A stretch of 64,000 nt of DNA from Woeseiaceae bacterium (GTDB lineage: Bacteria > Pseudomonadota > Gammaproteobacteria > Steroidobacterales > Woeseiaceae). Within the stretch, counting starts at the first letter, position 1. Every line of letters starts with the position of its first letter. A program made the translations under genes and the position numbers. This document shows positions 1-64,000 of the stretch, one piece after another. The notes beneath the pieces were generated by a model. It was not told the DNA's origin and made no database searches. It saw only the letters and a program-made list of their open reading frames with translations. Where the stretch lies: positions 62,001 to 126,000 of the forward strand of contig JAJFKP010000044.1 of NCBI GenBank assembly GCA_021773135.1, in the 5' to 3' direction.

Positions 1-489
1 CATGCCGGCGTGGAGATTAATCTGCACGTCCCTGCCCTCCTGCCGGACGATTATGTACCGGACGTACATCTGCGCTTGATGTTGTATAAACGCATTTCGA
101 GCGCACAGACCTCCGCCGAGTTGCGCGAACTTCAAGTGGAGCTAATTGATCGCTTCGGCCTGCTGCCGACAGCGGCAAAGAACCACATGCGCGTGGCGGC
201 GCTCAAGCTCGACGCTATAGCGCTGGGCATCGAAAAGATAGATGCAGCGGACGGCGGCGGATATGTGCTGTTCGGCGAGCAACCGCGTACCGATCCGGTG
301 GCGCTGGTCAATCTGGTCCAAAATGAAGGACACATCTATCGATTAAGTGGAGCACATCGTCTACAGTTCCGGCTTGACCTGTCAGATACGGATGTACGCT
401 TTGCCAATATTGAACAATTGCTCGAAAAGCTGGGCGGAAATTTACAGAAAGACTTGCAGGACAACGATCAGGCACCAACACTGACATGA
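1..489 (+). CDS. mfd: Transcription-repair coupling factor Mfd, C-terminal end (partial)
   Basis: Only the last 162 codons are in the window; the frame is open to the left edge, so the start lies outside. The visible part matches the C-terminal TRCF (D7) domain of Mfd, the DNA translocase that removes stalled RNA polymerase and recruits UvrA to lesions. Recognisable family features are the early Pro-Asp-Asp-Tyr-Val segment, the Arg-Leu-x-Leu-Tyr-Lys-Arg helix and the Glu-Leu-x-Asp-Arg-Phe-Gly segment. The stop codon overlaps the csiV start in an ATGA, implying translational coupling. The mfd-csiV pairing is common in gammaproteobacteria, which supports both calls. Confidence 0.93.
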   Translation, partial: HAGVEINLHVPALLPDDYVPDVHLRLMLYKRISSAQTSAELRELQVELIDRFGLLPTAAKNHMRVAALKLDAIALGIEKIDAADGGGYVLFGEQPRTDPVALVNLVQNEGHIYRLSGAHRLQFRLDLSDTDVRFANIEQLLEKLGGNLQKDLQDNDQAPTLT

Positions 490-1442
490 TGAGGACACTG
501 AAAATCAATACATGGGGAAGCCGTTTTGTCGCGGTCTGTGCGACTGTTATCGCGCTGCTTCCCATTGCAGCAATCGGACAGCAGGCAACTGTTCCGGGCG
601 CACGCACCCTCGAAACGGAAGCGACAGAAGAGACCAGACGCTACGCCGTTGAGCTGATTGTTTTCGAGTATACCGAGCGCTCCTCGGCTGGTTCTGAGGT
701 CTTTTTACCCGACCCGGTAGCCGAACCTGTTCCGGAGGACGAGTTTTTTACCGCGCCACCTGGCAATCAGCGGTTTGGAGACTCGCGGCAAACTGATGGC
801 GCCGGGCCACTGGACGCGACGGGCGAACTGCTGCCCGGAGCTACGGATATCGGTGCCGGGATCGAACGTCCCGGCGACCAGCTCTCCGCCACTGTAGCGG
901 ACGTCGCGACCGACGACGTAGAACTGACCGAGATACGGACTTACGAACAAAGCGGTCTGGTTTTGCTCGCACCGGAAGACTATGTACTGACCGATGTCTA
1001 TGAACGACTCGAACGCCTGGATGCCTATCGACCCATCATGCACACAGCCTGGTCACAGAAGACGCTGGAGAAAGACGAAATGCTGCCGATTTCGTTGCGC
1101 CGCCTGGGAACACCGCCGCTGCGACTTGAAGGGTCGATTAATTTGTACCTCAGTCGATTCCTGCACCTGGTCGTAGACCTGTCGCTGGCAGAACAATCAC
1201 CGCTGCGACCTACCGCTGATAATAGTCGGGTACGTAATTTTGGCGACAACCAGTCCCGCTTTGGCTTCGATCGCAATTTGGTCACGCCGACTGTCTACTA
1301 CCGTATCGAAGAGGATCGGATCGTTCGTAATGGCGAGCTCAGATATTTCGATCATCCGCGCTTTGGCGTCGTGGCAAAAATTACCAGGGTAGAGGATCTA
1401 GAATCCGCACGAGATGGGCAGGCCCTGCCGATTGATCAATAG
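486..1442 (+). CDS. csiV: CsiV-family periplasmic peptidoglycan-binding protein
   Basis: The 318-residue protein has an N-terminal signal peptide (basic start, hydrophobic core, small residues near residue 30 before Gln-Gln). A conserved block starts near residue 55 (Tyr-Ala-Val-Glu-Leu-Ile-Val-Phe-Glu). The C-terminal half contains the family patterns of two strands around 'GSINLYLSRFLHL' and the ending with 'YFDHPRFGVVAKI'. CsiV was described in Vibrio as a cell-shape integrity protein that binds peptidoglycan and acts with the LpoA/PBP1a system. A variable acidic, proline-rich linker lies between about residues 75 and 150. It starts inside the mfd stop and converges on a minus-strand gene eight bases after its own stop. 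The family call is good; the exact role in this organism is inferred. Confidence 0.75.
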   Translation: MMRTLKINTWGSRFVAVCATVIALLPIAAIGQQATVPGARTLETEATEETRRYAVELIVFEYTERSSAGSEVFLPDPVAEPVPEDEFFTAPPGNQRFGDSRQTDGAGPLDATGELLPGATDIGAGIERPGDQLSATVADVATDDVELTEIRTYEQSGLVLLAPEDYVLTDVYERLERLDAYRPIMHTAWSQKTLEKDEMLPISLRRLGTPPLRLEGSINLYLSRFLHLVVDLSLAEQSPLRPTADNSRVRNFGDNQSRFGFDRNLVTPTVYYRIEEDRIVRNGELRYFDHPRFGVVAKITRVEDLESARDGQALPIDQ

Positions 1443-1449
1443 GGTCAGC

Positions 1450-2334
1450 TTAGTCAAGCACACTGTCCAGAAATTCCGATTCTGATCGATTGCCGTTTCC
1501 TGCCGTGCAGACATTGGTCTTGAAGGAAACGGTGACGAATCGAGATTCGCTGGAACGTGGATGATGAAGGCCGAGCTCCCTGATCGCAGCGGCAATTGTT
1601 GCCGCAAAATCGCCTACACCACTGTCTGCCGGCGAGTGAGACAGCACAACCAGGCACTCCCTGTTTTCACTCTCTACTCGTGCGGCGACATCGCTCGCGC
1701 GGCGCAGGCAACGCCGCACAGCCTGTGCTACTCGCCTTAGGCAGGAATCAGCTGCATGACGACCGAATACCTCTATATAGGCCGGAAAGTCATCCAGCGT
1801 GAATGACACCAATGCAAGGCTGGCCTTTTCGCGGGCGGCCACTGCCCAGTCATGCGCGAGGACTTCCCTGAAAGATCGCTCATTTAGCAGGCCGGTCACA
1901 GCGTCATCTCTGGATAGATCACGAATTCGACGTTTGGCTTTTAATAGCGCCTGCTGAATTTCGTTGTCCGCAACGTTCGCAGCGCCCGCAGTGCCGCGCC
2001 AGTAGGCCGCGTAATGCTGCGCATTGCTGTCACCAGCGGTATGAATCGGTTTAAGCACCAGCAGGTATTCACGGGTACCCAGTTCCACGGCGATCGATGT
2101 TTCGTCGCCACCACGGACAGTTTCACTGATTTCCAGTGCGAGGTCGCGCCCTACCAGCCCTTCGACGACATCCGCCAACGGCTGACCGACAACCGCGTCG
2201 CTACCGGCAATCGAGTCGAAAGCGGCGTTACTTAAGACCACGGGCCAGTCAGGATGATTGATGCGCGCAACAAAGACTGGCTCCGCTGAACCCTCGATCA
2301 GCTGCTCCAGAATGCCGCGCTTCAGTCTTTTCAT
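1450..2334 (-). CDS. PAS plus degenerate GGDEF-domain protein
   Basis: The 294-residue cytoplasmic protein has a PAS-like sensor region (about residues 10-115), a linker helix (125-140) and a GGDEF-type fold (about 140-280). The GGDEF entry motif is clear near residues 144-154 (Asp-Ala-Val-Thr-Gly-Leu-Leu-Asn-Glu-Arg). However, the active-site loop, which should read Gly-Gly-Asp-Glu-Phe after Ala-Arg, is Glu-Ser-Glu-Asn-Arg-Glu-Cys at residues 221-227. Diguanylate cyclase activity is therefore unlikely; a signalling or ligand-sensing role without catalysis is an inference. A good Shine-Dalgarno (TGAGGAG) stands a few bases before the ATG. It lies downstream of nagZ in the same direction after a gap of about 220 bases. 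Confidence 0.8.
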   Translation of the reverse strand: MKRLKRGILEQLIEGSAEPVFVARINHPDWPVVLSNAAFDSIAGSDAVVGQPLADVVEGLVGRDLALEISETVRGGDETSIAVELGTREYLLVLKPIHTAGDSNAQHYAAYWRGTAGAANVADNEIQQALLKAKRRIRDLSRDDAVTGLLNERSFREVLAHDWAVAAREKASLALVSFTLDDFPAYIEVFGRHAADSCLRRVAQAVRRCLRRASDVAARVESENRECLVVLSHSPADSGVGDFAATIAAAIRELGLHHPRSSESRFVTVSFKTNVCTAGNGNRSESEFLDSVLD

Positions 2335-2553
2335 TGCTCCTCACGCCGATCGGCCGGAAGCGATTCAATATCATGTCCTGACCGTCGAGAATTCTGTCCT
2401 ACTCAGTATTGAGCGCGAATCGACCTACATCCAATTCGTCGCCACGGCAGCGTATAACGAATCCGTCGCCTGGCATGCGGCATAGTTCACGATTCACGGT
2501 TTGTGCATCGATACGAACCAGGATTAGGCCAGATCGGCGAACGTGGCCCGCCT

Positions 2554-3600
2554 TCAGGCGTTTAATTCCAAAGGCGGGCGCCCGAGGACGAGCTGCAGGC
2601 GTTCCGTTGCCGTCTGCCATTCATCGCTTGAAAGCAACGTCTCCCACAACATGTGCCCGGTGCCGTGTAGCCTGGCCAGACGGACCAGCGACAGTGGATT
2701 CGAATATTCTCGCAGCGACGCGACCGCCGCCTGGGCCGCAGGCCGGTCGTTGCATATCAGGATCATGTCGCAACCCGCGTTTAGTGCCAGGCTGGCTCGT
2801 TGGGTCATCGTGCCGAATGTTTTCGTGGCCTGCATACTCAAATCATCACAGAACACCGCACCATCAAAGCCCAGCTGTGAACGCAGCTGGTTTTGGATCC
2901 AGTAGGCGGAAAAGCCTGCGGGCGTCTGATCAAGCTCGGAATAGACAATGTGCGCAAGCATGACACCGGCTAATTGGCGGGTACCAATTAGCTTTTCGTA
3001 GGGGCGCATATCATCCAGAAGATCACCGTAGCTGCGCCGATCCACCGGCAGCTGCTCGTGCGAGTCCGGAACGACCGCCCCGTGACCCGGGAAGTGTTTT
3101 GCGACGCTTGCCATGCCGCCTTCTCGAAGTCCGCGACAATAAGCCGCTGCAAGTTCGGCGACCACCGATGGCTGGCGGTGTAAAGCGCGATTGCCGATTA
3201 TCTCGCTGACGCCCCAGTCAATGTCGACGCAGGGTGCGAACGCCAGGTCAATGTCCATCGCGCGCAGTTCGGACGCTACCAGCCAACCCACCGTCTTCGC
3301 CAATGACTTCGCTGCGTCCGGATCACTGTCGTATTGTCGCCCCAGTTCGCGCATGGGCGGCACGGCGGTAAAACCATCGCGGAATCTCTGGACTCGACCA
3401 CCCTCGTGATCAACGGCGATTAATAGTGGCGGGCTGCGCACAGCGCGAATGGCGGCAACCAGATCAGACAATTGGGCCGGCGACACGTAATTCCGGGTGA
3501 ACAATACTACGCCACCGACTGCAGGCTCTCGCAGCAGCGTGCGATCCGCCGGTGAAAGCGAATGCCCGTCAATGTCCAGCATTACCGGTCCTAATGCCAT
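2554..3600 (-). CDS. nagZ: Beta-N-acetylhexosaminidase NagZ
   Basis: At 348 residues this is close to the family norm. NagZ is a cytosolic glycoside hydrolase family 3 enzyme. It removes GlcNAc from GlcNAc-1,6-anhydro-muropeptides during peptidoglycan recycling, which in many gammaproteobacteria also influences AmpC induction. Visible motifs are the substrate-binding Lys-His-Phe-Pro-Gly-His-Gly, the following Asp-Ser-His (the family's flexible-loop catalytic Asp/His pair), and the nucleophile region Cys-Asp-Asp-Leu-Ser-Met. There is no signal peptide, as expected. The gene lies between rlmD and a PAS-GGDEF gene, all on the minus strand. About 70 bases separate its start from the end of rlmD. 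Confidence 0.95.
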   Translation of the reverse strand: MALGPVMLDIDGHSLSPADRTLLREPAVGGVVLFTRNYVSPAQLSDLVAAIRAVRSPPLLIAVDHEGGRVQRFRDGFTAVPPMRELGRQYDSDPDAAKSLAKTVGWLVASELRAMDIDLAFAPCVDIDWGVSEIIGNRALHRQPSVVAELAAAYCRGLREGGMASVAKHFPGHGAVVPDSHEQLPVDRRSYGDLLDDMRPYEKLIGTRQLAGVMLAHIVYSELDQTPAGFSAYWIQNQLRSQLGFDGAVFCDDLSMQATKTFGTMTQRASLALNAGCDMILICNDRPAAQAAVASLREYSNPLSLVRLARLHGTGHMLWETLLSSDEWQTATERLQLVLGRPPLELNA

Positions 3601-3672
3601 CGCTCAAGGGTAGCAGCTTGTCGCCAAAGTCTCAGCCGACTGGGACCGGTCCGTCGCTATCGTTGCCAGCGC

Positions 3673-5022
3673 CTAGGCGACTTTCTGAAAGATGGCTATC
3701 GATTCCACGTGCCCGGTGTGCGGAAACATGTCGATGATGCCGGCGGCCTCCAGTTCGTAGCCCTGCTCCCGAACGAGGACCCCCGCATCTCGTGCAAGTG
3801 TCCCGGGATGACATGAAATGTAGACAACCCGGATCGCGCCAATAATCGGCATCAGGGCGATGACTTCCTCTGCGCCACTGCGCGCAGGATCCAGCAGGAC
3901 GCGATCCCAGCCTGCTGAAAGCCAGCTTTCGTTGCCTTCGATTTTGGCCAGATCCGCCTGGCGAAAGTCGCAATTAGTAATACTGTTCTTGTCTGCGTTA
4001 TGCCGACCCCGCTCAACCTGCAGTTGCTCTCCTTCGATGGCCAACACGTAGGCTGCCTTGCGCGCCAATGCCAGCGAAAAATTACCGATTCCGCAGTAAA
4101 GATCCAGCACCCGGTGTTCAGGCAACACCTCCAGGTGTTCGATCGCTCTGGACACCATCAATCGATTCACAGCGCCGTTGACCTGTACAAAATCGGTCGG
4201 TTCGAACCCGATTTCGAGGTCGAATTCGGGCAGTTTGTAGCACAGCTCTTCAATCGGCTGGCCCTGCTGGAGCGGTGCCACCGAGCCTGGACCACCCGTC
4301 TGCAGGGAGACCTGCACCGAATGGGCAGCCGCAAATTCCGCCAGCGCGAGCAAATCCTCTCGCGACGGCGGGTCGAGCACCCGAAAGACAAGCTCGGTTA
4401 CGTTATCGGCGATCGCCACTTCAATCTGCGGCAATCGCGCACGAATACTGAGACGCCCTACCAGGTCACTCAGCGGATCGATTAAGCTACCCACCGGCTC
4501 GGCCAGGACCTCGCAACGATGCATATCGCAGACATAGGGTGCGTGGGCCTCGCGAAAGCCAACTAACACGCGACCCTTCGCCGCTACGTCCTTAACCGCC
4601 AGACGGGCCCGCCGCCGGTAGCCCCAGCCGCCCGTTTCACCGTCGACAAACAAGGGGTCCAGCCAGCTGCGGGGTTCGACCTGCCCAATGCGTTCCAGGT
4701 TATCCCGCAAGGCACGCTCTTTGATGCTGCGCTGGTCAGCGGCATTCAACTGCTGCAAGGTACAGCCGCCACAAACACCAAACGCAGCGCAACGGGGTTC
4801 GATACGTGCCGCTGAGGGTTCGGTGACTTCCAACAGCTGTGCTTCGTCGTAGTTCCTGCGCCGCTTGCGCCGCTGAAATACGACCGTTTCACCTTCCAGC
4901 GCGCCAGCAACAAAGACCTTTTTGCCGGCTACGGCCGCTATACCTTTGCCATCGTGAGTAACCGATTCTATGCGGGCTGTTTCTGGGGCACGCTGTTTAC
5001 GTGCATTCTTGTTGCGGGACAT
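3673..5022 (-). CDS. rlmD: 23S rRNA (uracil-1939-C5)-methyltransferase RlmD
   Basis: The 449-residue protein has three parts: an N-terminal basic TRAM domain (about 10-75), a [4Fe-4S] cysteine set (Cys-x5-Cys-x2-Cys around residues 78-86 plus a later Cys), and a C-terminal SAM-dependent methyltransferase domain. The SAM motif is Val-Leu-Asp-Leu-Tyr-Cys-Gly-Ile-Gly. The catalytic Cys lies in Ser-Cys-His-Pro-Gly-Thr-Leu-Ala-Arg-Asp; many relatives have Ser-Cys-Asn-Pro there. The ending around 'DMFPHTGHVESIAIF' is typical. It methylates 23S rRNA during ribosome assembly. The next gene upstream in transcription, the DnaQ-like exonuclease, ends only six bases before this start, so the two are probably co-transcribed. 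Confidence 0.94.
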   Translation of the reverse strand: MSRNKNARKQRAPETARIESVTHDGKGIAAVAGKKVFVAGALEGETVVFQRRKRRRNYDEAQLLEVTEPSAARIEPRCAAFGVCGGCTLQQLNAADQRSIKERALRDNLERIGQVEPRSWLDPLFVDGETGGWGYRRRARLAVKDVAAKGRVLVGFREAHAPYVCDMHRCEVLAEPVGSLIDPLSDLVGRLSIRARLPQIEVAIADNVTELVFRVLDPPSREDLLALAEFAAAHSVQVSLQTGGPGSVAPLQQGQPIEELCYKLPEFDLEIGFEPTDFVQVNGAVNRLMVSRAIEHLEVLPEHRVLDLYCGIGNFSLALARKAAYVLAIEGEQLQVERGRHNADKNSITNCDFRQADLAKIEGNESWLSAGWDRVLLDPARSGAEEVIALMPIIGAIRVVYISCHPGTLARDAGVLVREQGYELEAAGIIDMFPHTGHVESIAIFQKVA

Positions 5023-5028
5023 TGCCTG

Positions 5029-5802
5029 TCAACCTGCGTCCCATGCGCCTAGAAACTCGTTCAGATGTGGTTGATTCATTTCGCGCAGCGTGGATCGGAC
5101 CATTTCAAATTCGAGTTCAAGTGCGCTGTCGTCCAGGTTGCCCCGCATGTGCTCGAAGCGCAGGTATACCAGAAAGGTATTCAGGACGTCCGTTTCACAG
5201 TAGTCGCGAATAGCATCAATTCCGCCGTCCAGCCAGCATGGCCAGACTTTGTCACCGCTCATTCCCAGCTTGCCCGGGAATCCCAGCATGACTGCGATCT
5301 GGTCCAGGCTTGCTCGCCCGCGCATTTGAAATCCCGCAAGCACATCCATCAAATCGATATGTCGCCAGTGAAACCTGCTTAAGTAATTGTTGTAACGAAA
5401 CTCGCGATCGGAGTCTCCCATCTCCCAATAACGCGGCGCCTGGATGCCATGCTTTAACGCCCGATAATGCAATACAGGCAGGTCGAATCCGCTGCCATTC
5501 CATGAAACCAGTTCCGGGGAATAACGTTCGATGCCGTCATAGAAACGCTGAATAATTTCGGCCTCGTCGGCGTCCCGATCGCCGAGCGTCCACACGCGAA
5601 AAGCATCCCCACTTCGCAGCGCAACCGAGATAGCGACCACGCGCTGCTGGTGCAGCGGCAGGAATTCACTGCCCGTCGCCTGCAGGCGCTTGAAGGTCAT
5701 CGCAGTGGCGACGTCCTTGTCAGACAAATCGTCGAGCTGCCACATTTTGCGGCCGAAATCGACATCGGGTATGGTCTCAATATCAAAGGAAAAACAATGC
5801 AT
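5029..5802 (-). CDS. Predicted 3'-5' exonuclease, PolB-type DnaQ-like fold
   Basis: This 257-residue protein is made almost wholly of a DEDD-type exonuclease domain (the family resembling the proofreading domain of B-family polymerases). Exo I is Phe-Asp-Ile-Glu-Thr-Ile-Pro-Asp at the N-terminus. Exo II is the Asn-Gly-Ser-Gly-Phe-Asp-Leu-Pro segment near residue 102. Exo III is Tyr-Cys-Glu-Thr-Asp near residue 208. All catalytic acids are present, so it should be active on DNA or RNA ends; the substrate is unknown. It is not attached to a polymerase. It sits between acpS and rlmD in the same direction, which says little about its job. Confidence 0.85.
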   Translation of the reverse strand: MHCFSFDIETIPDVDFGRKMWQLDDLSDKDVATAMTFKRLQATGSEFLPLHQQRVVAISVALRSGDAFRVWTLGDRDADEAEIIQRFYDGIERYSPELVSWNGSGFDLPVLHYRALKHGIQAPRYWEMGDSDREFRYNNYLSRFHWRHIDLMDVLAGFQMRGRASLDQIAVMLGFPGKLGMSGDKVWPCWLDGGIDAIRDYCETDVLNTFLVYLRFEHMRGNLDDSALELEFEMVRSTLREMNQPHLNEFLGAWDAG

Positions 5803-5826
5803 TAGGCAGTTTTCTTAAAGTAATTG

Positions 5827-6216
5827 TTATATTTGTGCGGAGCGCATGACTACGGCAAATGCCAGAATAAGGCCCGCATCGTCGGTCAGACTGACGTGTC
5901 CCTTACCAATACCAAGTGTGTCACAGACAGCCCGGCCGCGTTCGGACCAGATGATCTCGGGCCGGCCCCAGTTGCTGCTCACAATGCCAACGTCTCGAAT
6001 CCAGACGCCGTGGGCGAAACCGGTGCCCATCGCCTTGACAGTCGCCTCTTTGGCAGCAAATCGCATTGCGAGGAAACGCGCCGGCGCTTTGTTCTTTTCG
6101 AACAGGACGCGTTCCTCGTCCATAAGCAATCGGTCGACGAAGTGCGTGCCAAACCGTTGATAGGTGGCTTGTACCCGTGACAATTCGACGAGATCAGTGC
6201 CAATGCCATAGACCAT
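5827..6216 (-). CDS. acpS: Holo-[acyl-carrier-protein] synthase AcpS
   Basis: AcpS transfers 4'-phosphopantetheine from CoA to the serine of acyl carrier protein. The 129-residue product has the two family signatures: Gly-Ile-Gly-Thr-Asp-Leu-Val near the N-terminus (metal-binding Asp) and Arg-Phe-Ala-Ala-Lys-Glu-Ala-x-x-Lys-Ala (metal-binding Glu). The frame can be extended 12 codons upstream. The ATG at 6216 is chosen because the conserved protein starts there and because it overlaps the pdxJ stop as TGATG. This pdxJ-acpS coupling is the standard gammaproteobacterial arrangement. Confidence 0.94.
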   Translation of the reverse strand: MVYGIGTDLVELSRVQATYQRFGTHFVDRLLMDEERVLFEKNKAPARFLAMRFAAKEATVKAMGTGFAHGVWIRDVGIVSSNWGRPEIIWSERGRAVCDTLGIGKGHVSLTDDAGLILAFAVVMRSAQI

Positions 6217-6968
6217 CAGTTCGACCCGCCGCGGGCAGAATCCATCAAGCACTTCATATCACTTACCGCCTTGCTTAATCCGACGAACACGGCACGCGCC
6301 ACGATCGAATGACCAATATTCAGCTCAACAATTTCTGGCAGCGCCGCGATCGCGCCGACATTCTCGTAGTGTAATCCGTGACCCGCATTCACGATCAGTC
6401 CTTTGCTCTGGCCGTAGCTTGCCGCCTGTCTGATGCGCTCAAGCTCATCGGCCTGTTCCGCACCAGCTGCCTCGGCGTAGGCGCCTGTATGCAGTTCCAC
6501 AACCGGCGCACCGACCTGTATTGCCGCGTCCAACTGCCGCGGATCCGGATCGACAAACAGTGATACCCGAATATTCGTTTCGGCAAGCTTGCGGCAGGCG
6601 GCAGCCACTTTTTGCATTTGTCCGGCAACGTCCAGCCCGCCTTCAGTCGTAAGTTCTTCGCGTTTTTCCGGCACCAGGCAGCAATCGCTGGGCGCCAGCG
6701 CGCATGCGATGGCAATCATTTCGTCGGTCACCGCCATCTCGAAATTAATATGCGTTTGCAGCGCCGCTTTCAGGCGATCGAGGTCATGATCCTGAATGTG
6801 TCGACGGTCTTCTCGCAGGTGCAAGGTTATGCTATCCGCACCCGCCTCTTCAGCCAGTAAGGCTGCCTTTACCGGATCGGGATAGTCAGTGCCGCGCGCC
6901 TGACGTAACGTGGCGACATGATCGACATTGACGCCAAGATGAATTCGTTGTTGATCTTTCTTTGTCAT
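6216..6968 (-). CDS. pdxJ: Pyridoxine 5'-phosphate synthase PdxJ
   Basis: PdxJ condenses 1-deoxy-D-xylulose 5-phosphate (DXP) with 3-amino-2-oxopropyl phosphate to give pyridoxine 5'-phosphate in the DXP-dependent vitamin B6 route. The 250-residue TIM-barrel protein shows the N-terminal signature [11 protein letters not shown] and the barrel motif His-Leu-Arg-Glu-Asp-Arg-Arg-His-Ile. It follows recO by three bases and overlaps acpS by one. It is relevant to the apparent loss of other MEP genes from this window: pdxJ implies that DXP is still made in this cell, even if DXP is not used for isoprenoids. Confidence 0.97.
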
Positions 6969-6971
6969 ATC

Positions 6972-7700
6972 TTAGCTACCCATGCCGCGTCGCAGTTCCC
7001 TGAGAACCTTGCGACTCTTCAATTCTTTCCCGTTGAGATGCCAGGCGATCACCTGGCGCAGCAGGCGGCCGGCGTTTCTGAGCACCGCCGGGTCCGAAAA
7101 CTGCTGTTTTCGAATCGCCAGGAGTTCGCTGCCGCTGAACACCATGGGACCTTCCTCGCGACTCACCGGCACGGGACCTCGCTCAACATGGTATTCATAG
7201 CGCTGTGCCGCATTCAGCTCGGAATCAGACTCGGTATCATGATCGAGGTTGACCGCATATCCAAGCAGGCGCAGCATTTCCAGCTCGAATTGACGAAGCA
7301 GTGACGCAATCTCATCCTGGCCCTGCAGCGCATCCATCGTCTTTCGGTAGGCTTCAAATATTTCCGGCTGCGGATCGTGTCGATGTAACAGGTTCAGCAA
7401 CAGCTCATTAATGTAGTAGGCTGACATCAATGCATCGCCGGTCAATGCTATTGGCGCGCCATTCATTTCTGCTCCGGTCAGCGTGCCCAGATCCGTGCGA
7501 ATAAACCAGGAGAGCTGTAGCGGAAGAAACGGTCGCAATAATCCTTTGAGCTTGGAATTCGCGGAGCGGCTGCCGCGTGCAACCACTGACAGGCGCCCGA
7601 AATCTTTACTTAGCACATCCAGAATGCGGCTTGAATCGCGAAAAGGCCGGTGGTGTAGCAGCCATGCAGGCTGGTTTTGGACCCGACGCGTCGCCGTCAT
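6972..7700 (-). CDS. recO: DNA repair protein RecO
   Basis: The 242-residue protein has an N-terminal OB fold (about residues 5-80, beginning Pro-Ala-Trp-Leu-Leu-His-His-Arg-Pro-Phe-Arg-Asp-Ser-Ser) and a helical C-terminal domain ending with Ser-Arg-Lys-Val-Leu-Arg-Glu-Leu. RecO works with RecR to load RecA on SSB-coated gaps and anneals complementary strands. Like other gammaproteobacterial RecO proteins it appears to lack the zinc-finger cysteines seen in some phyla. Its ATG overlaps the era stop in an ATGA, consistent with the rnc-era-recO operon. Confidence 0.93.
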   Translation of the reverse strand: MTATRRVQNQPAWLLHHRPFRDSSRILDVLSKDFGRLSVVARGSRSANSKLKGLLRPFLPLQLSWFIRTDLGTLTGAEMNGAPIALTGDALMSAYYINELLLNLLHRHDPQPEIFEAYRKTMDALQGQDEIASLLRQFELEMLRLLGYAVNLDHDTESDSELNAAQRYEYHVERGPVPVSREEGPMVFSGSELLAIRKQQFSDPAVLRNAGRLLRQVIAWHLNGKELKSRKVLRELRRGMGS

Positions 7701-8596
7701 GGCGTTTCAAAGCCGAGTCGCAGCAAATCCTGTTCGTTGTCGGCCCAGTTATCCTTCACTTTTACCCAAAGCTCAAGATGCACGGGCACACCGAGTTGTT
7801 GCTTTAACTCCAGTCGCGCGGCACGCCCAACCTTTTTCAACACGTTGCCGCCTTTGCCAACTACGATACCTTTCTGACTATCACGCTCTACCCAAATGAC
7901 CGCATTAATTTCGATGCCGCTCTCTTGGCGCACAAAGCGTTCAATTTGCACCGTCAATCCATAGGGAATTTCTTGCCGCAAAGCGAGCGTGAGTTTCTCC
8001 CGAATGGTCTCTGCCGCATGAAAATTTTCACTGCGATCGGTCGCCATATCGGCCGGAAAAAGCGGCGGTGAAACCGGCAGGAACGTCGGCACCAACTTAA
8101 CCAGGCGGTCGAGATTCTCATTTTTACGCGCCGAGATAGGAATAACCTCCGAAAATTCGCCTCGTTGGGACATTTCGGCCAGCGCATTCAGCAAGACGTC
8201 CCGGGGATGCACCGTGTCGATCTTGTTTAGCAAAGCAACGACCGGAGCGGCGCTATGGCCGAGGCGCTCGAGAACGTCCTGGTCCTCTTCCGTCCAGCGG
8301 TTCGCTTCCGTCATGAATAACACCAGGTCAGCGTCGGCCAGAGCATTGATCGCCGTCCGGTTCATCATTTTATTCATCGCTTTGTTGGCTTTACGATGAA
8401 TGCCCGGCGTATCAACGTAAATCGCCTGATAATTGCTGTGCGTATCGACCCCAAGAATTCGATGTCGCGTGGTCTGCGGCTTCGGCGTCACGATGCTTAT
8501 TTTGTTGCCGAGGATGGTGTTGATCAGGGTCGACTTGCCAACGTTCGGCCGGCCAACCACCGCTACGAAACCGGACCGGTATGTGTCTTCAATCAC
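7697..8596 (-). CDS. era: GTPase Era
   Basis: Era is an essential GTPase that binds 16S rRNA near its 3' end and helps small-subunit maturation. The 299 residues comprise a G domain and a C-terminal KH domain. Visible are the P-loop Gly-Arg-Pro-Asn-Val-Gly-Lys-Ser-Thr, switch-region Asp-Thr-Pro-Gly, Asn-Lys-Ile-Asp, and the KH motif Val-Gly-Lys-Gly-Gly-Asn. The start is a GTG at 8596 preceded by GGAG eight bases away; no in-frame ATG fits. The rnc stop is three bases upstream, and the recO start overlaps the end. Confidence 0.97.
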   Translation of the reverse strand: MIEDTYRSGFVAVVGRPNVGKSTLINTILGNKISIVTPKPQTTRHRILGVDTHSNYQAIYVDTPGIHRKANKAMNKMMNRTAINALADADLVLFMTEANRWTEEDQDVLERLGHSAAPVVALLNKIDTVHPRDVLLNALAEMSQRGEFSEVIPISARKNENLDRLVKLVPTFLPVSPPLFPADMATDRSENFHAAETIREKLTLALRQEIPYGLTVQIERFVRQESGIEINAVIWVERDSQKGIVVGKGGNVLKKVGRAARLELKQQLGVPVHLELWVKVKDNWADNEQDLLRLGFETP

Positions 8597-8599
8597 CGC

Positions 8600-9280
8600 T
8601 TACTCCGCTGCTTCCATGAGCTGCAACATTGCAAGTGCCGCTTCCTGTTCCGCATCACGACGCGTCGTCCCGGCGCCGCTTGTCTGCAGATCCAGCTGCT
8701 CGATAGTGCAACTGGCAACGAATGACTGCCTGTGCGCCTTGCCACTGACACTTGCAATTGCATACGTGGGCAATTCGAGCTTTCGTCCCTGCAGGTTTTC
8801 CTGCAGTCGTGATTTTGGATCGCGCAGTTCCGCGCCCTCTGGCAATGCCGCGATCCGCTTCTTCAAGACTGTCCGAATTGCCGAGCGGGCAGCCTCCAGT
8901 CCTGCATCCAGGTAGATAGCACCAAATATCGCTTCAAGCGTATCTGCCAGGATCGAGGCACGTCGATGCCCGCCCGACTTCTTTTCTCCCGCGCCAAGTA
9001 TCAGGTGCTCCCCAAGCCCTATCTCTGCGCCAAGAGCACCGAGTGTTACATCTTTCACGAGTTTGGACCGCAGCCGACTCAGACGACCTTCACTCGCCTC
9101 AGCACGTTCATTGAAAATAAGCTCAGATACGACCAATTGCAAAACCGAATCGCCGAGAAACTCGAGGCGCTCGTTGTTCACGCCACCGGCGCTTCGATGC
9201 GTTAGCGCCGTTTTCAAGAGACGTTCATCGGAGAACTGGAATTGCAGCGTTTGCTCAAGCCATGCGACGGCTTTGTCCAA
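8600..9280 (-). CDS. rnc: Ribonuclease III
   Basis: RNase III cleaves double-stranded RNA in rRNA precursors and regulatory duplexes. The 226-residue protein has the catalytic signature Asn-Glu-Arg-Leu-Glu-Phe-Leu-Gly-Asp-Ser near residue 36, the second acidic set Asp-Thr-Leu-Glu-Ala, and a C-terminal double-stranded-RNA-binding domain from about residue 155. The start appears to be TTG at 9280. An in-frame stop lies upstream with no ATG or GTG between, and the conserved N-terminus begins here. A perfect TATAAT lies 35-40 bases before the TTG. In E. coli rnc cuts its own leader; whether the short leader here folds similarly cannot be said. Confidence 0.94.
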   Translation of the reverse strand: MDKAVAWLEQTLQFQFSDERLLKTALTHRSAGGVNNERLEFLGDSVLQLVVSELIFNERAEASEGRLSRLRSKLVKDVTLGALGAEIGLGEHLILGAGEKKSGGHRRASILADTLEAIFGAIYLDAGLEAARSAIRTVLKKRIAALPEGAELRDPKSRLQENLQGRKLELPTYAIASVSGKAHRQSFVASCTIEQLDLQTSGAGTTRRDAEQEAALAMLQLMEAAE

Positions 9281-9314
9281 TGTGATCGCTCGGGTCTGAA
9301 AGTATCAGCGGCCG

Positions 9315-9320
9315 ATTATA
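9315..9320 (-). promoter_or_regulatory. Candidate sigma-70 -10 box for rnc-era-recO
   Basis: A perfect TATAAT reads on the minus strand in the 90-base gap between the DUF4845 gene and rnc. It would place transcription start about 25-30 bases before the rnc TTG. No good -35 hexamer is found at 16-18 bases (AAGCTT at 17), so the match rests on the -10 alone. Confidence 0.4.
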
Positions 9321-9370
9321 GTGGTTTTACGGGTACGAAGCTTGCCGGCATCCGGCAGGGAAATTGCGCC

Positions 9371-9793
9371 CTAGCGGCGGATGACTACCGATTTGTCGAA
9401 CCTGACCGTGAAATAAACGTTGGCGATAAACGGCGTCGTATGGTCGTATTGTGCTTCTACCAGGAACCCGCCGTCGGCAGGCGTGACCTTAACGTCACGG
9501 TCCGTCAGTTCACTAACGCTTTCTACCTGGAAGCGCCGCAGAATCGAGCGACGCACCGCTTCACGAGAAGGGTTTTTGCTGTCAAATTCGTCATAAACGC
9601 CGTCAATGACGCCAGCGACTTTGAGGTAATTCAGGTAAACGGGGGTGAGGCGAATTCCTGCAAAAGCAAACAGGCCAACGAAAACAATCAGAATCAGGAA
9701 ACCAACGGTCGTCATGCCGACCTGACGCCGAGCAGTTCGAACAGTCGATTTCTGTCGATAATTTGCCAACATGCTGTTCTTTGAAGCGCCCAT
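9371..9793 (-). CDS. DUF4845 single-pass membrane protein
   Basis: The 140-residue protein has a basic N-terminus, a Gly-Met-Thr-Thr prepilin-like stretch and then one strongly hydrophobic segment (about residues 28-48), followed by a soluble domain of about 90 residues. This is the DUF4845 family, whose gene commonly lies between lepB and rnc in gammaproteobacteria; its function is unknown. The ATG at 9793 is preferred over a GTG eight codons upstream because GGAG stands eight bases before it. A further ATG seven codons downstream is possible. The location next to signal peptidase and RNase III is conserved but not explained. Confidence 0.8.
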   Translation of the reverse strand: MGASKNSMLANYRQKSTVRTARRQVGMTTVGFLILIVFVGLFAFAGIRLTPVYLNYLKVAGVIDGVYDEFDSKNPSREAVRRSILRRFQVESVSELTDRDVKVTPADGGFLVEAQYDHTTPFIANVYFTVRFDKSVVIRR

Positions 9794-9826
9794 CTGACTG
9801 ACTCCGGAACCGATCACAACGATCAG

Positions 9827-9832
9827 ATTATA
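9827..9832 (-). promoter_or_regulatory. Candidate -10 box upstream of the DUF4845 gene
   Basis: A perfect TATAAT on the minus strand lies 33 bases before the proposed ATG of the DUF4845 gene, in the AT-rich gap after lepB. The -35 region is weak (CGTTAA or GCGTTA at 16-17 bases). It may give an internal promoter for the DUF4845-rnc-era-recO-pdxJ-acpS run. Confidence 0.35.
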
Positions 9833-9889
9833 TTGGAATTCTAAAGATTTAACGCGATATTAGGGGTTAAATCAGTGACTTGCGCCACA

Positions 9890-10684
9890 CTATTGAATCT
9901 TTGTTCCAATACGGCCCCAGTCCGGCCATTGCAGTCCGTCAGAAAGATCAAGATGCATCCAGATACGGACCGCCTCGCCGACCAGAAAGTTTTCGGGGAT
10001 CGTTCCTATGAACCGGCTGTCCTGACTGTTATCACGATTATCTCCCATCATGAAATAGTGTCCTTCCGGCACCTCATAGACCCGCACACGTGGATTTCTG
10101 TTCTCCGCAATGCTGATGCGATGCCGAATTTCGTGCACGCGGTCGTCAAGTCTCTCGGTATAAATGTATCCGGAATCGATAGCTGCCGGTTCGACTGCGT
10201 CTACGTTAGCCGTGACATCCATCAGTTCACCGTTGATCGTAAGGCGCGAGTTATCGTAGGCAATAACATCACCAGGCAAGCCGACCACCCGCTTGATGTA
10301 ATTGATTTTCGGATTGGACGGTAAGCGAAAAACTACGACATCGCCACGCGCCGGATCGCCCGTCTCGATTATTTTTTTCTCAATGACAGGCAGCCGCAAG
10401 CCGTAGGAAAACTTTTTCACAAAAATAAAGTCGCCCTGAACCAGGGTCGGCATCATCGATCCCGACGGGATTCGGAACGGCTCAAAGATAAATGACCGAA
10501 TAACCAGAACAAACAGCAACACCGGAAAGAATGAACGCGAATACTCGATAACGGTGTGTATGAGTGGGTTGCCCTTGTTGCCGGTTTCCCCCAGCATCCT
10601 CATGTAGTAGAAACGATTGAACGCTACTACGATGCCACTGAATGCGGTCAGTAGAACTAGAATCAAAGCAAGATTTATACTCAA
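9890..10684 (-). CDS. lepB: Signal peptidase I LepB
   Basis: LepB removes signal peptides from exported pre-proteins at the outer face of the inner membrane. The 264-residue protein has two N-terminal membrane segments (about residues 2-22 and 52-67). They are followed by the serine box Pro-Ser-Gly-Ser-Met-Met-Pro-Thr (nucleophile Ser76), the lysine box Tyr-Ile-Lys-Arg-Val-Val-Gly (general base Lys131) and the Gly-Asp-Asn-Arg-Asp-Asn-Ser-x-Asp-Ser-Arg box. The start is TTG at 10684 with AGAGG eight bases before it, in agreement with the family N-terminus. lepA ends 12 bases upstream. Confidence 0.96.
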   Translation of the reverse strand: MSINLALILVLLTAFSGIVVAFNRFYYMRMLGETGNKGNPLIHTVIEYSRSFFPVLLFVLVIRSFIFEPFRIPSGSMMPTLVQGDFIFVKKFSYGLRLPVIEKKIIETGDPARGDVVVFRLPSNPKINYIKRVVGLPGDVIAYDNSRLTINGELMDVTANVDAVEPAAIDSGYIYTERLDDRVHEIRHRISIAENRNPRVRVYEVPEGHYFMMGDNRDNSQDSRFIGTIPENFLVGEAVRIWMHLDLSDGLQWPDWGRIGTKIQ

Positions 10685-10696
10685 AGTGTCTGCCTC

Positions 10697-12487
10697 TTAT
10701 TTCTCTGCGCGGAGTACGGCCAGGAATGCTTCCTGCGGTATCTCGACAGAACCAATTTGTTTCATGCGTTTCTTGCCGGCTTTTTGTTTCTCCAGCAATT
10801 TTCGTTTCCGCGAGACGTCGCCGCCGTAACATTTTGCGGTGACGTTTTTGCGCAGCGCCTTGACCGTGCTGCGAGCGATAATCTGCCCGCCAATTGCGGC
10901 CTGAATAGCGACATCGAACATTTGCCGGGGAATCAATTTTCTCATCCTGTCCACCAGGTCCCGACCGCGGTTATTAGCGTTCGTTCGGTGCACAATAATC
11001 GACAAAGCATCCACTCGTTCCTTGTTGATCAGAACGTCGAGGCGAACCAGTGGTGCGGCTTCGAATCGTTCGAACTGGTAGTCGAACGATGCGTAGCCTC
11101 GACTGACTGATTTCAGCCTGTCGAAGAAATCCAGGACAACTTCAGACAGCGGCAACTCGTATTCCAGCGCAACCTGCCCACCGAGATAGCGCATGTGTTT
11201 CTGCACGCCGCGTTTTTCAATGCATAACTTCATTACCGAACCTACATGTTGTTCCGGGACCAGGATATTGGCTGAGATGATCGGCTCACGTAATTCGGAT
11301 ATTTCGTTGACAGGCGGCAGTTTGGATGGGTTATCGATGTAATCGACGTCGCCGCTCGCACGTTCAACCTCGAATACGACTGTGGGGGCAGTGGTAATGA
11401 GATCGAGGTTGTATTCGCGTTCCAGGCGCTCCTGCACAATCTCCATATGCAGCATCCCGAGAAATCCGCAGCGAAAACCGAATCCGAGCGCGGCTGAAGT
11501 TTCCGGCTCGAAATGCAGTGCTGCATCGTTCAGGCGCAATTTCTGCAGCGCTTCGCGGAAGTTTTCGTAGTCATCCGAGCTTATGGGAAACAGGCCGGCA
11601 AACACGCGTGGCTGAACCTGTTTGAAATCCGGTAATTGCTCTGCACATGGATTGCTGGTTAACGTCAACGTATCACCAACAGGCGCGCCAAATATGTCCT
11701 TGATACCGGCAATTACAAACCCGACCTCGCCTGTAGATAAAACATCGCGATCCTCCATCTTCGGTGTAAAGCAACCAACCCGATCTGCTATATAGGAATG
11801 CCCTGTGGACATGACGGTGATCTTGCTGCGCTTGGGCAGCTTGCCGTTGACGACGCGTACCAGTGAGACCACGCCAACATAATTATCAAACCACGAGTCG
11901 ATGATAAGTGCCTGTAACGGCCCGTCCGAATCACCAACCGGCGGAGGAATCCGTTTGACCAGGTATTCGAGTAACTCCGGCACGCCCTCGCCTGTCTTGG
12001 CACTGACCCGCAACGATTCTGAAGCATCAATTCCAATGATCTCTTCGATTTCCCGCATGACCTTTTCAGGTTCCGACGCCGGCAAATCTATTTTGTTCAG
12101 AACCGGCAAAACTTCCAGGCCCTGGTCGATCGCGGTAATGCAATTCGCGACACTTTGCGCCTCCACGCCCTGTGCCGCATCAACCACGAGTAGCGCGCCC
12201 TCGCAGGCTGCCAGCGATCGCGAAACCTCGTATGAAAAATCAACGTGTCCAGGCGTATCGATAAAGTTGAGCTGATAGACCTCACCGTCTGCGGCTGTGT
12301 AACTTAACGACACGCTTTGCGCTTTAATGGTGATGCCTCGTTCTCTTTCGAGGTCCATCGAATCAAGAACCTGCTCGGACATTTCGCGATCCTGCAATCC
12401 GCCGCAATGTTGAATAAAGCGATCAGCCAACGTCGACTTGCCATGGTCGATGTGAGCGATGATTGAAAAATTACGAATATGGTCCAT
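10697..12487 (-). CDS. lepA: Elongation factor 4 (LepA)
   Basis: The 596-residue translational GTPase has the usual length and domain order: G domain with Ala-His-Ile-Asp-His-Gly-Lys-Ser-Thr, Asp-Thr-Pro-Gly-His and Asn-Lys-Ile-Asp, then the beta-barrel, two EF-G-like domains and the LepA-specific C-terminal domain ([13 protein letters not shown]). LepA binds the ribosome and affects initiation and 30S biogenesis. lepA-lepB is a conserved pair. The 80-base gap upstream contains TATA-rich sequence (TATATACT) that could be a promoter, but no convincing -35. Confidence 0.97.
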
Positions 12488-12569
12488 ACAGGTGACCGTG
12501 TTGACTGGTGTGCCGCGACTAAATCAGCGGCGAAGTATATACGTTCTGTCGTGAATATGAGTCCAAGTA

Positions 12570-12839
12570 TCAGCGATTTGCGCGATCTCGCAATAAGCGC
12601 CGAATAGCCGCCTCATCCAGGGTGTATTGACAGACGACACGTGCATCGAATTCCACGACCGGAATCCGGGTGGCGTATGCTTGCAGCCAATCGGGACGCG
12701 ATTCTATATCGACAACATCGACCTGCAGCTGCCCGCGGACCAATGGCAACAGCGCTTCCACCAGCAGTTCGCACAGATGGCATCCAGCGCGGCTGTATAC
12801 CGTAATTGTATCTGCCGTCGCTTCATTCTGGCGTGACAT
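12570..12839 (-). CDS. Glutaredoxin-like protein (DUF836 family)
   Basis: The 89-residue protein has a thioredoxin fold with the redox motif Cys-His-Leu-Cys (about residues 21-24) after a Tyr-Ser-Arg-Ala-Gly strand, and the cis-proline segment Ile-Pro-Val-Val-Glu. This is the family of small glutaredoxin-like proteins often linked to outer-membrane or RNA-modification genes; substrates are not known. Its start overlaps the rseC end by 17 bases, so it belongs to the rpoE-rseABC transcript. In several relatives the protease gene mucD occupies this interval before lepA; it is absent here. Confidence 0.82.
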   Translation of the reverse strand: MSRQNEATADTITVYSRAGCHLCELLVEALLPLVRGQLQVDVVDIESRPDWLQAYATRIPVVEFDARVVCQYTLDEAAIRRLLRDRANR

Positions 12840-13272
12840 CAGCAGAACTCCCGATTGTCGGTATGAATTGGTCGCAAATGGAATCCCTGCGCAGAAACGC
12901 CCGACCGATTACTAGTCCGCCCAGCAACCCAGCGCCTGAGGCCACGATCCCAACGACGTCACGAGTTCCAAAACCTGAGAGCTGCAGCATCAGCAATGTG
13001 ACCAGCATTGTGATCAGCGGCAACCCGTATGCGAGCAGTGCCGCACGCAGCAAATATCGGGCACCGATCCGCAGATCGATAATATCGCCAGAACGGACTG
13101 ACATCCCGTCCGGAAGCTCGATTTGCATGTAACGGGGTTTGTCGGCTGATTGAAAAATCCCCGCCCCACAGCCTTTGCCAGCCGCACAGCGATGGCAAAC
13201 TGATGCAGATTTGACGGCTACAGTTGCCGTCCGGCCGTGCAGCGCAGCGATTTTGCCGGTTACCGTTTCCAT
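12823..13272 (-). CDS. rseC: SoxR-reducing system / sigma-E regulator RseC
   Basis: The 149-residue inner-membrane protein has an N-terminal domain with a cysteine cluster (Cys-x2-Cys-x5-Cys near residues 26-35) and two adjacent membrane segments (about residues 75-95 and 103-122). RseC family members act as positive modulators of sigma-E and as parts of the Rsx/SoxR-reducing system. The reading frame extends 11 codons upstream. The ATG at 13272 was chosen because family members begin with Glu-x-x-x-Gly-Lys/Arg-Ile/Val just after Met. It follows rseB after about 85 bases. Confidence 0.85.
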   Translation of the reverse strand: METVTGKIAALHGRTATVAVKSASVCHRCAAGKGCGAGIFQSADKPRYMQIELPDGMSVRSGDIIDLRIGARYLLRAALLAYGLPLITMLVTLLMLQLSGFGTRDVVGIVASGAGLLGGLVIGRAFLRRDSICDQFIPTIGSSADVTPE

Positions 13273-13355
13273 GCAAGACTTATAGCACGCATCTGGTGTG
13301 CGCAAACAGCCGCTCAGATTTAGTCGCGGCGTATAACCAGGTGGCTGGAACGATT

Positions 13356-14357
13356 TCAGGGATGCCGCATCGACGACGCAATTCGTTGCACAGTAATACC
13401 GGGAACTTCGCCAACCGCTGTAACCTGAAAACCATTGATTTCGGCAGTGAAAGAATTCGATGTTCCGACCAATGCCCAGCCGTCTCGCTCTTCGCCGGTC
13501 CGGTCAGCAATGAAAACCGACACGCTGGCGATGCCATCGCTATAAACAATGTGTGTCGTCGACGTTTCCGCACCGGACTCACCGGCCGGCGTCGATTCTG
13601 TTCGGGTCGAAATTGCACGAAATCCAGCAGGCAGATCGTCGCAATGCCAGCTCGTTTCAATATCTGTTGCGTGGTAGCGCGCAGACTCGCGGTACCACGT
13701 AAAGCTTTCAAGGCTTACGGATGGATCCAGTGCGGCTGCATTAATGTTGTCCGAAATCGTGATATCTGCAAACTTGATATCTTCCACGACGTCACCGTTC
13801 AGATTGACCAGCGACGTTTTGAGCGGAAACGCGGTGTCCTTGTCCAGCCAGATGCGGTGACCGAAGCGATACTCGTCGTGTGGCCGCACCGCGATCATTA
13901 CGGCGGGCCTGCCTGCTACACGACCTTCCCTGACCAGCGACACGTCGTAGTGAGGCGTGTTTGTAGCCTCCCGTTGCGGTAACGCAGAAAAAAGTGTGCT
14001 CTGATTATTCCAGTTCTCTACCAGAACCGTTTTGCGATCCGGTAAAATACAGTGCACTTCGTCGCCGACGCGAATGATTTCGAGGCCGTTACCTTCCTGC
14101 GAGGCCAGTCGTTCGTTGACGACGCCGTCAATTATCTTGTGTGCAACTTTCAGCGCTTCAGTTTCTCCGTTCTGATGACGAATAACCGTGCCTTCGTAGT
14201 TGGTCGAGCGCACCGCGCTGGACATCCTGTCCAGCCACTCCGCAGGACTGGACTGAGCCCACGAAGGGCTGCTCGCGAGCGCCGCCAACAAGACGGAAAA
14301 CGCCAATGCTGTCTTTCCGGCAGCGGCTTTCGGGAACATTGATTTGATTGAAGGCAT
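13356..14357 (-). CDS. rseB: Sigma-E regulatory protein RseB/MucB
   Basis: The 333-residue periplasmic protein carries a signal peptide ending at about Ser-Trp-Ala-Gln (residues 33-35). It is followed by the LolA-like large domain beginning with the family motif around 'EWLDRMSSAVRSTNYEGTV', and the smaller C-terminal domain. RseB binds the periplasmic part of RseA and protects it from the first cleavage; mislocalised lipopolysaccharide or lipoprotein relieves this. It lies directly after rseA (19-base gap) in the rpoE operon. No unusual change is visible. Confidence 0.92.
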   Translation of the reverse strand: MPSIKSMFPKAAAGKTALAFSVLLAALASSPSWAQSSPAEWLDRMSSAVRSTNYEGTVIRHQNGETEALKVAHKIIDGVVNERLASQEGNGLEIIRVGDEVHCILPDRKTVLVENWNNQSTLFSALPQREATNTPHYDVSLVREGRVAGRPAVMIAVRPHDEYRFGHRIWLDKDTAFPLKTSLVNLNGDVVEDIKFADITISDNINAAALDPSVSLESFTWYRESARYHATDIETSWHCDDLPAGFRAISTRTESTPAGESGAETSTTHIVYSDGIASVSVFIADRTGEERDGWALVGTSNSFTAEINGFQVTAVGEVPGITVQRIASSMRHP

Positions 14358-14376
14358 TATTTTCCGACTCTAGTTT

Positions 14377-14991
14377 TTACTTAACCGTGCCCGACGCTTC
14401 TGCTGCATCTTCTCCAGACTGCAAATGCGGGTCGGGCTCGATCTCTACCAGTTCACCTTCACGCAATTCGAAAGTGACCATTCGGGAAATAATATCATTG
14501 GAACCAAGGTCATACGAACTATCGACGTGCCGGCGTCCATATTCCAGCAGTTGTCGCGTAGGCTGATTTGCAAGCACCTGGCTCTGCGAGGGCTCGGTGT
14601 AGGACGCGCCGAGATCCACCGCAACCGCAGAACCCAGTTCGGAATTCACCGGCACACTCAGCTGGCTCAAACCCACCAGGGCAATCGCAGCAACCGTTGC
14701 CGCAACCGCGATGCCGCTGGCCGGCGTCATGAAACGCGAACCAACGACTTCCTGTCGCGCTTCTGTTACGGCAGGTTCTTCACCAAGCGATGCGCTGATT
14801 CGGCCACGCAACTCGTGCATGCCCGGCAGCTCGCGATCCTGTCTTACCAGGCGACCGATCTGCAGGTATTCGGCGACCTGTTGTCGCATCGCCGCATCCT
14901 GGCTCAATCGCCTTAACAAAAACTCGGCCTCGTTTTCCGGCAATTCTCCATCGACGAATGCCGAAATTTGCATTTTTAAAGCGTCGTTCAT
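14377..14991 (-). CDS. rseA: Anti-sigma-E factor RseA/MucA
   Basis: The 204-residue protein shows the cytoplasmic RseA N-domain (Met-Gln-Ile-Ser-Ala-Phe-Val-Asp-Gly-Glu-Leu near residues 7-17). One membrane segment follows at about residues 93-110 (Ala-Val-Ala-Ala-Thr-Val-Ala-Ala-Ile-Ala), then a periplasmic tail. It holds sigma-E at the membrane until DegS and RseP (encoded at 52446-53807) cut it. The ATG at 14991 has GGGGA four bases upstream and fits the family start; a start four codons earlier is possible. It follows rpoE by 43 bases. Confidence 0.9.
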   Translation of the reverse strand: MNDALKMQISAFVDGELPENEAEFLLRRLSQDAAMRQQVAEYLQIGRLVRQDRELPGMHELRGRISASLGEEPAVTEARQEVVGSRFMTPASGIAVAATVAAIALVGLSQLSVPVNSELGSAVAVDLGASYTEPSQSQVLANQPTRQLLEYGRRHVDSSYDLGSNDIISRMVTFELREGELVEIEPDPHLQSGEDAAEASGTVK

Positions 14992-15034
14992 AGTTCCCCG
15001 CACCAGGCTGTATGCCCGTCCTGCTTACTCTATC

Positions 15035-15610
15035 TCAATCCACCAGAGCGCCGATCTTCTTGCCAATCGCATCTCTGGCCCTAAATATTCTTGATCGCAC
15101 CGTACCTACCGGGCAATCCATCGTTTGTGCAATTTCTTCGTAGCTCATGCCGTCGAGCTCTCGCAATATAATCGCGGTGCGCAAATCTTCTGGCAATCCA
15201 TCGATTGCCTTTTCAACCGTCGCATGCAGTTCCATGCTAAGCGTCACCCCTTCCGGCGTATCCGTCTCCTTGAGTTTCGCATGCAGGTCATATTGCTCCG
15301 GGTCCTGCAAATCCAGCTCGATATCCATCGGCCGCCTCCGCACTGAGGCTAGATGATTCTTGGCAGTATTCACCGCAATCCTGTATAGCCACGTGTAAAA
15401 CGCACTGTCGCCACGAAATCTCGGCAATGCCCTGTAGGCCTTGAGAAAGGCTTCCTGGGTAATGTCCAACGCCAGATCGGGGTCACGCACATACCGCATT
15501 ACCAGGTTAACGATCTTGTGCTGATACTTAAGCACCAGCAGATCAAAAGCACCTTTGTCACCCTTCTGGACCCGTCGGACCAGCTGGGCGTCGGTGGTCT
15601 CATTTGCCAT
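15035..15610 (-). CDS. rpoE: Extracytoplasmic-function sigma factor RpoE (sigma-E)
   Basis: The 191-residue ECF sigma factor has region 2 (Asp-Ile-Thr-Gln-Glu-Ala-Phe-Leu-Lys-Ala-Tyr) and region 4 with the helix-turn-helix (Met-Ser-Tyr-Glu-Glu-Ile-Ala, then Gly-Thr-Val-Arg-Ser-Arg). It controls envelope-stress genes. The frame runs 19 codons further upstream, to an ATG at 15667. That ATG overlaps the -10 element of the likely sigma-E promoter, so it cannot be on that transcript, and the family N-terminus (Asp-x-Gln-Leu-Val-x-Arg-Val-Gln-Lys-Gly-Asp) begins just after the ATG at 15610. It is followed by rseA, rseB and rseC. Confidence 0.95.
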   Translation of the reverse strand: MANETTDAQLVRRVQKGDKGAFDLLVLKYQHKIVNLVMRYVRDPDLALDITQEAFLKAYRALPRFRGDSAFYTWLYRIAVNTAKNHLASVRRRPMDIELDLQDPEQYDLHAKLKETDTPEGVTLSMELHATVEKAIDGLPEDLRTAIILRELDGMSYEEIAQTMDCPVGTVRSRIFRARDAIGKKIGALVD

Positions 15611-15664
15611 ACAGGTAGGCCCCACTCCGGGAGCGGTAATGCCAACCAACTCCACCAACTCCAG

Positions 15665-15692
15665 CATAGACCGGGCTTGAATCGGAAAGTTC
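15665..15692 (-). promoter_or_regulatory. Sigma-E autoregulatory promoter of rpoE
   Basis: On the minus strand GAACTT (15692-15687) is followed by a 16-base spacer and TCTATG (15670-15665). This closely matches known sigma-E promoters (GAACTT, 16 bases, TCTGA/TCTAA), including the spacing. It lies in the 150-base gap before rpoE and would start transcription about 50 bases before the ATG at 15610. Autoregulation of rpoE through such a promoter is established in E. coli; here it is inferred from the match. Confidence 0.75.
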
Positions 15693-15813
15693 GCGGTAGT
15701 TTGCGCTATTCATTAGGGATCTGCCTGAAATGTGACCGTTTTCCGGCTCGGCGCCTATCGTAGACCCCGCAGCGTGGATTTTGTTGTTTTTTTGCCCCGA
15801 ACAGTCGATGGTA

Positions 15814-16272
15814 TCAAGGTCCGGCCGGATGACCAAAAGCCTTGCGCGCCTGGCGCCAGAGTAGCTGCAGGCGATGCCATTCCCGATGGTTGGCACGGCG
15901 CCGGGCGAACAGACCGGTGAACTTGCGGTTTTCATTGTCAACCACCCTTAGCCATGCCAATTCCGGCAGAACGACACTGCCAGACCGAAGCGAAAGTACG
16001 ACCTGGTTCCCTGCAGAGTCCAGCGCTCGCAAGCCGCCAGCAGAATCCAGTGTGAGCTGGCGTAGCCAGCGTATACCTTTGGAAAAACTCCGCATTTCAA
16101 ATACGCAGTCCAGAATCCAGATAGCGCCACCGACGAATCGCCAGGCCAGGTCTATCTGCACTTCCGCAATGATCAGGACGCCGCACACCATCGCAATCAC
16201 ACCTGCGAGGATAACGATCCTGTGCAGGAACGGATCAGGTTCCAGCTTCACCTCGAACAAGGGTGACGGCAT
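15814..16272 (-). CDS. ygfX: YgfX/CptA-family membrane protein
   Basis: The 152-residue protein begins with a short basic/acidic segment and two close membrane segments (about residues 18-36 and 40-55), then a soluble C-terminal part rich in Arg and Trp. It matches the YgfX (CptA) family, whose gene is nearly always coupled to sdhE. YgfX has been reported as the toxin partner of a CptAB pair and also linked to SdhE function; the toxin role is disputed. The ATG at 16272 is preferred over a TTG four codons upstream. It overlaps sdhE by 38 bases. Confidence 0.72.
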   Translation of the reverse strand: MPSPLFEVKLEPDPFLHRIVILAGVIAMVCGVLIIAEVQIDLAWRFVGGAIWILDCVFEMRSFSKGIRWLRQLTLDSAGGLRALDSAGNQVVLSLRSGSVVLPELAWLRVVDNENRKFTGLFARRRANHREWHRLQLLWRQARKAFGHPAGP

Positions 16273-16474
16273 GGGCGATATCAATTTCCGCAGATTTTAT
16301 TCCGCCCAATAAAAGCGCGTTTAACTCCGGATCCGGAAGCTCCAGAAGTCTGCGAAATGCCCGCTTACTCACATCGTCTGACGCGGGATATGACTTCTCA
16401 AGATAGCCTGTGAGTAATACGTCAAGCTCCCGCATTCCCCGGCGGCACTGCCATTTCAGACGCCTGTCAGACAT
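16235..16474 (-). CDS. sdhE: FAD assembly factor SdhE
   Basis: SdhE (the bacterial relative of mitochondrial SDHAF2) promotes covalent flavinylation of SdhA. The 79-residue helical protein shows the conserved Arg-Arg-Gly-Met-Arg-Glu-Leu-Asp motif at residues 11-18 (the RGxxE signature) and the Leu-Leu-Glu-Leu-Pro-Asp-Pro-Glu-Leu segment. It lies about 185 bases after sdhB in the same direction, at the tail of the sdh operon. That 185-base gap holds no gene I can support. Confidence 0.93.
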   Translation of the reverse strand: MSDRRLKWQCRRGMRELDVLLTGYLEKSYPASDDVSKRAFRRLLELPDPELNALLLGGIKSAEIDIAHAVTLVRGEAGT

Positions 16475-16659
16475 CGGCGATCAGCTGCATGCCAGCCCCG
16501 GACCATGCATGAATTGATGCGACAATTGCGCGAGGTATGGATCGCAGGTCGTATTTCTTGAACGAGCGGAATACCGGCGTGGATTCCAGGGAAAGAAGAA
16601 TGCCGTATGGGGACAGTAATCGAACCAGGGCGCGAGCGCATTCGTGAGCGGGCCGCGCG

Positions 16660-17442
16660 CTAGTGTCGCCGCTCGGCGAGCATCTTCTTGGTTTCGGCTA
16701 TGGCCTTCGCCGGATTCAGATTCTTCGGGCAGGTATTTGTACAATTCATAATCGTGTGGCAACGATACAGCCGGAACGGGTCATCCAGATCGTCCAGCCG
16801 TTCTCCGGTTGCCTCATCCCTGCTATCGACCAACCATCGATAGGCTGCCAGCAGTGCCGCCGGCCCGAGATAACGATCACTGTTCCACCAGTAACTCGGG
16901 CAGGCTGTCGAGCAACATGCGCAAAGAATGCAGGCAGCCGGTTCATCTATCAATTCCTGGTCTTCCTTGCTCTGCAACCGTTCCTGATCAGGCGGCGGCG
17001 GCGTGCGCGACTGCAACCAGGGTTTGACGGACGCGTACTGAGCATAAAAATTGGTCAGATCAGGCACCAGATCCTTAACTACCCCCATGTGCGGCAATGG
17101 ATAGACCTTGACGTCGCCGCTAATGCCGTCCGCCGGAACCGTGCAGGCAAGCGTATTGCGCCCGTCGATGTTCATTGCGCAGGAGCCGCAGATTCCTTCC
17201 CGGCAGGAACGTCTGAAAGTCAGGGTAGGATCAACCTCGTTCTTGATCTTGATCAGCGCATCCAGAACCATCGGCCCGCAGTTATCCATGTCCACTTCGT
17301 AAGTGTCCATGCAGGGATTGTCACCACTGCCGGGACTGTATCGATAGACGACGAAGCGGCGCACATTGCCCGCGCCGTTTTTTACCGGGAAATGCCTGCC
17401 TTTCCTGATTCTGGAATTCGGTGGAAGTCTGAACTCAGCCAA
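16660..17442 (-). CDS. sdhB: Succinate dehydrogenase iron-sulfur subunit SdhB
   Basis: The 260-residue subunit passes electrons from FAD to quinone. The N-terminal ferredoxin domain has the [2Fe-2S] cysteines ([10 protein letters not shown] plus Cys at Leu-Ala-Cys). The C-terminal domain has the [4Fe-4S] set Cys-Ile-Leu-Cys-Ala-Cys-Cys and the [3Fe-4S]/[4Fe-4S] set from Cys-His-Thr-Ile-Met-Asn-Cys to Thr-Cys-Pro-Lys. The N-terminal extension Ala-Glu-Phe-x-Leu-Pro-x-Asn-Ser-Arg-Ile is typical of the alphaproteobacterial/mitochondrial-type subunit. The start is TTG at 17442: a stop codon stands directly before it, and GGAG lies seven bases upstream. Confidence 0.97.
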
Positions 17443-17463
17443 CTATTTCTCCAATTCAGCCGC

Positions 17464-19248
17464 TTAGTAAACACGCGCTTTAGGCGGTATAAATTCGACT
17501 TCGTCCGTCATCGTTACCAAGTGCACGGGTCTGTCGCCAAAGGTTACAGCGCCGTCCTGATCAAGCCAGGACAGCGAGTGGTTCATCCAGTACTCATCGT
17601 CACGATCCGGGAAGTCCTCGCGGGCATGTGCGCCGCGACTCTCCTGCCTGCGCGCGGCTGATTCAATGGTCGTGCGCGCATTCTGCAGCAGATTTTCCAA
17701 CTCCATTGTTTCAATGAGATCCGTATTCCAGATCATTGACCGGTCTGCAACCTGCACATCGGCAAATGAGGTGTAAGTTTCCTGCAATAGAGTGACGCCC
17801 TCATCCAGCGTTTCACCGGTACGAAAAACCGCCGCATGATTCTGCATGACCTTCTGCATTTCGAGTCGAATTTCGGCTGTTGGCCGGTTACCGTCGGCGT
17901 GTCGTAGCCGGTCGATCCTGGCAACGCTGTTTTGCCCCGCCTCCGCGGGTAAATTCCTGTGGCGTGAATCCGGCTGCATCGTTGCGGCACAATGATGTGC
18001 CGCTGAGCGGCCGAAAACCACGAGATCCAGCAATGAATTTGAGCCGAGCCGGTTTGCGCCGTGCACCGACACACATGCAGCTTCACCGACCGCCATCAGC
18101 CCGGGCACAACCGATTCGGGATCGCCATCTTTAAGTGTGACGACCTCGCCGCTGTAGTTCGTTGGAATGCCGCCCATGTTGTAGTGCACCGTAGGCAACA
18201 CCGGAATAGGTTCTTTCCCGACATCCACGCCGGCGAAAATCCGCGCCGATTCTGCGATGCCCGGCAATCGCTCCTCGATGACGTCCGGCCCCAGGTGCTC
18301 CAGGTGCAGGTGAATGTGATCGTTCTCGGCGCCGACACCACGACCTTCCCGGATTTCTATGGTCATTGACCGACTGACCACATCTCTTGACGCCAGGTCT
18401 TTCGCGTTTGGCGCATAGCGTTCCATGAATCGCTCGCCGTCCGAGTTGGTCAGGTAACCGCCTTCACCGCGAACGCCCTCGGTGATCAGGCAGCCGGCGC
18501 CATATATGCCCGTAGGATGGAACTGGACGAATTCCATGTCCTGCAGCGGCAAGCCGGCCCGCAGGATCATGGCATTTCCATCGCCGGTGCACGTGTGTGC
18601 TGACGTGCAGGAAAAATAGGCGCGCCCGTAACCGCCAGTCGCCAGGATCACCTGATGCGATCTGAAGCGATGCAAGCGGCCGGTTGCCAGGTCAATTGCG
18701 ACGACGCCACGGCACTGTCCGTCCTCCATCATCAGGTCTACCGCAAAATACTCGATAAAAAATTCCGCGTCGTGTTTGAGCGACTGCTGATACAGAGTGT
18801 GCAACATCGCGTGACCGGTGCGATCCGCCGCTGCACAGGTGCGGTGCGCAGTGCCCTCGCCAAATCGCGTCGTCATGCCGCCGAATGGCCGCTGATATAT
18901 TTTGCCGTCTTCGGTACGCGAAAACGGTACGCCGTAGTGCTCAAGCTCTATGACCGCATCGGGCGCTTCTTTGCACATGTACTCGATGGCGTCCTGGTCA
19001 CCCAGCCAATCAGAGCCTTTGACGGTGTCATACATATGCCAGCGCCAGTCATCCTCACCCATGTTGCCAAGCGCAGCGCTGATGCCGCCTTGCGCCGCGA
19101 CCGTATGACTTCGGGTTGGGAACACCTTCGTTATGCAGGCCGTTTTGAATCCTGTCTCGGCAAGACCAAAGGTTGCGCGCAAACCGGCACCGCCGGCACC
19201 AACCACCACAACGTCGTAGCTGTGGTCGATAAATTCGTAGTCACTCAT
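17464..19248 (-). CDS. sdhA: Succinate dehydrogenase flavoprotein subunit SdhA
   Basis: The 594-residue flavoprotein oxidises succinate to fumarate at the cytoplasmic face of the inner membrane. Visible are the FAD-binding Gly-Ala-Gly-Gly-Ala-Gly-Leu-Arg, the flavin-linking region [10 protein letters not shown], and the substrate-site block ending His-Arg-Thr-Cys. The sequence is of mitochondrial/alphaproteobacterial type (Tyr-Met-Cys-Lys-Glu-Ala-Pro). The frame is open 17 codons upstream. The ATG at 19248 fits the family and overlaps the sdhD stop as ATGA. About 20 bases separate it from sdhB. Confidence 0.97.
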
Positions 19249-19631
19249 AGCGAACCGCCCAGCGCGACCTTGAGCACGGCCAGGACGGCTGCCACACACA
19301 GAAAAACATGGACAAACTTGTTTGACAGCAGCGCAAAAATTTTCAATGCAGGGCCGTGTATGTAATCTTCAACAATGACCTGTACGCCCAGGAGCGAATG
19401 CCACGCCAGCGTAATACTTGCCAGGAGCAGCATCACTGCGTTCATCGGAGCGCCAATCCAGCGATATAAATCACCGCGTGAATAACTTTCCAATCCTGCC
19501 AGCGAGATCAGAAACCAGGCGCCAAGGATCAACAACGCGACCGCTGTGACCCGTTGCATCCACCAATGATCGGTTCCTTCTTTTGCGGAGCCTGATCCCA
19601 GGACCCGCGACAGCGGCGATCGTAAACTCAT
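19245..19631 (-). CDS. sdhD: Succinate dehydrogenase membrane anchor SdhD
   Basis: The 128-residue protein has three predicted membrane segments (about residues 28-48, 60-80 and 102-122). The motif [14 protein letters not shown], characteristic of the anchor family, stands before the last segment. With SdhC it forms the heme- and quinone-binding membrane domain of complex II. It starts 15 bases after sdhC and ends inside the sdhA start. Confidence 0.92.
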
Positions 19632-19646
19632 TTCTGCATCTGCTCC

Positions 19647-20021
19647 CTAGATTGCCAGCCAATAGCCGACAGTCATTAACACTGCCGCCGCGAGTACGAC
19701 CCACGCTGATGTATCTGCTTGCTGCTTTTCGAACATTCTTCCCGTGTCCCAGACCAAATGACGCACGCCGTTTGCAAAATGAAAGGAGAACGAAAACAGC
19801 CAACCAAGCAACAATATCTGCCCGATAAAGCTTTGCATTGCCGTCGCAAGTGTCTCGTACGGAATGGCGTTCCAGGCAATAGCCTGTAGCCAGACTACGA
19901 ATGCCACCAGTCCCACCGACAACGCAAACCCCGTCATTCTGTGCAGAATGGACAAAGTCATCGTGATGGGCCAGCGATAGATCGTCAGGTGCGGTGAGAG
20001 CGGTCGCTCTTCTTTACTCAT
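19647..20021 (-). CDS. sdhC: Succinate dehydrogenase cytochrome b556 subunit SdhC
   Basis: The 124-residue membrane protein has three hydrophobic segments and the family signature Ser-Ile-Leu-His-Arg-Met-Thr-Gly. The region Phe-His-Phe-Ala-Asn-Gly-Val-Arg-His-Leu-x-Trp-Asp contains the candidate heme ligand histidine. The N-terminal Arg-Pro-Leu-Ser-Pro-His-Leu-Thr-Ile-Tyr is typical. It follows a small SDHAF4-like gene by 40 bases and precedes sdhD, so the order is SDHAF4-like, C, D, A, B, SdhE, YgfX. Confidence 0.95.
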   Translation of the reverse strand: MSKEERPLSPHLTIYRWPITMTLSILHRMTGFALSVGLVAFVVWLQAIAWNAIPYETLATAMQSFIGQILLLGWLFSFSFHFANGVRHLVWDTGRMFEKQQADTSAWVVLAAAVLMTVGYWLAI

Positions 20022-20061
20022 GTCCTGCCTTTGCTGTCATCTGTCTTGCTTGAGGGCAGTG

Positions 20062-20241
20062 CTAAAAATCGATGCACCGTCCGTGTTTCTCCCAATCTCC
20101 GTAGCGCGTTGGGTCCGGTCCCTTCCGTCCTCCGATTTCTTTCGGTAGTCCTTTACCTGCGCTCGAGTCCGTCGCATCATTGTCCGTAGGTTGGGTGGAC
20201 GAGACTTCGGTGTCGGGTGCCTTGTCCTGATTGTTCATCAT
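20062..20241 (-). CDS. SDHAF4-like succinate dehydrogenase assembly factor (DUF1674)
   Basis: The last 26 residues of this 59-residue protein match the DUF1674 signature: Lys-Glu-Ile-Gly-Gly-Arg-Lys-Gly-Pro-x-Pro-Thr-Arg-Tyr-Gly-Asp-Trp-Glu, then Gly-Arg-Cys-x-Asp-Phe at the very end. In mitochondria the homologue SDHAF4 binds flavinylated SDHA and protects it before assembly with SDHB. The N-terminal half is acidic and looks disordered. Two adjacent ATGs (20241, 20238) are the likely start, only nine bases from the divergent ygfZ ATG. The frame continues further upstream, but that part would overlap ygfZ coding. Confidence 0.85.
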   Translation of the reverse strand: MMNNQDKAPDTEVSSTQPTDNDATDSSAGKGLPKEIGGRKGPDPTRYGDWEKHGRCIDF

Positions 20242-20250
20242 GCGCGAAGT

Positions 20251-20943
20251 ATGCCAGAGGTAGCCTCCCAGTTGTACAAACAAATCACAGTCGCCGGCAC
20301 AGACGCCGTCCAGTTTTTGCAGGGGCAACTTACCCAGGATGTCAGTTTACTGACGACTGCGGGGCAGTTACCGGCAGCGTGGTGCAACCCCAAAGGCCGG
20401 GTCATTGCGACTCTGCGCCTGCTCGCAGCCGATGCCGCTATCTGGCTGGTCGTACCGGCAGATCTGCAGCAGTCGTTGCTCAAAAGATTGCAGATGTATC
20501 GCCTGCGTTCCGCTGTGGATTTTGTAACAAATTGTGAAGACTGGAGGGAACGAATAGACCCTGACGATGCTGACTCGACAAAGCTGATATTGGCAGGAGT
20601 ACCGACAATCGATGCCAGTAACAGTGAAAAATTCACACCACACATGCTTAACCTCGACAAACTTGGGGCCATCAGTTTCACGAAAGGCTGTTACACCGGA
20701 CAGGAGGTAGTGGCACGAACCGAGAACCTGGGCAAAAGCAAGCGCCGCCTGATGCGCTATCGCGCCGACCAATACGGACTGGCAGTCGGGGACAAATTGA
20801 CCCTGGCCGGGAAGTCCGTGGGGGAAATTGTCAACCTGTCCGGCCAGGAACTGCTCGCGGTAACGCCCGTCGAAATCCACGCCGAGACTTTGACCTGCGG
20901 CAAGTTAAAGACAACGCCGATGGGCTTGCCGTACGACATTTAA
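20251..20943 (+). CDS. ygfZ: YgfZ-type folate-binding iron-sulfur maintenance protein, compact form
   Basis: YgfZ (relative of human IBA57) uses tetrahydrofolate and is needed for some Fe-S enzymes such as MiaB. The 230-residue product has the N-terminal GcvT-like segment (Phe-Leu-Gln-Gly-Gln-Leu-Thr-Gln-Asp-Val) and the diagnostic Lys-Gly-Cys-Tyr-Thr-Gly-Gln-Glu at residues 145-152. It is much shorter than the E. coli protein (about 326 residues); the region between these motifs is shortened. The ATG at 20251 begins right before conserved sequence, although the frame extends 20 codons upstream. It is divergent from the sdh operon and may support the same Fe-S/respiratory function. Confidence 0.88.
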   Translation: MPEVASQLYKQITVAGTDAVQFLQGQLTQDVSLLTTAGQLPAAWCNPKGRVIATLRLLAADAAIWLVVPADLQQSLLKRLQMYRLRSAVDFVTNCEDWRERIDPDDADSTKLILAGVPTIDASNSEKFTPHMLNLDKLGAISFTKGCYTGQEVVARTENLGKSKRRLMRYRADQYGLAVGDKLTLAGKSVGEIVNLSGQELLAVTPVEIHAETLTCGKLKTTPMGLPYDI

Positions 20944-20993
20944 GCTTCCCGCAATCCCGGCACATACTGAAGAGCACGAATGTTACCGTAGCG

Positions 20994-21404
20994 CTACATC
21001 CGCAGTGCCATGCCCACAGACGCGGGAGTCGTAAATTCAAACCCGAATTTCTGGTACAACTGCGCGGCGTCTCCGTCCGCAATCAGGCTGACGTAAGCTG
21101 AAGGCGGCGCATTGGCCTGCAGGTAGTCAAGCAATGCCGCCATGATCCGCTGGCCAATGCCGCGACGCTGCCAATCCGGGCGCACTGCCATGTCAACAAC
21201 CTCAAAATTGCAGCCGCCATCCCCCACGATTCGACCCATACCTATGAGCGCACCGTCTATTCGAACACAAACGGCAAACAGCGAGTTAGGCAAGCCGAGT
21301 TCTGCGGCCTGCGGCGATTTGGGGCTGAGCCCGGCCGCAACGCGGAGTGCCCTGTATTCGTTTGCAGCAGGTATTTCCTCAGCGAGATGATATTGCGTCG
21401 TCAT
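20994..21404 (-). CDS. GNAT-family N-acetyltransferase
   Basis: The 136-residue protein is a single GNAT domain. Motif A is visible as Val-Arg-Pro-Asp-Trp-Gln-Arg-Arg-Gly-Ile-Gly-Gln-Arg-Ile near residue 82 (the acetyl-CoA pyrophosphate loop). The ending Ala-Gln-Leu-Tyr-Gln-Lys-Phe-Gly-Phe-Glu is typical of the last strand/helix of small GNATs. The substrate is unknown. The ATG at 21404 is favoured because upstream codons overlap the lysS end and do not look conserved. It converges on ygfZ with a 50-base gap and may be co-transcribed with lysS. Confidence 0.85.
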   Translation of the reverse strand: MTTQYHLAEEIPAANEYRALRVAAGLSPKSPQAAELGLPNSLFAVCVRIDGALIGMGRIVGDGGCNFEVVDMAVRPDWQRRGIGQRIMAALLDYLQANAPPSAYVSLIADGDAAQLYQKFGFEFTTPASVGMALRM

Positions 21405-21435
21405 AGGACGATGAGTCTGCACAGCATTAATGCAG

Positions 21436-22938
21436 TCAGTCAAGAATCTCCGGTCGCATGTGTGGAAACAAGAGTACGTCACGTATTGACGGCGCATCTG
21501 TCAGCAACATAACGAGCCGGTCGATTCCGAGGCCCAGGCCAGCCGTCGGTGGCAACCCGTATTCAAGCGCACGAATATAGTCGGCGTCGTACACGAGTGC
21601 CTCGTCGTCGCCCGCGCTGCGATTTTCGGCCTGCGCTCGGAAACGGGATTCCTGATCTTCAGGATCATTCAGCTCCGAAAATCCGTTTGCTATCTCTCGA
21701 CCGCCAATAAACAACTCGAAACGGTCCGTCACGAACGGATCTGCGTCGTTGCGGCGAGACAGCGGCGATACCTCCGTTGGGTATTGCGTGACAAAGGTCG
21801 GCTGTCGCAGCTGCTCTTCGCCTGTCTTCTCGAATATTTCGATCTGCAGTTTGCCACTTCCGTAGTTGTCGTCGATCTTGATGCCAAGTTCGGACGCTAC
21901 GCTAACCAGGTAATCCCGATCACGGATTTTCGACTGATCAATCGTCGGGTTGAACTTTACGATGACCTCTTCCACAGTCAGCCGATCGAATGGTTTCGAG
22001 AAGTCGTACGATTCCGACTGGTACGTCACCCTGGATGTGCCAAGCACAGATTCCGACATACCCTTGAGCAGCGCCTCGATCATAACAATGAGATCTTCGT
22101 AATCAGCGTAAGCACGGTATAGCTCCAGCATCGTGAATTCCGGGTTATGCTGCGTCGAAACCCCTTCGTTACGGAAATTGCGATTGATTTCGTAGACTCG
22201 CTCAAAGCCACCCACTGTCAAGCGCTTGAGGTTTAGCTCCGGGGCGACACGGAGATAGAGCTCCATATCGAGCGCATTGTGATGTGTCTTAAACGGCCGC
22301 GCGATCGCGCCGCCAGGCGTTGTCTGCATCATTGGCGTTTCAACTTCGAGATAGTCCTGCGAATCGAGAAAAGCGCGAATGTAGGCGACCACCTGCGAAC
22401 GAATGCGAAAAGTATTCCGACTTTCTTCATTCATGATCAGGTCGACATAGCGACGACGATAGCGCGTTTCCTGATCACTTAGGCCATGAAATTTTTCCGG
22501 GAGCGGTCGCAAGGATTTGGTCAGGAGGCGTACCTGATCAGCCATGACGGTCAGTTCACCTGTTTTGGTTTTGAACAGGCTTCCTGTGGCACCCAGGATA
22601 TCGCCGACATCCCATTTCTTGAACGATTGATAAACGCCCTCGTCGAGTCGGTCCCGTTCGAGTCGAATTTGTATTTGCCCGGTCCGATCCTGCAGCTTAA
22701 TGAAGCTGGCTTTGCCCATTACGCGTTTCACCAGCATCCGTCCGGAAACGCTCACGCGGACATTTTCCTCCCGCAGGTGATCGTCTTCGTGTTTGCCATA
22801 GCTCTGGTGCAATTCCTCGGCCAGTGCATTACGCCGAAAGTCATTGGGGAATGCATTGCCTCCTTCCCGCAGTGCATCAAGCTTGCGTCGACGCTCGGCT
22901 ATCAGCGCATTTTCGTCCTGTTTTTCCTGGTCGTTCAC
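21436..22938 (-). CDS. lysS: Lysyl-tRNA synthetase, class II
   Basis: The 500-residue protein has an N-terminal OB-fold anticodon-binding domain (about 55-150) and a class II catalytic core. Motif 2 is seen at [14 protein letters not shown] and motif 3 at Gly-Leu-Gly-Leu-Gly-Ile-Asp-Arg-Leu. It charges tRNA-Lys. The start is GTG at 22938, directly adjacent to the prfB TAA, with zero spacing. prfB-lysS coupling is conserved in gammaproteobacteria. Confidence 0.97.
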
Positions 22939-24034
22939 TTAAAGTCCCTGTTTGAGGCTAGCCTCAATAAAATTATCCAATCCGCCATCCAGCACTGCCT
23001 GAGTGTTACCGGTTTCGACACCGGTACGCAAATCCTTAATGCGGCTCTGGTCGAGCACATAGGACCGTATCTGACTACCCCAGCCGACGTCCGCCTTGCT
23101 GTCTTCAACTTCGGATGCCTTTGCACGCCGTGCCTGCAGTTCAAGTTCATAGAGTTTGGCTTTCAGCTGCTTCATTGCAGTGGCTTTGTTCTTGTGCTGC
23201 GACCGGTCGTTCTGGCACTGGACTACCGTGCTGGTTGGTAAGTGCGTGATGCGTACCGCTGATTCTGTGCGGTTAACGTGCTGTCCACCGGCACCACTAG
23301 CGCGATATACGTCGATGCGCAGGTCAGATGGGTCTATTTCGATATCAATATCATCCGCAACCTCTGGCGAAACGAATACAGATGCAAACGAGGTATGGCG
23401 CCGATTGCCGGAATCAAACGGAGATTTTCGTACCAGGCGATGCACACCGGTTTCTGTTCTTAACCAACCGTATACGTAATCGCCCGATACCCGCACGGTC
23501 GCACTTTTTAGCCCGGCGACTTCGCCTGCAGAAGCCTCAATAATCTCTGTTTTGAACGAGTGCGCTTCTGCCCAGCGCAGGTACATGCGCAGCAGCATTT
23601 CCGCCCAATCCTGCGCTTCCGTACCGCCAGCGCCAGACTGAATTTCCAAAAAGGCATCGTTCGGATCCAGCTCGCCGGCAAACATGCGTCGAAATTCAAG
23701 GCTATTGATCTGTTTCGCATAGCCGTCCAGATCTTTCGATAGCTCGGCAACTGTTTCCGCGTCCTCTTCTTCAACGGCAAGTGCCAGGAGTTCACCTGCG
23801 TCAGCAAGTCCGCTGGTCAGGTTTTCCAGGACCAGCACCACCGCTTCGAGTTGCGCTCTTTCCCTGCCTAACGCCTGCGCGCGTTCCGGGTCATTCCAAA
23901 CATCCGGTTCTTCCAGCTCCCGGCCGACTTCGGTCAGTCGTTCTGCCTTACCATCGTAGTCAAAGATACCCCCTTAACGCGCTGGTGCGTTCGGCAAGGT
24001 CGGTCATTTGCTGCTTGATCTGGCTGGTTTCCAT
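22939..24034 (-). CDS. prfB: Peptide chain release factor 2 (programmed +1 frameshift)
   Basis: RF2 reads UGA and UAA stops. The gene is in two frames. Codons 1-24 run from the ATG at 24034 to CTT (23965-23963), followed by in-frame TGA (23962-23960). Shifting +1 gives GAC and 340 further residues, for a total of 364. The second part contains the specificity tripeptide Ser-Pro-Phe and the catalytic Gly-Gly-Gln in Gly-Ala-Gly-Gly-Gln-His-Val-Asn. The protein length and both ends match the family, so this is the normal autoregulated gene, not a pseudogene. It follows recJ and abuts lysS. Confidence 0.97.
23960..23975 (-). promoter_or_regulatory. RF2 programmed +1 frameshift site
   Basis: The minus strand reads AAGGGGGTATCTTTGAC here. 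It has a Shine-Dalgarno-like AGGGGG, three bases of spacer, and CTT followed by the in-frame TGA and C. This is the same core as the E. coli prfB site. When RF2 is scarce the ribosome pauses at TGA and slips forward one base, giving negative feedback on RF2 level. Confidence 0.95.
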
Positions 24035-24110
24035 GATGTCTGTTACTTGTCGGCTGGCTCGGCTGCTGCAAAAAAGACGCGCGATGTTAGCACGTCGGCG
24101 CGATGTGAAT

Positions 24111-25820
24111 TCACATGTTGACGATTTGTTCCACTATCAATTGCGGTGTTTCAAAGCCGCGAAATTCGTTTACATCGAGCCGATAGGTTAGCTGCACGGC
24201 GCCGCGATAGGCTGGCCCCGCCTGATTGAATGCTATTGCATCGACGATTGCCCCGCCGGCTGCCGGCCGCACACGCAGCTTCAGGTGGTTCTCACCTACC
24301 GTGCGCTGTTCGTCGATTTCGAAAACTCCGCTGAACACAGGTTCCGGAAACCCGGCTCCCCACGGTCCGGCTTCTCTCAATACCCGCGCAAATCTGAGGT
24401 TCATTGCGTCCGCAGGCAACTCCCCATCAGTGGTTAAAGCGCCGCTCAAATCTGCGTCTGGATATAGTTCTCCAAGTTTTCGCGCGGCGAGATCTGCGAA
24501 AGCCTGGAAGTTTTCCTGGCGCAGATTCAGTCCAGCGGCCATCGCATGTCCACCAAAGCGGATAATCAGTCCGGGCGCGGAACTCGCGACAGACTCCAGC
24601 AGATCACGAACATGCACGCCGGGCACGGACCTGGCGGATCCTTTCAGCAGGTCATCGTCCTCGCGTGCAAACGCGATGACCGGTCGGTCGAATCGCTCCC
24701 GTACGCGTGCCGCAATAAGTCCTACTACACCCTGATGCCAATCGGGATCGTAAAGGCAGACGCAACCCGGTAAGTTTGTCGCATCCATTTTCTCGACGTA
24801 AGCGAATGCCTCGTCACGCATTCTTGTTTCAATCTCTTTGCGCTCGCGATTAATACCGTCCAAGGTCGATGCGATCGTATCTGCCACGGAGTCGCTGTCA
24901 GTTAACAGACATTCGATGCCGACTGACATGTCTTCAAGACGGCCCGCCGCATTCAGTCGCGGACCGACGACGAACCCAAGGTCCGTGCTGACCGCCCTGG
25001 CGGGATCACGCCGGGCCTGTCTGAAGAGTGCCCTAATGCCTGGCACAGAACGGCCGGCGCGAATGCGGGCGATTCCCTGCTGAACCAGAATACGGTTGTT
25101 CCAATCGAGCCGGACCACGTCCGCAATGGTGCCGAGTGCTACCAGGTCAAGGAAGGTTGCGGGAATTTTGGCAGCGCCAGTCATGCCCTGACTTTCGAGC
25201 GCCCTGCCCAGCGCTGCCATCAGGTAAAAAGCGACACCGACGCCAGCGAGGTGCGGACTCTCGAATTCCACACCGACCAGATTGGGGTTTACCATTGCAT
25301 CTGCTGCTGGCAACACTTTTCCAGGCAAATGGTGATCCGTAATCAGTACTTTCATGCCAAGGCTGTGCGCCCGCGACACGCCCTCGACACTGGAAACGCC
25401 ATTGTCGACCGTTACCAGGAGAGCCGGGCTACGTTTGGCCGCAACGTCGACAATCTCCGGCGTCAACCCGTAACCAAACTTGAATCGATTCGGAACGATG
25501 TAATCGACGTCATTGATGCCGAAAGCGCTCAAACATCGAATGACGAGCGCTGTGCTGGTTGCCCCGTCGGCATCGAAATCGCCGACGACAATGATGCGTC
25601 TGTCAGCATGTGCGAGCAGCAACTCCACAGCGGCGTCAATGCCGCTCAATGAACTGACAGGCGCGAGATTTCGCAGTCCGTAGCTCAGCTGCGCTTTACT
25701 GGAAATGCCGCGCGACCTATACAGTCGATTCAAGACAGGGTCTGCTGCAACAGCGGTTGCTGACGGGGCGCCGCCAGGGGCAGCTCTGAGCCGGATCGGT
25801 CGCACCCGTGGTTCACTCAT
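24111..25820 (-). CDS. recJ: Single-stranded-DNA-specific exonuclease RecJ
   Basis: RecJ degrades single-stranded DNA 5' to 3' in RecF-pathway recombination and mismatch repair. The 569-residue product has the DHH-family motifs Gly-Asp-Phe-Asp-Ala-Asp-Gly (usual form Gly-Asp-Tyr-Asp-Ala-Asp-Gly) and Ile-Thr-Asp-His-His. The DHHA1 motif Arg-Phe-Gly-Gly-His-Ala-Met-Ala-Ala-Gly follows, then a C-terminal OB fold. The ATG at 25820 overlaps the upstream rpfE-like gene by eight bases; a longer frame exists but would overlap much more. It is followed by prfB after about 75 bases. Confidence 0.95.
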   Translation of the reverse strand: MSEPRVRPIRLRAAPGGAPSATAVAADPVLNRLYRSRGISSKAQLSYGLRNLAPVSSLSGIDAAVELLLAHADRRIIVVGDFDADGATSTALVIRCLSAFGINDVDYIVPNRFKFGYGLTPEIVDVAAKRSPALLVTVDNGVSSVEGVSRAHSLGMKVLITDHHLPGKVLPAADAMVNPNLVGVEFESPHLAGVGVAFYLMAALGRALESQGMTGAAKIPATFLDLVALGTIADVVRLDWNNRILVQQGIARIRAGRSVPGIRALFRQARRDPARAVSTDLGFVVGPRLNAAGRLEDMSVGIECLLTDSDSVADTIASTLDGINRERKEIETRMRDEAFAYVEKMDATNLPGCVCLYDPDWHQGVVGLIAARVRERFDRPVIAFAREDDDLLKGSARSVPGVHVRDLLESVASSAPGLIIRFGGHAMAAGLNLRQENFQAFADLAARKLGELYPDADLSGALTTDGELPADAMNLRFARVLREAGPWGAGFPEPVFSGVFEIDEQRTVGENHLKLRVRPAAGGAIVDAIAFNQAGPAYRGAVQLTYRLDVNEFRGFETPQLIVEQIVNM

Positions 25821-26757
25821 AGTCAGTTTGTCCGGGCGGCGTTGCCGTTCGCCGCCAGAAGCGGAACCGGTCGAATCTGCCGAGGGAAACCACGTACCCG
25901 TCACGGAACAGCAGCGTCAGGTGCCGCAACCGGCCCAATCCGAGCAACTTTTTCAACCTGCCCAGGCTATCGCCAGGCGGTTCATCGGGCGCAACGGCCA
26001 CGAACCCCTGTGGAGACCGTGCCAGACAATCCGCAAAGTCTTCAAATGGCGCGAACGGCGCCTGGCAACTTGCCCAGAATCCATTGAACAAAGGATCAGC
26101 CGAGTACAGATCCGGCATGGGCCGCACCACCGCCTCAGGCGCTATCCCGCCACCCCAGAACCACAGGGAATTGATCACCGGAAGGCCCGCGCTTTGTCTC
26201 GCAGTATTGACCTCGTGATCGTGTAGCAGCATCTGAAGTTCGCCCAATAACTGATGAAATAGTTTTTCACTCCCGCCTGATGGAGGAAACCGGTCCGGCA
26301 CGTGACCATCCGCAACCGCGGCGGAAACCGTCGCCGTCGCAATCGGTAAATCGCTGTAAAGGTAGCCAAGCGTGCCCGTTTTTGTGAAGGTATGTTGCCC
26401 GCTATCTCCCAGTTCTTCCTGCAACATATCGAACAAATCACCCATTTCCCGCGGCGCGATCTGGCCGGGCAGGAATGGTCGAATTCGCAGGTCCCTGAGT
26501 CTTGCCTCGAGGTGAATCGGATCTGCGGCGGCCATCCAGCTGGCCGGCCGGTGCCCGGTCTGGCCCCAGTAGCGCAGCGCCGCCAGGCCGCTGGCGGGAA
26601 CCGCTAGTCCCAACAGTGTTAATACGGTGTCGAGCATCTCGGATTCTGCATTCTGCGACGACACACCTCCACCTGACAGCCAATGCCGGTGGCCACTGTT
26701 AGTCAGCTGTCCGAATTCGCCAGCAGGCAAAACGACGATGGCGTGCGCGTTCTTCAT
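25813..26757 (-). CDS. RpfE-like conserved protein
   Basis: The 314-residue soluble protein resembles the RpfE group found next to recJ in Xanthomonas and other gammaproteobacteria, sometimes annotated as related to cofactor-independent phosphoglycerate mutase. The best marker is the segment Val-Ile-Asn-Ser-Leu-Trp-Phe-Trp-Gly-Gly-Gly near residue 197. Two His-containing segments (His-Asp-His-Glu-Val-Asn) precede it. I see no signal peptide or membrane segment. Its function is unknown; the name comes from its position in the Xanthomonas rpf region and does not show a role in diffusible-signal regulation here. It overlaps recJ by eight bases. Confidence 0.6.
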   Translation of the reverse strand: MKNAHAIVVLPAGEFGQLTNSGHRHWLSGGGVSSQNAESEMLDTVLTLLGLAVPASGLAALRYWGQTGHRPASWMAAADPIHLEARLRDLRIRPFLPGQIAPREMGDLFDMLQEELGDSGQHTFTKTGTLGYLYSDLPIATATVSAAVADGHVPDRFPPSGGSEKLFHQLLGELQMLLHDHEVNTARQSAGLPVINSLWFWGGGIAPEAVVRPMPDLYSADPLFNGFWASCQAPFAPFEDFADCLARSPQGFVAVAPDEPPGDSLGRLKKLLGLGRLRHLTLLFRDGYVVSLGRFDRFRFWRRTATPPGQTDYE

Positions 26758-26880
26758 ACCAGGTTGCCGGCGAGTTTAACCCGCGCGAAAATTCGATAGT
26801 TTACTGACATCTCAAGAAATTGAACTAGAAAACGGAGCAAAACTTCTGGCGAAAGATGAGATTTACGCGATAATCGATCC

Positions 26881-27258
26881 ATGAAATTTGTCCGCGAAGC
26901 AACCTCGGCTATTACCATCCGGCACGTCGAGAAAGGCATGCTCAAGATTGGCAACGAAGAGATTGGCGAGAATGTCGTACTGTTCCGTGAGTCAATTCAA
27001 CGCGGCTTCGATGCCACAAATGTGGCGGCACTCGCGGAAGACGATTTCGCGGAACTTATCGCCGAAGCCCCGGAAGTGATTATTTTCGGGACCGGCTGGA
27101 AAGCCTGTCTGCCGCCGCGCGAGCTGGTATTTGCACTGGCCCGGCGTGGCATTGGGTTCGAGTGCATGGATACCCCTGCTGCGTGCCGCACCTTCAACAT
27201 ATTATTAAGCGAAGATCGGGATGTTGCTGCAGTGCTGATCGTCGCCGAGCCCGACTAG
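26881..27258 (+). CDS. Mth938-like domain protein
   Basis: The 125-residue protein belongs to the Mth938/DUF498 fold, the family of human NDUFAF3, a complex I assembly factor. Recognisable segments are Ile-Gly-Glu-Asn-Val-Val-Leu-Phe, the Phe-Gly-Thr-Gly-Trp turn, and Gly-Ile-Gly-Phe-Glu-Cys-Met-Asp-Thr-x-Ala-Ala-Cys-Arg-Thr-Phe-Asn. A role in bacterial complex I assembly is only an analogy. It is a single-gene unit divergent from the rpfE-like gene. GATAAT ends six bases before the ATG and no Shine-Dalgarno is seen, so a leaderless message is possible. A short terminator follows the stop. Confidence 0.85.
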   Translation: MKFVREATSAITIRHVEKGMLKIGNEEIGENVVLFRESIQRGFDATNVAALAEDDFAELIAEAPEVIIFGTGWKACLPPRELVFALARRGIGFECMDTPAACRTFNILLSEDRDVAAVLIVAEPD

Positions 27259-27280
27259 GCCGCATCGGCGCGGCTTTTCC
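27259..27280 (+). terminator. Short rho-independent terminator after the Mth938-like gene
   Basis: GCCGC (27259-27263), a six-base loop, GCGGC (27270-27274) and TTTT follow directly after the stop codon. The stem is only five pairs but all G-C. It lies in the 46-base gap between convergent genes, where a terminator is expected. Confidence 0.5.
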
Positions 27281-27304
27281 TGACGGGTAACGTGACCAAT
27301 CACG

Positions 27305-28012
27305 CTACTGCTTGGGTAAATATCGGCGTGGATTGACCGGCTTACCGTTGCGCCTGATCTCGAAATGCAGCTGAGCGTTCTTGCCCGGCCCCTCGCCCAT
27401 AGTCGCAATCCTCTGACCCCTGCGAATGCGCTCACCCTCTTTAACCAGGAGACTTTCGTTATAGCCGTAGGCACTGAGATAGGTATCGTTGTGTTTCAGG
27501 ATCAGCAGCTGACCATAGCCGATCAGGCCACCGCCGGAGTACACGACCCGGCCGTCAGCCGCCGCACGAACCGGTTGACCGGACTTGCCGGTGATCACCA
27601 GCCCCGTGCCTGATCCGGGCCTGCCATCAAACTCGCCAGAAACACGGCCGCTCGTTGGCCAGCCCCACCCCGGTGGCGGATCCGAGGGCGGCGGCGGAAT
27701 GGTCCGCTTTGGCGCAGGTCGGGCCGCCGCACTCGCCCGGCTGCCGCCCGCTGGAGGCTGTAATCGAATGACCTGGCCAGGGAATATCAACGTACCGTCG
27801 CCAAGGCTGTTCCAGCGCGCCAGTGCCCGGTGATCCAGTTTGTAGCGGTGCGCAATGACAAACAGCGACTCACCGGAGCGGACGACGTGGGACTTCTGCG
27901 ACGTATGATTCCAGCGCGCCGGCGCTATACATCCGGCCAGCACGAGGCAGAGCAACCATGCTGTTGGTCGAAGTCGACTCTTTATCCTGAAAAATCTTGT
28001 AGCGGCCGACAT
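27305..28012 (-). CDS. nlpD: NlpD-type murein hydrolase activator lipoprotein
   Basis: The 235-residue lipoprotein has a signal peptide with a lipobox ending Leu-Ala-Gly-Cys (about residue 28). A LysM domain follows (about 40-85), then a Pro-rich linker and a LytM/M23 domain (about 130-230). The M23 zinc/catalytic residues are largely lost. The first His and Asp are replaced (Gly-Thr-Gly-Leu-Val-Ile), the middle His is Tyr, and the His-x-His is Gln-Leu-His. It is therefore an amidase activator like E. coli NlpD rather than an enzyme. The ATG at 28012 (AGAAG upstream) starts the signal peptide; the upstream extension of the frame overlaps yqaA and is not coding. rpoS, the usual next gene, is absent. 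Confidence 0.92.
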   Translation of the reverse strand: MSAATRFFRIKSRLRPTAWLLCLVLAGCIAPARWNHTSQKSHVVRSGESLFVIAHRYKLDHRALARWNSLGDGTLIFPGQVIRLQPPAGGSRASAAARPAPKRTIPPPPSDPPPGWGWPTSGRVSGEFDGRPGSGTGLVITGKSGQPVRAAADGRVVYSGGGLIGYGQLLILKHNDTYLSAYGYNESLLVKEGERIRRGQRIATMGEGPGKNAQLHFEIRRNGKPVNPRRYLPKQ

Positions 28013-28020
28013 CGCGCTTC

Positions 28021-28605
28021 TCAGTGCCTCATAACCAGGTAGGTTGCGATGACGCCAAACATTACAACAACCCCCCAGCCGATTCGCTCGATGTACTTCG
28101 GCAGCATCGCCTCCATGCGCTCGCCGCCGGCAACAACAAGGCCCGCCACGAGAAAAAAGCGCGCCCCGCGACCGATCGCGGAGGCGACGATGAATGCCGG
28201 GAAGTTGAGAATTGCGACGCCGGCTGTAATGGTGAATATCTTGTAAGGAATTGGCGAAAACCCGGCAACCAGCACGGCCCAGACACCCCACGACGCAAAC
28301 CATTCCTTGCCTTCGAGATAAGCTGGCCAGTAACCCATTTCATGCAACCAGGGCTCGACTCGATCAAACAGAAAATAGCCTATCGCATAGCCAGCCATTC
28401 CGCCGAGCACGGATGCCACCGTCGTGATGGCGGCCAGGCGCCATGCCGATTGGCGCGCAGCCAGGCACATAGGTCCCAACATGACATCGGGCGGAATGGG
28501 GAAAAAAGACGACTCGGCAAAACTCAAGGCGGCCAGGTACCGCACCGCGTGTCGATGACGTGCCCAGCCAAGCACCCGGTCATACAATGGTCCAAACAAG
28601 CGCAT
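28021..28605 (-). CDS. yqaA: YqaA/DedA-family inner-membrane protein
   Basis: The 194-residue protein belongs to the SNARE-associated/DedA superfamily. It has the motif Phe-Phe-Pro-Ile-Pro-Pro-Asp-Val-Met in the first re-entrant region and Phe-Ser-Pro-Ile-Pro-Tyr-Lys in the second, with four or five membrane segments. DedA proteins are lipid scramblase/transport-like proteins; the specific substrate of the YqaA branch is unknown. The ATG at 28605 fits relatives between pcm and nlpD; a TTG 16 codons upstream is an alternative. It precedes nlpD by eight bases. Confidence 0.85.
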   Translation of the reverse strand: MRLFGPLYDRVLGWARHRHAVRYLAALSFAESSFFPIPPDVMLGPMCLAARQSAWRLAAITTVASVLGGMAGYAIGYFLFDRVEPWLHEMGYWPAYLEGKEWFASWGVWAVLVAGFSPIPYKIFTITAGVAILNFPAFIVASAIGRGARFFLVAGLVVAGGERMEAMLPKYIERIGWGVVVMFGVIATYLVMRH

Positions 28606-28701
28606 TAATTTATTTGCCCAGCCAAGGATGGTCGTGATCGCGACTCGCACCAACCATCAGAATTGAGACTAACAAGTATAAACAAGATGTTGTTTTATTT
28701 G

Positions 28702-29364
28702 CTATTTACCTTTGACCAAAGGTACAAAACTGACGGCCCCGAGTGACATCTGTTCGTAGTGGTCGTTTTTGCGCACCACCATGATGAGATCCTGCCTGCC
28801 AGCCGGACCGAGCGGCATGATCAGGCGACCCTCCGGTGCGAGCTGCTCCAGCAACTTCTCCGGCACCTCGGCGGCGGCCGCCGCAACCAGGATGCCATCG
28901 TAGGGTGCGTACTTCGGCCAGCCCTCCCAGCCGTCCCCCGGTCGAAACTGAACGTTGTAAATATCCAGCTCACGTAGCCGCTGGCGAGCCTTTTGGTAAA
29001 ACTCCCGGATGCGCTCGACGGTGTGAACTGTCTTTACGAGTGGTGCCAGGACAGCAGTTTGGTAACCACAGCCTGTGCCGATTTCGAGCACACTTTCACC
29101 GCTGAAGTTATCGAGCAGCGCCTCGGTCATTCGTGCAACGACGTACGGCTGACTGATTGTCTGGCCCAGCCCTATCGGCAGAGCGGTGTCTTCATACGCA
29201 CGACTTGCCAGCGCTTCATCAACAAACAGGTGACGCGGCACGCTGCGGATTTGTTCAAGTACCGCGGTGGACTTGATTCCTTCCTGGCGCAACCGCTCCA
29301 CAAGCCGATCTCGCGTGCGCGCCGACGTCATGCCGATACCACGAATATTCCTGTCCTGTTGCAT
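28702..29364 (-). CDS. pcm: Protein-L-isoaspartate O-methyltransferase
   Basis: Pcm methylates isoaspartyl residues in ageing proteins so that they can be repaired. The 220-residue SAM-dependent enzyme shows the substrate region Arg-His-Leu-Phe-Val-Asp-Glu-Ala, [10 protein letters not shown] and the SAM motif [11 protein letters not shown]. Its ATG overlaps the surE stop by one base (TGATG), the usual arrangement. About 95 AT-rich bases separate it from the proposed yqaA ATG. They include a small inverted repeat (AAACAA/TTGTTT), but no T-run to make it a clear terminator. Confidence 0.96.
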
Positions 29365-30107
29365 CAGCTATCCAGCCATCCGGAAATATCGGCCAACATT
29401 TCGTGCCTGGTCAGATCCACCTTGATCGGCGTCACGGCAACTGCGCCACGTGCAATCGCGGCAAAGTCGGTGCCCTCCCCGGTATCCTGACCCTCGCCAG
29501 CCGGCCCTATCCAGTATATCGGCCTGCCATGCGGATCCCTTTGCTTGACGATTGGTTCGGCGCGATGCCGAAAGCCCAGGCGCGTGGCTTCCAGTCCCCG
29601 CAAGGCGGCGTAGGGGACATCCGGAACGTTAACGTTCAGCATGATGTCGCCGGGCAGTGGCTTCTCCTGCAGCTTTAGAACGAGCTCTACGGCCACCTTA
29701 GCCGCCGTGTCCATGTAGGCACTGTTTCGGCCGACGAGCGACACCGCAATCGCCGGCAAGCCAAGGAAACGACCTTCCATGGCCGCTGCTACGGTTCCGG
29801 AGTAGATAACGTCGTCGCCTAAATTCGCGCCATGATTGACGCCCGAGACGACAATATCGGGATCTTCGTCAAGAAAACCTGCCAGTGCGAGGTGCACACA
29901 ATCAGACGGAGTGCCGTTCACATAATAGCGCCCCTCTCTGACCCTGCGCACGCGCAGCGGAGACTGCAGTGTCAGAGAATTGCTCGCTCCGCTTCGATTT
30001 CGATCCGGCGCCACGACGGTGACGTCGGCAATTTCGGCGAGTGCGTCAGCCAGCGCATTAATGCCTTTGGCTAGGTAGCCGTCGTCGTTGCTGACCAGGA
30101 TTTTCAA
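29364..30107 (-). CDS. surE: 5'/3'-nucleotidase SurE
   Basis: SurE dephosphorylates nucleoside monophosphates and short polyphosphates; it is a survival/stationary-phase protein. The 247 residues show the metal site Ser-Asn-Asp-Asp-Gly-Tyr, Ala-Pro-Asp-Arg-Asn-Arg-Ser-Gly and Ser-Gly-Val-Asn-x-Gly-Ala-Asn-Leu-Gly-Asp-Asp-Val-x-Tyr-Ser-Gly-Thr. The start must be TTG at 30107: it encodes the residue before the invariant Lys-Ile-Leu-Val-Ser-Asn-Asp-Asp, with no in-frame ATG nearby. No Shine-Dalgarno is obvious. It is divergent from the Smr gene and coupled to pcm. Confidence 0.95.
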
Positions 30108-30190
30108 TGTGATTTTGATCGAATATGAAGGGCGCGCTCACTATACTCAATGTTTGATCCACACCAAAGCGCAATTCTGCAAAACCGGGC

Positions 30191-30736
30191 ATGAGCAAGG
30201 CAGACGATCCAGATCAGGATGAAGACAGCGGCCTGTTTCGCCGCGTGGTGGGTGATGCCAGACCCCTGGCCCCTGACCAGCGCGCGCCGGATTTCAAGCC
30301 GCGCCCGCGCCCGCGCGCGCGCTTCAAACGAGAGGAAGAAAGTGCCGTACTGCGCGAGAGTCTCGAAGCAGATATTGAAGAAGTTGAAACCGGAGCCGGG
30401 GAAAGCCTGCGTTTTCACAGACCCACGGTGGGGCGTCGCACGATGCGCAAACTTGCACGCGGCAATTTCAGTGTGCAGGACGAGGTTGATCTGCACGGCA
30501 TGACCGTCAGCGAGGCCAAAATGGCGCTGCGTGAGTTCATCGACGGTTCATCCGCCAGGGGATTTACCTGTGTTCGAGTAGTGCACGGCAAAGGCCTGGG
30601 CTCCGGCAATCGCGGACCGGTCCTGAAGGGCAAAGTGAACAACTGGCTGCGACGCTGGAACGACGTGCTCGCTTTTGTTTCAACCCGGCAGGTTCACGGC
30701 GGGACCGGGGCCGTTTACGTGCTGCTGCGGAAATAG
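30191..30736 (+). CDS. Smr-domain protein (SmrA-like)
   Basis: The 181-residue protein has a charged N-terminal half with a run of Arg-Pro repeats (about residues 36-45) and a C-terminal Smr domain. The Smr motifs are Asp-Leu-His-Gly-Met-Thr near residue 100 and Val-Val-His-Gly-Lys-Gly-Leu-Gly-Ser near residue 133. Small Smr proteins are predicted nucleases; E. coli relatives include SmrA and SmrB, the latter an endonuclease acting at collided ribosomes. The middle region Ser-Leu-Arg-Phe-His-Arg-Pro is typical of this subgroup. It stands alone on the plus strand between surE and a flavoprotein gene. Confidence 0.88.
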   Translation: MSKADDPDQDEDSGLFRRVVGDARPLAPDQRAPDFKPRPRPRARFKREEESAVLRESLEADIEEVETGAGESLRFHRPTVGRRTMRKLARGNFSVQDEVDLHGMTVSEAKMALREFIDGSSARGFTCVRVVHGKGLGSGNRGPVLKGKVNNWLRRWNDVLAFVSTRQVHGGTGAVYVLLRK

Positions 30737-30751
30737 TCGACCGCGTTCCAG

Positions 30752-31936
30752 CTAGACCACCTGGCCGGCGGCCCAGCCCGAGGCCCAGGCCCATTGAAAA
30801 TTGAAGCCGCCCAGCTGCCCGGTCACATCAACGACTTCACCGATAAAATACAGGCCCGGCTGCTGGCGAACCGCCATTGTCTTTGAGGAAAGCGCGTCAG
30901 TATCGACGCCGCCGAGAGTTACTTCAGCAGTTCGATATCCCTCGGTGCCAGACGGTTTCATGCGCCAGTTGTGCAGTGATGACGCTATCCGGCGGAGGCT
31001 TTCATCGCGCACGGCTGCAAGCGCCGTCGTCGCTAAATCCGGCCACCACATCGATTCCAGCTCAGCGACCAGCGCGCGCGGCAATGCGCTGGCAAGCACT
31101 GTCCGGAGCAAGGATTGTGGCTGTTCAGATTTTGCTTGCAACAGCCACCCGTCGCCATCCATTGCTGGCAACAGATCGAGACAGAGCGGCTCTCCAAGGG
31201 TCCAGTAGCTGGACGATTGCAGCACTGCCGGCCCACTCAGTCCACGATGTGTGAAGAGCACCTCATCAGTGAATGAATGATCGCCAACGGCTACTGATCC
31301 CCGCACGCTCACACCAGAGAGGCGTGTGGTCATTTCATGAGTTGCGCCGGTAAACGTAAACGGAACCAGGGCGGCACGCGTATCGCGCACCTTCAGGCCA
31401 AACTGTTGTGCCACTTTGTAGCCAAAGTCCGACGCGCCCATTTTCGGAATCGACAGTCCGCCCGACGCAATCACCAGCGAATCGGCAGCAAAGATCCCCT
31501 TGTCTGTCTCCAGGCGGTAATCGCGGTTGTTCGTCACAGACGATATTTGACAGTGCGTGCGAATGTTGACGCCAGCGGCTTCGCATTCGCAGGAAAGCAT
31601 TTCCAGAATATCCCTTGAGGATCGATCACAGAACAACTGTCCCGCTGTTTTTTCGTGATACGGGATAGCGTGTTTTTCAACAAGTGCCACGAAATCGGCA
31701 GGCGTATAGCGGCTCAGTGCAGATATGCAGAAATGTTTGTTTGCAGACAGGAAATTAGCGGGTTCGCAATGCAGGTTGGTGAAATTACAACGTCCGCCAC
31801 CTGACATCAGGATTTTCTTACCGATCTTGTTCGAGCCTTCGAGGATGAGAACGCGTCGACCACGTTGGCCAGCAGCAATGGCGCACATCAGGCCTGCAGC
31901 ACCACCGCCCACAATTACGACATCGAAATTTTCCAT
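30752..31936 (-). CDS. HI0933/YhiN-family flavoprotein
   Basis: The 394-residue predicted FAD-dependent oxidoreductase has the N-terminal dinucleotide motif Val-Gly-Gly-Gly-Ala-Ala-Gly-Leu and the family-specific Lys-Ile-Leu-Met-Ser-Gly-Gly-Gly-Arg-Cys-Asn-Phe-Thr-Asn. The C-terminal Gly-Glu-Val-Val-Asp-Val-Thr-Gly-x-x-Gly-Gly-Phe-Asn-Phe-Gln-Trp-Ala is also typical. The family is widespread and its reaction is not established. It is followed only by the convergent Smr gene; the small secreted-looking gene upstream ends 42 bases before its start. Confidence 0.9.
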   Translation of the reverse strand: MENFDVVIVGGGAAGLMCAIAAGQRGRRVLILEGSNKIGKKILMSGGGRCNFTNLHCEPANFLSANKHFCISALSRYTPADFVALVEKHAIPYHEKTAGQLFCDRSSRDILEMLSCECEAAGVNIRTHCQISSVTNNRDYRLETDKGIFAADSLVIASGGLSIPKMGASDFGYKVAQQFGLKVRDTRAALVPFTFTGATHEMTTRLSGVSVRGSVAVGDHSFTDEVLFTHRGLSGPAVLQSSSYWTLGEPLCLDLLPAMDGDGWLLQAKSEQPQSLLRTVLASALPRALVAELESMWWPDLATTALAAVRDESLRRIASSLHNWRMKPSGTEGYRTAEVTLGGVDTDALSSKTMAVRQQPGLYFIGEVVDVTGQLGGFNFQWAWASGWAAGQVV

Positions 31937-31978
31937 TGACGGCCTATACTTAAGACTGTTTAAGCCGCAGTGATCATG

Positions 31979-32431
31979 CTACTCCTGCCGCCAGACCTCT
32001 GCTCGAGCGGGCTCTGTCGCGGGCTCCATTATGATATCGCCAATCTTGCACGGAGCAGCCCCGTTGGTTTCATCGCAGGTCGGCGTGTTTCTCAGGCGTT
32101 CATCATGAGCTGCCTGGAGATAATCGTCCCGCGGCTGCGCACCCTCAATCACGATGGCGTTGGTCGTTTCGCCCAGCGCCGACATCGCCTCATCGTTGCT
32201 TGCAAAAATACTTGATTCAAGGACCGCCGGTCTGCAATCTGATTGCTGACGATCAACAAGGATGTTATCAGCCCGGGCAGCAAGTTCGACCATCTGCACC
32301 AGCGCGCGCGCGCAGTCGTCTTCGTTGGCGAACTGGTATTCCACTGTTTCTTCCTGGCAAATCATTTTGCCTGCCGGCGCAATACACTGAGTCAGCGTCA
32401 GAACGAAAATCCTGATCCATGCAGTTTCCAT
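31979..32431 (-). CDS. Hypothetical small exported protein
   Basis: I do not recognise this 150-residue protein. It begins with a short hydrophobic stretch (Trp-Ile-Arg-Ile-Phe-Val-Leu-Thr-Leu-Thr) that could be a weak signal peptide. At least six cysteines are spread over the mature part, suggesting a periplasmic or secreted protein with disulfides. There is no clear lipobox. The ATG at 32431 is chosen because a very strong Shine-Dalgarno (AGGAGGGAG) stands just before it; the frame continues 59 codons upstream in sequence that looks non-coding. GGCGCC occurs twice, 13 bases apart, shortly before the ribosome-binding site. It sits between the HI0933 and VanZ-like genes. Confidence 0.55.
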   Translation of the reverse strand: METAWIRIFVLTLTQCIAPAGKMICQEETVEYQFANEDDCARALVQMVELAARADNILVDRQQSDCRPAVLESSIFASNDEAMSALGETTNAIVIEGAQPRDDYLQAAHDERLRNTPTCDETNGAAPCKIGDIIMEPATEPARAEVWRQE

Positions 32432-32684
32432 AACTCCCTCCTTTGGTCGGCGCCAAACTCTTTTTCCGGCGCCAGCAATTCGTTTTGACCGCCTTACCAG
32501 CCACCAGTTTCGCAGCTGCTGCAGTCGAAGCTTAGCAAAAACCAGGCCGCCTGAGCGGTTCGGCAAAGGCTCCGGACACAGCATCGGCGTAAATCTGAAA
32601 GTTTGCACCCGGGTGTTTTCGGACTGCTGTCGACGCGCTATGACGACATTGCCGACGCTGGCACACCAGGCGCGGCCGCGCGGA

Positions 32685-33596
32685 CTACTCGAGGCGAATA
32701 TCCTCTATCAACAGTGCCGTACTTTTTCTCCGGTCACGGGCAAAAAACACGATCTCCTGAACGTCAGTCAGATCCATGGTGGCTTGGCCCGGTTCTTCAA
32801 TCAGCCCGGCAAGTGGAATTCGCACCAAGGAACCACCAGGTTCGACCACTGCCGACACCATAAACTGGTCAGACCAATCGTTCCTGCGCTGCGAATCATT
32901 AATTCGGACGGTCACGTTTGTTGCAGGTCCACGCAACATCGTCGCGGTAATCGTCAACATCTGAAAATCAGTCCAGTCGGTCACCATCGGTGAAACGATC
33001 AGGCCGGCGCGCCCTTTTTCGAAAAGCTCCAGCTGCAATGCACCGCTGCGTGCAGCCGGCATCACAATCTCCGCATTTACTGCGCGATAGGTGTATTGGT
33101 TCCACCATTGCTCAAAATCAAGAATCGCCGGTGCCGCAAGTTTTCCCGCTGCGATGATTACAGACCAGAACAGCAGCGGTACGACGATCAGCATCGATAT
33201 CAATATTGATGCCGTCCGCTGCAAAGTTATGCTGGTGCCGTTGCCATCGTTTGATGCAGCATGCAGCCACAGTGCCCGGGCAGCAAGCGCGAGTGCGGCA
33301 CCCACCAGATCCCTGGCAATATCCAGCGCATCCGGCCTGCGTCCCGACATGTACTGAAGCAGTTCAGACAGCCCCCCGATGAGCGCAGTCATGATGAGCG
33401 CTGTGAGGACCGCCGCCGCTAATCGTTTGTGCCGCAACGTCTCGAATACGACAACGGCGAATACGGCGAATACCAGTAGATGCAGCCCGTTGCGCATACC
33501 ACTTTCTACGCGAGAATTATCCAGGCCCGGCAGCAGATGTGCGCCGGTGACTACGAGGCCAAGAGCGAGAACAGTGACTAACGTGCGAACGTTCAT
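32685..33596 (-). CDS. VanZ-like membrane protein with C-terminal soluble domain
   Basis: The 303-residue protein has four or five hydrophobic segments: four in the first 110 residues, and one at about 132-155. The VanZ-family motif Ser-Glu-Leu-Leu-Gln-Tyr-Met-Ser-Gly-Arg-Arg-Pro-Asp-x-x-Asp-Ile-x-Arg-Asp-x-x-Gly is present. The last ~140 residues form a soluble, probably extracytoplasmic, beta-rich domain. It resembles the carbohydrate-binding-like domains sometimes fused to VanZ in proteobacteria. The function is unknown; a resistance role should not be assumed. The start is uncertain: the ATG at 33596 begins the first membrane segment, but AGGAG lies 17 bases upstream, too far to be ideal. 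It follows truD. Confidence 0.68.
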   Translation of the reverse strand: MNVRTLVTVLALGLVVTGAHLLPGLDNSRVESGMRNGLHLLVFAVFAVVVFETLRHKRLAAAVLTALIMTALIGGLSELLQYMSGRRPDALDIARDLVGAALALAARALWLHAASNDGNGTSITLQRTASILISMLIVVPLLFWSVIIAAGKLAAPAILDFEQWWNQYTYRAVNAEIVMPAARSGALQLELFEKGRAGLIVSPMVTDWTDFQMLTITATMLRGPATNVTVRINDSQRRNDWSDQFMVSAVVEPGGSLVRIPLAGLIEEPGQATMDLTDVQEIVFFARDRRKSTALLIEDIRLE

Positions 33597-33714
33597 GGGC
33601 AGTGCAAATACATCTCCTGCTGGCAGTCCCGGTATGCACACCGGTACACCAATCCTACTCTTAAACAGCCGTGTTTCTGTTTGGCAATGGCACAACCCGG
33701 CCCCTTTTTCCCGT

Positions 33715-34740
33715 TCATAAGCCGACCAGCTCTCGCAAAACAGCGGTCGCATAGCTACCCCGGTCGAGTCCGAATTCAAGGCAGATGACAGTTCCATCTA
33801 TTTCCCACTCCAGCTCGCGAACGACAGCACGCAGCGCCCGGCGTGCCGGTTTCATTCTCGCCGCGCGCAGACACTGGACGTATTCGGGAAATCGACCTGC
33901 GACTGTCTGCTCCAGTATCGCTGGCGCGCCGTCGCCATGCACGGCACCGTCTCCCCACATAGCACCGGTTGTATGGACGTCCATGGCGGCGACCCGTTGA
34001 TCAATCACATCGTCATTCACATCGATCCGGAATACACTGCCACTGCCGTCCAGGTTCAGCGTATCGCCCGGTAACGCTTTGTTCCAGGACCCATCGCCGA
34101 CGCGCACACTCAGGATTTCGTTAAAGAGGAACGACCTGGCCGCCGACAGGACAATGCCACGCTTATCGCGGCGCAGTCGCTTGCCAGCGGCGAGGTTCGC
34201 CGCCGCTAGCAAATTGTTGGCACCACGCCCAAATCGTTGTGGGCCGAAATAATTGGGAATACCGCCTGCACGAATGGCCGCGAGTCGATGCGGGACGTCA
34301 GTGCCGTCGGACCTGACTTCGCGCAGCGTTATCCGAAACCGGTTCCCTGTGTGTGCACCCCGTTTGAGCTTGCGTTGATGGCGTTGCGTTTCAATAATCC
34401 TGACGCCGTCTATTTGGACGTTGCGCCAATCTGTTCCCTTACTGCTTGGTCGGCGTACGCTAAACCATTGCCGGGTCACGGCATGCCGATCCTTAAGCCC
34501 CGCGTAACCAACATCGCGCTGGGCGATACCCGCGTGTTGGGCGAGCATGCGGGCCACCCAGGTCGTGTTTGCGCCGGTTTTTTCGATCCACAGATAGTCA
34601 TGCTCTCCATCCCCGGTTAACACGAAACCCAGGTTCTCAACCACCTGGAAATCCTGGGGAGTCTGCTTGATCTGCCCGTGGATCAGGCTGGCGCCATAAG
34701 CACGACACCAATCGGGGAGAAAGCTATTTGACGATGGCAT
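33715..34740 (-). CDS. truD: tRNA pseudouridine(13) synthase TruD
   Basis: TruD makes pseudouridine 13 in tRNA-Glu. The 341-residue protein has the catalytic segment Gly-Tyr-Ala-Gly-Leu-Lys-Asp-Arg-His-Ala with the nucleophilic Asp. It also has the Asn-Tyr-Phe-Gly-Pro-Gln-Arg-Phe-Gly block and the inserted domain of the family. It overlaps ftsB by 17 bases when started at the ATG 34740. In most gammaproteobacteria ispD and ispF stand between ftsB and truD; here there is no room for them. Confidence 0.95.
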   Translation of the reverse strand: MPSSNSFLPDWCRAYGASLIHGQIKQTPQDFQVVENLGFVLTGDGEHDYLWIEKTGANTTWVARMLAQHAGIAQRDVGYAGLKDRHAVTRQWFSVRRPSSKGTDWRNVQIDGVRIIETQRHQRKLKRGAHTGNRFRITLREVRSDGTDVPHRLAAIRAGGIPNYFGPQRFGRGANNLLAAANLAAGKRLRRDKRGIVLSAARSFLFNEILSVRVGDGSWNKALPGDTLNLDGSGSVFRIDVNDDVIDQRVAAMDVHTTGAMWGDGAVHGDGAPAILEQTVAGRFPEYVQCLRAARMKPARRALRAVVRELEWEIDGTVICLEFGLDRGSYATAVLRELVGL

Positions 34741-35038
34741 CGGCAACCAGCCGGTCGCCTTGGGCAGGGACCACCTGGTAGAACGTCTCCGATTCGCCGA
34801 TCATGCCGAGATCCGTACGCGCGCGCTCTTCCGCAGCAGCCCGACCGTTCTTGAGATTAACAACCTCGGCTTCCAGGGCGACATTGCGGGCACGCAATGC
34901 TGCATTCTCGCTGCGTTGCTCCGCAACGGCGTGACGAAGATTCTGGGTACGGGAAAAACCGCTGTCAGACAGCAGCAGCTGGCCGATCATGGCCACCCCG
35001 GCCATTGCCAACAGCAGCATTATCCAACGAATATTCAA
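34724..35038 (-). CDS. ftsB: Cell division protein FtsB
   Basis: FtsB forms the FtsQLB complex that activates septal peptidoglycan synthesis. The 104-residue bitopic protein has one membrane segment (about residues 5-23), a coiled coil (about 30-72, with Asn-Ala-Ala-Leu-Arg-Ala-Arg-Asn heptads) and the conserved Glu-Glu-Arg-Ala-Arg-x-Asp-Leu-Gly-Met plus Glu-Thr-Phe-Tyr-Gln. The likely start is TTG at 35038, with GGAAGG six bases upstream; an ATG six codons later would cut into the membrane segment. It follows eno by 26 bases and overlaps truD. Confidence 0.92.
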   Translation of the reverse strand: MNIRWIMLLLAMAGVAMIGQLLLSDSGFSRTQNLRHAVAEQRSENAALRARNVALEAEVVNLKNGRAAAEERARTDLGMIGESETFYQVVPAQGDRLVADAIVK

Positions 35039-35064
35039 GTTGCGCCTTCCCCGTGTAACGCGAT

Positions 35065-36459
<1,395 letters not shown>

Positions 36460-36474
36460 TCATCAAACGAACCT

Positions 36475-36490
36475 GGCTGTTTAAACAGCC
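36475..36490. repeat. Perfect 16-bp palindrome after kdsA
   Basis: GGCTGTTTAAACAGCC lies four bases after the kdsA stop codon, at the start of the 150-base kdsA-eno gap. As RNA it would form a six-pair stem with a TTAA loop. There is no immediate long T-run on the minus strand (AGGTTCGTTTG follows), so it is a weak terminator or attenuator candidate, or a protein site. Confidence 0.5.
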
Positions 36491-36494
36491 TGTC

Positions 36495-39067
<2,573 letters not shown>

Positions 39068-39142
39068 TTAAATGTTCTCAATTCGACCCGGAAGAAGCCA
39101 TCTGTGGGTGTTTCAGGCGCTTCTCGACAAGACCCGTCGATT

Positions 39143-39177
39143 GATTAAAGACGGTGTTGCAAGTTATCAGAACACCG
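39143..39177 (-). terminator. Possible rho-independent terminator after tilS
   Basis: On the minus strand CGGTGTT, a 12-base loop, AACACCG and TCTTTAAT follow about 20 bases after the tilS stop. The stem is seven perfect pairs; the T-rich tract is short and interrupted. It would separate tilS from pyrG transcription. Confidence 0.42.
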
Positions 39178-39198
39178 CAGTCATCACAATGCGCCAAG

Positions 39199-40542
39199 CT
39201 ACTTTAGGAGCGGGGCATCATGCCATTGGGCGACATAACCGGGCTGTGCCGTACTCTGAGCGTCAATCCACAGGTCGGCAACCGCCACCAGGCTTTCGCC
39301 GCGATACAAAAGCGGCAACCGGGAACGCATCCAGGGCACAATGCCGGCATCTTGCAGCAATCCTTTGAGCTTTTGCGGGCTTTTGTGCCCGGCAACCCGA
39401 ATGGTCTCGCCGCCTTCTCTAAAACGGATCTCGAGACCCGCTGCGGCGATTTCGGGTGAAATGCCCACTCCATCCGTGTCCACGAGTTGCAGCGTACCCA
39501 ATTCGCCGCCAATAGCTACGCGCTGCCCGTTGGGCAGCAATGTGCCTCCCGCCGCCAGTGACGTCGATGACGGTTCCGGCAGGATAAAGAGCTCATTGCG
39601 GTAGCGGCGAATTTCAACGCCCGACCAGGACACCAGCGGCTGCGCATCGGGACGCGCCGGAATGAGTTCAGCGACGATCTGTTGCAGGCGCGTGCCGGGT
39701 GGCGCAGGGACGCCGCAACGGCGAATCGCACGGCGTAGTACGTTACGCTGGCGTGGCGCCGAAAGCCCCAGCAATTGATCGATGCTGAGTCGGCAGTCGG
39801 TGCCCACCGCAACCAGGTCGGCATCGGCAAGATCATCCAACAGCTCACTGGCCTCGCCCACCAGCTCGGCGCTGCGCCGCAGGCGCCCTGCGACCCCCGG
39901 CCAACGGCTCGCCAGCGCTGGCAGGACCTGAAGCCGCAGGAAGTTGCGATCGAAGCGCGTGTCCCGATTCGACGGATCCTCGATCCATTGCAGCTGCTCT
40001 ACTGCGGCATACGACTTCAGGTCTTGCAATGGCACATCCAAAAGTGGACGCAACAGGAGACCTGTGCCGAAATTCCGCTGCGCTCCGATACCAGCCAGAC
40101 CGGTTACACCGCTTCCCCGCATCAGGTTAAGCAGCAGCGTCTCCGCCTGATCATCTTGATGATGGGCACTGAGCAGGCAGTCATCGACCTCGACCAGTTC
40201 GCGAAATGCAGCGTACCGGGCATCGCGGGCGGCAGCCTCCAGTCCGCCTGACGCCGATTCATCGACGGTCACCGCGAGCCCTGCATAGTCGACGCCAAGG
40301 TTTTTCGCAACCGCCTGGCAGTGAGACGCCCAGCCCGGCGAGTCGGGGTGCAGCCCATGGTCAACATGCATGGCAACAATGGGCGTTGGGGTGCCAGAAT
40401 TTGCGAGGGCATGCAATAAGACGGTTGAGTCAATACCGCCACTGAAAGCGACGATCCAGCGAGCTGGCGAAACGTCGCCGGTCAGTGACCGCAGCCTGAG
40501 TAGTAGTTCTTTCCTGAACAGTTGAGCTGATTCGAGGGTCAT
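39199..40542 (-). CDS. tilS: tRNA(Ile)-lysidine synthetase TilS
   Basis: TilS modifies C34 of tRNA-Ile (CAU) to lysidine so that it reads AUA. The 447-residue protein has the ATP-pyrophosphatase P-loop Phe-Ser-Gly-Gly-Ile-Asp-Ser-Thr, His-Val-Asp-His-Gly-Leu, Ala-His-His-x-Asp-Asp-Gln-Ala-Glu-Thr and Arg-Gly-Ser-Gly. The substrate-binding middle domain and the C-terminal TilS domain (Leu-Lys-Gly-Leu-Leu-Gln-Asp) follow. It lies about 70 bases after accA, the conserved gammaproteobacterial arrangement. Confidence 0.94.
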   Translation of the reverse strand: MTLESAQLFRKELLLRLRSLTGDVSPARWIVAFSGGIDSTVLLHALANSGTPTPIVAMHVDHGLHPDSPGWASHCQAVAKNLGVDYAGLAVTVDESASGGLEAAARDARYAAFRELVEVDDCLLSAHHQDDQAETLLLNLMRGSGVTGLAGIGAQRNFGTGLLLRPLLDVPLQDLKSYAAVEQLQWIEDPSNRDTRFDRNFLRLQVLPALASRWPGVAGRLRRSAELVGEASELLDDLADADLVAVGTDCRLSIDQLLGLSAPRQRNVLRRAIRRCGVPAPPGTRLQQIVAELIPARPDAQPLVSWSGVEIRRYRNELFILPEPSSTSLAAGGTLLPNGQRVAIGGELGTLQLVDTDGVGISPEIAAAGLEIRFREGGETIRVAGHKSPQKLKGLLQDAGIVPWMRSRLPLLYRGESLVAVADLWIDAQSTAQPGYVAQWHDAPLLK

Positions 40543-40614
40543 CTGTCTCGCTCACGCTCGCCAATCAGTCTGCCGTTCGAATGGCGCGCATCCGAGCTCG
40601 ACGTCAGCCAGCCG

Positions 40615-41574
40615 CTAGCCTTCTTTGAATTGTCCGAAGCCCGTGAGTCGCTGCTGTCGCTCTGCCAGCAGCTGATCCGTATCAAGTCGTTCCAGCTCGC
40701 CCAGATATTTACTCAGTGCATTACGGATCACCTCAGCCATAGCCGTGGGATCCCGGTGTGCCGCGCCCAGTGGTTCCGGCAGCACTTCGTCGACCAGACC
40801 GAAGTCGCTCAGGCTGGTCGCGGTGATGCGCATCGCTTCTGCAGCTTCCGCCGCTTTCTCCGCACTTTTCCACAAGATGGATGCACAGCCTTCCGGCGAA
40901 ATAACCGAATAAACGCTGTATTGCAGCATCAGCAGCCGATCACTAACACCTATTGCCAGCGCCCCGCCGGATCCGCCTTCGCCGATCACGACACTGACAA
41001 CCGGTGTGCGGATTTTCGCCATCAGAAAAAGGCTATAGGCAATCGCTTCACTCTGGCCTCTCTCTTCGGCGCCCATACCGGGATAGGCGCCGGGCGTATC
41101 AATGAAGGTGACAATCGGCAGCGAAAATTTTTGCGCCATCTTCATCAGACGCTGTGCTTTGCGATAGCCCTCGGGCTTGGGCATACCGTAGTTACGGCGG
41201 ACTCTTTCTTTCGTATCGCGACCCTTTTGGTGGCCGATAAACATGACGGCGCGACCGTCAACTCTTCCGATGCCGCCAATGATCGCCGGATCGTCGGCGT
41301 ACATACGATCACCGTGCAACTCCTGAAAATCAGGCGCTAATTCTGCGAGATAGTCGGCCGTGTAGGGCCGCATCGGGTGCCGCGCAACCTGGGCTATTTG
41401 CCAGGCATTCAGCTTGGAAAAAATACTTGTCGTCAGTGATTCGCTCTTGGTTTTGAGCCTGGCGACTTCTTCACTGATATTAATTTCTGAATCGTCGCCT
41501 ACGTAGCGGAGCTCGTCGATTTTCGCCTCGAGCTCGGCAATGGGCTGTTCAAAATCAAGAAATTTGAGATCCAT
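40615..41574 (-). CDS. accA: Acetyl-CoA carboxylase carboxyltransferase subunit alpha
   Basis: AccA, with AccD, transfers CO2 from biotin to acetyl-CoA at the start of fatty-acid synthesis. The 319-residue protein begins with [14 protein letters not shown]. It contains the carboxyltransferase motifs Ile-Gly-His-Gln-Lys-Gly-Arg, Pro-Gly-Ala-Tyr-Pro-Gly and Gly-Glu-Gly-Gly-Ser-Gly-Gly-Ala-Leu. The ATG at 41574 matches the family start; an in-frame GTG six codons upstream is less likely. dnaE ends about 70 bases upstream. Confidence 0.97.
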
Positions 41575-41647
41575 GCTTAATTGGTCAACCACAGTCTGGA
41601 GACATCGCCAGCGCCCATGCAGCGCACTTTGGCACCAGAGAGCGACT

Positions 41648-44600
41648 CTACCTCATTTCCCGCCCAGGTGCGTACAGCAATCGCACGCTGTTTTGACCAA
41701 GTAGTGCAGTCAGTTTGTCGCGTAATTCGCGGCTGGGTCGCACCGTCCAGTCCGGGCCAAGCTTCAATCGGGCCGCAGCATCGCTGCCGGTATATTGCAC
41801 AGCGACATCGCACGAACCTTCCCGATAGGGGAGCAATACATCGTGCAAACGGTGCAGTAGATTCTGTCCCTGCCCATTGGGGGCAAGACACAGCACCATA
41901 CCGCGGGCCTTACTTTCAATGACCCTGTCAATTGGCAGCACTGTTTTTGCGTTGACCTGCCAGGCGCCCATGAAATCGTCGTACCGCAGGGCACCCGACA
42001 CCACCACGATCTCATCCTTTGTCAGCAGGTGCCGGAATTCCTGAAACGATTCGGCGAAAAGACTGACCTCCAGGCGACCGGAGTCATCGTCAAGAACTAC
42101 CGTAACGCGATTGCCGCGCTTGCGAATGTCCATGATTAAACCTGCAACCGTGACTTCCCGCCGGGGTTGACGATAATTGCGTTCGCCTGAGGCAGTTTGT
42201 GGCGGCGGTTCGGACGCGATATCCGCCAGTTTGCCATCCACCAGGTAGCGGGCATCCCGCCGGACAGCGTCGAATGGATGGCCGGTCAGGTACAGTCCCA
42301 GCGCCTCTTTTTCGTTGACCAGCAGTTCTCGTTCGGTCCATTCTTCCAGACGAGGTGTTGCAGGCGGCGTTTCCACTGCAACAGGTTCGGCCAGGCCGAA
42401 CATGTCGTTTTGTCCGGCAGCACGCGCGCGCGCTTCCTGATCCGCACTTTTTATCGCATCAGGCAACTCCTGGATGAGCTGACGTCGCGACAGCCCGAAA
42501 TCATCCATCGCGCCAGATTTGATCATCGCCTCCAACGCACGTCGGTTGATACGCTCGGTGTCGACGCGGCGGCAGAATTCTTTAAGATTACTGTACTCAC
42601 CCGATTTTTCGCGCTCTGCAATGATCGCCTCCACGACATTGCGTCCGACACCTTTGATCGCACCGAGTCCGTATAGAATCGACTGCTGCCCGGCTACGCC
42701 GAAATAATAGGCAGATCGGTTGATGCTTGGCACCAGCACGTCAAGGCCGATTTTTCTGCAATCGTCTTTGACCATGACGATCCGGTCAGTGTTGTCGAGA
42801 TCCGCGCTCATCGCTGCCGCCATAAACGCAGCCGGATAGTGCGCTTTGAGGTAGGCGGTCTGGTATGACAGTAATGCATAGGCTGCGGAATGCGATTTAT
42901 TAAATCCATAACCCGCAAACTTTTCCATCAAATCGAATATTCGAGTCGCAGTGCGTTTTTCTACACCACGGGTGATCGATCCGCTGAGGAAGATTTCGCG
43001 CTGCTGCGCCATTTCTTCCGCCTTCTTTTTGCCCATTGCCCGACGTAAAAGATCCGCGCCGCCCAGCGTGTAACCAGCCAACACCTGAGCGATCTGCATG
43101 ACCTGTTCCTGGTAAAGGATCACCCCGTAGGTTGGTTCCAGAACCGTCTTCAGGTCAGGATGTAAATAATCGATGTCCGACTTATTTACGTCGTGTTTTC
43201 GCGACACGAAATCGTCGACCATGCCCGACTGCAGCGGGCCCGGCCTGAATAGTGCGACCAGCGCCACCAGGTCATCGAACTGGTCCGGCTGCAGCCGTTT
43301 CACGAGGTCGCGCATGCCGCGGGATTCAAGCTGAAACACGCCGCGCGTCTTGCACGCCTGCAGCAGGCGGAAGGTTTTCTCGTCATCCATCGGTATGCTC
43401 GAGATGTCGAGCAATCGATCAGGATTCTCTGCATTTATGGCCTGCACGGCCCAGTCGATAATGGTCAGCGTCTTGAGGCCGAGAAAATCAAATTTGACCA
43501 GCCCGGCGGCTTCGACATCGTCCTTGTCCAGCTGCGTCACCGCGTTTACGCCGCCGTCTTCGCAATACAGCGGCGTGAAATCAGTCAGTTGATCAGGCGC
43601 GATTACAACGCCGCCAGCATGTTTACCGGCATTGCGTGCCAGCCCCTCGAGTGATCGGGCGAGGTCGATGATTCCCGCAACCTCCTCATCATCCTGGTAC
43701 ATCCGGGCGAGTTCTTCCTCGTCTTGCAGGGCCTTGTCGAGCGTCATGCCGACTTCAAAAGGAACCTGCTTGGCGATCCTGTCAACGAAACCGTAAGGAT
43801 GGCCCAGCACACGCCCGACATCGCGTATCACCGCTTTCGCTGCCATAGTTCCGTAGGTGATAATCTGCGAAACACGATCTCGGCCATACCGCTCCGCTAC
43901 ATACTCGATGACCCGATCCCGGCCCTCCATGCAGAAGTCGATATCGAAATCAGGCATCGACACGCGTTCGGGATTCAGGAAGCGCTCGAACAGCAGATCG
44001 TATTCAAGCGGATCCAGATCGGTTATACCCAGCACATAGGCGACCAGCGAGCCCGCGCCCGAGCCTCTTCCCGGACCGACAGGAATCTTGTGATCTTTGG
44101 CCCATTGGATGAAGTCGGCAACGATCAGAAAGTAACCGGGAAAGCCCATGTCACAAATAACTGCCAACTCATCTTGCAGACGCTTTTTATAGGGTGCCGC
44201 CATCGCATTAAACTGGTCTGCGGCAATATCATCCTGCAACATCTTGCGCTGCAGGAACGCTTCCAGCCCATGGTCCGATTCTGCGCGCAGGAACTCTTCC
44301 GGCGTCTGTCCCTCGGGCACCGGAAATTCCGGCAGAAACGACTCGCCAAAACGCAGATCGAGATTGCAGCGGCGTGCAATCTCGACAGTGTTCTCGATTG
44401 CCTCCGGAATATCTTCAAACAACGCCACCATTTCGTCGCTGTTTTTCAGGTACTGATGTTCACTGTAATTCCGTGGACGATCAGGGTCCGTCAGGGTCCG
44501 CCCCTGCTGGATACAGACCCGCGCTTCATGTGAATCGAAGTCAGCAGCGTCAATGAACCGCACATCATTGGTCGCGACCACAGGAATCGATTGTTCGGCA

Positions 44601-45166
44601 GCAAGCGTAATGGCCGCTTGCAGGCAGGCCTCCTCGCCGGCACGACCCATTCTTGTTACTTCAATATAATATCGATCGCCAAATAGCGTCTTCCAGAAAT
44701 CCAGGCGTTCACGGGCAAGATCCGCATGGTCGGCTGCCAGGGCGCGCCCGACATCTCCGTGTATTCCGGCCGACAATGCGATGAGGCCTGTTGTCGTTTT
44801 TTTCGTGAGCCAGGAACGCTCAATCAGCGGCACGCCCTGCCGCTGTCCTTCCAGAAACGAACGGGTCACCAGGCGAGTCAGATTTCGGTAACCGACGAGA
44901 TCCTGACACAGGACCACCAGCTGAAACGGACGATCTTTTTCGTCCTCGCTGGCAATCTGCAAATCGACACCGATGATTGGCTTGAGGCCGTTGGCACAGG
45001 CGCGCCGGTAGAACTTGACCAGGCCAAACAGGTTTCCCTGGTCCGTTAGCGCGACTGCCGGCATAGCAAAACTTGCGCACCGCTGCATCAGCGCCGAAAT
45101 CCGAATAGTGCTGTCACTAATCGAATATTCAGTATGCAGGTGCAAATGGACGAAAGACTGGCTCAC
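41648..45166 (-). CDS. dnaE: DNA polymerase III alpha subunit
   Basis: DnaE is the replicative polymerase. The 1172-residue protein has, in order, the PHP domain ([10 protein letters not shown]), the polymerase core with catalytic acids in Pro-Asp-Phe-Asp-Ile-Asp-Phe, the helix-hairpin-helix region, the OB fold and the tau-binding C-terminus. The start is GTG at 45166, preceded by AAGAG. Gammaproteobacterial order rnhB-dnaE-accA is kept. Long open frames on the opposite strand inside this gene are not genes. Confidence 0.97.
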
Positions 45167-45263
45167 GATGCTCTTGTTATGCTCGTTTTCGGGCGGCGTG
45201 GTTCACCGCCCCAAAGGGTGAATCATCGGCTGCTTGCGCCCCAATTTCAATCGGTCTTTCGAT

Positions 45264-45872
45264 TCACGACAATGTCCGGACAGGTCGAAATGTGCGCCGG
45301 TGCTGTGGGCAGGGTCCCAACCGGGCGATGCGTTCACGATGCCCGGCCGTGGCATATCCTTTGTGCTGCCGGAAGCCGTAGTCGGGGTAAAGACGGTCCA
45401 TGGCGCACATCATCTGGTCGCGCTGCACCTTGGCGAGTATCGAGGCCGCACTGATGGCAGATACGCTGGCATCTCCGCGCACGATTGCTTCACCAGTAAT
45501 AACTTGATCAGCGAAGGTGAGATTCGGCAACCGATTGCCGTCGACCCTGGCGAGTCCCGGCAATACATTGAGGCCAAGCAGCGCCCGCCGCATCGCAAGA
45601 AAGGTCGCCTGCAAGATATTGATCGCGTCTATTTCGGCCGCATCAGCCCAGGCCACTGACCATGCCAGAGACACACGCTTGATTTCAGCCGACAGTGCCT
45701 CTCGACGTTGCTCGGATAGCACTTTGGAGTCCATCAGGCCGGCAATTGGCCTATCGGCAGATAATATGACGGCAGCCGCTACGACCGGACCGGCGAGTGG
45801 TCCACGACCGGCCTCGTCAACGCCGGCTACCAGGCCATCAAATTGCTGACTATCGTGCAGTGAGGCGCTCAT
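45264..45872 (-). CDS. rnhB: Ribonuclease HII
   Basis: RNase HII removes ribonucleotides from DNA. The 202-residue protein has the signature [14 protein letters not shown] near the N-terminus (first two catalytic acids). The other catalytic Asp residues lie in the Ala-Arg-Val-Asp-Gly-Asn and Ala-Lys-Val-x-Arg-Asp segments. It overlaps the lpxB stop (ATGA) and is separated from dnaE by about 100 bases without a recognisable site. Confidence 0.95.
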
Positions 45873-47008
45873 TCTGCGTTTGCAACCGCTAGAACCGCAT
45901 CAGCGGCGCGCTGATCGGCATTGCGTGCGAGCGTCGAACGCAGCTCACCGAACTGCTGGGCAATGTGCCAGCACCGCGCGGGATCGTCAATCAGCGCCGC
46001 GACAGCATTCGCAAGCGCCCTTGCGTTGGCGGCACCCTGTAGGAATTCGGGCACAAGCGGCGTATCGGTCAGGAGGTTAGGCAAGGTGAAATACGGCACC
46101 TTGACGAGGCCGCAGCCTTTGGCAATTGCGTAGGTCAGAGGCGCGAGCTTATACGCGCCAACCATAGGCTTTTTCAGTAAAGCTGCCTGCAAAGACGCTG
46201 TTCCGGATGCTACCAGGACTATGTCAGCTGCTTCGAGGACGGTATCGGCTTTGCCATCAATGAGACGAAATCGTTCTGTCAGACCTGCATTCTTCAACTG
46301 CACAGAAAACACTTCTCGCAGAGATCGCGTAGCCATTGGCGCAACGAATTCCAGTTGTTTGTAGCGATCGGCCAGAAGGCAACAGGCGTCAGCAAAAACC
46401 TGTCCCAGGCGCGAAACCTCGCTATGCCGACTGCCCGGCAAGACAGCAACAACCTGTTCGCCCGTGACGCCTAATTGAGCCCGCGCACCATCGATATCGG
46501 GTACTACTGGAGTCCGGTCAGCCATTGGATGCCCGACAAATTCGGCCGCAACTTGATGCCGATCGTAAAACGTTTTTTCGAAGGGCAACAAACAAAGAAC
46601 GCAGTTCGCCGCTTGTGTAATTTTCCTGATTCTCCCCTGCCGCCATGCCCATACGGACGGGCTTACATAGTGCACAGTATTTACTTCGGCGGCTCGCAAC
46701 CTGGTTTCGAGTCCGAGATTGAAATCGGGCGCATCAATGCCGACAAATACGTCGGGAGGCCGGCGGGTCCAGCGCTGAATCAGCGCACGCCGCAATCGCA
46801 GCAGTCGGGGTATTCTGCGCAGCGGCTCAATCAGTCCCATGACCGCGAGTTCTTCAGCACTGGCAATCGGCTCGCATCCGGCAGCCACCATTGCCGGCCC
46901 GGCTACACCTTCGAAATGAATATCGGATCGTTTGTCGTTAAGCGCGGTAATCAATCCTGCGCCAAGCAGGTCGCCGGAAGTTTCGCCAGCGACAAGCGCA
47001 ATGCGCAT
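45869..47008 (-). CDS. lpxB: Lipid-A-disaccharide synthase LpxB
   Basis: LpxB joins UDP-2,3-diacylglucosamine and lipid X to make the lipid A disaccharide. The 379-residue GT19 enzyme shows the N-terminal Val-Ala-Gly-Glu-Thr-Ser-Gly-Asp, Gly-Ile-Asp-Ala-Pro-Asp-Phe-Asn, Tyr-Tyr/[10 protein letters not shown] and Leu-Pro-Gly-Ser-Arg-x-Ser-Glu-Val. It is a peripheral inner-membrane protein. It starts two bases after the lpxA stop and is coupled to rnhB. Confidence 0.96.
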
Positions 47009-47010
47009 GA

Positions 47011-47784
47011 TTAACGCAGGATTCCGCGTTCTGAGCGTTTCAGTGATTCGATGAAGATATCGAGTTCGGGTTTGCCATCTGCCGTTGCTTCCAGTTCGGT
47101 AATTGCATCGGCAAGTTTAATTCCCTTGCGAAAAACCACCCGATAAGCATTGCGAATGTTGCGTATTTGGTCGGCGGAAAAACCACGCCGTTTGAGTCCT
47201 TCCGAATTGATACCCTTCGGTGCCGGCGGCTGACCACCCACCATCGTGTATGCCGGAACGTCGCGGCTGGTCCCGGCATACATACCGAGAAAGGCATGGG
47301 CACCGATGCGGCAAAACTGGTGCGCGCCGGTAAAACCGGCAAAAATCGCCCAATCACCCACATGCACATGTCCTGCAAGCGTGGCATTGTTGGCAAAAAT
47401 GCAGTGATCGCCAATATTACAGTCATGCGCAATGTGCACATAAGCCATGATCCAGTTGTCATTGCCAATCGAGGTCACACCGCCATCCTGAACAGTGCCC
47501 CGGCTGATTGTGCAAAACTCGCGAATTGTATTGTCGTCGCCAATTTCGAGACGGGTCGGCTCGCCGTTGTACTTCTTGTCCTGCGGATCGTCACCAACGG
47601 AGGTGAATTGGTAGAGATGATTATTCGTCCCAATGCGGGTCGGTCCGTTGATTACGACGTGACTGTCAACCTTCGATCCTGCGCCGATCTCGACGCCCGC
47701 ACCAATGACGCTGTACGGGCCTATCATCACATCGTCGGCAATGGTCGCCGACTGATCGATTATGGCTGTCGGGTGGATACTCAA
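47011..47784 (-). CDS. lpxA: UDP-N-acetylglucosamine acyltransferase LpxA
   Basis: LpxA performs the first step of lipid A synthesis. The 257-residue left-handed beta-helix has hexapeptide repeats (Ile-Gly-Pro-Tyr-Ser-Val-Ile-Gly), the catalytic histidine in Val-His-Ile-Ala-His-Asp-Cys-x-Ile-Gly, and the C-terminal helical part with Leu-Lys-Arg-Arg-Gly-Phe. The start is TTG at 47784: a stop codon lies two codons upstream in frame, and the conserved His-Pro-Thr-Ala-Ile follows immediately. The TTGA overlaps the fabZ stop. Confidence 0.96.
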   Translation of the reverse strand: MSIHPTAIIDQSATIADDVMIGPYSVIGAGVEIGAGSKVDSHVVINGPTRIGTNNHLYQFTSVGDDPQDKKYNGEPTRLEIGDDNTIREFCTISRGTVQDGGVTSIGNDNWIMAYVHIAHDCNIGDHCIFANNATLAGHVHVGDWAIFAGFTGAHQFCRIGAHAFLGMYAGTSRDVPAYTMVGGQPPAPKGINSEGLKRRGFSADQIRNIRNAYRVVFRKGIKLADAITELEATADGKPELDIFIESLKRSERGILR

Positions 47785-48236
47785 CGCTCACCACCGGGTG
47801 CACACATGATGTCGGCCGCTACCGCGAGACTGCCGTCAACGGTTGCCGAACAATTGTAGAACCAGATGCCTCTTCTGATGCGTTCGACGTTGACCTCAAT
47901 AACCAACTGATCACCGGGTACGACAGTGCGTCGAAAGCGCGCGTTGTTGACACCCGCAAGAAAAAACAGCGGCTTGGGATCAACGTCGATCATTGTCTGA
48001 TGGGAAAGCACCCCGCCCGCCTGCGCCATTGCTTCGATGACCAGCACACCTGGCATTACCGGCCTGCCCGGAAAATGCCCCTGAAAAAATGGCTCGTTGC
48101 TGGTGACGTTCTTGACTGCAACAATCGATTCTCCGACGGTACAGGCTGTCACTTTATCTAGCAGCAGGAACGGAAAGCGATGCGGCAACGCTGCAGATAT
48201 CTGCACGGCATCCAAGGTCATCGTCTCAGTTCCCAT
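47781..48236 (-). CDS. fabZ: (3R)-hydroxyacyl-ACP dehydratase FabZ
   Basis: FabZ dehydrates beta-hydroxyacyl-ACP in fatty-acid elongation. The 151-residue hot-dog-fold protein has the conserved Pro-His-Arg-Phe-Pro-Phe-Leu-Leu-Leu-Asp, the catalytic His in Gln-Gly-His-Phe-Pro-Gly-Arg-Pro-Val-Met-Pro-Gly-Val, and the catalytic Glu in Ile-Glu-Ala-Met-Ala-Gln. It overlaps lpxD upstream by 11 bases and lpxA downstream by four. Its position balances acyl flux between phospholipid and lipid A, as in E. coli. Confidence 0.96.
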   Translation of the reverse strand: MGTETMTLDAVQISAALPHRFPFLLLDKVTACTVGESIVAVKNVTSNEPFFQGHFPGRPVMPGVLVIEAMAQAGGVLSHQTMIDVDPKPLFFLAGVNNARFRRTVVPGDQLVIEVNVERIRRGIWFYNCSATVDGSLAVAADIMCAPGGER

Positions 48237-49257
48237 CGCTATTTTTCCTGGCCAGTTTTTCCAATGCGGTTACTCGTGACGCGAGATCATCCATGCGTCT
48301 GAAACGGGCGACCTTGCGTTTCCAGTCCCGATCTTTTTCGCCAGGAAAGCTTCCTGTATAAAATCCGGGCTCTGTAATATTTTTCGTAATCATCGTTGCA
48401 CCGCCAACGATCACATCATCACAGATACTAATGTGTCCAACGATGCCCGATCGTCCGGCAAACATGCAGCGCTCGCCAATTACCGTGCTGCCGGATATGC
48501 CAGTGAATGCCGCCATTGCGGTGTGTGCGCCGACCTGCACGTTGTGTGCAATCTGAATCAGATTGTCCAGCCTGGCACCGTTTCCAATCACGGTATCATC
48601 GATTGCACCTCGATCGATTGTCGTATTGGAACCGATCTCCACGTCATCACCAATTCGCACGCCCCCGACCTGGGGAACTTTTACCCAGCCCGAACCGCCT
48701 TGTGCATTGCCGAATCCATCGGATCCAATGACCGCGCCCGGGTGAATGATGCAACGCTCTCCCACCTTTACATCCTGAACCAGTGTCGCGTTCGCCAGCA
48801 CCTTCGAATAGGCGCCTATCGAGCAGTTCCTGCCGATGTACGCGCCAGCGCCTACAAAAGCACCTTCGCCAACCGTAGCGCCGTGTTCAATAGTGGCATT
48901 TGCCGCTATTTCGGCACTAGCCACGATAATAGCGTCGGCCGCAACATGTGCGGTTTTGTGAATACCGGCCGCAACCGCCGGCTGAGGGTGTAATTCGCCG
49001 GCTATGTACGCGTAAGTGAGATAGGGATCATCGCTTAGCAAAGCCGCAACCGGGCAATCGACTGCAAAGCGTTGCTCAATCACTACTGCGGTTGCACCGG
49101 TAACCAGCAGCTGATCACGGTAGGCCTTGTTTGCAAAGAAACTCAGCTGCCCGGTGCCAGCATTAGCAAGCGTTGCAACGCCGATCACCTCCGCAGACGG
49201 GTCGCCAACCAGCTCACATCCGAATTGCGCGGCCAGTTCCCCTAGACTTCTGGCCAA
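48226..49257 (-). CDS. lpxD: UDP-3-O-acylglucosamine N-acyltransferase LpxD
   Basis: LpxD adds the N-linked hydroxyacyl chain in lipid A synthesis. The 343-residue protein has the N-terminal uridine-binding domain (about 1-100), a left-handed beta-helix of hexapeptide repeats with the catalytic His in Ile-Ala-His-Asn-Val-Gln-Val-Gly, and a C-terminal helix. The start is TTG at 49257 with GGGAG seven bases before it; no ATG fits. It follows skp after 185 bases that contain two small hairpins. Confidence 0.95.
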   Translation of the reverse strand: MARSLGELAAQFGCELVGDPSAEVIGVATLANAGTGQLSFFANKAYRDQLLVTGATAVVIEQRFAVDCPVAALLSDDPYLTYAYIAGELHPQPAVAAGIHKTAHVAADAIIVASAEIAANATIEHGATVGEGAFVGAGAYIGRNCSIGAYSKVLANATLVQDVKVGERCIIHPGAVIGSDGFGNAQGGSGWVKVPQVGGVRIGDDVEIGSNTTIDRGAIDDTVIGNGARLDNLIQIAHNVQVGAHTAMAAFTGISGSTVIGERCMFAGRSGIVGHISICDDVIVGGATMITKNITEPGFYTGSFPGEKDRDWKRKVARFRRMDDLASRVTALEKLARKNSDGN

Positions 49258-49282
49258 ACCTGGTCTCCCTTGATTACACGGA

Positions 49283-49309
49283 CCGCTTGAAAGCGGAGCG
49301 AAAAACGCT
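49283..49309. repeat. Two adjacent small inverted repeats between skp and lpxD
   Basis: On the plus strand CCGCTT-GA-AAGCGG (49283-49296) is followed directly by AGCG-AAAAA-CGCT (49297-49309). In the lpxD direction (minus) they would form two successive hairpins in the leader, 26 bases before the TTG. No T-run follows, so they are not a typical terminator. Elsewhere in this 185-base gap a TTGGCA/TAATTG pair with 16-base spacing is a possible promoter. Confidence 0.3.
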
Positions 49310-49442
49310 TAATACCGGCGCAATGTTACAGGCGGGCGCAAGTCGGGGAAAGAATGCTGAATATGCAGTGGCTACAGGGCTCAATTACGCATTTATCGGT
49401 GCTTGCCAACGAAATACGGTGCCGTCTGTGAACGCTACCGTG

Positions 49443-49979
49443 CTAGTTCCCCGCAGCCTGAAAGTTGGCTTCCATGGCGCGCAATACGTTTTCGGTAATG
49501 TTGACTGCTGTGCTTGCGAACAGCACACCATCACCTACTACGAGGTCATAGCCGGAAGCCTGTGCAAAATCCTGTACTTCTTTCAGTAATGACCGTTGTA
49601 ATTTTCCAAGCTCATCATTACGGCGCAGATTGAGATCTTCACGGAACTCGGTTTGCAGTCGAGTCACCTCACGCTGCAAAGCGCGCAAATCTTTTTCTGC
49701 ATTGGTCCGTTCCGCCTCACCCATTACAGCCAGATCGCGCTGAACTTTTTCCGTGAGCTCCTGGAGCTCTGTTTGTTTGGCAATGATCTCACGCTGACGA
49801 GGTTTGAATTCTTCATCGAGAGCAGCCATTGCGACACGCGCCTGCGGAGCCTGATCCATCAATGCCGGTATGTTGACGACTCCGATCTTGACTTCCTGAG
49901 CCTGTGCCAACATGTTGAAAGACAAGACCAGTGCAAGGGTTGCAACTGCCTTAACCAGGTATGGTTTTGCTACATTCAT
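49443..49979 (-). CDS. skp: Periplasmic chaperone Skp/OmpH
   Basis: Skp holds unfolded outer-membrane proteins in the periplasm before BamA-mediated insertion. The 178-residue product has a signal peptide (cleavage near Ala-Gln-Ala-Gln, about residue 26) and begins the mature part with Val-Lys-Ile-Gly-Val-Val-Asn. A long coiled-coil arm follows (about 55-125, rich in Lys, Gln and Glu), then the conserved Tyr-Asp-Leu-Val-Val-Gly-Asp-Gly-Val-Leu-Phe-Ala. It follows bamA by 14 bases, a conserved pairing. Confidence 0.93.
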   Translation of the reverse strand: MNVAKPYLVKAVATLALVLSFNMLAQAQEVKIGVVNIPALMDQAPQARVAMAALDEEFKPRQREIIAKQTELQELTEKVQRDLAVMGEAERTNAEKDLRALQREVTRLQTEFREDLNLRRNDELGKLQRSLLKEVQDFAQASGYDLVVGDGVLFASTAVNITENVLRAMEANFQAAGN

Positions 49980-49993
49980 AAAAAATCCAATCC

Positions 49994-52405
49994 TTAAAAC
50001 GCCTGTCCAATTGAGAACTGAAATCTTTCGATCCGATCCCCGTAAAATCTGTCATTACCCCTGAATTCGTTGAGCGGTAATGCATAACTGAATCTGAATA
50101 GTCCGAGTGGTGCCAACCACTGTACCGCCACGCCAACCGAAGTTTTCAATTCATCAAACTCCGGCTCATAGGATACAGGAGTACCGAGCCTGTCTGTAAA
50201 ACTCACTTCACCAGTATTGAACACGTTACCAATGTCATAAAAGATACTGGCACGCGCCTGACTGGCGAATTTGTCTGGCAGCGGGATTATAAGCTCTAGT
50301 TGACTGGCAACCAAAACATTGCCTCCATATGGATTGCCAAAGCTGTCTCTCGGACCCAGGAAAGACTCCTTGTAGCCACGAATAGACTCGGGTCCGCCGC
50401 CAAAGAACTGCTTGTACGGCGGTAGCGCCGTGGTAGCCCCCAGCGCCTCCCCGTAGCCAATTTCGGCGTTAAGTCTCACTGTCCATGGACCCCACAGCGG
50501 AACATATTTTGTATAGTTGTAGCGCGCGGTAAAGAACTCGACATCGCTGAATGGAACCGCGTAGCCAAAAAACAGCTGCTGCCTCGAACCCCGGTTGGCA
50601 AACAGCGCCCGGTTCCGGCTGTCGTAGGTCCAGCCGAGAATCAGTTCGATTGCATCGAACTCAGTGCCGAAAAAATCGATGCCATTGTTGCTATCAGTCA
50701 CGAACGTATTGCCGTTATTGAGTACCCATTCCTGTGCCTGCGCTGTGCTGCGGGTCGATGACAGCAGTTCAGAGCTATTAAATGAAAGACCAAGACTAAG
50801 TCGCTGGAACTCCGAAATTGGCAGCCCGTATTCCAGCGCGGCACCATAACTCTCGGTGGAAAAGTCTGACGATGATGACGTGAACTGCGTAATGTCGCGA
50901 TAATTTACAGACGCGGTTCGGCTGACGCCGTTTTCTGTCGTGTACGGATCAGTGTGCGATAGCGAATAAAACGTAGAGAATCGGCCTGAATTCGCATTCA
51001 GTGCGACGCGCTGACCGGTACCCAGAAAATTCGTATGCACAATACTGCCGTTCAACATCAGCTTCTGTGCATCCGAGTAACCCAGGCCGCCGCTGAACTG
51101 ACCCGGCATGCGATACTCGAGATCGAATTCGACATCAACCAGGTCGGGACTGTCCGGCACAGGCCTGTTTTCTACCTCCACCGATTCGACATACGGCAGG
51201 CGTTGCAAAAGAATTTTCGATCGATCGACCAATCGATTCGAAAGATAGGCACCCTCGTTCTGCCGCATCTGACGACGCAGCACTTCATCATCGACCTGGT
51301 CAATGCCATTGAAATTGATTCGCCTTACGTAGACCCGGCTGGCCGGATCTATAAAAAACGTTACCGCGACTTCCTTCGTCTCGTAATCCAGTTCTGGCAC
51401 TGGTTCGATATTGGCATTGGCATATCCCTCTTCGCCCAAGCGGAACGACATGAACTCCGCCGACGAAGTCAGCGATCGCAAATTGAAAATTGACCCGGGC
51501 TGCGCTATCACCATAGAGCGCAGTATCTGTTCCGGTACCACCATTTCGCCAACGAGCTTGATGTCCGAGATCGTGTATTTCTCGCCCTCATGTACATTGA
51601 TCGTGACGTATATGTCTTTACGATTCGGAGAAATTGCAACCTGCGTGGACTCAACCCGAAAGTCGGCATAGCCACGATCCATATAAAAGGAACGCAATAT
51701 TTCGAGATCGCCGCTCAGTGACTCTTTGGCGTAGCGGTCATCCTGACGAAACCAGGACAGCCAATTAGCGGTGTCGAGTGAAAAGTTTTCTCGTATATCG
51801 CTTTCCGGAAAACTGCGGTTACCGACGATGTTGACCTGTCGTATTTTGGCGCGATCACCCTCTTTAACGTCAACCTTGATACTGACCGTATTGTTCGGCC
51901 GCTCGGTAACATCCGTCGTTACCGACACTGCATACTTGCCGCGATCGTAGTATTGCTCAGTGAGGAACTGCTGCACATTATCAAGCACGGCTCGATCAAA
52001 AGTACGCCCCCGTGCGAGGCCTACATTGCGCAACGAATCCATTAAGTCTTCAGTCTTGATATCCTTGTTTCCATCAATCGTGAAATTTTCGATTGACGGG
52101 CGCTCCTTGACTACAACAACGAGCACGCTGCCGTCGCGACGCATCTCGACGTCGTCGAACAGAGCCTGGCTGTACAGCGCTCGAACGGCCTCCTGGATTC
52201 GCACAGAATCCACTGTGTCACCGATATTGATTGGCAGGTAATTGAATACCGTGCCTTCGGAAATTCGTTGCAACCCTTCGACGCGCATATCGCTGACTTC
52301 AAATGCGTCCTGCGCGTGCAGAGGCCCGGTGCCGGCACACCACAGGAGAATCACCGCGAGCAGCGGTTTACTTAGCAGCTCAAATTTTCGAGTCGGTAAT
52401 GTCAT
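49994..52405 (-). CDS. bamA: Outer-membrane protein assembly factor BamA
   Basis: BamA is the beta-barrel core of the BAM complex. The 803-residue precursor has a signal peptide (to about residue 31), five POTRA domains (about 32-430, starting Phe-Glu-Val-Ser-Asp-Met-Arg-Val-Glu-Gly-Leu-Gln-Arg-Ile) and a 16-strand barrel. The barrel contains the conserved Gly-Gly-x-x-Ser-Ile-Arg-Gly-Tyr of loop 6 and ends with a C-terminal Phe. It follows rseP by 40 bases and precedes skp. Confidence 0.97.
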   Translation of the reverse strand: MTLPTRKFELLSKPLLAVILLWCAGTGPLHAQDAFEVSDMRVEGLQRISEGTVFNYLPINIGDTVDSVRIQEAVRALYSQALFDDVEMRRDGSVLVVVVKERPSIENFTIDGNKDIKTEDLMDSLRNVGLARGRTFDRAVLDNVQQFLTEQYYDRGKYAVSVTTDVTERPNNTVSIKVDVKEGDRAKIRQVNIVGNRSFPESDIRENFSLDTANWLSWFRQDDRYAKESLSGDLEILRSFYMDRGYADFRVESTQVAISPNRKDIYVTINVHEGEKYTISDIKLVGEMVVPEQILRSMVIAQPGSIFNLRSLTSSAEFMSFRLGEEGYANANIEPVPELDYETKEVAVTFFIDPASRVYVRRINFNGIDQVDDEVLRRQMRQNEGAYLSNRLVDRSKILLQRLPYVESVEVENRPVPDSPDLVDVEFDLEYRMPGQFSGGLGYSDAQKLMLNGSIVHTNFLGTGQRVALNANSGRFSTFYSLSHTDPYTTENGVSRTASVNYRDITQFTSSSSDFSTESYGAALEYGLPISEFQRLSLGLSFNSSELLSSTRSTAQAQEWVLNNGNTFVTDSNNGIDFFGTEFDAIELILGWTYDSRNRALFANRGSRQQLFFGYAVPFSDVEFFTARYNYTKYVPLWGPWTVRLNAEIGYGEALGATTALPPYKQFFGGGPESIRGYKESFLGPRDSFGNPYGGNVLVASQLELIIPLPDKFASQARASIFYDIGNVFNTGEVSFTDRLGTPVSYEPEFDELKTSVGVAVQWLAPLGLFRFSYALPLNEFRGNDRFYGDRIERFQFSIGQAF

Positions 52406-52445
52406 CTATTATTATTCAAGGTGGTGCCTCGGCGGTGGACCGCCA

Positions 52446-53807
52446 TCAGTTAACGATGCGGGCTATGTCGTTGTAAAAAGCGAAACTCATCAGGAGCAGA
52501 AGTGCGACGATGCCCAGCTGCTGCCCGATCATTTGCGCCCTTTCTGACAACGGGCTGCCCTTCAAACCTTCTATGCTCTGATAGACAATCTGACCGCCGT
52601 CCAGAATGGGAATCGGCAGCAGGTTCAGGACGCCCAAACTGATACTAACGAGCGCCAGGAAATTCATAAACGCATTAAAGCCAGCCGAAGCGGAACTGCC
52701 GGCATACTGGGCGATGTTGATCGGGCCGCTAATGTTTTTTATTGATACTTCACCGGTGACCATGCGCGCCAGCATGCGGACGGTAAAACCGATTGAGGTC
52801 CATGTCCGTTCAACGGATCGTGCAATTGAGTCCAGCGGCCCATACTGCCGCACGTACCAGTAATCCTGGATCGCGCCACCGGCCGATACACCGAGAAATC
52901 CGGATGCGTTGCCATCGACTTCCCGAGCGCCCAGGGTAGTATCCAGGGCAAGTCGCTCATTGTCGCGTACGACTTCAATAACTACCGATGCACCCGGTCG
53001 CGCAGTCACGATCCGCTGCAAATCCGAAAACGTCGTTACGGGCTCGCCAGCAATGGAGACAATACGATCGCCCGACATGATGCCGGCTCTCGAGGCCGCC
53101 GCGCCATTCTCGACGGTGTCAATAATCGCCGGTGGCTGCCAGGGCTGAAACCCAAGGCCATCAAACAGCACACCCGGCTCAGTCAGTCGCGTCGCGTCGT
53201 TACCAACGTCTATGATCGCGGTCCTGCGCTGCCCGTCACGGTCCTCCAATGCGAGCGTGACCTGGCCATCACCGATCAGTTCATCGAGCATGGATACCAG
53301 GGCCGTTTCCCAGTCACCCGCCATGCGGTCGCCAACCATGACAATCTGGTCGCCGTACTGGAGCCCCGCTTCCGCCGCATACGACGCGTCCTCAACCTCT
53401 CCGACAGCGGGCCGCATCGTCGGTACGCCGTTGACAAAGATTACCCAGTAGGCAAAGAAAGCGAACAGAAAATTGAAAAACGGACCCGCCAGCAGGACCG
53501 CGATGCGATTCCAGACAGGTCGGTGATTGAAGGCCCGCCCTTGATCGGCCGGGTCGATTTGCTCATCGATGCCGGTCCGCTCGCCGAGGAATTTTACATA
53601 GCCGCCCAGAGGAATAGCCGCAATGCAGTATTCGGTATTGTCCTTCTTGCCAATTCGACTCCAGATGGGTTTGCCGAAACCTATAGAGAATCGCAGGACT
53701 TTCATGCCACACCAGCGACCAACGATAAAATGGCCGTATTCGTGCACGGCAACCAGCACGCTGATCGCGACGACAAATGCCAGAATACTCGTTAGTGCAT
53801 CAATCAC
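52446..53807 (-). CDS. rseP: Site-2 protease RseP
   Basis: RseP makes the second cut in RseA, releasing sigma-E (rpoE/rseA are at 14377-15610), and also clears signal-peptide remnants. The 453-residue inner-membrane metalloprotease has the zinc motif His-Glu-Tyr-Gly-His in the first membrane segment, two PDZ domains (about 110-300) and the third ligand region Leu-Pro-Ile-Pro-Ile-Leu-Asp-Gly-Gly. The start is GTG at 53807; the GTGA overlaps the stop of a 60-codon frame upstream. In many relatives dxr or cdsA stands directly upstream. Confidence 0.95.
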   Translation of the reverse strand: MIDALTSILAFVVAISVLVAVHEYGHFIVGRWCGMKVLRFSIGFGKPIWSRIGKKDNTEYCIAAIPLGGYVKFLGERTGIDEQIDPADQGRAFNHRPVWNRIAVLLAGPFFNFLFAFFAYWVIFVNGVPTMRPAVGEVEDASYAAEAGLQYGDQIVMVGDRMAGDWETALVSMLDELIGDGQVTLALEDRDGQRRTAIIDVGNDATRLTEPGVLFDGLGFQPWQPPAIIDTVENGAAASRAGIMSGDRIVSIAGEPVTTFSDLQRIVTARPGASVVIEVVRDNERLALDTTLGAREVDGNASGFLGVSAGGAIQDYWYVRQYGPLDSIARSVERTWTSIGFTVRMLARMVTGEVSIKNISGPINIAQYAGSSASAGFNAFMNFLALVSISLGVLNLLPIPILDGGQIVYQSIEGLKGSPLSERAQMIGQQLGIVALLLLMSFAFYNDIARIVN

Positions 53808-53986
53808 AACAGACGCCCTATTCCATTTAATATCATAGGTTTACAAATGTTTTTTGCTGATTTAGTAGAGTCGTTCAATGCGGCCATTCCTACGCTCTGA
53901 CTGACACACACAAGTGCAGTTCCCAGCGAGTCTGACAACGTTGCCATGAACCGTTCCTGAACGGTGTGCATGATATCAACTTTCAT
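53804..53986 (-). CDS. Possible 60-residue protein between cdsA and rseP
   Basis: This frame starts with ATG overlapping the cdsA stop (ATGA) and ends with TGA overlapping the rseP GTG (GTGA). Such four-base overlaps at both ends are what a translationally coupled gene would show. The 60 residues match nothing I recognise. The sequence is more AT-rich than its neighbours near its 3' end and codes for no membrane segment. In Pseudomonas-like genomes dxr sits exactly here. It could be a real small protein, a remnant of a deleted gene that keeps coupling between cdsA and rseP, or chance. Confidence 0.35.
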   Translation of the reverse strand: MKVDIMHTVQERFMATLSDSLGTALVCVSQSVGMAALNDSTKSAKNICKPMILNGIGRLL

Positions 53987-54774
53987 GGCATGCCAAGCCA
54001 GCCCAGTGCCAATGCAAATAGCGGCGCGGCGGCGCTCACGCTATCGATCCGGTCCAGCACCCCGCCATGACCTGGAAACAGGGAGCCGCTGTCCTTAACG
54101 CCGGCATTTCGCTTGAACATGCTCACTGTCAGGTCGCCGACAATGGAAAGCATACTGACCGCCAGGCACAGCGGTACCAAAACAGATATTTCGGAACCCA
54201 GAAAGTGGTTGCCAACGGCTGCAAGCAACAGCACCGCCGTCAATCCGCCCAAAACACCCTCCCAGGATTTTCCAGGGCTGATTTTGGGCGCCAGTTTCAC
54301 CCGACCGAATCCCTTGCCGACAAAATAGGCGCCTATGTCGGCAACCCAGACGATAAGCAGCGAAAACAACAGCAGCTGGGCATCCAGGCGGTAGAGATAG
54401 TCAAGTGCCGCCCACGCCGGCACCAAAACCAGCAAACCGCAGATCCAAACGAGCGGAACCGGGATCGGTGTTGGAAAAAAGAACATCCAGAGCAGCGCTG
54501 CGAGCCACCAAATCAGCGCCGTCTGCAGCACGACATCCAGCACTTGCGGGTTCGACAGGAACATAAAAATGGCGACCATTGATGCCGCAACAACTGCCGC
54601 AAACCCGACGCGGGTGGCGGTGCCCCCATCGCCAATCAAGCCGCCCCACTCCCATGCACCCGACAGCAACAGGGCAGCGATCACCGCCCGCGCAACAGGC
54701 TCCGGAACGACGAACAATACGACCGACAGCGCAATCAATGCGACTATCGCAGTCAGAATGCGTTGTTTCAGCAT
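53983..54774 (-). CDS. cdsA: Phosphatidate cytidylyltransferase CdsA
   Basis: CdsA makes CDP-diacylglycerol from CTP and phosphatidic acid, the branch point of phospholipid synthesis. The 263-residue membrane protein has about seven hydrophobic segments and the signature Ser-Met-Phe-Lys-Arg-Asn-Ala-Gly-Val-Lys-Asp-Ser-Gly-Ser-Leu-Phe-Pro-Gly-His-Gly-Gly near the C-terminus. The ATG at 54774 is chosen at the start of the first membrane segment. The frame extends upstream through uppS coding, but that part is not conserved. uppS ends just upstream. Confidence 0.94.
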   Translation of the reverse strand: MLKQRILTAIVALIALSVVLFVVPEPVARAVIAALLLSGAWEWGGLIGDGGTATRVGFAAVVAASMVAIFMFLSNPQVLDVVLQTALIWWLAALLWMFFFPTPIPVPLVWICGLLVLVPAWAALDYLYRLDAQLLLFSLLIVWVADIGAYFVGKGFGRVKLAPKISPGKSWEGVLGGLTAVLLLAAVGNHFLGSEISVLVPLCLAVSMLSIVGDLTVSMFKRNAGVKDSGSLFPGHGGVLDRIDSVSAAAPLFALALGWLGMP

Positions 54775-54778
54775 GTCA

Positions 54779-55531
54779 TCAGGCCACCTGGTCCCCGGTA
54801 TAGCCATAGCGTCGCTGCCTGCTGGCATAGAAGGCGAGCGCCTCGTCGAACTCCTGTGCGTCGAAATCAGGCCACAGGCACTCGGTAAACCAGAGTTCGG
54901 CATAGGCAAGATTCCAGAGCAGGAAATTGCTGATTCGTTGTTCACCGCCCGTCCTGATCAGTAAATCCGGATCCGGCGCATCACCCAGTGCCAATTCCGC
55001 CGCGAAATTGTCGTCATGCATGTCAGCTACAGATATCTCGCCATTGACGGCCCTGGTAGCCAGCGTCTTGGCCGCATTGACGATATCCCAGCGACCGCCG
55101 TAGGCGACCGCCACCTGCAGATTCAGGCCGGCATTGTTTTTGGTAACGTCCTCTGCTGCACAAATCTTCTTGACCAGGTCTTTGTGTAGCTGGTCACGCG
55201 CCCCAATAAATTTAAGTCGCACATCGTTACGATGCAACGAATCGACTTCTCGTTGCAGTGCTTCTAAAAAAAGGCCCATCAATCGAGTGACCTCATCTTC
55301 GGGTCTGCGCCAGTTTTCGCTGCTAAACGCAAACAATGTCAGGTAGGAGACACCCCGCTGGGCGGCCAATTCGACCGTTTGCCGAACCGATTTAACGCCG
55401 GCTCTGTGCCCGGCATGGCGCGGTTTCATGCGGGATTTCGCCCATCGACCATTGCCGTCCATGATGACCGCGATGTGTTGCGGAACGGCGTCAACCTCAA
55501 ATTTCTGCGACTTTTTCTGTGGGCTACTCAC
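54779..55531 (-). CDS. uppS: Undecaprenyl diphosphate synthase UppS
   Basis: UppS extends farnesyl diphosphate with isopentenyl diphosphate to the C55 carrier for cell-wall and O-antigen synthesis. The 250-residue cis-prenyltransferase shows Ile-Met-Asp-Gly-Asn-Gly-Arg-Trp-Ala, Phe-Ala-Phe-Ser-Ser-Glu-Asn-Trp-x-Arg-Pro and Arg-Thr-Gly-Gly-Glu-Gln-Arg-Ile-Ser-Asn-Phe-Leu-Leu-Trp. The start is GTG at 55531. Its presence shows that the cell needs isoprenoid precursors even though no MEP genes are in the expected spots nearby. Confidence 0.96.
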   Translation of the reverse strand: MSSPQKKSQKFEVDAVPQHIAVIMDGNGRWAKSRMKPRHAGHRAGVKSVRQTVELAAQRGVSYLTLFAFSSENWRRPEDEVTRLMGLFLEALQREVDSLHRNDVRLKFIGARDQLHKDLVKKICAAEDVTKNNAGLNLQVAVAYGGRWDIVNAAKTLATRAVNGEISVADMHDDNFAAELALGDAPDPDLLIRTGGEQRISNFLLWNLAYAELWFTECLWPDFDAQEFDEALAFYASRQRRYGYTGDQVA

Positions 55532-55548
55532 TACAATATAAAACCGGG

Positions 55549-56106
55549 TCAGATTTCCATCAGATCGCTTTCTTTCTGCGCGAGGGTCTTGTCGACTTCG
55601 GCAATATGCTTGTCGGTAATGGTCTGCACCTCATCCGCTGCGCGTCGCTCATCGTCCTCGCCAATCATTTTCTCCTTAAGCAGGTCTTTGATATCTGAGA
55701 GCGCGTCACGGCGAATATTGCGAATTGCGATGCGACCGCCTTCAGCTTCCTGGCGAACCAGGCGAATCATGTCCTTGCGTCGCTCCTCGGTCAGCGGTGG
55801 CAGCGGAACCCTTATGATCGTGCCAGCGGTTGCAGGATTTAGCCCGAGATCAGACGTCATGATTGCCTTTTCAATGGCCTGCACGAGCGATTTTTCCCAT
55901 GGGGAGACCGTCAGCGTGCGCGAATCTTCAACATTGACGTTGGCGACCTGATTAAGCGGCGTCGCGGTGCCATAGTAGTCGACTGTAATATGGTCCAATA
56001 GACTCGTATGCGCCCGTCCGGTGCGTATCTTGGTGAATTCCTGACGCAATGCCACCACGCTTTTGTCCATACGTGCTGACGCGTCTTTTTTTATGTCCTC
56101 AATCAC
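55549..56106 (-). CDS. frr: Ribosome recycling factor
   Basis: RRF splits post-termination ribosomes with EF-G. The 185-residue protein has the usual length and two-domain pattern. It shows the N-terminal Met-x-Lys-Ser-Val-x-Ala-Leu-x-x-Glu-Phe, Ile-Arg-Thr-Gly-Arg-Ala, and [14 protein letters not shown]. The start is GTG at 56106. It follows pyrH by 33 bases and is followed by uppS after 17, with no dxr between. Confidence 0.97.
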
Positions 56107-56139
56107 GCTATTCGTCCTCTGGATTCAAAGGGTAACGCT

Positions 56140-56862
56140 TCAGGCAGTTACCAGTGTGCCTACGTTCGGGTCTGTCATTGCTTTAATCAAAGTGCCTTTC
56201 TCAGCCATGCTGAAGACACGCAATGGTAAGTTGTTGTCACGGCACATGACGATCGCCGTGGCGTCCATGACGTTCAGTTTGTCAACCAACACCTTGTCAA
56301 ACGAAACCGTGTCAAACAGGGAGGCATCGTCATTCAAATGGGGGTCCGAGTCATAGACGCCGCTGACTTTGGTCGCCTTCAGCATTACATCTGCGTTGAT
56401 TTCAATCGCACGCAGACTGGCCGCACTATCGGTTGTGAAAAACGGATTTCCGGTTCCGGCAGCAAAAATGACGACCCGTCCTTTTTCGAGATGGCGTACC
56501 GCGCGACGGCGGATGTAATCCTCGCACACCTCATTGATCTGAATCGCCGACATGACCCTGGCGAAGATATCGCTGGCCTCAAGCGCGTCCTGAATTGCCA
56601 GCGCGTTCATTACGGTCGCCAACATGCCCATGTAGTCGCCGGTAACGCGATCCATGCCTGCCCTGGCGAGACCGGCACCGCGAAAAATGTTGCCACCACC
56701 AATCACAATTGCGACTTCGATGCCGAGTTTCTGCACGGCGGCTACTTCAGCGGCAATGCGCTGTATGACCTCAGGTTCGATGCCATAGTCCAGTTCGCCC
56801 ATTAACGCTTCACCGCTAAGCTTGAGCAGTACACGTTTGTAGAGCGCCGGAGCATCGGTCAT
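56140..56862 (-). CDS. pyrH: Uridylate kinase PyrH
   Basis: PyrH phosphorylates UMP to UDP and is the bacterial hexameric type (amino-acid-kinase fold). The 240 residues show [10 protein letters not shown], [10 protein letters not shown] and [11 protein letters not shown]. The 160-base gap from tsf holds AT-rich sequence with a candidate promoter, as in E. coli where pyrH is separately transcribed. Confidence 0.97.
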
Positions 56863-56940
56863 ATTGGTTTCCCTTCCGTATCAGGCAACGTATGGTCTGC
56901 GCCGGTTCTCGCCGCAGCGCAGGGACCCAAATTCTAGCTC

Positions 56941-56970
56941 AAGATAGCAAGGTGCGGACATTTTTTTCAA
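56941..56970 (-). promoter_or_regulatory. Candidate sigma-70 promoter for pyrH-frr
   Basis: TTGAAA (56970-56965) and TATCTT (56946-56941) read on the minus strand with an 18-base spacer, in the AT-rich tsf-pyrH gap. A transcript would begin about 70 bases before the pyrH ATG. Another -10-like TAGAAT lies slightly downstream. Confidence 0.38.
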
Positions 56971-57022
56971 AATTTTCAATAATTTAGAACAAGTACTTCA
57001 ATCCAGAACTAACTTTGCGGGG

Positions 57023-57910
57023 TCAGCCGGTTTTCTTTTTACTGTCTTCAATCTGTTTCGCCACCTCTGCAGCAAGATTCTCTTCTTTCTTCTCGATCCC
57101 CTCACCGACTTCGTAGCGCACGAAACCGGTAACTTCTGCGCCAGCACCCTGTAGCAGCTTGCCAACTGTCAAATCCGGATCTTTTACGAACGGCTGACCG
57201 ACAAGGGTGATTTCTTTCAAATACTTGGCGACCCGTCCGGTCACCATTTTTTCAACGATTTCCTGTGGCTTGCCGGATTCCGCCGCCTGTTCGGCAAAAA
57301 GACGTCGCTCTCGTTCAAGCGTTTCTGCCGGCACACCATCATCGGCGACACAAACCGGATTTGTTGCGGCAACGTGCATTGCGATGTCACGGGCCAGCTC
57401 GCCGTCGCCACCTTGCAGACATACCACGGCACCTATTCGAGCGCCGTGTGTGTACGACCCGAGGTGATCTGCAGCTGAAACGCGCACGAATCGACGCACC
57501 GAAATGTTCTCACCGACTTTCGTAATCAGTTCGGTCCGCGCATCTTCGACCGTGCGGCCATCGGCCAGCGATTCTTTAGCCAACGCCTCAACATCTGCAG
57601 CCTCGCTTGCGAGAACACAGGCAGCTACAGCTTCCGCAAAGGCGATGAAGTTTTCATCTTTGGCGACAAAATCCGTCTCAGAGTTAATTTCCAGCATGGC
57701 GGCCCGCAAACCGTCCGATGTAATTACAACCCGGCCATCAGCTGCGACTCGACCTGATTTCTTGTCCGCTTTGGCCTGACCTGATTTGCGGAGTAGTTCA
57801 ACCGCACTTTCCATGTTGCCGTCTGTTTCGACCAGCGCTTTTTTGCACTCCATCATGCCTGCGCCCGTGCGCTCGCGAAGTTCTTTAACCATTGATGCAC
57901 TAATAGCCAT
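57023..57910 (-). CDS. tsf: Elongation factor Ts
   Basis: EF-Ts regenerates EF-Tu-GTP. The 295-residue protein has the N-terminal UBA-like module (Val-Lys-Glu-Leu-Arg-Glu-Arg-Thr-Gly-Ala-Gly-Met-Met-Glu-Cys-Lys-Lys-Ala-Leu) and the core Asn-Ser-Glu-Thr-Asp-Phe-Val-Ala. The C-terminal module carries the segment Gly-Gln-Pro-Phe-Val-Lys-Asp. The ATG at 57910 has AGAGG upstream; a GTG directly before it is also in frame. It follows rpsB by 70 bases. Confidence 0.97.
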   Translation of the reverse strand: MAISASMVKELRERTGAGMMECKKALVETDGNMESAVELLRKSGQAKADKKSGRVAADGRVVITSDGLRAAMLEINSETDFVAKDENFIAFAEAVAACVLASEAADVEALAKESLADGRTVEDARTELITKVGENISVRRFVRVSAADHLGSYTHGARIGAVVCLQGGDGELARDIAMHVAATNPVCVADDGVPAETLERERRLFAEQAAESGKPQEIVEKMVTGRVAKYLKEITLVGQPFVKDPDLTVGKLLQGAGAEVTGFVRYEVGEGIEKKEENLAAEVAKQIEDSKKKTG

Positions 57911-57980
57911 CACTAACTACCTCTGAATATTATGTATTGGTGACCCGCCGCACTCCCCATCGGGGCTGCAGCGAAATGTT

Positions 57981-59090
57981 CTAGTCGGCCTCTTTTTTAG
58001 TCGCCGCCTTTTTTGTCACCTTTTTCGCTGTGGCCTTCTTGGTTGCCGTCTTCTTGGTCGCGGCCTTTTTTGCTGCTGGTTTCTTCGCTGGCGTTATTTC
58101 AGCGCCTTCCTCTGCCGCAGCATCGGCTACTTTCGGCTGCGCTGCAGGCGTTTCATCCTTGGCTTTTTCTTCAACCTTTTCAACAGGCTTAGCCTCAACT
58201 TCAGGCGCATCAGCTGCCTTTTCAGGCGCTTTCTCTGCCTTTGGCCCGGCAACTTTGGCATCCGCCGTTGCTTTCGTCACCGACGCCTTTTTCTTCACAG
58301 TGGCCTTACGCGCCGGCCTGCGACCCGATTTCTTCTTACTCGCGCGTTTCGGCTTGCCGTCTTCGTCGAGTTCGACGAACTCGTCTTCACCCAGGGCCAC
58401 TTCAGGCAACGATGCCTTGCCATCGAGAACCGCGTCTGCGACCAGGGTTGCGTACAGCGTGATCGCACGCATCGCGTCGTCATTGCCTGGAATGACATAG
58501 TCAACGTTATCCGGTGAACAGTTGGTGTCGACAATCGCGACGACGGGAATCCCCAGTTTGCGCGCTTCACGCACGGCGATATCTTCGTAGTCGACATCGA
58601 CCACAAACAGGACGTCCGGCAGGCCGGTCATTTCCTTGATGCCGCCAAGGCTTCGCTCCAGTTTGTCCTGCTCGCGGCGCCAGCCAAGCGCCTCTTTCTT
58701 GGTGACACGATCGAATCCGCCATCTTCTGCCATGGCCTCGAGATCCTTCAGGCGTTTGACTGACTGGCGCACCGTCTTGTAGTTGGTGAGCATGCCGCCC
58801 AGCCATCGATGAGTGACATGCGGCATTTCGCAGCGTTCTGCCTCGGCGCGAATAGACTCCCTCGCGGCACGCTTTGTGCCAACAAACAGGACCTTGCCGC
58901 CATCCGAGACTATGGTCTTGATAAACGCATACGCGTCGCGAGCCATGGGCAGGCTCTTTTCAAGATTAATGATGTGGATCTTGTTTCGCTCGCCGAAAAT
59001 GTAGGGTGCCATTTTCGGGTTCCAGTAGCGGGTCTGATGACCAAAGTGCACGCCAGCCTCAAGCATCTGGCGCATAGAAACGTCTGCCAT
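57981..59090 (-). CDS. rpsB: Ribosomal protein S2 with long Lys/Ala-rich C-terminal tail
   Basis: Residues 1-240 are a normal S2: start [15 protein letters not shown], then Arg-Trp-Leu-Gly-Gly-Met-Leu-Thr-Asn and [10 protein letters not shown]. S2 of E. coli ends near residue 241; here the frame continues to 369. The extra part has a basic stretch (about 246-275), an acidic Ala/Pro/Glu region (about 283-332), and a histone H1-like stretch (about 336-367) of Lys-Lys-Ala-Ala-Thr/Lys-Lys-Thr-Ala repeats. The stop directly precedes the normal spacing to tsf, so the tail is part of the gene. Its function is unknown. Confidence 0.95.
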
Positions 59091-59397
59091 GAAAGTATCT
59101 CCGGGTTAGGCCTCCGCACACCCCGCCGCACAACCCCTTTTTTGGTAGGGCACCCAGTGCGACGTGACGGTGCACGTGTGAAGTAATTGCCTCTAGGGCG
59201 CGCGCTTTATACCATAGCGGGCTGGCGCCAACAATCAGTTAATACGCAATATTTTCGGGCCTTGCAGGGATCCGGTCCGAGCATTCTACGGACGGTTAGA
59301 ATTTCCCCGCCGCAAAGCCTTTCGTAGCTGAAATACACGGTATTTGAGGTTCCAAAACGATCGCCCAGCGCTGCCTGGGCCCACAAACTGGGAAAAA
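59091..59397. other. Divergent rpsB / map intergenic region
   Basis: This 307-base gap separates the minus-strand rpsB from the plus-strand map. It holds a plausible rpsB promoter (listed separately) and a leader of about 115 bases before rpsB, long enough for the S2 autoregulatory leader known from E. coli. The leader includes CCCTACC-AAAAAA-GGGG, and GGAG stands eight bases before the ATG. On the map side I see no firm promoter; GGGA precedes the map ATG. No gene or repeat is visible. Confidence 0.7.
59206..59234 (-). promoter_or_regulatory. Candidate promoter of rpsB-tsf
   Basis: TTGTTG (59234-59229), a 17-base spacer and TATAAA (59211-59206) read on the minus strand. The -10 is followed directly by GCGCGCGCCC, a G/C-rich discriminator typical of promoters under stringent (ppGpp/DksA) control, as expected for ribosomal protein genes. 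Confidence 0.5.
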
Positions 59398-60162
59398 ATG
59401 AACGTTACGATAAAAACACCGGATGAACAGGACCAAATGCGCGTGGCCGGCAGGCTGGCAGCCGATGTACTGGACATGATCGGAGAACACGTAGTCCCTG
59501 GAATCACGACCGATGAGCTGGACCGGATCTGCCATCAGCATATTACCGAAAAGCAGGGAGCGATCCCTGCACCGCTAAATTATCGCGGTTTTCCCAAGTC
59601 GATCTGCACCTCCGTCAATCACGTCGTGTGCCACGGTATCCCGGGGGATCGCACCCTGAAATCAGGAGACGCGATCAATATCGACATTACGGTGATCAAA
59701 GACGGCTTTCATGGCGACACCAGCCGCATGTTTTTTGTCGGCAAACCGGCTATCCAGGCGGAGCGTCTTTCTGCGGTTGCCTTCGAGAGCATGTGGCTTG
59801 GCATTGAGCAAATTGCGCCGGGCAAGCGGCTTGGCGATATCGGCGAGGCAATTCAGAAAAATGTCGAAAAGAATCGATTCTCGGTGGTTCGGGAATATTG
59901 CGGACACGGTATCGGCAGAGTTTTTCATGAGGATCCGCAGGTTCTGCACTACGGTAAAGCCGGCACTGGCCTTGAGCTGCAGGCAGGGATGACCATGACC
60001 GTGGAACCGATGGTGAATGCCGGCAAACGTCATGTGCGCTTACTACCTGACGGCTGGACCGTGGTTACCAAGGATCACAAGCTGTCTGCCCAGTGGGAAC
60101 ACACTGTGCTGATTACAGATTCGGGTTACGAGGTGCTTACGCTCGGCGCAGATGACCGTTGA
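59398..60162 (+). CDS. map: Methionine aminopeptidase, type I
   Basis: Map removes the initiator methionine. The 254-residue enzyme has the metal ligands in Asn-Ile-Asp-Ile-Thr (Asp), Asp-Thr-Ser-Arg (Asp), Gly-His-Gly-Ile-Gly (His), Thr-Val-Glu-Pro (Glu) and Gln-Trp-Glu-His (Glu), and the substrate His in Val-Val-Cys-His-Gly-Ile-Pro. The ATG at 59398 gives the family N-terminus; the frame extends 18 codons upstream without conserved sequence. It overlaps glnD by 11 bases. Confidence 0.97.
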   Translation: MNVTIKTPDEQDQMRVAGRLAADVLDMIGEHVVPGITTDELDRICHQHITEKQGAIPAPLNYRGFPKSICTSVNHVVCHGIPGDRTLKSGDAINIDITVIKDGFHGDTSRMFFVGKPAIQAERLSAVAFESMWLGIEQIAPGKRLGDIGEAIQKNVEKNRFSVVREYCGHGIGRVFHEDPQVLHYGKAGTGLELQAGMTMTVEPMVNAGKRHVRLLPDGWTVVTKDHKLSAQWEHTVLITDSGYEVLTLGADDR

Positions 60163-62860
60163 GAATAACCCCGAGTCGGACGAATCGCTGCTAAAGCTGC
60201 TCGCTCTCCTCAACGACAAGGCGGCCGCAAAACCCGCAGCCACCTACCGTGAAGCGCTTGATTCGGCAAACGCCAACCTGCTCGAAAGATTCTCGAACGG
60301 AGAATCAGTGTCGACACTCGTCCGGGTGCGCTCGCGGTGTGTTGACCTCGTTCTTCGGCAACTATGGGCCCAACATGCCAGTTCAATAGCTGCATCAGCC
60401 ACGCTCGTTGCCGTAGGTGGCTATGGACGGGGCGAATTGCACCCCTACTCTGACGTCGACGTGATGATTCTGGTCGATGGTGACCTGCCATCTGATGTAA
60501 CGGCCGTTGTCGCCGCTTTCTTCACGACGCTCTGGGATGTCGGGCTGGATATCGGGCACAGCGTACGCACCATTAGTGACTGCTGCGAACAGGCGAAGGC
60601 TGACATTACCGTAGCCACGACCCTTCTCGAAGCCAGGCTGGTCGACGGTTCAGCGGCGCTTTTCAAGGAACTTGAACCGGCACTCGACGCCGGGGAAATC
60701 TGGCCGTCGGACCGGTTTTTTTCGGCAAAACGCAAAGAGCAGGCACGCCGTCATCACCGCTACGAAGATACTGCATACCAGCTCGAACCCAACGTCAAAG
60801 GCAGTCCCGGCGGATTACGCGACATCCAGATGATCGGCTGGGTTGCACAACGACATTTCGGCGCAAAATCGCTCGAAGAACTCGTGTCACATCAGTTCCT
60901 GACAGAAGGTCAGCTGAGGATGCTGAAGGACGGACAGGCATTTCTGTGGCGGGTTCGATTCGCACTGCATGCACTGACCGGACGCCGTGAAGATCGGCTG
61001 CTGTTTGATCATCAGACCCGTATCGCCGCAATGCTGGGCTACGAAGACGCTACCAATACGCTTGCAGTCGAGCAACTCATGCAGCGCTATTACCGAACGG
61101 TGATGGATTTGAGTCGCTTGAATGAAATGTTACTGCAGTTGTTTGAAGAAGCAATTCTGCTGGACCCGCTTGCCGCACCGGTCCGGATCAATACAAGATT
61201 TCAAGTCAAGAACGGTTTTCTGCAAACGACAGATGAGGCGGTGTTCGCTACCACTCCGTCGGCAATGCTTGAGATGTTCGTGCTGCTTCAGCGGCACCAG
61301 GAAATTCGCGGTGTCAGTGCCTACACGATTGCCCTCATCCGCCAAAACCTGCATTTGATTGATGATGGATTTCGACGGAACCCACGCAACCATGCGCTTT
61401 TTCTCGCCATCCTCCGTGCTCCAGCCGGCGTAACGCATGGACTGAGAAGAATGAATTTGTATGGTGTACTGGGGCAATATGTTCCTTCTTTCGGACGGAT
61501 TGTGGGTCGTATGCAATACGACCTGTTTCATGCCTACACGGTCGATCAGCACACACTATTCGTCGTAAGCAACCTGCGCCGCTTCGCACTTTCCCGCTTC
61601 GATCATGAACATCCGCATTGTTCGCCGCTCATGCAGTCATTTGAGAAACCGGAGATCGTTTACCTGGCCGGCTTGTTCCACGATATTGCCAAGGGCCGCG
61701 GCGGCGATCATTCAGAGCTTGGCGCCGTCGACGCCGAGGCGTTTTGCCTGCAGCATGGCCTGAGCCAGTATGAGGCCCGTACCGTCGCCTGGCTGGTCAG
61801 GCAGCATCTCGTTCTGTCAATGACAGCCCAGAAAAAAGATATTGGTGATCCGGACGTCATTAACGAATTCGCCGCCCTGGTGCGTGACCAGACGCATCTG
61901 GACTACCTTTATGTCCTGACGGTTGCTGACGTAAAGGGCACCAACCCGAACCTCTGGAATTCCTGGAAAGCGTCGCTGTTCCGTGACCTTTATGAGCAGA
62001 CCGCGCGGGCCCTCAGGCGAGGCCTGGAGAATCCGATCGACAGAGAGCTGCTTATCAGCGAGACAAAAGACCAGGCCCGTACCGTCCTGCAGACACTGCC
62101 AATCAAGCAGCCGGCAGTTAACAGGGTATGGGGCCTGTTCACTGAAGATTATTTCCTGCGTTATCGCAGCGATGAGATTGCCTGGCACACTGAAGCGCTG
62201 AGCCGATCGAAAAAAGCGGGCAAGACCGGTCTCCTGGACGTTCGGCTGCAGACGGATGGGGATGGTATTGAGGCGATGCTTTACACGCCGCGGTCAAACC
62301 AGACATTCGCCCATACCACGGCACAGCTCGACGAGCTGCGCATGACCATAGTAGACGTTCGAATAGTGCCACTGGCAAACGATTTCAGCCTGGATACCTA
62401 CGTGTTCATGGAACTTGATCAGCGCACCGAGGTTGATACGGCGCGCCTGGCCCGAATTCGTCGCGCACTTTTACGCGTTCTGGCTGGCGACGAGCATAAA
62501 GTTGCAACCGTGGCCCACCCTGCACCACGACTGGTGCGCATGTTCACTACCAAAACAGCAATCAGCTTTTCCGAGGACACGGCCAACAAGCGTACGGTGA
62601 TGGAACTGGTCACCGGCGACAGGCCGGGACTGCTCTCGTTAGTCGGGCGGCTGTTCGTCGAACTTGAAATCGATATTGAAGCCGCAAAAATACTGACCAT
62701 TGGAGAACGGGCAGAAGATGTTTTTTATATTTCAGATGTAAATTCCAGCCCGCTGGGGATAACGGCCTGTGAAGAATTGCGCGGCCGGCTGATGCAAGGT
62801 ATTAACGCAAAAACTGAGGACGAGGACAATGCTGACACTATACGGCATAGCAAATTGTGA
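60152..62860 (+). CDS. glnD: Bifunctional uridylyltransferase/uridylyl-removing enzyme GlnD
   Basis: GlnD modifies PII proteins according to glutamine level and is the nitrogen sensor of the cell. The 902-residue protein has the nucleotidyltransferase motif Gly-Gly-Tyr-Gly-Arg-Gly-Glu-Leu-His-Pro-Tyr-Ser-Asp-Val-Asp (near residue 88) and the PII-uridylyltransferase linker domain. The HD domain with His-Asp (Gly-Leu-Phe-His-Asp-Ile-Ala-Lys-Gly-Arg-Gly-Gly-Asp-His-Ser) is near residue 507, and two C-terminal ACT domains bind glutamine. The map-glnD pairing is conserved. All catalytic motifs look intact. Confidence 0.97.
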   Translation: MTVENNPESDESLLKLLALLNDKAAAKPAATYREALDSANANLLERFSNGESVSTLVRVRSRCVDLVLRQLWAQHASSIAASATLVAVGGYGRGELHPYSDVDVMILVDGDLPSDVTAVVAAFFTTLWDVGLDIGHSVRTISDCCEQAKADITVATTLLEARLVDGSAALFKELEPALDAGEIWPSDRFFSAKRKEQARRHHRYEDTAYQLEPNVKGSPGGLRDIQMIGWVAQRHFGAKSLEELVSHQFLTEGQLRMLKDGQAFLWRVRFALHALTGRREDRLLFDHQTRIAAMLGYEDATNTLAVEQLMQRYYRTVMDLSRLNEMLLQLFEEAILLDPLAAPVRINTRFQVKNGFLQTTDEAVFATTPSAMLEMFVLLQRHQEIRGVSAYTIALIRQNLHLIDDGFRRNPRNHALFLAILRAPAGVTHGLRRMNLYGVLGQYVPSFGRIVGRMQYDLFHAYTVDQHTLFVVSNLRRFALSRFDHEHPHCSPLMQSFEKPEIVYLAGLFHDIAKGRGGDHSELGAVDAEAFCLQHGLSQYEARTVAWLVRQHLVLSMTAQKKDIGDPDVINEFAALVRDQTHLDYLYVLTVADVKGTNPNLWNSWKASLFRDLYEQTARALRRGLENPIDRELLISETKDQARTVLQTLPIKQPAVNRVWGLFTEDYFLRYRSDEIAWHTEALSRSKKAGKTGLLDVRLQTDGDGIEAMLYTPRSNQTFAHTTAQLDELRMTIVDVRIVPLANDFSLDTYVFMELDQRTEVDTARLARIRRALLRVLAGDEHKVATVAHPAPRLVRMFTTKTAISFSEDTANKRTVMELVTGDRPGLLSLVGRLFVELEIDIEAAKILTIGERAEDVFYISDVNSSPLGITACEELRGRLMQGINAKTEDEDNADTIRHSKL

Positions 62861-63173
62861 CAGTTGCAAGAAAGCACGCAAATGGCTTGCGGATAATGAA
62901 ATTGAACATCGGTTTCACGATGTGCGGGCGGACGGACTGACCCGCGCACACATTGATCACTGGCTAACCAGGGTGCCGCGGGAAAAGCTCGTCAATACGC
63001 GCAGCACGACCTGGCGAACGCTGCCTGAAGCTGATCGCAACGGTCTCGACGAGAAAACGACGCCGCCACTGCTACTGGAAAATCCGACACTCATCAAACG
63101 ACCTGTACTGGAAACAGAGACGCAGGTTCTGGTCGGGTTCGTTGCTGATCAGTACGACAAATTGCTGAACTAG
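62829..63173 (+). CDS. ArsC/Spx-family reductase-like protein (YffB type)
   Basis: The 114-residue thioredoxin-fold protein has Tyr-Gly-Ile-Ala-Asn-Cys-Asp-Ser-Cys-Lys-Lys-Ala at the N-terminus and Leu-Leu-Leu-Glu-Asn-Pro-Thr-Leu-Ile-Lys-Arg-Pro-Val in the middle, both typical of the YffB branch of the ArsC family. Members of this branch are not proven arsenate reductases; a glutathione-dependent thiol reductase role is likely. It overlaps glnD by 32 bases. In many relatives dapC/dapD stand between glnD and this gene, or dapE follows; none is here. Confidence 0.9.
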   Translation: MLTLYGIANCDSCKKARKWLADNEIEHRFHDVRADGLTRAHIDHWLTRVPREKLVNTRSTTWRTLPEADRNGLDEKTTPPLLLENPTLIKRPVLETETQVLVGFVADQYDKLLN

Positions 63174-63182
63174 GGTCGGTAT

Positions 63183-64000
63183 TCAGCCAATTCGGCCGGT
63201 CACGTAGTCTTCCGTCAGCTTGTGCGAAGGATTGGTGAAAATCTTGTCGGTCTCGTCGACCTCAATCAATTTGCCAAGGTGGAAGTATGCGACCCTTCTC
63301 GAGACGCGTGCAGCCTGCTGCATCGAATGGGTCACGATGACGATAGCGTAGTTCTCGGAAAGCTCATCCATCAAATCCTCGATTTTTGCAGTTGCAATCG
63401 GATCAAGCGCTGAACACGGCTCATCCATCAGGATAACTTCCGGATCGACCGCGATAGTTCTCGCAATACACAGACGCTGTTGCTGTCCGCCCGACAGGCC
63501 TGTACCCGGATCATCCAGCCGGTTCTTTACTTCTTTAAGCAACCCGGCGCGCTCCAGGCTCGTGTGCACAATATTGTCGAGTTCGGCGCGATCATTCGCC
63601 AACCCATGGATTCTTGGCCCGTAGGCTACATTGTCATAGATACTTTTCGGAAACGGATTAGGCTTCTGGAAAACCATGCCGACACGCGCACGCAGTGCTA
63701 CAGGATCGAGGCTCTTGCTATGAATATTCTCTCCATCCAGCGTGATTGTGCCCGTAACGCGTGCCGAATCAATGGAGTCATTCATTCGATTGAGGCAACG
63801 TAAGAATGTCGATTTGCCGCACCCGGACGGCCCTATCAATGCGACTACCTGGTTCTTTGCGATTTCAAGTGTGACGTCCTGGATCGCATGGTTATCGCCA
63901 TAAAAAACATCGATGTTCTCGGCTACGATATAAGGGTTGTCACAACGCACATTGCCGAGCGTTGCCGATGCCGCGTCGCTATTCTCAACTTCTTCTTCGA
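63183..64000 (-). CDS. pstB: Phosphate ABC transporter ATP-binding protein PstB (partial)
   Basis: PstB powers high-affinity phosphate uptake with PstSCA. Visible are Walker A Gly-Pro-Ser-Gly-Cys-Gly-Lys-Ser-Thr, the Q-loop with Phe-Gln-Lys-Pro-Asn-Pro-Phe-Pro, the signature Leu-Ser-Gly-Gly-Gln-Gln-Gln-Arg, Walker B Val-Ile-Leu-Met-Asp-Glu-Pro and the H-loop Thr-His-Ser-Met-Gln-Gln-Ala. The conserved domain starts near 63935. The frame remains open to the right edge with an acidic segment and no in-frame ATG, so the start is probably outside the window; a GTG at 63950 is the only internal alternative. Confidence 0.95.

Follow-up and report, generated by a model that had tools for sequence, protein, structure and literature searches.

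Low-complexity tails on bacterial ribosomal proteins are a kind of feature that is already known. In the survey of Ntountoumi et al. (2019, PMC6821194), low-complexity regions occur in more than 100 orthologs for each of S2, S16 and L25, and lysine exceeds 30% in 34 of 45 such regions of L21; a lysine content of 30% or more was taken there to suggest nucleic acid binding, and functional study of these regions was called for. The tail of ribosomal protein S2 described here appears to belong to the same phenomenon, and is less of an oddity than an earlier, sequence-only reading of this DNA had supposed. The portion of that survey consulted here gives counts and composition, and contains no linker motif, module order, analysis of selection or pairing of S2 with L21 tails. 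In mosquitoes, RpS6 and RpL23a carry histone H1-like extensions (Hernandez and Fallon, cited in PMC11764897), which are likewise lysine-rich, low-complexity ribosomal tails and evolved independently. They differ in being eukaryotic and in sitting on other proteins, and neither an acidic middle nor a conserved linker is described for them in the part of that source consulted. The third relevant system is not ribosomal. According to the consulted part of PMC9239181, KPAA peptides of AlgP bind DNA, and AlgP, with its 25 perfect KPAA copies, spaces polyphosphate granules. The KPAA domains of AlgP and PhaF share with the S2 tail a predicted disorder, a richness in lysine and alanine and an H1-like composition, but they are dense tandem repeats, whereas the S2 tail has KK pairs and an acidic stretch. 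Our search of the literature, which covered few subscription journals, found no title or abstract on an S2 linker motif or on S2 and L21 tails together; in the literature found, bacterial ribosomal tails were counted but not dissected. The new detail here is a tail built of four modules: a linker, a basic block proximal to it, an acidic middle that drifts and a KK-rich end.

We analysed a window (the whole stretch of 64,000 nucleotides) from a Woeseiaceae bacterium, in which rpsB is a single unbroken frame of 369 codons with an ATG start (Table 1). The sequence-only reading had seen a tail of about 125 residues run on in frame from S2, with basic, acidic Ala/Pro/Glu and KK-Ala/Thr segments. 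We can confirm this: the stretch 57984-58358 corresponds to codons 245-369 of that one frame, i.e. 125 codons, and all the segments are present. The protein belongs to the uS2 family (the cut-off of TIGR01011 is 76.3 bits, and tsf adjoins), and PF00318, with a cut-off of 26.1 bits, matches over its entire model (1-216 of 216) at residues 9-224; by Pfam and NCBIfam the S2 domain falls within residues 4-226. It is the single match to the S2 family in a 4.55-Mb, 99.7% complete assembly. It is not a member of the S2 'sunset domain' variant NF051451, with 298.6 bits for a threshold of 710, and its score for the long S2 PRK12311 (NF008966), 320.5 bits in a match that ends at residue 226, is below the threshold of 526. 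The gene order rpsB-tsf-pyrH, where the last gene is presumably pyrH, is the same as in E. coli, and upstream of rpsB lies a t44 RNA, which we take to be the S2 autoregulatory leader. Between the end of rpsB and the start of tsf (57913) there are 67 nt. This agrees with the usual spacing claimed by the sequence-only reading, the median being about 56 nt for 238 loci, some of which repeat the same gene (the script's raw median of 62 nt was measured from the third tsf codon), against 257 nt in E. coli.

Table 1. Features of the rpsB region, in positions of the window.
Feature	Position	Strand	Evidence
rpsB, ribosomal protein uS2, 369 aa	57981..59090	minus	PF00318 330.4 bits; TIGR01011 351.5 bits
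S2 core, residues 1-226	58413..59090	minus	Last helix 207-226 in AlphaFold2 model
Linker with DEFVELDxxG motif, residues 227-245	58356..58412	minus	No variation at F238 and E240 across 47 aligned sequences
Proximal basic block, residues 246-270	58281..58355	minus	Charge pattern, pN/pS
Acidic/Ala/Pro middle, residues 271-332	58095..58280	minus	Drifts largely within its own composition
Terminal KK-rich (H1-like) block, residues 333-369	57984..58094	minus	Charge, pN/pS, shuffled controls
t44 RNA (RF00127), rpsB leader	59105..59198	minus	70.9 bits (gathering 44), model 1-95 of 95
tsf, EF-Ts, next operon gene	57023..57913	minus	PF00889 250 bits

We showed that this is a genuine long charged tail, shared by relatives and partly kept by selection, and predicted to be flexible. 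Together with the window gene, the same-genus relatives whose gene end is visible (7/7) have an in-frame tail of similar plan. These eight S2 (nine were fetched, our own included, one being cut by a contig end) stay in frame to the stop, with tails of 138-218 aa after the core; in L142 a contig edge has removed the first 50 codons. Beyond the genus, a whole-protein search of 99 relatives (own included) matched 87, among them 53 of the same family. S2 from 49 of these 53 genomes was used (G006 is a tail piece only; G025, G037 and G059 were left out), comprising 43 complete and unmasked proteins, four cut by contig ends, the masked L157, and L021, which runs into EF-Ts. The set for charge and length omitted the S2-EF-Ts read-through L021, the two loci with masked residues (L157 and L165) and nine S2 cut by contig ends (4 of 49 in the family, 2 of 34 in the order and 3 of 85 in the class). 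In the family, the 43 proteins (own included) have 303-458 aa, with a median of 360, and 77-232 aa after the core; L128, like L142, is without its first codons.

The sequence-only reading would have fallen had the tail come from a frameshift or been absent from close relatives. Neither was found, given the tails of all seven same-genus relatives. We regard a frameshift, misassembly or wrong stop as extremely improbable and reject it as an artefact explanation, because the relatives are in frame and synonymous-site differences occur throughout the tail. An array made by DNA slippage is rejected too for the window, since TRF reports a single weak 33-bp repeat and the codons of the tail are mixed, both for lysine (AAG 19, AAA 14) and for alanine (GCG 13, GCC 8, GCA 8, GCT 4).

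AlphaFold2, applied to S2 alone with an alignment of 47 sequences, gives the blocks of the core confidences of 74-96. Confidence is middling in the linker (57 for block 231-240 and 70 for block 241-250), and the ten-residue means are 47-60 from residue 251 on. After residue 226 the model lists neither helix nor strand, and has single-residue bridges at 241 and 247. The low confidence and the lack of regular structure fit an intrinsically disordered tail.

The consensus of the linker is G-[ED]-D-[ED]-F-[VI]-E-L-D, plus a G at +7 from the F. The D at -2, the F, the E, the L and the +7 G occur without exception in 43 family members, among which the first G has three exceptions and the last D two. 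In the 47 aligned S2, D236, V239, L241, D242 and G245 are conserved at 90% or more, next to the two invariant residues. A loose rule, which asks for [FYLM][VIM][EAP][LVIMAN] no more than 32 residues from the core, finds the motif in 43/43 S2 of the family, 31/31 of the order and 73/82 of the class, and these last 73 have F in 65 cases and E in 69. Most of 30 S2 from outside the class (L377-L379, L382-L408) are without the motif by eye, and one of them, L393, has DEFVAVE. The 241-aa S2 of E. coli has 15 residues beyond the core and ends in AEESFVEAE. In the best match from the PDB, 7unr, which we take to be from Pseudomonas aeruginosa, there is an aligned DEFVE nine residues before its own end. 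These two sequences relate the linker motif to the ordinary C-terminus of gammaproteobacterial S2, the tail being what comes after it.

The charge layout of the tail is clearest among the closest relatives. In the genus (8 tails), the mean charge per residue after the motif is +0.28 in the first quarter, -0.08 in the middle and +0.31 in the last quarter; in all eight, each end is more basic than the middle, and 0 of 1000 residue shuffles, which ignore descent, reach either contrast. Hence the charge pattern, which the sequence-only reading had proposed to follow in relatives, is conserved as basic-acidic-basic within the genus. The corresponding values in the family (43) are +0.28, -0.06 and +0.15, again with 0/1000 shuffles for both ends; the proximal quarter is more basic than the middle in 43/43 and the distal one in 30/43 (13/43 not). 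Elsewhere in the order, where 25 tails were of sufficient length, the values are +0.19, +0.01 and -0.14. The proximal part is more basic than the middle there in 20/25 (0/1000 shuffles), but the distal part in only 5/25, and on average it is less basic than the middle, with 1000/1000 shuffles as high or higher. In the class (28 tails; +0.08, +0.05, +0.02) neither end stands out, as 158 and 783 of 1000 shuffles indicate. The basic end is thus not general outside the family, and we reject a charge triblock as an order-wide rule.

A strict rule finds the terminal block in 25/43 of the family and in 6/31 others of the order. On a tree built quickly from 71 S2 cores, of whose 68 inner branches 29 are weakly supported, and which includes L021 (cut before EF-Ts), L157 and L165, the strict terminal block (29/71) requires at least 12 changes. 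The KK-rich end is kept in the genus and labile in the order. In the window protein its KK pairs lie about five residues apart, and its last 34 residues include 14 lysines (41%, hand count). The likeness to AlgP and histone H1 put forward by the sequence-only reading stands for the composition of this end, which is H1-like, and fails as homology: the protein scores 7.4 bits against HC2 (PF07382; E = 6, cut-off 40), and instead of the tandem KPAA repeats of AlgP and PhaF the terminal block has one KPAA, by eye. We thus reject homology to AlgP or HC2 and retain a likeness in composition only.

Alignments of low-complexity sequence flatter themselves, and pN/pS was therefore rerun with codon-shuffled, realigned controls in four same-genus pairs, with 200 shuffles each. 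The ratios are rough since synonymous sites of the tail are at or near saturation. They are 0.02-0.08 in the linker (0.17 for the pair with L142), 0.07-0.16 in the proximal block, 0.10-0.14 in the S2 core, 0.15-0.26 in the terminal block and 0.38-0.57 in the acidic middle. Shuffles with a ratio as low as the observed one number 0, 0, 1 and 0 of 200 for the linker over the four pairs, 0 of 200 in each pair for the proximal block, 0, 27, 0 and 3 for the terminal block and 140, 8, 22 and 31 for the middle. By these counts, the linker and the proximal block are held beyond their composition, the terminal block is so in three of four pairs, and the middle is not clearly so.

How common are long S2 tails? 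The claim that S2 normally ends near residue 240 holds for E. coli and for a second draw, over the phylum, in which 15/19 same-class S2 have 241-249 aa (two of the four others being genes already in the first sample). It does not hold for the first class sample of 85 S2, which leans to better-scoring, hence nearer, genomes: the 82 with their end in view have 247-455 aa, with a median of 286, and 41 of them have at least 60 aa after the core. Given a median of 286 in one sample and 15/19 short S2 in the other, long tails are common in parts of Gammaproteobacteria and not general. The idea of a tail peculiar to this lineage is rejected by the class sample and by the published low-complexity S2, and the opposite idea, that long tails are the rule in Gammaproteobacteria, is not borne out by the second draw.

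Other things are found at the end of S2. Two same-class proteins, L203 and L216 (family code f92), have a helix-hairpin-helix (HhH) domain after the FVE motif (an HHH_5 match with E 7.6e-8 in L203; L216 is alike by eye), and five from outside the class (L402, L404, L405, L406, L408) have, by eye, a HhH-like domain on the S2 tail. We reject a link of the HhH domain to a ribosomal protein of solved structure, because a PDB search found no substantial ribosomal match (uS13, E 0.12). These proteins likewise have a module hung on the S2 C-terminus, but a folded one, whereas that of the window S2 is charged and predicted to be disordered. The 455-aa S2 of L231 (f53) has, after its basic part, a long region of no named domain, which matches nothing in Pfam at E values up to 1. 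In L021 (G055, same family) the S2 frame continues into EF-Ts as one frame of 773 aa, and in its relatives L020 and L118 the stop comes directly after the tail; L021 is either a real fusion of S2 with EF-Ts or the result of a sequencing error. As judged by eye, the S2 C-terminus receives modules repeatedly.

S2 and bL21 are the only ones with such tails among 36 ribosomal proteins examined in the genome. The bL21 (L171, C53) has 164 aa and a KK-rich tail of Ala, Pro and Lys; against HC2 it scores 22.9 bits (E 1.1e-4), still below the cut-off of 40. The other 34, from three loci of the genome and presumably rightly named by operon order, have no KK tail in their last 30 residues and have lengths near those of E. 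coli, L29 being somewhat long at 81 aa. For these 34 we reject the notion that lysine tails are a general feature of ribosomal proteins in this genome. The genome encodes a full-length S1. We collected bL21 from 52 of the 53 matched family genomes (in G026 it is a fragment of 26 positions) and from 35/35 outside: a basic tail of at least 25 aa is present in 51/52 in the family, where it is KK-rich, and in 7/35 outside. The lone family bL21 without a tail is that of G018, which is also without the S2 terminal block and is separate from the family in the S2 tree. In G022, a weak match to the S2 tail adjoined the bL21 gene and proved to be the tail of bL21. Across 71 genomes, with L021, L157 and L165 counted here too, the two tails are associated when descent is ignored (table [[23,19],[2,27]], Fisher p 3e-5), with p 0.06 outside the family alone; on the tree there are two (starred branches) to five (all branches) independent pairs, with a sign test p of 1. 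Since the tree leaves too few independent pairs and the raw p ignores descent, we do not claim co-evolution of the S2 and L21 tails. The genome also encodes a stand-alone protein (L169, C43) made almost wholly of Lys/Arg/Ala/Thr repeats, with an H1-like composition, and an apparent TopA with a KK-rich C-terminal tail (L172, C56), which we take to be DNA topoisomerase I.

Starting from the observed frame, conservation and modular selection pattern of the tail, and from its predicted disorder, we tentatively favour, at somewhat less than even confidence, a flexible charged arm that would weakly hold RNA near the mRNA exit of the 30S. According to the reviews consulted, uS2 sits at the hinge between head and body on the back of the 30S, is required for the binding of S1 and touches the SD duplex after initiation. 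An intrinsically disordered polyelectrolyte beginning at the conserved linker would put the proximal basic block by the body of the ribosome, followed by the acidic spacer and the KK-rich end. The basic blocks are assigned to RNA because uS2 sits near S1 and the 5' side of the mRNA: a disordered arm in this place would first meet 5' leaders and neighbouring ribosomes, which is why weak holding of RNA is favoured. Binding would be weak and without sequence preference, its partner the 5' leader of the translated mRNA or the rRNA of neighbouring ribosomes, and the acidic middle may keep the arm extended and away from its own rRNA. The tail would then be present in the mature protein and affect translation. 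The main points against an RNA-holding arm are the lability of the terminal block, which is odd for an important arm, and the lack of the distal pattern outside the family. The lability of the terminal block, with other points, would suit tolerated padding, in which the solvent-facing end of S2 gains Lys/Ala/Glu-rich extensions of little function beyond the linker; we find this rather unlikely, while ranking it next. Within one family the sequence after the core varies from 77 to 232 aa, the terminal block has changed many times on the quick tree, the middle drifts much like its shuffled control, some relatives have acidic tandem repeats (L035/L121, L021), and the long tail is absent from most same-class S2 of the second draw. 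Yet padding does not account for a proximal block conserved beyond composition in four pairs of four and a terminal block in three, nor for the restriction of such tails to S2 and bL21 among the 36 ribosomal proteins examined.

One might also speculate that the KK-rich ends of uS2 and bL21 hold ribosomes to the nucleoid or to polyphosphate in the manner of AlgP and PhaF, perhaps in starvation. The basic bL21 tails of nearly the whole family, the repeat protein L169, the presence of ppk1 in the genome and the published properties of AlgP all speak for such a tether, which we nevertheless consider doubtful: the HC2 score of S2 is far below the cut-off, in 15/40 family genomes the L21 tail occurs while the S2 terminal block is missing, and ppk1 is also matched in 7/14 control genomes. 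Nothing in the analysis favours polyphosphate or the nucleoid over RNA. A shade less likely still is that the linker motif serves to dock a protein partner, such as S1, RNA polymerase or another ribosome-bound factor, with the rest as a spacer. Its invariant and near-invariant positions, its spread through family, order and most of the class down to the end of E. coli S2, and a pN/pS that is the lowest of all parts in most pairs speak for a docking site. But the partner is hypothetical, the confidence of the model (of S2 alone) is middling there, and selection on the basic blocks would be left unexplained. As to autoregulation of rpsB-tsf, on which the sequence-only reading had suggested an effect, the t44 leader is intact and the tail could add affinity for it. 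We rank this as very unlikely because E. coli S2, an autogenous repressor according to the review consulted, does this with 15 residues beyond the core; a long tail is thus not needed.

At the far end of speculation, and improbable in our estimate, H1-like arms on both subunits (uS2 and bL21) might in this family let polysomes form a condensate by bridging to each other or to polyphosphate, mRNA or the DNA of the nucleoid, and DEFVELDxxG might be an undescribed gammaproteobacterial docking motif that bears KK-rich arms, acidic tails or HhH domains. The modular pattern of selection shows which parts of the tail merit testing and, as the FVE motif is so widely kept, the end of S2 deserves attention in E. 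coli itself, a species with easy genetics.
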